In this document: piece by piece, positions 1 to 33,481 of the stretch
How the letters are laid out: each line of letters starts with the position of its first letter
Numbering within the stretch: position 1 is the first letter of the stretch
Source: Oscillospiraceae bacterium
Lineage (GTDB): Bacteria > Bacillota > Clostridia > Oscillospirales > Ruminococcaceae
NCBI GenBank assembly: GCA_017555565.1
Contig: JAFZGF010000070.1
Coordinates: forward strand, 1 to 33,481
DNA length: 33,481 nucleotides
Direction: 5' to 3'
Made by a program: the position numbers and the translations under genes
The notes under the pieces: generated by a model
The model's database searches: none
The model's input: only the letters and a program-made list of their open reading frames with translations
Told to the model about the DNA's origin: nothing

Positions 1-77
1 GCTTGCCCTGGCTCTCTGCTTGTTCTCCGCAGACTTCGCGATTAATATTCGGGGAATATTCCCCGAACCCCTTTTAT
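1..77. repeat. End repeat, left copy (inverted relative to 33226-33302)
   Basis: The first about 77 bases match the reverse complement of 33226-33302 with only a few differences. The unit contains a perfect palindrome, TTCGGGGAATATTCCCCGAA, at 48-67. It has no coding potential that I trust. It looks like one member of a dispersed intergenic repeat family. Confidence 0.8.
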
Positions 78-105
78 AAAACTGCCGTTTGCAATGACCC
101 GTATG

Positions 106-375
106 GGCACATGCCCACATCTGCCCGCAATAAATCCACCCAGGTAAAATTCTCGCGTAGGGGCGGGCTCCAGGACGTCCCGCATATCAAAACCACAGCT
201 TGCACAAACTGTAGGGGCGGGGTTCCACCCCCGCCCGTTGTAAAACCACACAGGTTATTGTTTTGTCATTCCGAGTGAGCGAAGCGACGAGGAATCTTAT
301 TACCACAAAACCAGAATTCTGTCATTCTGAACACCGCAGGTGTGAAGAATCCTTGCTATTGGATAAGCACCAACC
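106..375. repeat. Long intergenic repeat, copy 1 (direct repeat of 3578-3848)
   Basis: About 270 bases are nearly identical to 3578-3848 in the same orientation, so two copies flank the rpmH-jag operon. Inside are a GC-rich hairpin unit (GTAGGGGCGGGGTTCCAC and on, 211-236) and two units of the type GTCATTC-GA...GAAGAATC. The short ORFs here are repeat sequence, not genes. Bases 376-419 hold nothing I recognise. Confidence 0.85.
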
Positions 376-419
376 ATTTACAACTCCCCCTTTTTACCAG
401 AATTACAAATAAATTCCCC

Positions 420-449
420 TTGACATTTACCCTTTATTTATTATATACT
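420..449 (+). promoter_or_regulatory. Promoter of rpmH
   Basis: TTGACA at 420-425 is a perfect -35. TATACT at 444-449 (spacer 18) or TATATA at 442-447 (spacer 16) serves as -10. It lies about 90 bases before the rpmH start codon, leaving a short leader. Confidence 0.7.
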
Positions 450-541
450 CTTAAATTGCAAGGCTATGCTTGCACCAATCAGTTGGCAACGGGACAATCC
501 CGTTTGCATATATAAAAAATCTGAACAGGAGGACAAAACTA

Positions 542-676
542 ATGAAAAGAACTTATCAGCCAAAGAAAAGATCCAGATCCAAAGTACACGGTTTTCTGGG
601 CAGAATGGCTACAAAAAACGGCAGAAAAGTAATCGCTAAAAGAAGATCAAAAGGCAGAGCAAAACTTTCCGTTTAA
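542..676 (+). CDS. rpmH: 50S ribosomal protein L34
   Basis: This is the 44-residue ribosomal protein L34, a small basic protein of the large subunit. The sequence starts [18 protein letters not shown] and has the family's Arg/Lys-rich body and GRAKLSV end, at the usual length. An upstream in-frame ATG at 470 would add 24 residues foreign to L34. The start at 542 is preceded by AGGAGG (527-532) with a 9-base spacer, so I chose 542. It heads the conserved rpmH-rnpA-yidD-yidC-jag order. A terminator-like hairpin between rpmH and rnpA probably makes rpmH the most strongly expressed member. Confidence 0.97.
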
Positions 677-718
677 TCCAGCCTTTGTTTGTTCTCTTAT
701 TTTTGTTGAATAAATGAT

Positions 719-742
719 GCAGGCCACTCTATGTGGCCTTTA
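719..742 (+). terminator. Terminator or attenuator between rpmH and rnpA
   Basis: The hairpin AGGCCAC-TCTAT-GTGGCCT is followed by TTATTT. It lies 45 bases after rpmH and would reduce read-through into rnpA. Confidence 0.7.
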
Positions 743-809
743 TTTCTATTTACAGCACAGAGATAAGAAAACACACTTCTACACACTTTTCGGAAAGAAA
801 AGGTAAAAG

Positions 810-1145
810 ATGAAATTTAAAGCAATCAACAAAAACACTGAATTCGTAAGAGGCTATCGCAAAGGTACATCATCGGTTTCACCGCTGGTTGTTTCCTATG
901 TGCTTAAAAATCGCTACGGCCACACAAGAATCGGCATTACAGCCAGCAAGAAGGTAGGCTGTGCCGTAAAGAGAAACCGCGCCCGCCGCGTTATCCGCGA
1001 AGCTGTGCGTTCGCTGAATCTTGATATGTCACAGAGCTGGGATATTATCCTGGTTGCCCGCAGCAGAACTGCAAAGGCAAAAAGTTATGAAGTAGCGCCT
1101 CAGATCGAAAAACAGCTCAGAGATGCGGGAGTCATCGATGCTTAA
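810..1145 (+). CDS. rnpA: Ribonuclease P protein component
   Basis: This is the protein subunit of RNase P, which helps the catalytic RNA remove the 5' leader of pre-tRNAs. At 111 residues it has the usual length. It carries the family signature KRNRARRVIREAVR at about residues 54-67 (the RNR motif), preceded by GITASKKVGCAVKRN. A weak AAAAGG at 798-803 precedes the ATG by 6 bases. Its 3' end overlaps yidD by 8 bases, which implies translational coupling. It is the second gene of the conserved rpmH-jag cluster. Confidence 0.96.
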   Translation: MKFKAINKNTEFVRGYRKGTSSVSPLVVSYVLKNRYGHTRIGITASKKVGCAVKRNRARRVIREAVRSLNLDMSQSWDIILVARSRTAKAKSYEVAPQIEKQLRDAGVIDA

Positions 1146-1386
1146 GAAAATTTTAATTTTCCCGATTAAGCTTTACAAAAAATACATATCTCCCCACCTG
1201 GGTGACAACTGCCGCTATTGGCCTTCCTGCAGTGAATATATGATGCAGGCCATCGAAATACACGGTGTTGTAAAAGGGCCTCTCCTGGGCATATGGCGCA
1301 TACTGCGCTGTAATCCCTGGGCAAAGGGCGGCTATGACCCTGTCCCGCCGAAAGGTATGTGGACAAACAAAAACAAGCCCAGATAA
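1138..1386 (+). CDS. yidD: Membrane protein insertion efficiency factor YidD
   Basis: This is an 82-residue member of the YidD family, a small membrane-associated protein that assists insertion of inner-membrane proteins with YidC. Family hallmarks are visible: YKKYISPHLG, the Cys-containing CRYWPSCSEY, GIWRILRCNPWAKGGYDPVP. I chose the ATG at 1138 rather than 1123 because GGGAG at 1127-1131 is correctly spaced and the protein then begins MLKKILIFPIKLYKK. The gene overlaps the end of rnpA by 8 bases and is followed 24 bases later by yidC. Confidence 0.95.
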   Translation: MLKKILIFPIKLYKKYISPHLGDNCRYWPSCSEYMMQAIEIHGVVKGPLLGIWRILRCNPWAKGGYDPVPPKGMWTNKNKPR

Positions 1387-1410
1387 CAGGGCTTTGGAGG
1401 AAAACATAAT

Positions 1411-2427
1411 ATGTTACAGATCATTTCAATCCCACTCGGTTGGATTATGAGCAGAATCTACGAAATTGTAGGCAACTACGGTATCACACTGATCCTGTTC
1501 ACTATTGTTACTAAACTTCTGATGATGCCTCTGACAATCAAGCAGAAAAAATCAATGATCAGAATGAACGCTTTCCAGCCACTCATTCAGAACATTCAGA
1601 AGAAATACAAAGACGACCCAGCAAAACAGAACGAAGAACTGGCACGCCTGCAGAACGAACACGGCTTCTCTATGACAAGCGGCTGTCTGCCACTGGTTAT
1701 CCAGATGCCTATCCTCTTCGGTCTTATCGATGTTATCTACAAACCACTGCGTTACATCATGGGTGTTTCCAACGATGTTATCACAACACTTACACCTGTT
1801 GTTGAAAAAATGGTTGGCACAATGTCCAGATACTCTCCACAGACAGACATCATCAAAGCTGTACAGAGCAATCCATCAGCTTTCTCCGGTCTGCTGGAAG
1901 CAGATGTAATCTCTAAAATCCAGGCATTCGATTTTTCATTCTTCGGCCTTGACCTTACAGTTACACCAACTCTGGCATTCAACGCACTGCTGATTATCCC
2001 AGTACTGGTTGTTGGTTCAATGGTTGTACAGCAGGTTATTACAATGAAACTTTCCGGCCAGCAGACAAGCGGCGGCCAGCAGGTTTCCATGCTGCTGATG
2101 TCCACAGTTATGATGGCTTACTTCTCATTTGTAATCCCAGCCGGTGTTTCTCTTTACTGGATCTTCTCCAGCCTTTTCGCTATCGCACAGGAATTCGTGC
2201 TCAGCATCTTCATCAATCCTGAAAAAGAAAAAGCAAAGATTGAAGAAGAAATTATGGAAGCACGCCGACTGAAAAAAGAAGAAGAAAAGAAGAGAAAAGA
2301 AAAACAGAAAACTGTTAAAGGCGACAAATACGTAGAAGAAACTATCGAAAACAAAGACGAAGCTGAAAAAGTAAGACAGCGTCTGGAAAGAGCACGCGCT
2401 CAGGACAGAGAAAAATATGGTGAATAA
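1411..2427 (+). CDS. yidC: YidC/SpoIIIJ-type membrane protein insertase
   Basis: This 338-residue YidC/Oxa1/Alb3-family insertase places membrane proteins in the cytoplasmic membrane, alone or with Sec. It has no cleavable lipobox signal of the Bacillus type. The first hydrophobic segment (about 20-40, GNYGITLILFTIVTKLL) leads into the conserved 60KD_IMP domain. Charged cytoplasmic coiled coil NIQKKYKDDPAKQNEEL is at about 65-85, then SGCLPLVIQMPILFGL and further helices up to about 275. The C-terminal tail (about 280-338) is highly charged (Lys/Glu-rich), typical of Gram-positive YidC and thought to aid ribosome binding. It is followed after 3 bases by jag, its usual partner. Confidence 0.95.
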   Translation: MLQIISIPLGWIMSRIYEIVGNYGITLILFTIVTKLLMMPLTIKQKKSMIRMNAFQPLIQNIQKKYKDDPAKQNEELARLQNEHGFSMTSGCLPLVIQMPILFGLIDVIYKPLRYIMGVSNDVITTLTPVVEKMVGTMSRYSPQTDIIKAVQSNPSAFSGLLEADVISKIQAFDFSFFGLDLTVTPTLAFNALLIIPVLVVGSMVVQQVITMKLSGQQTSGGQQVSMLLMSTVMMAYFSFVIPAGVSLYWIFSSLFAIAQEFVLSIFINPEKEKAKIEEEIMEARRLKKEEEKKRKEKQKTVKGDKYVEETIENKDEAEKVRQRLERARAQDREKYGE

Positions 2428-2430
2428 TCA

Positions 2431-3462
2431 ATGAGAGAAGTTATCAAAACAGCAGCTACAGTTGATGAAGCCATCGCTCTTGCTCTGGTTGAACTGCAGC
2501 TCCCAAGAGAAAAAGTAACCTGCGAAGTTCTCCAGTATCCTGAAAAGAAATTCTTCGGTTTCAAAAAAATACCTGCACAGGTTAAAGTAAGCGAACTGGA
2601 AGAAGCTTTCAGCGTAAAGGATATCTTTGCAGATAAAAAAGAACCTGCAAAACAGCAGGCTCCAAAGGCTAAAAAAGAACAGCCTAAAAAAGAAAACAAA
2701 AAAGAAACAAAACAGCAGCCAAAACAGGAAAAAGCTCCAAAAGCTGAAAAACCTGCAAAAGCTGAAGTTAAAGAAACAAAGCAGGAAGTTAAAGAAGAAG
2801 TTAAACCTGTTGTTGAAACAGTGGAAGAAACAGTTGTTTCCTATGACGAACTTTCCGAAAAAGCAAAATACGCTATGGACTTCCTTGAAAGTGTAATCAG
2901 CCAGTTCCACAAAGGCAACTACACTCTCACTCCAGTTAAAAGCGAAACTGGTTATGTTATCAAAATCAGCGGCGAGGACGCAGGCGCACTTATCGGCAGA
3001 AAAGGCGAAACAATGGAAGCTCTCTCCTACCTGACAGGCCTTGCAGCAAACCGCTCTGATGACAGCTTTGAAAAAATCAGCGTTGACGTGGCTGACTACC
3101 GTCAGAAACGTGAAAAAGACCTGGAAGCAGCAGCTAAAAAAGCAGCTGCAAAAGTTCTGAAGTCTGGCCGTCCATTCGGCTTTGAACCAATGAACCCATA
3201 CGACCGCCGCATCATTCACGCAGCAATCTCACAGATCGAAGGCGTTAAGAGTGAATCCAAAGGCGAAGGCGCAAGCCGTCGTGTAATGGTTTATTCCACA
3301 ACACCAAAACCACGCAACAACGACAAAAAAGGCGGCAAAAAGCCTTACAACAAAAACAACAGACAGAGAAAAGAAAAGGCTGCACCACAGGCACAGAAAA
3401 CCAGAGAAGAAAAACTGATTGACGAATCCTCATTCGGCCTTTACTCAAAAATCGAACTGTAA
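2431..3462 (+). CDS. jag: Jag/KhpB RNA-binding protein (Jag_N, KH, R3H)
   Basis: This 343-residue cytoplasmic RNA-binding protein of the Jag/KhpB/EloR family is usually encoded next to yidC and is linked to cell elongation in Gram-positives. Domains: Jag_N at about 1-55 (EEAIALAL-like start, KKFFGFKKIPAQV), a long Lys/Glu/Gln-rich linker at about 70-135, a KH domain at about 150-225 with the GxxG-type loop LIGRKGETMEAL, and an R3H domain at about 225-290 with R-x3-H in DRRIIHAAI. A basic low-complexity tail follows (about 295-330, KKGGKKPYNKNNRQRK). It is the last gene of the operon and is followed by a strong terminator. Confidence 0.94.
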   Translation: MREVIKTAATVDEAIALALVELQLPREKVTCEVLQYPEKKFFGFKKIPAQVKVSELEEAFSVKDIFADKKEPAKQQAPKAKKEQPKKENKKETKQQPKQEKAPKAEKPAKAEVKETKQEVKEEVKPVVETVEETVVSYDELSEKAKYAMDFLESVISQFHKGNYTLTPVKSETGYVIKISGEDAGALIGRKGETMEALSYLTGLAANRSDDSFEKISVDVADYRQKREKDLEAAAKKAAAKVLKSGRPFGFEPMNPYDRRIIHAAISQIEGVKSESKGEGASRRVMVYSTTPKPRNNDKKGGKKPYNKNNRQRKEKAAPQAQKTREEKLIDESSFGLYSKIEL

Positions 3463-3474
3463 GTTTTGAATTAC

Positions 3475-3508
3475 GGAGGTACTGTACAGTACCTCCTTTT
3501 CTTTTTGC
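3475..3508 (+). terminator. Terminator after jag
   Basis: GGAGGTACT-GTAC-AGTACCTCC forms a 9-bp stem with a 4-base loop, followed by TTTTCTTTTT. It ends the rpmH-jag operon. Confidence 0.88.
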
Positions 3509-3577
3509 TGTAAAATATAAATATTTGTAAGGGCGGGTTTATCGTCCCGTATCTAAAAACTGTCGTTAGTTATGACT

Positions 3578-3848
3578 GGCACATGCCCACATCCGCCCAC
3601 AGTAAAACCACTCAAATAAAATTCTTGCGTAGGGGGCGGCCTCCAGGACGTCCCGCATATCAAAACCACAGCTTGCACAAACTGTAGGGGCGGGGTTCCA
3701 CCCCCGCCCGTTGAAAAACAGCATAGGTTATTGTTTTGTCATTCCGAGCGAGCGAAGCGACGAGGAATCTTATTACCACAAAACCAGAATTCTGTCATTC
3801 TGAACACCGCAGGTGTGAAGAATCCTTGCTCTTGTATAAGCACAAACC
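3578..3848. repeat. Long intergenic repeat, copy 2 (direct repeat of 106-375)
   Basis: This near-identical second copy of 106-375 includes the GC-rich hairpin unit at 3684-3709 and the GTCATTC...GAAGAATC units. Bases 3509-4090 contain no credible gene. The 60-codon ORF here is translated repeat. The part from 3850 to 4090 shows nothing I can name apart from an AT-rich stretch that probably holds the promoter of the next gene. Confidence 0.85.
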
Positions 3849-4109
3849 CTTTTTTACGCTGCGCTGGCGTTACTTTCTTTGAAGAAAGTAACCAAAAGCG
3901 CGTGGAAGCGTAGCGCCCGAGCGGCAATAACATCAAAGTGTTCATTATTACCCCAAAATCCCGTTGTACCCATAAGGTAATCTGTTATTTGAAATACTCC
4001 ATAAACCGCCAAATAGGGCCTTTATTTCCCTTTTACAAACATTTTTCTTGCATACTGCAAAAATTTGGTTTATATTTAAATTAACTATAACCCACGGGGG
4101 AGATATAAT

Positions 4110-4967
4110 ATGACTTTCTACGAAATATATAAATCCAGAAAAGACAACCTTGCCCAGCGCATACGCGAATCCAAAAGTCTGTATGAAACCGGCAGCGTAA
4201 TCAGCGAAGTTTTTGAAACAATGCAGTATCAGTATCTCAGCCAGGAAGGCAACGCCTCACAGACTGAAAAACTGACAGACCTTGTAAATATGGCAAAAAC
4301 CGCCTTTCCTTTGCTGGAAAGTGTAAGCAAGTACAAACTGTGGGAAGATGCTGAAAAAACCCCTAAAAAGAAAAAAAGCCTTATGCCAGGCTTTATTACA
4401 CTGCTTATAGGCCTTGCATTTGTTTTTGGCCCACTGGGTTACTATATGTTCCTCTACAATGTAAAGCTGGAAAAAATGCAGAACTTTATGCTGGCAATGG
4501 CTGTAGGCTGTCTGCTTATTCTTATTGCAGGCTTTATGCTGTTCTTCCGCAGAAAAGTAAAATCAAAGGCAACTGTGGAAATTTCTGTTGATGCAGACGA
4601 TATTGTAAAACGTCTGGAAGATATGGTAAAACACATTGATACCCTGCTGGCAAAGGAAAAACAGTCACAGAAAATCACCCAGCAGCTTATGGACAGCGCC
4701 ATCAATGCTGACGAAGCACAGCTGTTCTCCTATCTTATGGAAGCCAAGCTGTCTGCCGATGCAGACTTTGCCCTGGAACAGCTGGACGAAGTGGAACGCT
4801 ACCTGGCAAAACAGGATGTTATGCTGGTAAAATACATCAAAGGCAACGAAAAATACTTTGACTTCCTTGAAGGCGAAGAAACAAAGACTATCCGTCCTGC
4901 CCTTGTTCGCGGTGGCGAAATGCTGACAAAGGGCCTGGCACAGCTGAAATACGGCGAAAAAATATAA
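4110..4967 (+). CDS. Hypothetical protein with two transmembrane helices
   Basis: I do not recognise this 285-residue protein. GGGGGAG about 10 bases before the ATG supports the start. It has a soluble, charged N-terminal region (1-90) ending in a Lys-rich stretch (TPKKKKSL). Two membrane helices follow (about 92-113 and 122-145) joined by a short loop. A helical, charged C-terminal region (about 150-285) contains KRLEDMVKHIDTLLAKEK, likely coiled coil. Near the end is YFDFLEGEETKTIRPALVRGG, which recurs in poorly characterised Firmicute proteins. With both termini probably cytoplasmic, it could be a membrane-anchored scaffold, but this is only inferred. It is monocistronic with its own terminator. 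Confidence 0.8.
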   Translation: MTFYEIYKSRKDNLAQRIRESKSLYETGSVISEVFETMQYQYLSQEGNASQTEKLTDLVNMAKTAFPLLESVSKYKLWEDAEKTPKKKKSLMPGFITLLIGLAFVFGPLGYYMFLYNVKLEKMQNFMLAMAVGCLLILIAGFMLFFRRKVKSKATVEISVDADDIVKRLEDMVKHIDTLLAKEKQSQKITQQLMDSAINADEAQLFSYLMEAKLSADADFALEQLDEVERYLAKQDVMLVKYIKGNEKYFDFLEGEETKTIRPALVRGGEMLTKGLAQLKYGEKI

Positions 4968-4977
4968 TATATAAATC

Positions 4978-5004
4978 AAAAGGACGGTTTTACCGTCCTT
5001 TTTT
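4978..5004 (+). terminator. Terminator after the two-helix membrane protein
   Basis: GGACGGT (4982-4988), a 3-base loop and ACCGTCC (4992-4998) are followed by six T. Confidence 0.9.
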
Positions 5005-5052
5005 GTTGCCGGTTGATTTTTCTCACAGAAAGGCAGATGTTCTCACAACCGG

Positions 5053-5080
5053 TGTAGGGGCGGGGTTCCATCCCCGCCCA
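5053..5080. repeat. GC-rich hairpin repeat unit
   Basis: GTAGGGGCGGGGTTCCATCC and on is the third of four copies of this unit; the others are at 211-236, 3684-3709 and 30051-30075. Each can form a GGCGGGG/CCCCGCC hairpin. Confidence 0.8.
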
Positions 5081-5104
5081 TTATATATTCTCAGACCTCT
5101 GCCA

Positions 5105-5640
5105 CTTTTCCACAATTATAAACATTTCTGATGTTGAAATGAGAAAATAATCCAAAAACAATAATACAATATTTCACCATTTTTCCAAAAAGTATACATA
5201 GGGTATACCATCTGTAAAGTTTTCCACACAGTTTTCAACACCATGTTGAAAACCTTTTACCCATATTTTTGCCAAAAAATAAAGGAAAATCACAGTTTTT
5301 AATATTTTTGCGGTTGAAAACAGAAAAACTGTATTACAAATTGTAATTATCCACAGTTTTTAACATATTCAACAGAGTTTTCAACATTTTAAGGGTTTTT
5401 GAACATTTTCCACCGGATATGTTGAAAAGTATGTTGAAAATGTTGAAAAGTCATCAAAAAAGCCTTACTTTTAAACAAAATCATAATATATTTTGTATTT
5501 ATAATTAAAATATGGTGGAAAAACCACTATATATAGTGTAAAATATAAGAAAAACAGCGGAAAAATGAGGTTTAAAAACTGTGGATAAAATACTATCAAA
5601 GCATCATATTTACCATTTTGGATGCGTAAGTTTTCAACAT
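5105..5640. other. oriC: Candidate replication origin (cluster of DnaA-box-like sequences)
   Basis: This is a very AT-rich stretch without a gene. It holds two consensus DnaA boxes (TTATCCACA 5347-5355; TGTGGATAA 5580-5588). One-mismatch or near boxes are TTTTCCACA at 5106-5114 and 5220-5228, TTTTCCACC at 5406-5414 and GGTGGAAAA at 5514-5522. Seven exact TTTTCAACA/TGTTGAAAA nonamers lie at 5232, 5244, 5378, 5420, 5432, 5441 and 5631. Two of these form a 10-bp inverted repeat (5231-5253). AT-rich runs that could unwind lie at 5465-5560. The rpmH cluster, often origin-proximal in Firmicutes, is next door. Against it: dnaA is not in the window, and genes to the right mostly run toward the cluster. 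Confidence 0.55.
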
Positions 5641-6360
5641 TTAAACATCCTGAATGTGCGTTCCAAGGCCAGAATTCCACAAAATTGCACCGGTGCAATC
5701 GCTATGATTTTCCCATATTTCAACAAAAGTGCATTCAGCGGTAATATCAGTGCATACTGTGCAGTGGCCGATTATCACACAGTTGTTGGTATGAAACTAA
5801 AATCCATATGCCAGAACCTTGTGGAAAAGTATCCCGGTTACAGCTTCGTACCTTTTGTGGACGCTTCTCCCGTTGACGAGGTGGATATGTGTGTAAAGGC
5901 TGGCCTGGGTGTAAAAGGCAAAAACAGCCTGCTTATCACTCCGCAGTTCGGCAGCTGGGTGTTTATCGGCGAAATACTCACCGATATGCCGCTGGATACT
6001 GTCTGCTATGAAGACAAGGGTTGCCTTGATTGCGGTCTGTGTGCAAAAGCCTGCCCTGGCGGTGCCATCGGCTGTGGCGTCATCACCGAAAAATGTGCCA
6101 GCCATATCAGCCAGAAAAAAGGAGAACTAACACTGGAAGAAACAGATATACTGGCCCGCGCCCACACGGTTTTCGGCTGTGATATCTGCCAGACAGTCTG
6201 CCCGATGAACAAAAAAGTGGAAGAAGCTCCAAACCTTTTCTCTGATGATATCTTTTCAACAGTTACGGCAGAAAATGTGGAAAACATCTACAAATCCCGT
6301 CCATTCGGCTGGCGCGGGCTGAAAGTATTGCAGAGAAATATAGAGATTTACAACAAATAA
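5581..6360 (+). CDS. Short QueG-like (epoxyqueuosine reductase family) iron-sulfur protein
   Basis: The 259-residue protein resembles the core of QueG, the cobalamin and Fe-S enzyme that converts epoxyqueuosine to queuosine in tRNA. Recognisable blocks are FVDASPVDE (about 97-105; the Asp matches the family's catalytic VDSAP), KAGLGVKGKNSLLITPQFGSW, and a double-cluster ferredoxin region CLDCGLCAKACPGGAI (about 147-162) and CDICQTVCPMN. It is shorter than Escherichia coli QueG (about 380 residues): the N-terminus is trimmed and the HEAT-like C-terminal part is absent. That fits the short form common in Firmicutes, whose function is less certain. The start is GTG at 5581, with GAGG 10 bases upstream. 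The start codon lies inside a consensus DnaA box. Confidence 0.8.
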   Translation: MDKILSKHHIYHFGCVSFQHLNILNVRSKARIPQNCTGAIAMIFPYFNKSAFSGNISAYCAVADYHTVVGMKLKSICQNLVEKYPGYSFVPFVDASPVDEVDMCVKAGLGVKGKNSLLITPQFGSWVFIGEILTDMPLDTVCYEDKGCLDCGLCAKACPGGAIGCGVITEKCASHISQKKGELTLEETDILARAHTVFGCDICQTVCPMNKKVEEAPNLFSDDIFSTVTAENVENIYKSRPFGWRGLKVLQRNIEIYNK

Positions 6361-6414
6361 CAGCGTAGGCCACGTGGGACATCCCTGCCGGACTATTTAA
6401 AACAACAAATATGG

Positions 6415-6690
6415 TGCAGGGGACGGTTCCCCGTCCCGTATTCCAAAAATGAAGTTTATCCAACCCGTTAAAAACCCACAGACTAAAACTCTGTCATTCT
6501 GAACGCAGTGAAGAATCTATGCACTGAAGCAACCGTGAAAGCACAGCTTTTTATATTTCTGCCACAGCGAAGATCCTTCGTCTGCGCTTTGCTTCGCTCA
6601 GGATGACATTTTTCTGCTTTAAACTGACACGCTGTCATTCTGGGCAGACTTTGTCTGTGAAGATCCCGCGTCTGCTTTCACCGGCGTAGG
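6415..6690. repeat. Intergenic repeat block
   Basis: The 360 bases between the QueG-like gene and the HAD gene hold repeats only. GGGACGGTTCCCCGTCCC-type hairpins are near 6418-6437, and several GTCATTCTGA...GAAGAATC or TTCGTC...AGGATGACA units lie at about 6492-6675. No ORF here is credible. Confidence 0.7.
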
Positions 6691-6723
6691 CGACGTGTTT
6701 CCCGTCCCGCATGAATTTTTATA

Positions 6724-6760
6724 TAAAAAAACAAAGCCCTGAAGTTCACTTCAGAGCTTT
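6724..6760 (-). terminator. Terminator after the HAD phosphatase gene
   Basis: On the minus strand, AAAGCTCTGAAGT-GA-ACTTCAGGGCTTT is followed by GTTTTTTT, just after the stop at 6766. Confidence 0.88.
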
Positions 6761-6765
6761 TTGTT

Positions 6766-7572
6766 TTATTTCAGATTATATTTGTCGATTACCCATTCCC
6801 ATATGGCTTTGGTTACGCCGCTGTCATTGTTTGATGATGTGCGGTATGGATATTTTTCTTTCAGGTCATCGGGAGCATTTTCCATAATAAAGGCGTATTT
6901 TGCATTTTTCAGCAATGGTTCGTCGTTGTAAAAGTCGCCGAAAGCCATTGTTTCTTCCTTTGTTACCTCAAACATCTTCTGCAGGCTCTGGATAGCCAGA
7001 CCCTTGTCTGCAGTTTTGTCCATAATATCTACCCAGATGTTGGCAGACATATGAATGGTGTTTTCACCCCGGAACTTTTCAACCAGAGGCAGGTATGTAT
7101 GGTTTTTGATATCGCCGGTGGCGTCATAAACACTCACCTTGAAAATGTCATCATCGATTTCATACAGATTGTCCACCCAGGTCAGCGGAGAATAGTGATT
7201 TGCCATCTTTTCCATAAAGGCTGGACTGCCTGCTGTTACATATGTACCCTTTGTGCCGCACAGCATAGGGTCTGCATTTTCGATTTTGTGGATTTCACCC
7301 AGCATAGCGTGGACTTTTTCTTTAGGGATGTTGTGGGTTTCTATCACTTTGCCCTTGTCATAGATGTTTGCGCCGTTGTCGCAGATAAACATCATTTTTT
7401 CAGCCATAGGGCCAAAAAATCCGCTGGCACCGCTGTAGTCCCTGCCGGAAGCCGCCAGCAGCACAATGCCATTGTCGTTGAGAATGTTCCACACCTGCTC
7501 AAAATCCTCAGGTACGCTTCTTTTGTTGTTGATAAGTGTGCCGTCCAGGTCGGTGGCAATCAGTTTAATCAT
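6766..7572 (-). CDS. Cof-type HAD-superfamily hydrolase
   Basis: This 268-residue cytoplasmic phosphatase belongs to the HAD-IIB (Cof) group, which typically dephosphorylates sugar phosphates or similar metabolites. Motif I is DLDGTLINN (residues 8-16; first Asp the nucleophile, second the acid/base). Motif II is AASGRD. Motif IV is GDFYNDEPLLKNA (the Mg-binding GDxxND, with FY in the variable places). A C2-type cap lies between. AAGGGGAG just upstream supports the start at 7572. The substrate cannot be told from the sequence. It is monocistronic. Confidence 0.9.
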   Translation of the reverse strand: MIKLIATDLDGTLINNKRSVPEDFEQVWNILNDNGIVLLAASGRDYSGASGFFGPMAEKMMFICDNGANIYDKGKVIETHNIPKEKVHAMLGEIHKIENADPMLCGTKGTYVTAGSPAFMEKMANHYSPLTWVDNLYEIDDDIFKVSVYDATGDIKNHTYLPLVEKFRGENTIHMSANIWVDIMDKTADKGLAIQSLQKMFEVTKEETMAFGDFYNDEPLLKNAKYAFIMENAPDDLKEKYPYRTSSNNDSGVTKAIWEWVIDKYNLK

Positions 7573-7644
7573 AGTGACTCCCCTTATATCGTAATTACAG
7601 AAAGTATATCATAAAACCATCTGACAGACAAGGCAAAATGCCTT

Positions 7645-7950
7645 TTAAGGCTGCCAACGGTGCTTTTTCATATCAACACAGCCATCCTTTTTAAAGATTA
7701 TCCCTTCGGCTTTCAGCAGGCTTTGCTGTTCATACCAACCCGGCGCGGTTCGCCCTGCGTGATTTACCACACGGTGGCAGGGGTACTGGCCGTAATATTG
7801 GGACAATGACAATACTTTCCCCACCAGACGTGCATTTTTATCCCTGCCGATAAGGGCGGCTATCTGTCCGTAGCTGGCCACATACCCTGGGGGTATTTCT
7901 TCCACTACCGACAGTATTTCATAAATCAGATCATCATTGAGCTTTGCCAC
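7645..7950 (-). CDS. MGMT family protein (O6-alkylguanine methyltransferase-like)
   Basis: The 101-residue protein corresponds to the C-terminal DNA-binding domain of O6-methylguanine-DNA methyltransferase. It shows IPPGYVASYGQIAALIG, ARLVGKVLS, and the active-site motif YPCHRVV with Cys present. Alkyltransferase-like proteins usually replace that Cys with Trp (PWHR), so this one may still accept alkyl groups rather than only bind damage. Residues C-terminal to PCHRVV (GRTAPGW) also fit the family. It lacks the N-terminal domain of full MGMT. The start is GTG at 7950 with AGGTG 5 bases upstream. It lies 12 bases after the EFR1-type gene, so the two form an operon. Confidence 0.85.
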   Translation of the reverse strand: MAKLNDDLIYEILSVVEEIPPGYVASYGQIAALIGRDKNARLVGKVLSLSQYYGQYPCHRVVNHAGRTAPGWYEQQSLLKAEGIIFKKDGCVDMKKHRWQP

Positions 7951-7962
7951 AGCATCACCTTT

Positions 7963-8730
7963 TTATTCTGCAATATATAGTTTGTTTGGTTTTCGGTCGG
8001 TTACTTTTGATTTCAGCACCATATGCACAGCGTTAATCAGCAATGGTGAAAAATCACGGGCATCTGCCAGGCATATTTCGGTGCATCGCATACAGTTTAT
8101 ACATTTTTCCTTGTCTGTGATTTTTGGATTGTCTTTCGGAATAGCACCCACAGGGCATTTTTCAGCACACAGACCGCAGGCTGTGCATTTTCTGTCTGCC
8201 TTTGGTTTTATTGGCAGACCGCCCAGCTTTTTGTACGGAAAGTTGCCAGGTACAGTAAGTGGGCCAAATTCGGCTTTTGATTCCAGCATTTCCTGCACTT
8301 TCTGTGCAAATTCCTGCAGTTCTTTTTTGTCGTCAGGGTCAGGGCGTGTCGGTGCAACCTGCGGCATAATGGAATGCTGTACAGATGCTTCCACCCCTGC
8401 CACAGCCACAAAACCGGCCTCGGTCATCACATTTTTCATTTCCATCAGGGCATCATCTATTGCACGGTTGCCGAAAACAGTCATCAGCACCGCTTTTGCG
8501 CCGTTGCCTTTCAGTCTGCCCAGCCTTTCGGCCACTGGGGCAGGCAGTCGTCCTTCATAAACAGATGAAGCGGCAATTACCACATCGCTGGCTGTAAAAT
8601 TATATTTTCCCCGGTCAAAATTAACATCTGACAGGTCTATTCTTATTTTTTCTCCAGCCCACCGGGCAGAAAAAATATCCAATACATTTTCTGTGCGCCC
8701 CGTAGCGCTGAAAACAAGTTCGTAAATCAT
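7963..8730 (-). CDS. EFR1-type flavodoxin-ferredoxin protein
   Basis: The 255-residue protein has a flavodoxin-like N-terminal half (about 1-160, starting MIYELVFSATGRTENVLD, where SATGRT occupies the FMN phosphate loop). Its C-terminal half has two [4Fe-4S] ferredoxin motifs, CTACGLCAEKCPVGA and CINCMRCTEICLADA. This matches the EFR1 family, presumed electron-transfer proteins of anaerobes; the partner is unknown. An upstream in-frame ATG at 8796 exists, but AGGAG at 8738-8742 lies 7 bases before 8730 and the domain begins there. It is the first gene of a two-gene operon with the MGMT-like gene. Confidence 0.88.
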   Translation of the reverse strand: MIYELVFSATGRTENVLDIFSARWAGEKIRIDLSDVNFDRGKYNFTASDVVIAASSVYEGRLPAPVAERLGRLKGNGAKAVLMTVFGNRAIDDALMEMKNVMTEAGFVAVAGVEASVQHSIMPQVAPTRPDPDDKKELQEFAQKVQEMLESKAEFGPLTVPGNFPYKKLGGLPIKPKADRKCTACGLCAEKCPVGAIPKDNPKITDKEKCINCMRCTEICLADARDFSPLLINAVHMVLKSKVTDRKPNKLYIAE

Positions 8731-8834
8731 AGATGTACTCCTTTTTACAATTACTTTTAAATAATTATATCCTATTGTCAGCATTAAAACAAACATATTG
8801 CTGCATCAATCAGCAGACAGACTGTACAGAGATA

Positions 8835-8885
8835 TTGACAAAACAACTCTACAATTGTAGAATAAAGTTAGTACTACAAATGTAG
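8835..8885 (+). promoter_or_regulatory. blaI promoter with two BlaI/MecI-type operators
   Basis: TTGACA (8835-8840), a 17-base spacer and TAGAAT (8858-8863) form a strong promoter. Operator 1, CTACAATTGTAG (8849-8860), overlaps the -10. Operator 2, CTACAAATGTAG (8874-8885), lies just before the ribosome binding site. Both contain the TACA...TGTA dyad bound by BlaI/MecI repressors, so the operon is very probably autorepressed. Confidence 0.9.
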
Positions 8886-8897
8886 AGGAGTGATGAT

Positions 8898-9275
8898 ATG
8901 AAAAATACTATCCGCCGCCTGCCTGATGCAGAGCAGGAAGTTATGCAGGCTTTATGGGCTTGCCAGCCGCCAGTGGCAAGGGCAGATATTGAAAAAATAC
9001 TGTTTGAAACACACCCTATGGCAATGACCACATTGCTGACATTGCTGACAAGGCTGTGTGAAAAAAGCTTTATAACCATCGAAAAGAACGGGCGCAGAAG
9101 TTATTATACTCCACTTGTTTCCCAGGAAGATTACATTGCCGCACAGAGCAAGACTTTTATCCAGAAACTTTGCGGCGGTAATCTCTCTGTTCTGGCCAAT
9201 GCCCTGTGTGACAGCGGGCTGACAAAAGATGAAATTGCACATCTGCGCACCCTTTTGGAAAGGGACGAATTATGA
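8898..9275 (+). CDS. BlaI/MecI-family transcriptional repressor
   Basis: This is a 125-residue winged-helix repressor. It starts RLPDAEQEVMQALWACQPPV and contains MAMTTLLTLLTRLCEKSFI, the recognition-helix region of BlaI/MecI proteins. It then has the C-terminal dimerisation helices in which the partner protease normally cuts. GAGGAG 7 bases before the ATG supports the start. The stop overlaps the next gene's start by 4 bases (ATGA), so repressor and sensor are coupled. Two TACA/TGTA operators lie over its promoter. No beta-lactamase or penicillin-binding protein gene is nearby, so the signal need not be a beta-lactam. Confidence 0.93.
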   Translation: MKNTIRRLPDAEQEVMQALWACQPPVARADIEKILFETHPMAMTTLLTLLTRLCEKSFITIEKNGRRSYYTPLVSQEDYIAAQSKTFIQKLCGGNLSVLANALCDSGLTKDEIAHLRTLLERDEL

Positions 9276-11134
9276 GCGAAAACTTTGTGCTGAAAATCTT
9301 TTTTGTAGGTTTGTTGGGGTTAGTGCTGGCATTTGATGTGTTTTCCAGATATGACACGGAATATGGGGACGAAGCTCTGGCACAGAACGGCCAGAGATAC
9401 CGCCCCCTTATAAACGGGTGTTTTTTGCCAATTTACCTGTTTGCTCTTTTGGCATTGGGCCTTAAGTTTATTGGCACAGAATCCACACTTAAAATGATGC
9501 TGGCACTGTGCTTTGAAATTTTTATCAGTATTTCCCTTTACTATATTCTGCTTTTACCTGCATTACAATTTTTGCGCAGGCATATCAGCGCCCGCACCTG
9601 TGCAATGCTGTGGCTGCTGCCAAACTATCTGTATCTGATGAGCCACGATTTTATGAAGGTGGCACAGCCAATTTTTATAATTCACACCACAAGAAAAACC
9701 GTAACAGTGCTTTCTGTGGTATGGCTTATAGGATTTTGTGGGGTTTTCCTGTGGAATATCATCCAGCATCTGATTTTCCGCCGAAAACTGCTGAAAAACG
9801 CCGTTCCCGTAACCGACAGTGAAATCCTGGATTTGTTTCAGTCTGAGATAGATGAACTGCAAGTCTACAAACCTAAATTCAAACTGGTAGTAAGCGAAGA
9901 AGCGGCCACACCGCTGACAATAGGTCTGTACAGACGCAGTACCAGGGTTGTACTGCCACAGAAAAATTATACTGCCGATGAGTTGCGATTGATTTTCCGT
10001 CACGAACTGATACATATCTGCCGTGAAGACAGCCAGTCAAAATTTTTTATGATGTTCTGCACCGCTATGTGCTGGTTTAACCCGCTGATGTGGTATGCTA
10101 TGAAAAAAAGCGCAGAAGACACCGAACTGTGCTGTGACGAATCTGTACTGCTGGGGGCAGATGATGCCACAAGATATCAGTATGCAAATCTGATTCTGAA
10201 CACAGCAGGGGATGAGCGAGGTTTCACCACCTGCCTTTCCGCTTCCCTTTCTTCTATGCGATACAGACTGAAATCAATTGTTAAACCACAGAAGCGTTCC
10301 ACCGGTGCGCTGATGGTGACAGTGGTATTCTTTGTGTTGTGTATGTCCAACGGTTATGTGGCGCTGGCTTACGGTGAGCAGATGGGGGCTGACACGGTTT
10401 ACCGTGGCCATAATCTTGCGGATTTTATCGCCCACAGCATTACAGTCGAGGGCGGCGAATACGATGCCAAAACAGACAACGTGGACACAATGGCGCTGAC
10501 ACAGTATATTTCAAATCTGCAAACACAGGAAACAACAGGCAATTACGGCTATTCAGAAGATGAAAAAATGGTGGAGTTGTGGTATGGCGGACCATATGGT
10601 TCGGTATTTGTGGAACTGCACACAGACTATATCCGTGTGCTCTATACCGCAGATGAAAGGGACGAGTGGAGAACCTATCACCTGCCACAGCCTGTTGACT
10701 GGGAATATGTGGATTTTATTGTACCGCCACTGCCGGTGGCTGATGTAGCACTGCACGACAGTTCCGGCTATTTTGACCACACACTCACCGCAAAGATTAC
10801 AAAATATATTCGCCATAACAATGAAGAAACTGATGTTTTGAGAGATATACAGCTTAACCTTTACGACGGACCAGGAATTTACGGTGACACAGTTGACTAT
10901 CTGGGCGGAAAACTTAAGTTTTCAACACAGCCGGTTTCCGATGTGGAAATCTTTATAGAAAACTGGGATTACTCATCCGAATACAGCCTCACTTTTGACC
11001 CACAGGCAGAAGATTTTATCTTTGATATACCGGACTGGCCTGCACACTATACAGTTACTGCATCTTTCTGTAAGGGCGAAACTGTCTATGACACAACATT
11101 TCAGTTCCATATAGGAAATGCTGACAGCCTATAA
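9272..11134 (+). CDS. M56-family (BlaR1/MecR1-like) sensor metallopeptidase with an unusual ectodomain
   Basis: The 620-residue membrane protein has an N-terminal integral membrane zinc-peptidase part. Helices lie at about 7-25, 50-67, 74-97 and 145-170. The zinc motif HELIH is at about 247-251 in FRHELIHICREDSQSKF, followed by FNPLMWYAMKKSAEDTELCCDE. A further helix at about 345-365 leads to a C-terminal domain of about 245 residues. BlaR1 and MecR1 have a penicillin-binding sensor there, but I see no SxxK plus KTG arrangement. The ectodomain is rich in Asp, Tyr and Thr, probably beta-sheet, and of unknown ligand. By family analogy the peptidase destroys the BlaI repressor when the ectodomain is triggered. 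Confidence 0.88.
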   Translation: MSENFVLKIFFVGLLGLVLAFDVFSRYDTEYGDEALAQNGQRYRPLINGCFLPIYLFALLALGLKFIGTESTLKMMLALCFEIFISISLYYILLLPALQFLRRHISARTCAMLWLLPNYLYLMSHDFMKVAQPIFIIHTTRKTVTVLSVVWLIGFCGVFLWNIIQHLIFRRKLLKNAVPVTDSEILDLFQSEIDELQVYKPKFKLVVSEEAATPLTIGLYRRSTRVVLPQKNYTADELRLIFRHELIHICREDSQSKFFMMFCTAMCWFNPLMWYAMKKSAEDTELCCDESVLLGADDATRYQYANLILNTAGDERGFTTCLSASLSSMRYRLKSIVKPQKRSTGALMVTVVFFVLCMSNGYVALAYGEQMGADTVYRGHNLADFIAHSITVEGGEYDAKTDNVDTMALTQYISNLQTQETTGNYGYSEDEKMVELWYGGPYGSVFVELHTDYIRVLYTADERDEWRTYHLPQPVDWEYVDFIVPPLPVADVALHDSSGYFDHTLTAKITKYIRHNNEETDVLRDIQLNLYDGPGIYGDTVDYLGGKLKFSTQPVSDVEIFIENWDYSSEYSLTFDPQAEDFIFDIPDWPAHYTVTASFCKGETVYDTTFQFHIGNADSL

Positions 11135-11162
11135 TATTTTCCGGCCGTTGCCTATAAAGGTT

Positions 11163-11192
11163 TTGCCCCGCAGTATAATTACTGCGGGGCAA
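11163..11192. terminator. Hairpin between convergent genes
   Basis: TTGCCCCGCAGT, a 6-base region and ACTGCGGGGCAA form a 12-bp stem between the convergent ends of the M56 gene and the Na/Pi transporter gene. Neither side has a good T-tract, so it may terminate weakly or mainly block antisense transcription. Confidence 0.55.
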
Positions 11193-11206
11193 CTGGCAAA
11201 TTTATT

Positions 11207-12955
11207 TTAAATAAGGGAAAATCTTGCTTTATTATTTCTGTAAATTTCCTGATAGGAAGATTCTTCGTCTCTTCTGTAGTTTCTTGAAGATTCGTGTGGT
11301 GCAAAGCCGGCAGAAGCTGATTCTATAACTGCGATAGCTACATTTGAACAGTGTGCAGCTGCTCTTTCATATGCATTCAGCAGGTCAGAAAGAACAAAAC
11401 CCAGTTCGATTGTACATTCCTTATTTCTGAGGCGCATAATATGATTATCTTTTATCTGCATAATCATTTCACTGATAACGTGTTGCAATGGTTCGATTTC
11501 ATAGGCTGTCTGTGTGTCATCATCAGCAAAAGCCTTTGCTGTAAGATTCATCAGCTGATGTGTGGCATTTTCCAGAACAGAAATTTCTCTCATAGCTTCG
11601 TCAGAGAATTTAACCTGTTTTTCCATCATTTCTGTAGCTGTATTAACCACGTTTACTGAATAGTCGCTGATTCTTTCAAAGTCATTTATAACGTGCAGAA
11701 TTTTGCTTACCTGATGGCTGTCTTCGCTGGACATATCCTGCTCTGTCAGCTGGACCAAATATGTGCCAAGTTTGTCTTCATACTTATCAACAGTTTTTTC
11801 CATCTGTTTGATTTCGTTTACAAACTCATCAGAGATGCTGTTAATTGAAGATGTTGACTTGATAAAGCCATTAAGGGCTGTTTTTGCCATTTCGTTTACA
11901 ACTGTTCTGCTTCTTTCAACTGCTATGGATGGTGTGTTCAGCAACAGGGTATCCAGCAATGCAAATTCTTCGCTTTCCTTGTCATCCTTGATTGTAGCCA
12001 TAGCCATTTTTTCAAGAAGACCTGCACAAGGCAGCAGGATAACTGTGGCAACCACATTGAATGCTGTATGTACAACAGCAATGCCCTTCTGGTCTATAAC
12101 ATTTGCAACAAATGGGAAATCAAAAATTGCATTCAGCCCATAGAATCCGGCCATAAAAATTACTACGCCTGTTATATTGAAATACAGATGAACTGCCGCT
12201 GTTCTTTTTGCATTTTTTGTTGTGCCAAATGAAGACAGTATAGCAGTGATACAGGTACCGATATTCTGGCCCATAATGATAGGCAGTGCGCTGCCGAATG
12301 TTACAGCACCGGTGGAAGAAAGAGCCTGAAGAATACCCACTGAAGCAGAGGAAGACTGAATAACAGCTGTAACCACAGCACCTACCAGAACACCGATTAC
12401 AGGATTCTGGAACATAACAAACAGCTGCTGGAACTGAGGGATAGTGCTGAGGGGTTTTACTGCCGCGCTCATCATATCCATACCTGTCATAAGAATTGTA
12501 AATCCAAGCAATACTGTACCAATATTTTTCTTTTTATCCTTTTTGCTGCCCATATACATCAGCAGGCCGATAAATGCCAGAACAGGTGCAAATGAAGACG
12601 GTTTCATCATTTTGATGATAAAACTATCGCCCTGCAAGCCCGTAAGGGAAAGAATCCAGGCGGTAACAGTTGTGCCCACATTGGCGCCCATAATAATACC
12701 AATGGCCTGCTTAAGTGACATAATGCCAGAGTTTACAAAACCCACAACCATAACTGTTGTTGCGGATGATGACTGTATTACAGCTGTAACGCCAAGGCCC
12801 AGCAGAAAGCCTCTCAGTGGGCTTGCTGTCATTCTGCCAAGAATTGCGCTCAGTTTGCTGCCGGCGGCTTTTTCCAGGGCTTTGCCCATTACATCCATGC
12901 CGTACATAAACAGCGCCAGGCCGCCCATCAGGGAAAAAACATTGAATATGCTCAT
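11207..12955 (-). CDS. Na+/phosphate cotransporter with PhoU-like domain
   Basis: This 582-residue protein of the Na/Pi-cotransporter II family (NptA/YjbB type) moves phosphate across the cytoplasmic membrane with sodium. The two inverted repeats of the fold are visible, each with its QSSS signature: VIQSSSATTVMVVGFVNSG (about 70-88) and VIQSSSASVGILQALSSTG (about 205-223). Eight or more helices span about 5-330. A PhoU-like helical domain follows (about 345-560; ISDYSVNVVNTATEMM). The start at 12955 (MSIFNVFSLMGG) is favoured over 12988 because AGGAG lies 6 bases upstream. It lies downstream of the phoR terminator but has its own Pho-box promoter. Direction (uptake or export) is not certain. 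Confidence 0.92.
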   Translation of the reverse strand: MSIFNVFSLMGGLALFMYGMDVMGKALEKAAGSKLSAILGRMTASPLRGFLLGLGVTAVIQSSSATTVMVVGFVNSGIMSLKQAIGIIMGANVGTTVTAWILSLTGLQGDSFIIKMMKPSSFAPVLAFIGLLMYMGSKKDKKKNIGTVLLGFTILMTGMDMMSAAVKPLSTIPQFQQLFVMFQNPVIGVLVGAVVTAVIQSSSASVGILQALSSTGAVTFGSALPIIMGQNIGTCITAILSSFGTTKNAKRTAAVHLYFNITGVVIFMAGFYGLNAIFDFPFVANVIDQKGIAVVHTAFNVVATVILLPCAGLLEKMAMATIKDDKESEEFALLDTLLLNTPSIAVERSRTVVNEMAKTALNGFIKSTSSINSISDEFVNEIKQMEKTVDKYEDKLGTYLVQLTEQDMSSEDSHQVSKILHVINDFERISDYSVNVVNTATEMMEKQVKFSDEAMREISVLENATHQLMNLTAKAFADDDTQTAYEIEPLQHVISEMIMQIKDNHIMRLRNKECTIELGFVLSDLLNAYERAAAHCSNVAIAVIESASAGFAPHESSRNYRRDEESSYQEIYRNNKARFSLI

Positions 12956-13002
12956 ATATAACTCCTTATAAAAACTGATTGTATACATAATTAGGAAACA
13001 GG

Positions 13003-13071
13003 ATTATACTATCATTTTTTATGTGAAGTTTTTAGACAATCTGGGTGAAATGTATGTCAAATCTATGTGAA
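13003..13071 (-). promoter_or_regulatory. Pho-box promoter of the Na/Pi cotransporter
   Basis: Reading the minus strand, hexamers TTCACA, TTGACA, TTCACC, TGTCTA and TTCACA start at 13071, 13060, 13049, 13038 and 13027. They sit exactly 11 bases apart, the spacing of PhoB/PhoP binding repeats. TATAAT at 13003-13008 is the -10; the last repeat sits in the -35 zone, as expected for an activator that replaces a -35. Confidence 0.82.
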
Positions 13072-13075
13072 ATTT

Positions 13076-13116
13076 CAAAATAAAAGAGCCTGACTGCGGA
13101 TAAAGCAGTCAGGCTT
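13076..13116 (-). terminator. Terminator after phoR
   Basis: On the minus strand AGCCTGACTGC and GCAGTCAGGCT pair around a 7-base loop, followed by CTTTTATTTT. It closes the pst-pho operon before the next Pho-box promoter. Confidence 0.88.
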
Positions 13117-13120
13117 TGTT

Positions 13121-14782
13121 TTATTGAATATCTGTATCGAACTGAATGGAAATATCTGTGCCTTTATCCAGGTCGCTGTCCACAGTAATTTTGCCGTGAT
13201 GGTACTGTACAGCGTGTTTTACGATGGAAAGGCCCAGGCCTGTGCCACCGGACTGTTTGGAATGGCTTTTATCCACTCTATAAAAGCGCTCGAAAATTTT
13301 GTCCTGGTGTTCAGGTGCAATACCTATACCGTTATCACTTACACTGATTTGCACATTGTCTGCATTTTCGCTGACTGAAATTTTCACATATCCGCCCTGT
13401 TTGTTGTATTTGATGGCATTGTCACACAGATTATAAACCACTTCATACAGCAATCTGCGCACGCCGCTGATAACACCATCGTCTCCGCACACTTCCAGTG
13501 ATACACCTTTGAGTTTTGCGGCATCTGATAATGTTTCTGTTACTTCACGGGCCAGTTCCAGCAGAGATACATCTTCTTTCGGCATTTCTGTGCCTTCATC
13601 CAGCTGTGACAGACGGATGATATCATCTATCAGAGTAACCAGTCTTGCGGCTTCCTGGCGGATGCTTTTGATAAATCGAGGGGTGTCTTCCTCTTTTACA
13701 ATGCCCAGCTCCATAAGTTCTGCCGAACCGATGATTGTCTGCAGCGGAGTTTTAAGTTCGTGGGATACATTTGCTGTAAATTCCTGGCGGTGTTTTTCCG
13801 CATTGACCTGTTCAGTAATGTCAAATGCAAGGATAACGATGCCGTGGATCTTGCCGTCTGCATCGATACGGCTTAAATCAAACTGATAGTTTCTGCCGTT
13901 CTTTTTGGTATAAAAGAAGGACTGTCCCTTATCCTTAACTTCATTGATTGCCTGGCGAACATCCTGCTTGCGGTCTATTGTCAGAAAATCTTCGCCAACG
14001 CAGTCTGTGTTTATGCCAAACAGTTTTTTGGCCGCAGGGTTTATACTGATTATTCTGCCATTGCTGTCCAGAAGAACCAGTGCTTCTTTCATATTGTCAG
14101 TAATCTGTTCAAACTCCTCCTGTTTCTGCTGTAAAGTCCACATCTGATATTCAATTTCTTTATGCTGTGAATGGATGCGGCGCAGTAACGGTGCCAGTTC
14201 TTCATAAGCATCATTTTCCATGGGTTTTTCCAGATTCAGCCTGTTGAGCGGTTCTACAATCCGCTTTGCCATACGGCTGGCCAGCAGTGCTGAAAGAATG
14301 ATAGCTATTACCAGCACAATAGCAATAGGCTGTACCATTCCAAGCACCAGCACAAAAGCTGTTGCACGGCTGACAGAAATGCGCAGAACACTGCCGTCTT
14401 CAAGACGGGTTGCTTCATAGATGGTCTGCTCTGTCAAAGTAGAGGACTGTCTCATACTGCTGCCTGTACCATAGGCCAGGGCTTCTTTTATTTCTTCACG
14501 GTCTGCGTGATTTTCCATTGCGGATTTGTCAGCATGGCTGTCAAAAATAACATTGCCATCGGCATCTACCCAGGTCAAACGGTATCTGTCATAGTCCAGG
14601 CTGGCAAGATAGTCTTCCCCCAGCTGTTCTGCCGCGCTGGCGGCAAGGCTGAGTTCATCCTTCAGCTGGGATTCCTGCACATCGCCAAAATATCTGTAAA
14701 GCACACCTGTGATAATAACAAGGCTTGCCAGCAAAACTGCAGTGGCTACAGAAAGTATGGATTTAAAAATTTTACTTGTCAT
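13121..14782 (-). CDS. phoR: Phosphate sensor histidine kinase PhoR
   Basis: The 553-residue membrane kinase has an N-terminal helix (about 8-30), an extracytoplasmic domain (about 31-150) and a second helix (about 150-175). A HAMP-like linker and a PAS domain (about 225-330, LLDSNGRIISINPAAKKLFG) come next. HisKA follows with NVSHELKTPL (phosphorylated His), then a HATPase with DNAIKYN, DNGIGI and GTGLGLSI. GGGAGG 6 bases before 14782 sets the start; 14824 would add a non-homologous tail. The gene overlaps phoB by 11 bases. In this operon it reports phosphate status via PstSCAB and PhoU. Confidence 0.93.
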   Translation of the reverse strand: MTSKIFKSILSVATAVLLASLVIITGVLYRYFGDVQESQLKDELSLAASAAEQLGEDYLASLDYDRYRLTWVDADGNVIFDSHADKSAMENHADREEIKEALAYGTGSSMRQSSTLTEQTIYEATRLEDGSVLRISVSRATAFVLVLGMVQPIAIVLVIAIILSALLASRMAKRIVEPLNRLNLEKPMENDAYEELAPLLRRIHSQHKEIEYQMWTLQQKQEEFEQITDNMKEALVLLDSNGRIISINPAAKKLFGINTDCVGEDFLTIDRKQDVRQAINEVKDKGQSFFYTKKNGRNYQFDLSRIDADGKIHGIVILAFDITEQVNAEKHRQEFTANVSHELKTPLQTIIGSAELMELGIVKEEDTPRFIKSIRQEAARLVTLIDDIIRLSQLDEGTEMPKEDVSLLELAREVTETLSDAAKLKGVSLEVCGDDGVISGVRRLLYEVVYNLCDNAIKYNKQGGYVKISVSENADNVQISVSDNGIGIAPEHQDKIFERFYRVDKSHSKQSGGTGLGLSIVKHAVQYHHGKITVDSDLDKGTDISIQFDTDIQ

Positions 14783-15452
14783 AGCCTGCCTCCCAGCGAT
14801 AACCCACATTGCGCACAGTTTCAATCATCTTGCCGTAACCGACAAGTTTCTGGCGCAGTGTACGGATATGGGAATCCAGTGTACGGGAGTCGCCCATATA
14901 GTCCATCTGCCACACCTGTGCAAACAGCTGTTCCCTGGTGTACACCATACCCGGATGGGAAAGGAATATTCTAAGAAGTTCAAACTCTTTATATGTCAGC
15001 TGCACTTTACTGCCGTCTACCATAACAGTGTGTTCATCCAGATTGACTACAAGCCCGCCTGTTTTCAACAGTTTTGACACCTGCCGTGGCTGACTGCGGC
15101 GCAGAACAGCCTTTACCCTGGATACAAGTTCCATTATGCTGAAAGGTTTTACCATATAGTCATCTGCGCCCAGATCAAGGCCGTGGATGCGGTCGTACTC
15201 CTGGCCCTTTGCTGTTGCCATAATAACTGGGATATTGCAAAATTCCGCAGATTCTTTCATTTTAGCCAGAATTTCAATGCCGTCCATACCTGGCAGCATT
15301 ACATCAAGAACAATCAGTTCCGGTTTGTCTTTGCTCAGTGCTTCCCAGAAAGACAGTCCGTCTTCAAAGCCTCTGGTTTCAAATCCGGCAGAGTTCAATG
15401 CATACAATTCTATATCACGGATGCTCTGGTCATCCTCTACACACCATATCAT
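14772..15452 (-). CDS. phoB: Phosphate response regulator PhoB/PhoP
   Basis: The 226-residue OmpR/PhoB-family regulator has a receiver domain (1-120) with acidic pair EDD at 5-7, phospho-acceptor Asp in IVLDVMLPGMDG (about 53) and Lys in MVKPFSIME. A winged-helix DNA-binding domain follows (about 130-225; YKEFELLRIFLSHPG, RTLDSHIRTLRQKL). AGGAGG 7 bases upstream supports the start at 15452 rather than 15497. It lies 2 bases after phoU and overlaps phoR. It should bind the 11-bp repeats before pstS and the Na/Pi transporter. Confidence 0.94.
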   Translation of the reverse strand: MIWCVEDDQSIRDIELYALNSAGFETRGFEDGLSFWEALSKDKPELIVLDVMLPGMDGIEILAKMKESAEFCNIPVIMATAKGQEYDRIHGLDLGADDYMVKPFSIMELVSRVKAVLRRSQPRQVSKLLKTGGLVVNLDEHTVMVDGSKVQLTYKEFELLRIFLSHPGMVYTREQLFAQVWQMDYMGDSRTLDSHIRTLRQKLVGYGKMIETVRNVGYRWEAGYDK

Positions 15453-15454
15453 AA

Positions 15455-16099
15455 TTATGCCTCCTTGTGCATACCTGTTACAGAATAAATTACCCACTCG
15501 GCTATATTTGTTGCGTGGTCACCTATGCGTTCAAAATATTTTGAAATCATCAAAAGGTCCAGGGCAAAGCCGCCGTCAGCAGGATTTTCTGAAACCAGAT
15601 TAATTATATCATATTTTACTTTTAAAAAATAGCTGTCTACAATATCGTCCCGTCTGATTACTTCCTGTGCCAGTTCCACATCTTTTTTTACAAATGCATC
15701 CACACTGTCTGTTACCATTTTTACGGTTTGTCTTGCCATCTGCTCTATGATTTCCAGACCATCCATTGTGTGATTTCCTATGGATATTACAATTTCGGCA
15801 ATATCTTCCGCCTGGTCGCCTATACGTTCCATATCGGTAATCATTTTAAGTGCCGCAGAAATGGCGCGCAGGTCACGGGCAACAGGTTGCTGGTGTAAAA
15901 GCAGCTTCATACAACGGCTTTCGATATCTCTTTCTTTCTGGTCAATAAAACCGCTGGTATCTTTTACTCTTTTCGCCAGGGCAATATCTCCGGTGGTAAG
16001 GGCTTTTACCGCAGAAGCAATGGCCTCTTCGCACATAGCACCCATTTCGATAAGTTCTCTGTTCATTTCAAACAGCTGTTCATCAAATCTGTTTCTCAT
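15455..16099 (-). CDS. phoU: Phosphate transport regulator PhoU
   Basis: The 214-residue, all-helical protein links the PstSCAB transporter to PhoR and represses the Pho response when phosphate is plentiful. It has two PhoU three-helix repeats, each with a metal-binding E(R)IGDxxxDI-type motif: MERIGDQAEDIAEI (about 80-93) and FERIGDHATNIAEW (about 192-205). AGGAGG 5 bases before the ATG fixes the start at 16099. The gene sits between pstB (10 bases upstream) and phoB (2 bases downstream). Confidence 0.95.
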   Translation of the reverse strand: MRNRFDEQLFEMNRELIEMGAMCEEAIASAVKALTTGDIALAKRVKDTSGFIDQKERDIESRCMKLLLHQQPVARDLRAISAALKMITDMERIGDQAEDIAEIVISIGNHTMDGLEIIEQMARQTVKMVTDSVDAFVKKDVELAQEVIRRDDIVDSYFLKVKYDIINLVSENPADGGFALDLLMISKYFERIGDHATNIAEWVIYSVTGMHKEA

Positions 16100-16109
16100 A
16101 CTGTCCTCC

Positions 16110-16865
16110 TTAACCGAATCTGCCGGTAATGTAGTCTTCTGTACGCTTGTCTTTTGGCTGTGAGAAAATATCATCAGTTTTGCCAAACTCTACCAGTTCA
16201 CCCAGCAGGAAAAACGCTGTATAGTCAGACACTCGCACCGCCTGCTGCATATTGTGTGTTACCATAACGATGGTGTACTTTTCTTTCAGTTCCATAGCCA
16301 ATTCTTCGATACGTGAAGTGGAAATAGGGTCAAGAGCAGATGTTGGCTCATCCATCAGCAGAATTTTAGGCTGTACAGCCAGTGCTCTTGCAATGCAAAG
16401 TCTCTGTTGCTGGCCACCGGACATACCCAGGGCGTTCTTTTTCAGTCTGTCCTTTACTTCATCCCATATGGCGGCATCTCTCAAAGCAGATTCCACAATT
16501 TCATCCAGCTGTGCCTTGTTTGTAATACCGTGTGTACGTGGGCCGTAAGCCACATTGTCATATATACTCATTGGGAATGGGTTAGGCTTCTGAAAAACCA
16601 TACCGATTTCTTTTCGCAGACTGTTTACATCCACTTCTTTACTGAATATATCTGTATCATTGTAACGTATGTCACCTGTGATTTTTACACTTGGAACAAG
16701 GTCGTTCATTCTGTTAAGGGTTTTAAGAAAAGTGGATTTGCCACAGCCTGAAGGCCCGATAAGGGCTGTAATGCTTTTTTCAGGGATTTCAATGTTTATA
16801 TTTTTAAGAGCCTGATGGTCGCCATACCACAGGTTCATATCTTTAACTGTGATTATATTGCTCAT
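16110..16865 (-). CDS. pstB: Phosphate ABC transporter ATP-binding protein PstB
   Basis: This 251-residue ATPase powers high-affinity phosphate uptake on the inner face of the membrane. Walker [10 protein letters not shown] (about 34-42), Q-loop [17 protein letters not shown], signature [15 protein letters not shown] (Leu of LSGGQ replaced by Met), Walker [13 protein letters not shown] and the switch His in VMVTHNM are all present. [16 protein letters not shown] is characteristic of PstB. It overlaps pstA by 4 bases. Confidence 0.96.
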
Positions 16866-17719
16866 ATACTTCTCCTTTTTGCAAAGTGTTTCTGTACAAG
16901 GGTTGCGGCAAAGTTGATTATAACTGTCAGCACCATAAGAATTGCCGCAATGGCAAAGGCCACACCAAACTCACCCTGCTCTTTTGCATAAACATAAAGG
17001 GCAACTGTAAGTGTTGCACCCGGTGCAGTGAGACCTGCGATAAGACCGTTTACTGCGTGGGCAAAACCTGCGGTAAACAGCAGAGCCGCAGATTCACCAA
17101 GGATACGGCCTACAGACAGAATACAACCTGTGATCACACCATCAACACAGCCCGGCAGTACCACTGTCCTTACCACACGCCATTTACCGGCACCAAGGCC
17201 AAAAGCACCTTCGCGGTAAGACTGCGGAACAGTTTTTAAACTTTCCTGGGTGGTGCGCATAATTGTTGGCAGGTTCATAATAACCAGAGTCAATGCACCT
17301 GCCATAAGACAGGTACCCATACTGTTGGAAAACAGCAGCATACCAACCAGACCATAGATGATGGACGGAATACCAGACAGTGTTTCTGCCGCATATTCGA
17401 TAAGCGCTACTATCTTTTTGTTGGATGCATATTCGGTGAGGTATATTGCCGCCCCCACCCCCAGAGGAAGTACAATTACAAGTGTAGCCAGTACTATGTA
17501 AATAGTATTAAGAATATCCGGCAGAATACCGATTTTTTCTGTAAGATAGCTTGGTTTTGTGGAAAGCAGTTCCCAGGTGATATTTGGTATGCCTTGAGAT
17601 AAAACATATATAAGCAGAAATAACACCAAAGCGGCTGTAAGCCCGACTGATACCAGCATCAGCCCTTTCATAAGCATTTCGTAGCGTTTTCTTTTGGGTG
17701 ATAATGATTGATTCAACAT
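16862..17719 (-). CDS. pstA: Phosphate ABC transporter permease PstA
   Basis: This 285-residue permease has six predicted helices. The cytoplasmic coupling loop has the EAA-type motif [24 protein letters not shown] (about 166-189) that contacts Pst[18 protein letters not shown] is typical of PstA. It lies 3 bases after pstC and overlaps pstB by 4 bases. With PstC it forms the phosphate channel. Confidence 0.95.
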
Positions 17720-17722
17720 AGT

Positions 17723-18676
17723 TTATTCCTTTTCTCTTTTGAGGAAGAAGTTCAATGTCACATTTATAAGCATAATAAACAGGAACAGCACCAATGCTAT
17801 GGAGAACAGCGCCTGCCTCTGCAACCCGCTGGAATAGGACATTTCACTGGACACCGCAGTTGTAAGAAAGCGAACGCTCTGGAACAGAGAATCCGGCATA
17901 TTCGGCACATTGCCTGCCACCATCATTACCGCCATTGCTTCGCCGATTGCACGGCCTACACCCAGCACTACTGCCGCCGCGATACCGCTTTTTGCGGCAG
18001 GTACAGAAACTTTGAAATAGGTTTCCACAGGTGTTGCACCCAATGCCAGTGAAGCATCTTCGTATTCTTTTGGCACAGCATCCAGCGCAGTTACAGACAT
18101 TTTTATAATTGAAGGCAGAATCATAATTGCCAGAACTATAATTGCCGCCAGCAAACTTGCACCATCCGGCACATTGAAAATTTTTCTGATACCCGGTACA
18201 AGCACCAGCATACCTACCAGACCATATACAACAGAAGGTATGCCTGCCAGCAGGCTTACCGCGGTCTGCATAGCTGATTTAACCTTTGGTGATGCCATTT
18301 TTGAAAGATAAACAGCTGTCATAAAGCCTATCGGCACACCGATTACTATTGCCCCTGCTGTGCCATAGATACTTGTAAGAATAAATGGCAATATGCCGTA
18401 TTCAGGCTGGGCCGCTGTGGATGCCCACTCTTTGCCAAACAGAAAATCAGCTATGCCTATTTCTTTAATTGCAGGAATACCGGAGATTACAAGATAAACT
18501 GTAATCAGCAGTACACATCCTACTGTAATAAGGCCAAGCAACAGAAAAATTCCGTGGATAATATTTTCCATCGTCTGTGTTCTGTTTCTCTTTTTCTGTT
18601 GGTGCTTATATTCAGTCTCCCACTTTATATCCTGTATTGCATGATTGACTTTTTTGCTATTTTTACGAGTTTTCAT
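17723..18676 (-). CDS. pstC: Phosphate ABC transporter permease PstC
   Basis: This 317-residue permease has a charged N-terminal extension (about 1-35) before the first helix (about 37-62). Six helices follow in all, with LLAGIPSVVYGLVGM and an EAA-type loop EYEDASLALGATPVETYFKV. GRAIGEAMAVMMVAGN is typical of PstC. AAGGAA about 7 bases upstream supports the start. The 63-base gap to pstS contains a hairpin (18700-18725) that may lower permease levels relative to the binding protein. Confidence 0.94.
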   Translation of the reverse strand: MKTRKNSKKVNHAIQDIKWETEYKHQQKKRNRTQTMENIIHGIFLLLGLITVGCVLLITVYLVISGIPAIKEIGIADFLFGKEWASTAAQPEYGILPFILTSIYGTAGAIVIGVPIGFMTAVYLSKMASPKVKSAMQTAVSLLAGIPSVVYGLVGMLVLVPGIRKIFNVPDGASLLAAIIVLAIMILPSIIKMSVTALDAVPKEYEDASLALGATPVETYFKVSVPAAKSGIAAAVVLGVGRAIGEAMAVMMVAGNVPNMPDSLFQSVRFLTTAVSSEMSYSSGLQRQALFSIALVLFLFIMLINVTLNFFLKREKE

Positions 18677-18699
18677 ATATTTTTCCTTATAGCAGAATA

Positions 18700-18725
18700 G
18701 CGGCGGTCAGTAGCATAACCGTCGC
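18700..18725 (-). terminator. Intercistronic hairpin between pstS and pstC
   Basis: On the minus strand GCGACGGT and ACCGCCGC pair (one A-C mismatch) around a 10-base loop. There is no T-tract. It may protect pstS mRNA or attenuate transcription, giving more binding protein than permease. Confidence 0.5.
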
Positions 18726-18739
18726 ATCTGCGAATTTAC

Positions 18740-19543
18740 TTAGTTTGCAGGAACTACGCCAGCTGCAGAGATAATCTCGTTTGCATCAGCTGATGTGATG
18801 TAATCAAAGAAGTTCTGTGCAGATTCAGTAAGCGGTGTATCTGCTTTTGTTACCAGCACAAATGGTCTCTGTACTACATAGCTGCCATCTTTGATGTTTG
18901 CTTCTGTTGCAGCCACACCGTCAACTGTTACAGCCTTTACTGTATCTTTTACAGATGCAACTGATGCGTATCCGATTGCACCAGGGTTCTGGGCAACTGT
19001 TGTAATAACGTCACCTGTTGATGTAAGTTCCTGGCGGTATTTGCAGGCATCTTCTGTATCTGTGATGGATTCAAAACCGTCTCTTGTGCCAGAACCTGCT
19101 TCACGGCCGATAAGCACGATTTCTGCATCATTGCCGCCAACTTCAGCCCAGTTTGTGATTTCGCCTTTGTAAATTTTTGCGATTGTTTCAACACTCAGGT
19201 CAGCAACCGGGTTTTCAGGGTTTACAATAATTGCAATACCGTCGTATGCAAGTATTGTACCTGTAAGACCTGCATCTTTTTCTTCGGCTTTCAGATCGCG
19301 GGAAGAAAGACCGATGTCACAGCGGCCTTCCTGCACAGCTTTAATGCCAGAGCCGGAACCTGTTGGGTTATATGTAAATGTGATACCTGTATCATTCTGG
19401 AATGCTTCTCCCAGCGCACCGATTACCTTTTCCATTGATGTGGAACCGTCTGTAGAAACTGCGCCGGCAACTTCACTGCTGCAACCTGTAAAAACAGACA
19501 TAGCCATTACTGTGGCTAAAACAATAGTAATTAATTTTTTCAT
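18740..19543 (-). CDS. pstS: Phosphate-binding lipoprotein PstS
   Basis: This 267-residue extracellular phosphate-binding protein is anchored as a lipoprotein. The signal peptide MKKLITIVLATVMAM ends in the lipobox VFTGC with Cys21 as lipidation site. The mature part begins with the family's STDGSTSMEKV phosphate loop, followed by GSGSGIKAVQEGRCDIGLSSR and REAGSGTRDGFE, all phosphate-contacting regions of PstS. The start at 19543 is preceded by AAGGGGA at 7 bases; 19618 would place the signal peptide internally. It is first in the operon, under a Pho-box promoter. Confidence 0.95.
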   Translation of the reverse strand: MKKLITIVLATVMAMSVFTGCSSEVAGAVSTDGSTSMEKVIGALGEAFQNDTGITFTYNPTGSGSGIKAVQEGRCDIGLSSRDLKAEEKDAGLTGTILAYDGIAIIVNPENPVADLSVETIAKIYKGEITNWAEVGGNDAEIVLIGREAGSGTRDGFESITDTEDACKYRQELTSTGDVITTVAQNPGAIGYASVASVKDTVKAVTVDGVAATEANIKDGSYVVQRPFVLVTKADTPLTESAQNFFDYITSADANEIISAAGVVPAN

Positions 19544-19592
19544 TATAATGTCCCCTTTCAAGACTTGTGTGCATTTGTTTGCTACAGTTATC

Positions 19593-19647
19593 ATTTTAAA
19601 GACGCAATGTGAAATCAAAAATACAAGTTATGTGAAATCTATGTCAA
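19593..19647 (-). promoter_or_regulatory. Pho-box promoter of the pst operon
   Basis: On the minus strand TTGACA (19647-19642), 5 bases, then TTCACA (19636-19631) form an 11-bp-phased Pho-box pair. A further TTCACA lies at 19613-19608, about two turns downstream. A possible -10, TAAAAT, is at 19593-19598. The repeats match those before the Na/Pi transporter. Confidence 0.75.
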
Positions 19648-19799
19648 ATATTTAACTTTTGTATTTATACCGACTTGAAATTTAATTCGTTAAGATAAAA
19701 AACAGGCAAATTTCTGTTCGGTGTATTGTGGACAACAACATAAAAATATAGTATGATATATGTGTTGAATTATGCCCTTTTAAAGGAGGAATTATATAT

Positions 19800-19844
19800 A
19801 TGAAATTAGGTATCGAAATGAAAATGCCGGTTTCTGTATCTTGA
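19800..19844 (+). CDS. 14-codon mini-ORF with a strong ribosome binding site (ychF-start-like)
   Basis: AAAGGAGG lies 9 bases before an ATG that opens MKLGIEMKMPVSVS and stops. No plus-strand gene follows (rtcB is convergent). The first five residues equal those of YchF, and 14 of the first 19 bases match the 19-bp repeat at 26193 and 28446. AAATCCTTATAAA follows at 19846-19858 and also occurs before ychF at 28402-28414. I read it as a recombination scar or leader relic rather than a functional gene. Confidence 0.35.
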   Translation: MKLGIEMKMPVSVS

Positions 19845-19865
19845 TAAATCCTTATAAAAGCACAA

Positions 19866-19888
19866 AAAACCGCCATATAAGCGGTTTT
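19866..19888. terminator. Weak hairpin, possible terminator
   Basis: AAAACCGC-CATATAA-GCGGTTTT gives an 8-bp stem. On the minus strand it is followed by a T-run, and on the plus strand only by the stem's own T's. Confidence 0.45.
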
Positions 19889-19990
19889 ACAACATATTTT
19901 ATACACATAAAAATTTATAAAATCCACCATATCTTCACACCAAAATGGTGAGAAAATGGTGATACGAATTATAAAAAGAGCCTTGCATAT

Positions 19991-20021
19991 AAAAAGAACG
20001 GAGAATTCTCCGTTCTTTTTT
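19991..20021 (-). terminator. Terminator after rtcB
   Basis: The near-perfect palindrome AAAAAGAACGGAG...CTCCGTTCTTTTT lies at the rtcB stop codon. It closes the WYL/Y-RNA/Ro60/RtcB region. Confidence 0.88.
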
Positions 20022-21219
20022 AATTTGCTTTAAAGTTATACACAGGTTTCAGTATTTCGATAATATCCACAGTTTCATCAATCACATCGATAATATCCGC
20101 CATTGATTTATATGCCATAGGCGCTTCGTCAATGGTGTTTTCGTTTACTGATGTGGTGTAGATACCGGACATTGTTTGCTGATATTCAGTCATATCCAGC
20201 TTTTCTTTTGCCTGTTTGCGGGACATCAGCCTGCCTGCGCCGTGCGGGGCGGAATAGTTCCAGTCAGGGTTGCCTTTACCAACAGCAAGTATACTGCCGT
20301 CGCGCATATTTATCGGTATCAGCACCTTTTCACCTTTGTGGGCGGCGATTGCTCCTTTTCGCAGAATCATTTCATCAGTATCAATATAGTTATGGATTGT
20401 GTGGAAGGCTTCACCTGCCACAAGACCTGCACGGTCTATCAGTATTTCAGCAATCTTTTCTCTGTTTCGTGTGGCAAACTGCTGGCAGATTTCTATATCG
20501 TGGATATAGTCATCGAAAAATCTGCCGTAAAGGTAGCACAAATCCTCTGGGATAGTAGTTTCTTTTTTATCAATGGAAATTTCTTCCAGTGCTTTCTGAA
20601 TTTCCTTTCTTCGGCCTTGTTCTTTGTATGTGCGGATAATTTCATCACGTCTGTCAAAATAATCTTCCATACCTTTGTTCAGGTCAATTGCCAGCTGCTG
20701 ATATATTTCTGCCACCTGCTTGCCAAGGTTACGGCTGCCAGTGTGGATAACCAGATAGTTTGTACCGTCAGATGCACGGTCAACTTCAATAAAATGGTTG
20801 CCGCCACCAAGAGTGCCAAGGCTTCTTTCCAGCCTTTTTGTATTTTTCAGCTGTCGGTAGCAGCGCAGTGCTTCAAGGTCAAACTTTTCCTGTCTGCCTT
20901 CCCACACATTTTTGCCGGAAGGGACAAAGTGTGCTGCCGCATCCAGCTTTTCAAAGTCTATTTCGCCTTTGCCGATGTTTATTGTATACATACCACAGCC
21001 GATATCCACGCCTACGATATTTGGCACAGCTTTGCCGTGTACTGTCATTGTAGTGCCGATTGTACAGCCTTTGCCAGCGTGTACGTCAGGCATAATGCGG
21101 ATAATGCTGTTTTCTGTAAAGTCGTAGTCGCACATACGGCGTATCTGGGCTACGGCTTCATCTTCCACCACCTTTGCATAGCAGATGGCGGTATTTATTT
21201 TACCTTTTATTTCAAGCAT
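20020..21219 (-). CDS. rtcB: RtcB-family RNA-splicing/repair ligase
   Basis: The 399-residue ligase belongs to the RtcB family, which joins 2',3'-cyclic phosphate or 3'-phosphate RNA ends to 5'-OH ends using GTP and Mn2+. Metal-binding and guanylation motifs are present: DVHAGKGCTIGTTMTV, VGVDIGCGMY, GGGNHFIEVD, VIHTGSRNLGKQVAE, and SAPHGAGRLMSR, whose His is the expected GMP-linked residue. It is somewhat shorter than Escherichia coli RtcB (408). AAAGGAAA before the ATG supports the start. It lies 18 bases after ro60, so the two are co-transcribed. The setting with Ro60 and tRNA-like RNAs suggests repair or processing of broken structured RNA. No rtcA cyclase is present. Confidence 0.93.
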   Translation of the reverse strand: MLEIKGKINTAICYAKVVEDEAVAQIRRMCDYDFTENSIIRIMPDVHAGKGCTIGTTMTVHGKAVPNIVGVDIGCGMYTINIGKGEIDFEKLDAAAHFVPSGKNVWEGRQEKFDLEALRCYRQLKNTKRLERSLGTLGGGNHFIEVDRASDGTNYLVIHTGSRNLGKQVAEIYQQLAIDLNKGMEDYFDRRDEIIRTYKEQGRRKEIQKALEEISIDKKETTIPEDLCYLYGRFFDDYIHDIEICQQFATRNREKIAEILIDRAGLVAGEAFHTIHNYIDTDEMILRKGAIAAHKGEKVLIPINMRDGSILAVGKGNPDWNYSAPHGAGRLMSRKQAKEKLDMTEYQQTMSGIYTTSVNENTIDEAPMAYKSMADIIDVIDETVDIIEILKPVYNFKAN

Positions 21220-21237
21220 AGCATTTTCCTTTCTGCG

Positions 21238-22740
21238 CTATGCCGCAATTTTTGCATAGCGCTCACTTTCCAGAACTTCCATCATCAATGTGTAAGGAGA
21301 AACGATATCTCCTGCCACCATAGAAAAGATTCTTGGGTTGGCACCGGACACCAGGGCTACACCCTGCTCATTCATTCTTACAGGCTGCTGGCGGTTACGG
21401 CTGGCAACATTCCAGAAAACCACCTGTGGCAGTTTATAGCCGTAGCGTGCAAACTTTGCCTTCGCTTTTTCAAAGTTTGTGATGGAAGCACCGTCCATAC
21501 AGCCGTCAAATTCCATATCGGATATTATAATTATTTTAGCAGGCAATTCCTGCTGTGTCACCTGATTTGTCACAGCAGTGCTGAGAATCAGGTCAAAAAC
21601 TGCCTCGAGATTTGTATTTGCCACTTCATTGAAAGATGCCACATACTGTAATTTGTCTGCAAAGGTTTCACCTTTGATTTCAATCAGCTGTGGGCGGCTT
21701 GAAAACTCGATAAAGTGATTGGCAAACACACCTTTATTTCTCTGGGCAAAGTACAGACCAAGGGACAGTGCCACTGCCGCAGGCATCGGTTTTGCCTGCC
21801 AGTACATAGAGCCGGAGGTGTCTACAACTGCAATAGCATTTTCATCACCGCCAAAGTCTGGCAGGCTGTTCCAGGTGGCATTGAGGGATGCTTTTTCCTT
21901 TTCAGACATTTCTTTAAGAAAACCATACTCCCTGTCATACCAGCCGCCTTCACGCAGAAATGGCTGTACCAGTTCATAAGGCATCACATTGGAGGCATTC
22001 AGTTTTGCTGTGCTTTTTCCCACATTGGACAGAAAACTGTCATAGCGGTCAGCATCGTTGCGCATAAAGGCTTTGCGGTATTTCAGCAGTGCCTTCGATG
22101 GCTGTTTTTCATAGTCAAAGGAGTAATCCTTTTGACGCAGATTATTTTCAATAATACGGATGTGACTGCGCAGATGTGCCAGTGTTTTTCTGTACAGGGA
22201 ATCCTGCATACCCATTGCACGGGCAATGATTTTTGCATTTTTCACTGTATCAGCATTGGATGCATTTACAGATGGCAGCCATTTTGCCAGCAGGGAAACC
22301 TGACCGCCATTACTGAGGGCTTTGATATCAGCTGTAAGCTGGCTTTTGATATAATCAAGAGCATCCTGCTGACAGGCTGTGCCAAAGAGGGACAGCAGGT
22401 CGTCGTAACGGCCGTATTCTGCGATATATTCAATATTTTTCTTTACGGTCTGTGGATGGTTTTCTGCAAGCCAGTTCATTACCACGCGGAAAACCTTTCT
22501 TTCACCCAGACCGCCTCTGATATCTCTTGCAAAAAAGAGCAACTTCATTGCAATATCAGGATTTTCTGTGAAAGCGCGGATAAAACGTGTGATGATTTCT
22601 TTGTCATCTGCGTGGCGCAGTGCGCCGATTGTACCAAACAGGTCAAGACATTCGCTGTTTGTGGAAGCATATGTAATAGCACCGTTTTCTGTATATGTCA
22701 TATTGGCTGCGTTTTTAAGATATTTCAACATGAAATTCAC
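21238..22740 (-). CDS. rsr: Ro60 ortholog (Rsr), TROVE and vWA domains
   Basis: The 500-residue protein is a bacterial Ro60/Rsr: a ring of TROVE HEAT repeats (about 1-320) that binds Y RNA on its outside and misfolded RNA ends in its hole, followed by a vWA domain (about 320-500). The start MNFMLKYLKNAANMTYTENG and DLFGTIGALRHADDKEIITRFIRAF fit TROVE. The metal-ion adhesion site is VVDTSGSMYW (DxSxS). AAAGGAG just upstream fixes the start at 22740. It follows an array of tandem structured RNA modules and precedes rtcB, an order like rsr-yrlBA-rtcBA of Salmonella but with the RNAs in front. Confidence 0.94.
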   Translation of the reverse strand: MNFMLKYLKNAANMTYTENGAITYASTNSECLDLFGTIGALRHADDKEIITRFIRAFTENPDIAMKLLFFARDIRGGLGERKVFRVVMNWLAENHPQTVKKNIEYIAEYGRYDDLLSLFGTACQQDALDYIKSQLTADIKALSNGGQVSLLAKWLPSVNASNADTVKNAKIIARAMGMQDSLYRKTLAHLRSHIRIIENNLRQKDYSFDYEKQPSKALLKYRKAFMRNDADRYDSFLSNVGKSTAKLNASNVMPYELVQPFLREGGWYDREYGFLKEMSEKEKASLNATWNSLPDFGGDENAIAVVDTSGSMYWQAKPMPAAVALSLGLYFAQRNKGVFANHFIEFSSRPQLIEIKGETFADKLQYVASFNEVANTNLEAVFDLILSTAVTNQVTQQELPAKIIIISDMEFDGCMDGASITNFEKAKAKFARYGYKLPQVVFWNVASRNRQQPVRMNEQGVALVSGANPRIFSMVAGDIVSPYTLMMEVLESERYAKIAA

Positions 22741-22764
22741 TCCTTTTTGATAAATTCATTCTTC

Positions 22765-22825
22765 CAAGGCACCTTTACTTTTTTCTATTTATAGTATGTA
22801 AATTCAATTTGCTGTCAGTGCCTTT
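22765..22825 (-). ncRNA. Y-RNA-like module H (last before ro60)
   Basis: The 61-base module is on the minus strand. The closing stem is AAGGCAC (22824-22818) with GTGCCTT (22772-22766). The shared motif CAGCAAA follows the 5' arm after three bases. An inner stem TTTAC/GTAAA (22802-22798 with 22778-22774) lies inside. It is the smallest module, a simple stem-loop, ending 24 bases before the ro60 start, close enough to influence its translation. Confidence 0.7.
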
Positions 22826-22829
22826 TATA

Positions 22830-22943
22830 CAAGATGCATGGTATTAATCCAGCGCGGGTTCCCACCGCGCAAAAGTCTGTCTATAAAACAGGTGACTCTT
22901 TGTCAGTCAATGGAGAAACTTTAAGTCTGCTGTGTGCATCTTT
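22830..22943 (-). ncRNA. Y-RNA-like module G with tRNA-like cloverleaf
   Basis: The closing stem is AAGATGCA (22942-22935) with TGCATCTT (22838-22831), then CACAGCAGA. Inside is a cloverleaf. The acceptor-like stem is TCCA/TGGA (22914-22911 with 22851-22848), then TT where tRNAs have U8. The D-like arm is TGACT, a 7-base loop, AGTCA (22909-22893). The anticodon-like arm is CTGT, loop TTTATAG, ACAG (22891-22877). The T-like arm is GCGCGG, loop TGGGAAC, CCGCGC (22870-22852), joined directly to the acceptor-like stem. There is no CCA end, so it is a mimic, not a tRNA. Confidence 0.75.
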
Positions 22944-22954
22944 CCTGCGGTTAA

Positions 22955-23058
22955 CAAGACGCCAGCCCTATGTGTTTGTACACTTCAGACCTGTAAAACA
23001 GTCCGTTAGTGGGTCTCTTTTTGTCCAGAAAAGTCTATGGGTTGCTGCAGGCGTCTTT
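22955..23058 (-). ncRNA. Y-RNA-like module F
   Basis: The closing stem is AAGACGCC (23057-23050) with GGCGTCTT (22963-22956), 8 bp, followed by TGCAGCAAC. Inner elements include CTTTT-7-AAAAG, a GACC/GGTC region and GTGT-ACAA-ACAC. CCC near the start can pair with GGG near the end. It does not fold into the same clear cloverleaf as A and G. Confidence 0.7.
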
Positions 23059-23066
23059 CATTTTTG

Positions 23067-23137
23067 CAAAGCACATTTTTTCACAATTGATTTCACAGAG
23101 GAATCAGTGCGTGAGAATATTTGCTGTATGTGCTTTT
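23067..23137 (-). ncRNA. Y-RNA-like module E
   Basis: The closing stem is AAAGCACAT (23136-23128) with ATGTGCTTT (23076-23068), up to 9 bp. The shared CAGCAAAT follows the 5' arm. An inner TCAC/GTGA and TGATT/AATCA make a stem-loop. The A-rich strand before the 3' arm (GTGAAAAA) matches the AAA strand in modules A, B, D and H. Confidence 0.7.
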
Positions 23138-23148
23138 CCTTCTTACCA

Positions 23149-23228
23149 CAAAGCGCGTTTAGTGTTAAAATCAGTACATAAAAACTGTTACAGAAATAAT
23201 AAGAACACTGTTTGCTGTGTGCGCTTTT
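23149..23228 (-). ncRNA. Y-RNA-like module D
   Basis: The closing stem is AAAGCGC (23227-23221) with GCGCTTT (23156-23150). The 5' arm is followed by ACACAGCAAAC, then inner stem AGTGTT (23209-23204) with AACACT (23166-23161), then AAAC and the 3' arm. The internal loop is therefore ACACAGCAAAC facing AAAC. The apical part is a simple U-rich hairpin. Confidence 0.75.
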
Positions 23229-23256
23229 CATAATTGTATTGGTCTGTGCAGATTTC

Positions 23257-23354
23257 AAAGTGCCTGCCGTGTACTGATTTCTCCCGTCACACGGCGGCTT
23301 TGATTCGGCATGCCGTCATCTACTTTCTGCAAGGCCAGATACAACCCCGGCATT
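23257..23354 (-). ncRNA. Structured RNA segment C, divergent
   Basis: This part lies between modules B and D and does not fit the array consensus fully. AATGCC (23354-23349) could pair with GGCACTT (23264-23258) with one bulge, and its 3' end reads GCACTTTG like the others. The 5' motif is TTGCAGAAA instead of CAGCAAA and sits further inside. It contains a GCCGTGT/ACACGGC stem and the palindrome CGGCATGCCG. It may be a degenerate module or another RNA. Confidence 0.4.
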
Positions 23355-23355
23355 C

Positions 23356-23440
23356 CAAGGCTCCTTTAATAGACTACCTCCGGTGGAGTTTCCTCTAAAC
23401 CGGCATCCTGACTTTTTGCGATTTGCTGCAAGAGCCTTTG
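23356..23440 (-). ncRNA. Y-RNA-like module B
   Basis: The closing stem is AAGGCTC (23438-23432) with GAGCCTT (23363-23357), then TTGCAGCAAATC. Inside, CCGGT/ACCGG (23403-23399 with 23384-23380) encloses GAG-GAAA-CTC, a stem capped by a GNRA tetraloop. TTAAA precedes the 3' arm, matching the AAA side of the other modules. It begins only 2 bases after module A ends. Confidence 0.72.
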
Positions 23441-23442
23441 TT

Positions 23443-23546
23443 CAAGATACGTTTTAAACACCAGTATGGATTTGCACCATACACTTTCCGGTTATGAGCC
23501 GGACGGTCTTACAGCCAATGGTGAGATATTTGCTGTGGGTATCTTT
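23443..23546 (-). ncRNA. Y-RNA-like module A with tRNA-Met-like cloverleaf
   Basis: The closing stem is AAGATAC (23545-23539) with GTATCTT (23450-23444), then CCACAGCAAA. The cloverleaf has acceptor-like CACCA/TGGTG, TT linker (U8-like), D-like arm GGCTGTAAGACC, and anticodon-like TCCGG-CTCATAA-CCGGA (loop as in tRNA-Met, CAT). The variable region AAGT and T-like arm GTATGG-TGCAAAT-CCATAC follow. Position 55 of the T-loop is G instead of U. The predicted transcription start (about 23548) lies at the 5' end of the closing stem. There is no 7-bp acceptor stem or CCA end, so it mimics tRNA like known YrlA RNAs. Confidence 0.82.
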
Positions 23547-23555
23547 GTTGATTTT

Positions 23556-23599
23556 ATGATACTACCAATATTTTCCATTATCACGGAAAAAAAGTTGCG
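23556..23599 (-). promoter_or_regulatory. Promoter of the RNA array and ro60-rtcB, shared-element copy 2
   Basis: A 22-bp sequence (plus strand TTATCACGG, seven A, GTTGCG; 23578-23599) is identical to 25824-25845. On the minus strand it ends in GTGATA, a possible -35. Sixteen bases after the element comes TATCATAAAAT (-10 TATCAT, 23561-23556). The start point should be about 23548, at the first base of module A's stem. The identical copy before the WYL operon suggests control by a WYL protein. Confidence 0.7.
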
Positions 23600-23626
23600 A
23601 ACATTTTTATTGTCCGCAACTTTTTT
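23587..23626 (-). terminator. Terminator after the WYL operon
   Basis: On the minus strand AGTTGCGGACA and TGTTCGCAACT pair around ATAAAAA and are followed by a T-run. The stop codon of the second WYL gene lies in the loop. The 3' arm is also part of the next promoter element. Confidence 0.85.
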
Positions 23627-24518
23627 GTTTTATAAGTCTTTCTTTTATTAAATTGATAAATGAATCCGGGCTGGTCACCTTTATCATAGGACCAAAGGAC
23701 AAAACTCGGATAAGCAGTTCAGTTTCGTCGTCCTTGTCGTAGGTAACTGTTATTTTATATCGGTTGTCTGCCAGTTTTTCAGCCTGCTTTTCAAAATGGG
23801 CAAAGTGCATAAGCGCTCTTTCCAAAGCATTTCTTTCATCAGTCAGCTGGAAAACAACAGTTTCTTTATCTCGGACCATCTTTGTATTTGTGTTAGGTGT
23901 ATAAGGCTTTACATATGGGTGGCACCATATAATGCGTCCCATATTCACCACAGTTGCCCATCTGCCGCCAGAACCCACCACTCGGAATTTGTCATCCTTT
24001 TCAGAGTATTCCATATACTGTGGCAGAAAAACAATATATTTTTCTTCGCCTTTGTTGTTTTTGGTGGTCAGTTTTACAGGGTACTGTCTGTTTATGGCAT
24101 CCAGCATAAGACGGAAATTATTTATGTATTTTTCATCTTCATAGGGGTCTCCGTCTGCATATTTGTCAAACACGCAGATATCATCCGGGGCAAACAACGG
24201 CTCAACATCCCACAAATCAGAAAAATCCTCTCCGAACAGTTTTACTCTTGGGTCAAGTGATATTGCCTTCAGCCATCTTTTTTCCAGCGTGGTAAGAGGC
24301 AACGATGGTTTGTTTTCCAGCGGTGTATCACCATTTTTTGTGACCAGCTGCCATTTTTCGTTGAAAAGGGAATTTTCAATATTTATACTGCTTTCGCCAA
24401 AGGCGGATTCTTCCACGATTTTTCTTATATCTTTGGGAGTAACCGTTTTTTCCACGGCTTTTGCCAGAATTTTTGAAACAGCATTATAATATGCGCCATA
24501 AATTTCATTAAAAAACAT
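23607..24518 (-). CDS. WYL-domain transcriptional regulator (second of pair)
   Basis: I read this 303-residue protein as a WYL-type regulator, mainly from its pairing and fold pattern. The N-terminal half contains DIRKIVEESAFGESSINIE and LTTLEKRWLKAISLDPRV. The central part, YPVKLTTKNNKGEEKYIVFLPQYMEYSEKDDKFRVVG, corresponds to the WYL sheet that binds a ligand or nucleic acid. A C-terminal WCX-like region ends RVLSFGPMIKVTSPDSFINLI. It starts in a TAATG overlap with the upstream gene, so both are translated together. WYL proteins often regulate defence and RNA-repair genes. Its terminator merges with the promoter of the RNA array. Confidence 0.75.
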   Translation of the reverse strand: MFFNEIYGAYYNAVSKILAKAVEKTVTPKDIRKIVEESAFGESSINIENSLFNEKWQLVTKNGDTPLENKPSLPLTTLEKRWLKAISLDPRVKLFGEDFSDLWDVEPLFAPDDICVFDKYADGDPYEDEKYINNFRLMLDAINRQYPVKLTTKNNKGEEKYIVFLPQYMEYSEKDDKFRVVGSGGRWATVVNMGRIIWCHPYVKPYTPNTNTKMVRDKETVVFQLTDERNALERALMHFAHFEKQAEKLADNRYKITVTYDKDDETELLIRVLSFGPMIKVTSPDSFINLIKERLIKQKSCGQ

Positions 24519-25759
24519 TACTGCTCACCGCCTTCCAGACCATAAAGTTGGTACATTGCAGATATATCATCTTTAAACTGTTTTTCAACATCTTTGTTGG
24601 AAAAACTGATGTCTGTAATCCTGCAGATAAATGTTCTTATCCACGGTATCACTTCTGTACTGTCATAAATATCAGCAGAAAATCTGCTGGTATTGTTATC
24701 TATTCTCTCCACAGTGCCACAGCGTTTTTCTCGCAGCAGCCTGTTGTGGATATGCTGTTCATTGTCGCCATATGTTACTGTGAATTCAATATGCTCAATT
24801 CTTTCATTGCTTCTGCCCTGGGTACTTACGCCCCACATATGCCGCTGCATATTTGTCAGAGTATCACGCAAACTATCAAAATCTTCACAAATATCCCCCA
24901 GCACAACCGAATCAACACGGTCTATTCTGAAAGATGTTATTCTGTCAAAGCGTGGCGCATAGGCCAGCAGATGCTGTCGGCCATTCTGTACACTTATAAA
25001 CACCTTCAGCGGTACAACGTGATTTTCTGTAATTGTTTCCTTGCGGCGGTTAATGGTGTTTAAAGTTATCTGTCGTTTCTGTCTGATGGCATCAAAAATC
25101 TGGTACAGAATTTCGCTGTCCATTGCAGAGGTTATGTAATGATGCTTGAAAGCGAAATGCTTTTTGTGGTTTCCAACTCTGTCCAAAATATATGAACCAA
25201 CCACACCGCAAGGCGCAACTTCCGAGAAAAAGTCCAGGCAGTCTGTTCCGCAGAACATTGTATTGTCACTACGTCTGTAATACATTGTTTTACCATGTTT
25301 TTCCGGGATTATCAGTCCCTGGGCAATGTATTCTTTTAGCTTTTTGCGCACTGTGGATTCATCAAATTCCATAGGTGTTTCAAAAGCAGACAGTTTTTCT
25401 TCTATTCTGTCAATTATTTCGCTTATAGACAGGGAAACTTCTGTATCGTACAGTATATCAAAAAGAATAAAGTGCAAAGTTATGTCTTTATCAGTAAAAC
25501 TTTTTGCTTTCCATCCCTTGTACAAAGGATTGTGGTTGGACAAGCGGCTGTCTATGGAGATAAACACATTCTTGCCTTCCGCAGACTGGCGGAACTGCAT
25601 ATATTCACCCAACCAGCTTTCTATTCTGCGGCGTTCATCATCATAGGAGCGGGTACTTTTAGCATTGTATTCTTCACGGCTCTTGAAACCATATACAAAA
25701 AACTGGCGCATATAATCTCTGCTTCGGTTGAAATTTTTAATCAGTTCACTGTATGCCAT
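24518..25759 (-). CDS. WYL-domain transcriptional regulator (first of pair)
   Basis: The 413-residue protein starts MAYSELIKNFNRSRDYMRQF. A winged-helix-like region lies at about 85-160 (SISEIIDRIEEKLSAFE, ESTVRKKLKEYIAQGLI). A WYL domain follows at about 225-300 (RQKRQITLNTINRRKETITENHVVPLKVFISVQNGRQHLLAYAP) and a WCX-like C-terminal part at about 315-405. AGGAGG 7 bases before the ATG supports the start. It overlaps the second WYL gene by one base. The 22-bp element shared with the RNA array lies upstream, so one or both proteins may autoregulate and control the ro60-rtcB operon. Confidence 0.85.
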   Translation of the reverse strand: MAYSELIKNFNRSRDYMRQFFVYGFKSREEYNAKSTRSYDDERRRIESWLGEYMQFRQSAEGKNVFISIDSRLSNHNPLYKGWKAKSFTDKDITLHFILFDILYDTEVSLSISEIIDRIEEKLSAFETPMEFDESTVRKKLKEYIAQGLIIPEKHGKTMYYRRSDNTMFCGTDCLDFFSEVAPCGVVGSYILDRVGNHKKHFAFKHHYITSAMDSEILYQIFDAIRQKRQITLNTINRRKETITENHVVPLKVFISVQNGRQHLLAYAPRFDRITSFRIDRVDSVVLGDICEDFDSLRDTLTNMQRHMWGVSTQGRSNERIEHIEFTVTYGDNEQHIHNRLLREKRCGTVERIDNNTSRFSADIYDSTEVIPWIRTFICRITDISFSNKDVEKQFKDDISAMYQLYGLEGGEQ

Positions 25760-25801
25760 TGCTTTCCCTCCTGTTCAGAATATATTAATAGAATTTATTT
25801 T

Positions 25802-25845
25802 ATTATCTCATAAAAGATAGGTTTTATCACGGAAAAAAAGTTGCG
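25802..25845 (-). promoter_or_regulatory. Promoter of the WYL operon, shared-element copy 1
   Basis: The 22-bp element (25824-25845) is identical to 23578-23599. Sixteen bases further on the minus strand comes GATAATAAAAT (-10 GATAAT, 25807-25802), matching TATCATAAAAT at the other copy. Unlike copy 2, it is not part of a terminator hairpin, so its conservation is not explained by termination. Confidence 0.7.
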
Positions 25846-26030
25846 TATTTACTTTAATAATATACTGAATTTCTAAAATAAGCAATTATCTGCTCAAAAC
25901 ACAACAAATTTGTGAAATTTTTTATAAAACTTAACATCTTGCCTCCTTTTTTCGGCTACAGATGAAGAAGTATAACAAAATACATTTAGTTTTGTGTACT
26001 GTCTTCAATCTGAAGAAAGGAGGTATTAAT

Positions 26031-26165
26031 ATGCTGAAAGAAAAATCTGTGGATATTATCCGAGCAAGCGAAATTGAGCCAAAGAAAGAGCTGGGTGTGA
26101 TTTCTGAAAAAGAAGGAGCTATAATGGGTAAAAATTTTATTATGTTAAAAATCCCTGCAAAATAA
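26031..26165 (+). CDS. Small ORF, 44 residues, unknown
   Basis: AAGGAGG stands 6 bases before an ATG that opens a 44-residue acidic/basic peptide, MLKEKSVDIIRASEIEPKKE and on, ending KNFIMLKIPAK. An internal ATG (GAAGGAGCTATAATGGG) has its own good ribosome binding site and would give a 13-residue peptide MGKNFIMLKIPAK. I recognise no family. It precedes the mini-ORF at 26193 in the same direction. Confidence 0.45.
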   Translation: MLKEKSVDIIRASEIEPKKELGVISEKEGAIMGKNFIMLKIPAK

Positions 26166-26192
26166 AGGAAAATTAAAAGGGGAATATAGATT

Positions 26193-26211
26193 ATGAAACT
26201 TGGTATTGTAG
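26193..26211 (+). repeat. Left copy of the 19-bp ychF-start repeat (possible attachment site)
   Basis: ATGAAACTTGGTATTGTAG is identical to the first 19 bases of ychF (28446-28464). Here it follows an AAAGGGG ribosome binding site but runs into a different sequence and stops after 16 codons (26243; MKLGIVVKPTKKRVHI). The two copies bound the restriction-modification island as a direct repeat. Confidence 0.75.
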
Positions 26212-26286
26212 TCAAACCTACGAAAAAACGGGTGCATATATAAGTTCATATAAAATCACATAAACGGGATGTATATTGTTATTTTG

Positions 26287-26320
26287 AGGGATGGTCGCAA
26301 AATCACCCCTCTTTTTATTT
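26287..26320 (+). terminator. Terminator after the truncated ychF-start ORF
   Basis: GAGGG and CCCTC pair (with an additional TG/CA step) around a loop and are followed by TTTTTATTT. Confidence 0.65.
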
Positions 26321-26360
26321 CACACCGGTTATTGTAATCTGATGTAGGTTACCGCCATTT

Positions 26361-26380
26361 GTTACCCAAATTGTTACCCG
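26361..26380. repeat. GTTACCC repeat, left copy
   Basis: GTTACCCAAATTGTTACCCG resembles GTTACCCGATTTGTTACCCG at 28363-28382 with two differences. The pair brackets the methyltransferase and endonuclease genes inside the 19-bp repeats. Confidence 0.55.
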
Positions 26381-26406
26381 GGTAACAAATTGAAGGAATG
26401 AAAAAT

Positions 26407-26444
26407 AAAAAGCCGTATTGTAGTAATACGGCTTTTGTTGTTTT
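26407..26444 (+). terminator. Terminator upstream of the methyltransferase gene
   Basis: GCCGTATT-GTAGT-AATACGGC is followed by TTTTGTTGTTTTC. It insulates the restriction-modification genes from upstream transcription. Confidence 0.8.
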
Positions 26445-26502
26445 CGACCATTCGACCGAAAATAAAAATATATGAGTTTATGCAATTGATATTACAATAT
26501 AC

Positions 26503-26531
26503 TAGACAACAAGTTATTTATATGTTATAAT
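26503..26531 (+). promoter_or_regulatory. Promoter of the DNA methyltransferase gene
   Basis: TAGACA (26503-26508), a 17-base spacer and TATAAT (26526-26531) form the promoter. A CTAG tetranucleotide (26502-26505) overlaps the -35. If the system recognises CTAG, methylation could feed back on this promoter. Confidence 0.7.
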
Positions 26532-26559
26532 TGTATTTATCAACTATAAAGGAGTTTTT

Positions 26560-27591
26560 ATGATAACTACTCATAAAATATATAATACAAATTCTAACGA
26601 TATGATTTGCATTCCCGACAAATCGATACAACTTATTGTTACGTCACCACCATATCCAATGATTGAAATGTGGGATGAAATGTTCAAAGAACAATCTCCT
26701 GTAATAAAGGAACACTTTAATAACAAGGATTACGACTTAGCTTTTGAAGAAATGCATCGATTACTCGATGCAATTTGGTGCGAATGTGACAGAGTTTTAG
26801 CCGATAACGGTTTTGTCTGTGTAAATATTGGAGATGCTACAAGAACAGTAAACGAATCCTTTAAAATGTTCTCTAATCATTCAAGAATTATACAAACATT
26901 TATTAATATGGGATATACTGTCCTTCCCGATATATTGTGGCATAAACAATCAAATGCCCCAAACAAGTTTATGGGCTCTGGTATGTACCCTGCAGGTGCT
27001 TATGTAACTTATGAACACGAATATATCTTAATATTCAGAAAAGGTGGGAAACGAGTTTTCAAAGGATCCGAAAGATCTATACGCCAAGAAAGTGCATATT
27101 TTTGGGAAGAACGAAATATTTGGTTTTCTGATTTATGGGAAATTAGAGGAACTTCTCAAAATATATCTAAAGTCAATTCATCACGTGCACGAAACGCGTC
27201 ATTTCCATTGGAAATTCCTTATCGATTAGTAAATATGTACTCCGTAAAAGGAGATACTGTATTAGATCCCTTTTGTGGACTTGGTACAACAATCTTGGCT
27301 TGTATGGCTTCCCAACGAAACAGCATAGGTATAGAAGTCTCTAAAGAGATTTCTGAACTTGCAACAATCAACATTAATGAGAACGCAAAAGTTTTAAACA
27401 ACCTTATAAAAAATCGAATAAAATCACATAATGAATTTATAGAAACACTTAACGAAGAAAAATTACAAAAATGTTATAAGAACACCCCTCATGGCTTTTT
27501 GGTAAAGACAAAACAAGAAACAGCTCTTCATATAAAAGAATTAGGTAATATATCGTATGACAACGGAAACTTCATTTGTGATTATAAATAA
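26560..27591 (+). CDS. N4-cytosine DNA methyltransferase (CTAG-type partner of MjaI family)
   Basis: The 343-residue methyltransferase has the catalytic motif IV first, TSPPYP (about 29-34, the SPPY form typical of N4-cytosine enzymes). The AdoMet-binding motif I, DPFCGLGTT (about 233-241), is near the C-terminal side, the beta-class order. AAAGGAG 5 bases before the ATG supports the start. It stands tail to tail with a putative MjaI-like endonuclease and would protect host DNA. Its AT-rich composition differs from its neighbours and suggests horizontal transfer. Confidence 0.9.
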   Translation: MITTHKIYNTNSNDMICIPDKSIQLIVTSPPYPMIEMWDEMFKEQSPVIKEHFNNKDYDLAFEEMHRLLDAIWCECDRVLADNGFVCVNIGDATRTVNESFKMFSNHSRIIQTFINMGYTVLPDILWHKQSNAPNKFMGSGMYPAGAYVTYEHEYILIFRKGGKRVFKGSERSIRQESAYFWEERNIWFSDLWEIRGTSQNISKVNSSRARNASFPLEIPYRLVNMYSVKGDTVLDPFCGLGTTILACMASQRNSIGIEVSKEISELATININENAKVLNNLIKNRIKSHNEFIETLNEEKLQKCYKNTPHGFLVKTKQETALHIKELGNISYDNGNFICDYK

Positions 27592-27624
27592 AGAAGTGCG
27601 CATACTTGCGCACTTCTTTATTAA
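27588..27624. terminator. Bidirectional terminator between methyltransferase and endonuclease genes
   Basis: AAGAAGTGCGCA-TACT-TGCGCACTTCTT is a perfect 12-bp stem. It is flanked by A-rich and T-rich sequence and overlaps both stop codons. Confidence 0.85.
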
Positions 27625-28211
27625 TCTTCCACTTCTATGGATAAACCCGTTTTTGTCTTCTTGTAATAAATCATTTTCACATTAATTTCTTCTGATAAAT
27701 GCCCCATACTTTTATATGAAACAGGTTTTACAGAATAAGGAATACCACCTACATATCCATCAATGCCTTTTGATTCGTCTTCTGCTGTTGAACTCTGAAA
27801 CGGCATATTTTTCTTTTTAGCCAAATCCATCAATATAGCTTGCTGAAAATAAAGACCATTATATGTTTTATCGATTACCAAGTCTTTTACCCATTTTTCA
27901 ATCATATCACGATCAATCAATTGTATTGCTACTTTCAACTTTTCAACAAGATTATAAATTCGGTCTGTTGCAGCATTCATAGACTCTGGATGTCTTTCAA
28001 GATACCACTTCGTCCAAGACTCAACAGAAATGTTTTCTTCTTCTCCTAAGTATTCAGGAAACAAATCTGATAATTGACCTACAACATTAGGACGTGTTCC
28101 TTGTGCTGTTTGACTTGCGATATTTATCAACTGCGTAGTATATTTAGGGAAATCTACATTTTCGCTTCCGTTGAGTTCTCTGATATCATCATTTTTTATT
28201 GTATACTTCAT
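27621..28211 (-). CDS. MjaI-family type II restriction endonuclease
   Basis: The 196-residue protein matches my memory of the MjaI family (recognition CTAG): FPKYTTQLINIASQTAQGTRPNVVGQLSDL (in part; residues about 21-50), then WYLERHPE, VKDLVIDKTYNGLYFQQAIL and ESKGIDGYVGGIPYSVKP. The last could hold a PD-(D/E)xK-like centre (Asp in GIDGY, Lys in SVKP). AAGGAGGTGA before the ATG fixes the start. Convergent pairing with an N4C methyltransferase fits a type II restriction-modification system. Assignment to CTAG is from family memory, not from a search. Confidence 0.8.
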   Translation of the reverse strand: MKYTIKNDDIRELNGSENVDFPKYTTQLINIASQTAQGTRPNVVGQLSDLFPEYLGEEENISVESWTKWYLERHPESMNAATDRIYNLVEKLKVAIQLIDRDMIEKWVKDLVIDKTYNGLYFQQAILMDLAKKKNMPFQSSTAEDESKGIDGYVGGIPYSVKPVSYKSMGHLSEEINVKMIYYKKTKTGLSIEVED

Positions 28212-28362
28212 ATTATCACCTCCTTTTTATACATTTTTATATTACCATAAAAAAGTAATAATGTCATATAATCGTATTACTATGTGGACTTTTCACGAAA
28301 AATAGTGTATCATATTAGGATAGATAAGTATGTAATCGGGATAATTGTCTGCTTTTGAAAAT

Positions 28363-28382
28363 GTTACCCGATTTGTTACCCG
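28363..28382. repeat. GTTACCC repeat, right copy
   Basis: GTTACCCGATTTGTTACCCG is the counterpart of 26361-26380, lying between the endonuclease promoter region and ychF. Confidence 0.55.
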
Positions 28383-28397
28383 AAAATTATAGAAAGG

Positions 28398-28429
28398 CGA
28401 AAAATCCTTATAAACAGTGGGATTTTTCG
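28398..28429 (+). terminator. Hairpin just before ychF
   Basis: CGAAAAATCC (28398-28407) pairs perfectly with GGATTTTTCG (28420-28429), leaving a 12-base loop. The T5 lies inside the 3' arm. It ends only 16 bases before the ychF start codon and may mark the end of an integrated element. Confidence 0.65.
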
Positions 28430-28445
28430 GTATGGTCTTGTAAAT

Positions 28446-28464
28446 ATGAAACTTGGTATTGTAG
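28446..28464 (+). repeat. Right copy of the 19-bp ychF-start repeat
   Basis: ATGAAACTTGGTATTGTAG is the direct repeat of 26193-26211, here forming the true 5' end of ychF. Confidence 0.75.
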
Positions 28465-29543
28465 GTCTGCCTAACGTAGGCAAAAGTACACTTTTCAATG
28501 CTATTACAAATGCCGGTGCGGCTTCTGCAAACTTTCCGTTCTGCACAATTGAGCCAAACGTAGGCGTGGTGGCAGTTCCAGACGAAAGACTGGACAAACT
28601 GGCTGAAATGTACAACCCTAAAAAATATACACCTGCAACAATCGAATTTGTTGACATTGCAGGTCTGGTAAAAGGCGCAAGCCACGGCGAAGGTCTGGGC
28701 AACAAGTTCCTTAGCCACATCCGCGAAGTTGACGCCATCATCCATATGGTACGTTGCTTTGACTCTGATGACATCATCCACGTTGAAGGCAGCGTTGACC
28801 CACTGCGCGACATCGAAACAATTGACCTTGAACTTGTTCTCTCTGACCTTGAAATCGTACAGAGAAGAATTGACAGAACCAAAAAAGCCCTGAAAGGTGA
28901 CAAGAGCCTGGGCGACCTGGTGGTTATGCTGGAAAGACTGGAAGAATACCTGGGCGAAGGCAAAAATGCCCGCGGCTTTGAACTGCTGAACGAAAAAGAA
29001 GAAGAATGGTTCAAAGAAATGCCACTGCTTTCTGCAAAACCTGTTATCTATGCCTGCAACCTGTCTGAAGACGACCTGCTGGAAGGCATCGAAGCAAACC
29101 AGTACTACCCAATCGTTGCAAAAAAAGCAGCTGAAGACAAGAGCGGCTGCCTGCCAATCTGTGCAAAAATCGAAGAAGATGTAAACGGTCTTTCAAGAGA
29201 AGAAAAAAGAGAATTCCTGGCAGAACTTGGTCTGGAAATCTCCGGTCTGGATACACTTATCCAGGAAAGCTACTCACTGCTGGGCCTTATCAGCTATCTG
29301 ACAGCCGGCCCTGAAGAAGTAAGAGCATGGACAATCACAAAAGGCACAAAAGCTCCACAGGCGGCAGGTAAAATCCACTCTGACTTTGAACGCGGCTTTA
29401 TCCGTGCTGAAATCATTGCTTACGATGACCTGATGGCTTGCGGCACAATGGTAGCTGCAAAAGAAAAAGGTCTTGTTCGCAGTGAAGGTAAAGAATATGT
29501 TATGAAAGACGGCGACGTAACTCTGTTCCGTTTCAACGTTTAA
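28446..29543 (+). CDS. ychF: Redox-regulated ATPase/GTPase YchF (OLA1 family)
   Basis: This 365-residue Obg-family P-loop protein binds ribosomes and prefers ATP over GTP. P-loop GLPNVGKST (6-14), G2 region NFPFCTIEPNVGVV, G3 DIAGLVKGAS (about 66-75), an altered G4 NLSE (in place of NKxD, explaining ATP use) and a C-terminal TGS domain (about 280-365) are visible. The length is typical. Oddly, no Shine-Dalgarno sequence precedes the ATG, and a terminator-like hairpin ends 16 bases upstream. A second copy of its first 19 bases, with a ribosome binding site, lies at 26193. The gene body is GC-richer than the island upstream. Confidence 0.95.
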   Translation: MKLGIVGLPNVGKSTLFNAITNAGAASANFPFCTIEPNVGVVAVPDERLDKLAEMYNPKKYTPATIEFVDIAGLVKGASHGEGLGNKFLSHIREVDAIIHMVRCFDSDDIIHVEGSVDPLRDIETIDLELVLSDLEIVQRRIDRTKKALKGDKSLGDLVVMLERLEEYLGEGKNARGFELLNEKEEEWFKEMPLLSAKPVIYACNLSEDDLLEGIEANQYYPIVAKKAAEDKSGCLPICAKIEEDVNGLSREEKREFLAELGLEISGLDTLIQESYSLLGLISYLTAGPEEVRAWTITKGTKAPQAAGKIHSDFERGFIRAEIIAYDDLMACGTMVAAKEKGLVRSEGKEYVMKDGDVTLFRFNV

Positions 29544-29614
29544 TTTAACATTTTTCACACAATAACCCTGTATTATAAAATTAAAGACAGTATTTTGTTA
29601 TAAGGAGGGTTTTT

Positions 29615-30046
29615 ATGAACTTTGCATTTGTATTTTTGCTGCCTGTAGTGTTCTGGCTGTTTATTGTAATGCTGATTATTGCGGTGTCAAAACCACGCCG
29701 CAGACCGCAGTCCCGCACCAGCCGGGGCAGAACGGTGCAGTCTTCCCGCAGTTTTACACGTCCACAGATGCAGAAAGGTCTGTTTGATATGGACCGGGGC
29801 AGAAAAAACGAAAAGAAAAAGGAATTTTCCTTTGGTTCTTTGAGAAAAAGCAGCTATGATGACTATTCTGCAAAAGGCAGAAAAAAAGACTTTGTCAGCG
29901 GTTATGACAAAAGGCTGAAAGAAGATGGCTACCGCCAGAAGCGCGCCGCCAATATGCAGTACAGCCACACCTATGAGGGCCACGAGCCATGGGACAAATG
30001 TCTGCCAAAGGAAAAAGACCCTTGGGACAAAGATTTTTATGCATAA
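29615..30046 (+). CDS. Hypothetical single-helix membrane protein with basic tail
   Basis: The 143-residue protein has an N-terminal membrane helix (about 3-25, FVFLLPVVFWLFIVMLIIAV) and then a strongly basic, Arg/Ser/Lys-rich cytoplasmic tail (RSFTRPQMQKG, KNEKKKEFSF, SGYDKRLKEDGYRQKRAA). AAGGAGGG before the ATG supports the start. I recognise no family. It lies between ychF and the nucleosidase gene, with a GC-rich repeat after it. Confidence 0.75.
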   Translation: MNFAFVFLLPVVFWLFIVMLIIAVSKPRRRPQSRTSRGRTVQSSRSFTRPQMQKGLFDMDRGRKNEKKKEFSFGSLRKSSYDDYSAKGRKKDFVSGYDKRLKEDGYRQKRAANMQYSHTYEGHEPWDKCLPKEKDPWDKDFYA

Positions 30047-30050
30047 TTAT

Positions 30051-30075
30051 GTAGGGGCGGGGTTCCACCCCCGCC
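30051..30075. repeat. GC-rich hairpin repeat unit, fourth copy
   Basis: GTAGGGGCGGGGTTCCACCC and on, as at 211, 3684 and 5053. It sits between two genes on the same strand and could act as a weak intercistronic hairpin. Confidence 0.8.
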
Positions 30076-30108
30076 TATATGTTTATTTGAAATTATATGA
30101 GGTAAATT

Positions 30109-30795
30109 ATGAAAACAATTGGTGTTATCGGCGCAATGCCGGAAGAAGTTTCCCTGCTGAAAAGCCGTATGTCCGGTCTTGAAAGCGAAAAAGTTGCAGG
30201 CCTTGAAATTTTCAAAGGTCAGCTCCACGGCAAAAATGTTGTACTGACACAGAGCGGTATGGGCAAAGTTGCCGCAGGCGCAGCAACACAGCTTCTCATC
30301 ACAAAATACGGTATCGATGCAATTATCTTCAGCGGTATTGCAGGCAATATGACCAGCAAAATCGGTGTAGGTGACGTGGTTGTTTCCAAAGAAGTTACAT
30401 ACCACGATGCTGAAATCTCTATGATCAACCAGCACTATCCAAATATGGACAGCTACTTTGCAGACGAAAATATGATTTCTGCCGCCAGCCGTGCCTGCGA
30501 AGAAACAGATACAGTTTACATCGTGGGCAAAATCGCAACCGGTGACAAATTCATTGGCGAAACAGAACAGAAAAACGCTATTGCCGCATTCTGCAACCCT
30601 GACTGTGTTGAAATGGAAGGCGCTGCCATCGCACACATCGCCTGCAAAAACGACACACCATTTGTTATCATCCGCGCTATGAGCGACAACGCCGATGAAA
30701 CAGCCCGTGAAGAACTGGTGGAAAAACACTTTGATATTTCAGAATACTGCGACAAAGCCGCAGATATCTGCGAACTGTGCATCAAATACTGCTAA
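30109..30795 (+). CDS. mtnN: 5'-methylthioadenosine/S-adenosylhomocysteine nucleosidase
   Basis: This 228-residue cytoplasmic enzyme splits MTA and SAH to adenine plus the thio-ribose product, clearing by-products of polyamine, AI-2 and methylation metabolism. It begins MKTIGVIGAMPEEVSLL, with the family's GAMxEE start (catalytic Glu12 region). QSGMGKVAAGAATQLLI, FSGIAGN, VEMEGAAIAHIA (ribose-binding MEGAA) and a final IRAMSDNAD (catalytic Asp in SD) follow. The length and motif order are as in MtnN/Pfs. It is followed 18 bases later by a small LRR-like gene. Confidence 0.95.
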   Translation: MKTIGVIGAMPEEVSLLKSRMSGLESEKVAGLEIFKGQLHGKNVVLTQSGMGKVAAGAATQLLITKYGIDAIIFSGIAGNMTSKIGVGDVVVSKEVTYHDAEISMINQHYPNMDSYFADENMISAASRACEETDTVYIVGKIATGDKFIGETEQKNAIAAFCNPDCVEMEGAAIAHIACKNDTPFVIIRAMSDNADETAREELVEKHFDISEYCDKAADICELCIKYC

Positions 30796-30813
30796 AGGAA
30801 GGCTGGCAATTTT

Positions 30814-31236
30814 ATGACAGACCTTAATTTAGTCTATCATCTGGACACCCAGGGCAGAAAATGGCTGGTGTCTGCAATGGGCACAGCCACCCAGCTGGAT
30901 ATCCCTGCCGATGTGTATGGCATAACAGGCGGCGCCTTTATGATGGCCAACCGACTGACAGAAGTTTATATCCCAGAAAACGTGCAGGAAATTATGGGTG
31001 ATGTTTTCGGCCCATTCGACAGCCGGCTGACCATATACTGCCAGGCACAGCAAAAGCCAGATGGCTGGGCAGACAGTGAAATTGTACTGAACAGCGACGA
31101 AAGCGGAATGGAAAGAATCCACAGCTACTGGCTGGGCAGTGCAAAGTTTACCTTTGATGCCAACGGCATACTGTCCTACCTGCCGCTGACCTATCGTGAC
31201 GGCCGGCCAAAGGTTGTGTGGGGACATAAAAAGTAA
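30814..31236 (+). CDS. Small protein with BspA-type leucine-rich-repeat-like segment
   Basis: The 140-residue protein has no signal peptide. Its middle, PADVYGITGGAFMMANRLTEVYIPENVQEIMGDVF (in part about 31-60), resembles one or two BspA-type LRR_5 repeats (I-x-x-xAF-x-x-x-x-L-x-x-x-x-I-P). The start is MTDLNLVYHLDTQGRKWLVSA. AAAGGAAGG upstream supports the start. It is co-transcribed with mtnN and followed by a terminator. The role is unknown, probably a cytoplasmic binding protein. Confidence 0.7.
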   Translation: MTDLNLVYHLDTQGRKWLVSAMGTATQLDIPADVYGITGGAFMMANRLTEVYIPENVQEIMGDVFGPFDSRLTIYCQAQQKPDGWADSEIVLNSDESGMERIHSYWLGSAKFTFDANGILSYLPLTYRDGRPKVVWGHKK

Positions 31237-31247
31237 TATAAAATATT

Positions 31248-31272
31248 AAAGCACCCGCAAGGGTGCTTTTGG
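31248..31272 (+). terminator. Terminator after the mtnN operon
   Basis: AAAGCACCC-GCAA-GGGTGCTTT is followed by TGGTTTTG. Confidence 0.8.
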
Positions 31273-31279
31273 TTTTGTA

Positions 31280-31600
31280 TACAGACAACCACCAGCTATG
31301 CTGGAGGAAAATGCTTTAGCTTCAAGCAGTGGGCGCAGCCCACTGTCATTCTGAACGAACAAAGTGAGTGAAGAATCTTTGCCCTGCACACAACTCTAAA
31401 GCAAAGATTCTTCGTCGAAATAAAATTTCTCCTCAGAATGACAAATTACCACTTTATTGGTTGTAGTGCGTGTAATGCAACAGACAGACTTTCGGTGTCT
31501 TTTAAGAGGTGAGCAGGTAATATGCCCTTTTAGGGCTTGTGCATACCATCAGCTATGCTGGGGAGGTTTTGATTTGTGGGGGCGGTGGTACAGCCGCTAC
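31280..31600. repeat. Intergenic repeat block
   Basis: About 400 bases between terminator and the EamA gene hold no ORF. They contain CAGCTATGCTGG (twice, 31295 and 31550), GTCATTCTGAACG...GAAGAATCTTTG at about 31344-31380 and its inverse near 31400-31440, forming a possible large hairpin. The same family appears at 269-355, 3740-3826 and 6492-6675. Confidence 0.65.
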
Positions 31601-31700
31601 GTTTTCGCCTGAAATAATCTCACACCATAACTTCATTGCTAAAACAATTTCAAAATGGTATAATATTAAATTACTGAAATAAATATATAAAGAGGTAATA

Positions 31701-32603
31701 ATGAAAAAAAGTACTGCAATTATTATGCTTGTTATAGTAACTGTTATCTGGGGCGGCGGCTTTATCGGCATCAAAATGGCCCTGGATGGCGGTATGTCCG
31801 CAGGTATGCTGAATATGGCCCGCGGCTTTATATTCTCTGCCATTGTCCTGCTGGCTTTTCCAAAGCAGATTATGTCAATGTCAAAAGACCAGTTTGTAAA
31901 CGGTCTGCTGGTGGGCACTTTCAATGCCCTGGGTTTTATCACCCAGGCGGTGGGTGCGCTGTATACCACACCTTCCAATTCATCCTTCCTCACCACCACA
32001 AACGTGGTTATGGTGCCTTTTATGGCCTGGGCTATTTTTAAGGTAAAGCCAAAACTGCGCAACTTGCTGGCTGTGGTTGTATGTATGGCAGGTATGGGCG
32101 TGCTGACCGGCGCATTCGAAACTGAATTCATCCTTAACATCGGCGACCTGTACACAGTTATCGGCGCGCTGTTCTTCGGTCTGTCTATTGTTTTCCTTGC
32201 AAAACAGCCGGAAGGCGGCCATTTCTCCACCGGCGCATTTATGATGGGTATCACTCTTTTTGCGGCAGGTGTTGTGTACACAGTGCTGTTTGAAGATGTC
32301 AGCTTTGCGGCTGTGCCTTGGTCAAAAGTTATCCTGCCTATCCTTTATCTGTCTGTTGGCTCCAACTTTGTGGCACAGTCTATGCAGATAGTGGCCCAGA
32401 GATATCTGTCTGCCTCTACCGCCTGCCTGATTCTTATGCTGGAAGGCGTTTTCGGCAGTATTTTCAGCGTGATGTTCGGTTATGAACCTTTTACAATGAA
32501 CCTGCTTATAGGTGGCGGTCTCATCGTGTGCAGTCTTGTACTCAGTGAAATCCAGTTTGTAAAAAAGAAGGATTCCGGCGCTATTGTGGAACGTAACCAA
32601 TAA
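31701..32603 (+). CDS. EamA-family (DMT superfamily) transporter
   Basis: This 300-residue membrane protein has ten predicted helices in two EamA repeats (about 5-140 and 152-290). It starts KKSTAIIMLVIVTVIWGGGFI, where WGGGF is the typical first-helix motif. The second repeat begins GDLYTVIGALFFGLSIV. AGAGG before the ATG supports the start. DMT transporters export or import small metabolites such as amino acids; the substrate cannot be inferred. It is monocistronic. Confidence 0.9.
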   Translation: MKKSTAIIMLVIVTVIWGGGFIGIKMALDGGMSAGMLNMARGFIFSAIVLLAFPKQIMSMSKDQFVNGLLVGTFNALGFITQAVGALYTTPSNSSFLTTTNVVMVPFMAWAIFKVKPKLRNLLAVVVCMAGMGVLTGAFETEFILNIGDLYTVIGALFFGLSIVFLAKQPEGGHFSTGAFMMGITLFAAGVVYTVLFEDVSFAAVPWSKVILPILYLSVGSNFVAQSMQIVAQRYLSASTACLILMLEGVFGSIFSVMFGYEPFTMNLLIGGGLIVCSLVLSEIQFVKKKDSGAIVERNQ

Positions 32604-32631
32604 TTGACAGCACAATTTGTAGCTTCCGCTA

Positions 32632-32660
32632 TTGACATTTCTTTCTTAATAGTATATTAT
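32632..32660 (+). promoter_or_regulatory. Promoter of desulfoferrodoxin
   Basis: TTGACA (32632-32637), a 17-base spacer and TATTAT (32655-32660). The region around the -10 is AT-rich with partial dyad symmetry, but I do not see a clean PerR box. Confidence 0.7.
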
Positions 32661-32712
32661 ATCATTAAAGAATAAAACAACAAAACATTCAGGATATATA
32701 AGGAGACAAATT

Positions 32713-33096
32713 ATGAAAGAACTTAAATTTTTATACTGCGAAAGATGCAAAAAAGTTGAACTGACAGTTATCGATTCCAAAGCACCAACAATCTGCTGCG
32801 GTCAGCCAATGAAAGTGCTGTCTGCCAACACAACAGATGCTGCAGGCGAAAAACACGTACCAGTTGCAGAAATCATCGGCAACGAAGTAAAAGTTACAGT
32901 TGGCAGCGTTATCCATCCAATGCTGGAAGAACACCACATTTCCTTCATTGCAGTTGTTTTCGAAGATGGCAGCTATGCAGTTAAAGAACTGGAACACACA
33001 GGCGAACCAGTTGCTGTATTCCCAGTCGGCAGCGCAAAACCTGTAGCAGCATACGAATTCTGCAACCTGCACGGTCTGTGGAAGGCTGAAATCTAA
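32713..33096 (+). CDS. dfx: Desulfoferrodoxin (superoxide reductase, 2Fe type)
   Basis: This 127-residue superoxide reductase reduces superoxide to hydrogen peroxide without making oxygen, typical of anaerobes. The N-terminal desulforedoxin domain holds the FeCys4 centre: C9 and C12 in YCERCKKVE and the CC pair in ICCGQPM. The catalytic centre has His in KHVPV, His residues in HPMLEEHHI and Cys/His in CNLHGLW near the C-terminus. The length is as in the family. AAGGAGAC before the ATG supports the start. It has its own promoter and terminator. Confidence 0.95.
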   Translation: MKELKFLYCERCKKVELTVIDSKAPTICCGQPMKVLSANTTDAAGEKHVPVAEIIGNEVKVTVGSVIHPMLEEHHISFIAVVFEDGSYAVKELEHTGEPVAVFPVGSAKPVAAYEFCNLHGLWKAEI

Positions 33097-33120
33097 TCCT
33101 CATAAACCCAAGTATTGATA

Positions 33121-33160
33121 AAAGAACGGCCTATGGTTATCACCATAGGCCGTTCTTTGT
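33121..33160 (+). terminator. Terminator after desulfoferrodoxin
   Basis: AAAGAACGGCCTATGGT and ACCATAGGCCGTTCTTT form a 17-bp stem around a 4-base loop. Confidence 0.85.
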
Positions 33161-33225
33161 GCTATATACTAATGGGGTAAAAATGTGTTTATAAGCTGTT
33201 GGACAAATTGGGATTTAGCGAACAG

Positions 33226-33302
33226 AAAGGGGTTCGGGGAAATACTTTCCCCGAATACAAATCGCGAAGTCTGCGGAGAACAAGCAGAGAGCCAGGGTAA
33301 GC
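33226..33302. repeat. End repeat, right copy (inverted relative to 1-77)
   Basis: This is the reverse complement of 1-77 with a few changes, including TTCGGGGAAATACTTTCCCC as the hairpin. The following 180 bases (33303-33481) hold no gene. A GGAAAAATTACA/TGTAATTTTTCC stem lies at about 33348-33400, so this too is probably repeat-family sequence. Confidence 0.8.
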
Positions 33303-33481
33303 AAAGCGTAGCTTAGCTTACAGGTGGCGATATGCTTGTGAAAATCGAGGAAAAATTACAGTGCGAAGGAACAAAGTGAATGAGGTTTGTAATTTTTCCC
33401 GATTTGTAGCAGACTGAGCATTCCACACTTGTGCAGCGTTAGGGTGCGGGCGAATCGCAACCATAAATGGCCCTGAAAAAC

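What the first reader, a model, noticed from the sequence alone, without database searches (positions are those of the whole stretch)
22765..23546. Tandem array of at least seven covarying Y-RNA-like modules in front of ro60 and rtcB
Seen directly: on the minus strand modules A, B, D, E, F, G and H each start AAARNNNCNNRCAGCA and end GNNNYTTG. The variable arms are ATAC/GTAT, GCTC/GAGC, GCGC/GCGC, GCAC/GTGC, ACGC/GCGT, ATGC/GCAT and GCAC/GTGC: different in sequence but always complementary, and the R/Y pair also covaries. CAGCA follows the 5' arm at the same distance every time, opposite a short A-rich strand in most modules. Modules are 61-114 bases long with gaps of only 2-11 bases where adjacent. 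Known: Ro60 binds Y RNAs, and Y RNA genes often lie next to rsr; Salmonella has two. Inference: the array is one transcript with the ro60-rtcB mRNA, cut into several Y RNAs or used as a multi-site Ro60 scaffold. The CAGCAAA/AAA internal loop would be the Ro60-binding element. I know of no described array this large.
Basis: partly seen in the sequence, partly recalled or inferred. Interest (0 to 1): 0.96.

Follow-up and report, generated by a model that had tools for sequence, protein, structure and literature searches.

The report
Y-RNA-like array beside Ro60-like gene
In front of a gene for an RNA-binding protein shaped like the human autoantigen Ro60, many gut bacteria and some of their viruses carry a row of small look-alike RNA genes, several of which imitate transfer RNA, and this row probably works with the protein and an RNA-repair enzyme.

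Summary
In detail: seven modules at 22765-23546 (-) share a stem with covarying arms and an invariant RCAGCA. One correction: the "ro60" gene is DUF2828+DUF7788 by Pfam, not TROVE, although its AlphaFold model matches Ro60/Rsr best and over its full length. The modules are a conserved RNA family tied to DUF2828. In 120 genomes (own included) the same 11 carry gene and modules; the other 109 show neither. All 80 GTDB loci examined have 1-8 modules; 11 of 12 named phages have them (opposite strand: 1 of 12). Four TROVE loci gave none; two of these, read by eye, carry Y RNAs with another closing element.

Many modules hold a tRNA mimic, usually D-anticodon-T with a short acceptor stem, in some phages circularly permuted. 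A conserved box with a -10 at fixed spacing precedes the array and recurs before the adjacent WYL regulator pair.

Best reading: a WYL-controlled transcript yields several Y-RNA-like RNAs that bind the DUF2828 ring, in an RNA-repair operon with RtcB. Binding, processing and function are untested. A 2025 paper already proposed Y RNAs near this protein in one Listeria phage. New variant of a known kind.

The parts
23443..23546 (-). module A, first of the array; tRNA-like interior (D region, CTCATAA anticodon-like arm, T-like arm)
   Evidence: R1 32.3 bits; Rfam tRNA 23.6 bits at 23457-23524, below gathering 29; z -2.4
23356..23439 (-). module B
   Evidence: R1 39.4 bits (in the model); z -1.7
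23229..23354 (-). other structured element inside the array, not of the R1 type; function unknown
   Evidence: no R1 hit; z -2.6; no blastn relative in the 80 loci at E<=1
23149..23228 (-). module D
   Evidence: R1 40.4 bits (in the model); z -1.2
23067..23137 (-). module E
   Evidence: R1 42.9 bits (in the model); z -2.2
22955..23058 (-). module F
   Evidence: R1 32.9 bits; z -1.9
22830..22943 (-). module G
   Evidence: R1 29.1 bits; z -4.0
22765..22825 (-). module H, last of the array
   Evidence: R1 45.1 bits (in the model); z -2.1
23581..23601 (-). conserved promoter box TTCGCAACTTTTTTTCCGTGA, probable regulator site
   Evidence: pattern search, 2 in window against 0.01 expected; loose form in 63 of 80 loci
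23556..23561 (-). -10 hexamer TATCAT, 40 nt after the box start
   Evidence: TANNNT at this offset in 59 of 59 related loci with the full box
21238..22731 (-). DUF2828+DUF7788 protein, Ro60-like fold (HEAT-like helices plus vWA)
   Evidence: Pfam; AF2 model; Foldseek and VIA-align
20020..21219 (-). RtcB RNA ligase
   Evidence: Pfam PF01139 E=5.5e-56
23607..24518 (-). second gene of a regulator pair, no Pfam match; conserved with the locus
   Evidence: tblastn match in 67 of 80 loci
24518..25759 (-). WYL-domain regulator
   Evidence: Pfam PF13280 E=9.2e-8; tblastn match in 66 of 80 loci
25827..25847 (-). second copy of the promoter box (1 mismatch to the pattern), upstream of the WYL pair

Best explanation
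The array encodes a set of Y-RNA-like small RNAs that are the dedicated partners of the adjacent DUF2828/DUF7788 protein, a divergent Ro60-like ring. Each module closes with a stem plus an internal loop (RCAGCA against an A-rich strand), inferred to be the protein-binding element. The interior is a variable effector part. In many modules it is a tRNA mimic, either in normal order with a shortened acceptor stem or, in some phages, circularly permuted. Array, DUF2828 and RtcB are probably transcribed together from one promoter, controlled by the upstream WYL pair, which carries the same box and so probably regulates itself. The transcript is probably cut between modules into separate RNAs. The RNPs would then hold tRNA-handling enzymes, or tRNA-like baits, next to the ring during RNA damage repair. 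Shown by sequence: modules, covariation, linkage to DUF2828, tRNA mimicry, conserved promoter-like block. Inferred: binding, co-transcription, processing, WYL control, function.
Confidence: 0.77

Rival explanations
1. Decoy array: the tRNA-like arms are baits or competitive inhibitors for anticodon nucleases or other tRNA-attacking toxins, held on the DUF2828 ring, while RtcB reseals real tRNAs.
For: Anticodon-like loops YTNNNAA in 34 of 224 five-pair/seven-loop hairpins; shuffles give 1.0 (max 4) of 49, with position 36 U (17), A (16), C (1) as in real tRNAs of the t6A/i6A classes (the modification link is recalled). Variety of arms within one array. DUF2828 genes lie beside tRNA clusters in several of the phages read. 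Hughes et al. 2020 raise inhibition of the anticodon nuclease as a possible role of YrlA (PMC7790460, passage).
Against: In the best-conserved tRNA-like class several anticodon loops are shorter than 7 nt or lack U33 (by eye). Many modules have no tRNA feature by my patterns. In the same passage the YrlA tRNA-like domain was not a substrate of the nuclease.
Confidence: 0.25
2. Cis-acting leader: the modules stay in the DUF2828-rtcB mRNA and let DUF2828 control its own translation or mRNA decay.
For: Array sits between promoter and gene; last module ends within 60 nt of the start codon in 56 of 78 loci.
Against: Phage modules can lie downstream of the gene (Staphylococcus 6ec, FelixO1, Tyson) or among tRNA genes. 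tRNA-like cores and up to eight modules are more than a leader needs.
Confidence: 0.15
3. True Y RNAs of a true Ro60 (YrlA family) that diverged in sequence.
For: Same anatomy: basal stem plus tRNA-like domain beside a Ro60-fold protein; permuted tRNA domains occur in both.
Against: Protein is not TROVE in Pfam. RF02553 does not match. Closing elements differ at the two TROVE loci read. R1 finds nothing convincing at 4 TROVE loci (best E 0.71).
Confidence: 0.3
4. Chance or repeat artefact (decayed tRNA array, mobile repeat).
For: Some related loci lie beside large tRNA arrays.
Against: Covariation, linkage to DUF2828, strand bias and fixed promoter spacing.
Confidence: 0.01

Closest known systems
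Bacterial Y RNAs (YrlA, Rfam RF02553) with Rsr/Ro60
   Same: Basal stem from paired ends, tRNA-like domain, gene next to a Ro60-fold protein and in some bacteria RtcB; permuted tRNA domain (T - acceptor hairpin - D) read at two TROVE loci and in some DUF2828 phage modules
   Different: Different closing element (RCAGCA against A-rich, stem ending YTTG); the common Clostridial tRNA mimic keeps normal order with an anticodon arm and is attached through its acceptor end; arrays of up to eight; partner is DUF2828, not TROVE
Ro60/TROVE proteins
   Same: Predicted full-length fold: helical repeats plus vWA
   Different: No Pfam TROVE match and no PDB sequence hit; 10-16% identity over the structural matches
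Salmonella rsr-yrlBA-rtcBA RNA repair operon (PMC7790460, passages)
   Same: Ro60-type protein, tRNA-like RNAs and RtcB in one operon
   Different: A WYL pair and a promoter with a sigma70-type -10 here, RtcR there (sigma54 dependence recalled and in listed abstracts); array before the protein gene. I did not look for RtcA or RtcR
Putative Y RNAs of Listeria phage CKA15 (PMC12282133, passages)
   Same: Its CKA15_055 lies at the DUF2828-family match; authors propose Rsr and Y RNAs
   Different: In the passages I saw, no motif, array or general family is described

Membership tests
YrlA-type bacterial Y RNA | 5' and 3' ends pair in a basal stem | tested here: met
   8-pair stem, 97.5% of cells paired against 82.6% in shuffles (seven pairs were used in selection, the eighth not)
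YrlA-type bacterial Y RNA | tRNA-like domain in at least one RNA per locus (recalled from Chen 2014) | tested here: inconclusive
   T-arm in 46 of 80 array spans; 11 R1 modules above the Rfam tRNA cut-off in 9 of 12 module-rich loci; window module A 23.6 of 29 bits
YrlA-type bacterial Y RNA | match to Rfam RF02553 | tested here: not met
   0 matches at E<=0.001 in this genome; 0 Rfam matches at gathering in the window
YrlA-type bacterial Y RNA | encoded next to a TROVE-family Ro60 | tested here: not met
   neighbour is DUF2828+DUF7788; this genome has no TROVE match at E<=1e-10
YrlA-type bacterial Y RNA | binds the Ro60 protein | not testable with these tools
   needs binding or co-purification
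Ro60/TROVE protein family | Pfam TROVE (PF05731) match | tested here: not met
   two TROVE proteins score 59.5 and 54.7 bits in the same test
Ro60/TROVE protein family | HEAT-like ring plus vWA fold | tested here: met
tRNA (RF00005) | complete cloverleaf with 7-pair acceptor stem | tested here: inconclusive
   of 11 modules above the cut-off, 6 match only inner model positions (4-67 to 7-64 of 71) and 5 match 1-71; ARAGORN finds no tRNA in the window

The most novel reading that the evidence does not exclude
A second Ro60-type RNP system, parallel to TROVE/Y RNA and widespread in phages and Clostridia, in which a DUF2828 ring recognises an RCAGCA stem-loop element and carries several different tRNA-arm mimics at once, acting as a multi-headed bait or bench for tRNA cleavage and repair. 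If so, the uncharacterised plant and fungal DUF2828 proteins (distribution recalled; plant papers listed) would be candidate Ro60-like RNA binders.
Probability: 0.35. Interest if true: 0.92.

Novelty: new variant of a known kind. Interest (0 to 1): 0.78.

Why it matters
It gives a domain of unknown function, matched in 682 of 50,697 phage records (duplicates included), a fold, an RNA partner class and a testable binding motif. It suggests that the Ro60 plus tRNA-mimic plus RtcB theme has a divergent branch with arrays of RNAs and its own WYL-type control. tRNA mimics in two topologies, normal and permuted, share one closing element, so the effector part looks exchangeable.

Tried and rejected
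Rfam at gathering threshold on the window: nothing. Rfam E-value scan of 22700-23650: 10 weak hits, none above its family's cut-off, among them the tRNA match. One-piece folding of the array: z -1.5. PDB sequence search with the 11-protein profile: no Ro60. PDB search with the two regulator proteins: none. Element 23229-23354: no blastn relative in the 80 loci. Scoring T-arm modules as permuted or canonical by neighbouring hairpins: GTDB 2 permuted, 15 canonical, 29 unassigned of 46; viral and phage 5, 3 and 8 of 16; at least one GTDB permuted call (L088) is false. I then aligned them. Of 34 T-arm modules listed, 24 went into A3 and 8 into A4; 2 were left out (L029:4281-4383, L040:4085-4178); the L088 row in A3 is a false T-arm. 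I considered the drum RNA motif (recalled: near phage tRNAs): Rfam, which I recall holds it, gave no such hit in 12 bacterial and 14 viral or phage loci. A literature search for DUF2828 gave four papers, all on plants by title. Chen et al. 2014, Sim and Wolin 2018 and Sim et al. 2020 are not held; what I say of Chen 2014 is recalled. So I cannot exclude that they include DUF2828 loci or arrays.

R1 was built from 64 modules, 4 of the window and one from each of 60 of the 80 GTDB loci, so hits there are partly by construction. At least one unnamed relative seems to be the same genome as a named locus (L005 and L073 both lie on an 11,920-base contig). R1 E-values are rough (short calibration). 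The general pattern was made after seeing the named phage loci; KVP40 has a 6-nt-arm hit only, at background level. In the covariation table two measures (pairs with both sides changed; further pair types) do not exceed the shuffles; three do. The scan of 120 genomes used stricter filters. Counts of loci were made by eye from the tables.

Full report
WHAT IS THERE. Each reads A-A-A-R-N-N-N-C-NN-R-C-A-G-C-A ... G-N-N-N-Y-T-T-G with complementary arms. Lengths are 61-114 nt. One further structured stretch, 23229-23354, sits between modules B and D and is of another kind. Folded singly, the modules range from z -1.2 to -4.0.

IS IT MORE THAN CHANCE. I took the 80 best relatives of the downstream protein from GTDB genomes (80 of 556 confirmed). 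Upstream of the gene the strict 5' motif occurs 238 times in 194,547 bases, against 3 times in 435,835 bases of gene and downstream sequence. Complete modules number 225 against 1, and 78 of 80 loci have at least one. The fair covariation test leaves the arms free: 232 of 265 CAGCA sites have the exact complement of their own arm followed by TTG. A different module's arm gives mean 20.8 and maximum 28 in 50 rounds; arms dealt out anew, many being identical, give mean 51.9 and maximum 69. In an alignment of 64 modules 97.5% of cells are paired against 82.6% in shuffles, and 105 cells change on both sides against 33; two cruder counts do not exceed the shuffles. The innermost pair, which played no part in selection, is formed in 49 of 62 with all four Watson-Crick types. 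Changes within the arm are nearly all transitions (R-Y, R-Y, Y-R, R-Y, C-G); the first and last arm positions were restricted by the pattern.

LINKAGE. Among 120 genomes (own included) DUF2828 is in 11, and the modules are in the same 11 and in none of the other 109 at the thresholds used, on the same contigs. All 80 GTDB loci carry R1 hits: 276 at E<=0.01, all on the gene strand, 274 upstream of the gene, up to 8 per locus (counted by eye). Sixty of these loci gave one module each to R1. A model-free pattern (7-nt arm, RCAGCA, complement) gives 274 hits in 79 loci on the gene strand, 258 of them upstream, against 27 hits in 21 loci on the other strand. In a sample of 299 genomes of the phylum, the three others with DUF2828 also have modules. 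Four TROVE loci from that sample give no R1 hit better than E 0.71, and the pattern gives 0, 1, 2 and 1 hits on both strands, about background.

PHAGES. 682 of 50,697 phage records have a tblastn match to the protein (duplicates included). In 80 IMG/VR loci (of 252), 205 of 206 R1 hits at E<=5 are on the gene strand, and 55 loci have a hit at E<=0.01 (ids read by eye, counted). In 12 named phages R1 reaches E<=0.01 at 5. The general pattern is found in 11 loci (32 hits) against 1 locus (1 hit) on the other strand; with 6-nt arms it is 12 loci (33 hits) against 5 (5 hits). In the IMG/VR loci it is 73 (209 hits) against 11 (11 hits). Scrambled cores over all 92 loci give 11-22 hits against 241. 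In FelixO1 the modules lie among tRNA genes downstream of the gene; in Staphylococcus phage 6ec and mycobacteriophage Tyson they lie just downstream; in the two Listeria phages read, three lie upstream.

tRNA MIMICRY. In 234 modules (227 GTDB, 7 window), T-arm-like hairpins occur in 47 and anticodon-arm-like ones in 46; 100 dinucleotide shuffles give means 0.55 (max 3) and 3.0 (max 7). T-arms are in 46 of 80 array spans against 0 of 80 length-matched stretches from the gene start onward. Twenty-four T-arm modules aligned fold, by RNAalifold, into D, anticodon and T stems; 13 of 22 predicted pairs show a kept change on both sides. For the stems not used in selection that is 2 of 4 D pairs and 5 of 5 anticodon pairs. 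By eye the acceptor stem is only about 3-4 pairs. In twelve loci chosen for many modules, 11 R1 modules in 9 loci exceed Rfam's tRNA cut-off; 6 match only inner model positions (4-67 to 7-64 of 71) and 5 match 1-71. The window's module A scores 23.6 against a cut-off of 29. Some phage modules are circularly permuted: T-arm, acceptor hairpin, D-arm, with the module stem where the anticodon stem would be. Examples are FADO L196:1496-1623, Enterococcus phage L207:3431-3553, L115 and L152. By eye, the Y RNAs at two TROVE loci (L188, L189) have that permuted order, with a different closing element. A review describes YrlA's domain as D, T and acceptor arms (PMC8394870, passage). So the common Clostridial form, with an anticodon arm and attached through the acceptor end, differs from YrlA in topology.

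PROMOTER AND REGULATOR. A box TTCGCA[AG]NTTTTTTTCC precedes the array. A loose form is in 63 of 80 loci (66 copies) against 3 hits in 435,755 control bases on both strands. In 59 of 59 loci with the full box a TANNNT hexamer starts 40 nt after it. The first module motif, where one lies within 90 nt (33 loci), starts at 54-55 nt in 22. The predicted transcript therefore begins at or near module 1 in those loci. In the window the box is at 23581-23601 and again, with one mismatch, at 25827-25847 before the WYL pair; the own-genome DNA search showed no third near-exact copy. The scan shows no credible minus-strand terminator between array and gene; its one call is the T-arm of module A. Matches to the two WYL-pair proteins are found in 66 and 67 of 80 loci, RtcB in 60 of 80, downstream on the same strand in 50 (some flanks are short). 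In the viral loci RtcB was seen in 1 of 80, though the Listeria phages carry one close by.

MECHANISM. Most likely each module binds one DUF2828 ring through the RCAGCA/A-rich loop, as Y RNAs bind Ro60 through their basal stem, and the interior recruits or imitates tRNA-handling partners. RtcB would repair tRNAs cut in the anticodon loop. None of binding, cutting or function has been shown here. The decoy reading draws on the tRNA-like anticodon loops (34 YTNNNAA against 1.0 in shuffles, position 36 U or A in 33 of 34), but in the best tRNA-like class several loops are irregular.

PRIOR ART. The mSystems 2025 paper on Listeria phage CKA15 (passages) reports very abundant non-coding RNAs upstream of CKA15_055, finds Rsr as that protein's best HHpred match and suggests Y RNAs. 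CKA15_055 is the gene at my DUF2828 match. The one region whose position I saw (26,236-26,727) is not where the three modules lie (about 25,290-25,550), so the link is suggestive only. The jumbo-phage survey mentions TROVE proteins with a tRNA-like partner (PMC7824862, passage). In the listings and passages I saw I found no text describing the RCAGCA element, its tie to DUF2828 or the arrays, but key papers are not held.

VERDICT. New variant of a known kind.

Noticed in passing
window 23229-23354 (-): A separately folding element inside the array that is not an R1 module and has no blastn relative in the 80 loci; possibly a second module type.
   Followed up: partly
window 25827-25847 (-) and 23581-23601 (-): Nearly the same 21-nt promoter box before the WYL pair and before the array, suggesting self-regulation by a two-gene WYL regulator (PafBC-like arrangement, recalled).
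   Followed up: partly
L033 2677-3251: A ROOL RNA (310 bits) in a long tRNA array just upstream of a DUF2828 locus; L036 has a similar long tRNA array.
   Followed up: no
L191, L192 (relatives G004, G002): Long arrays (modules from about 1.6 kb upstream of the gene) with stretches between CAGCA modules that R1 does not match.
   Followed up: no
L188 about 4040-4260 (-): Two tandem Y-RNA-like genes upstream of a TROVE gene, the second with a permuted tRNA domain (read by eye); Rfam gave no match there at gathering threshold.
   Followed up: partly
L202 (FelixO1) about 5710-6545: Four CAGCA modules interleaved with the phage tRNA genes, downstream of the DUF2828 gene.
   Followed up: partly
PMC12282133 Table 1 (passage): CKA15_055 (DUF2828) was detected by mass spectrometry in purified phage particles, so the Ro60-like protein may be carried in the virion.
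   Followed up: no
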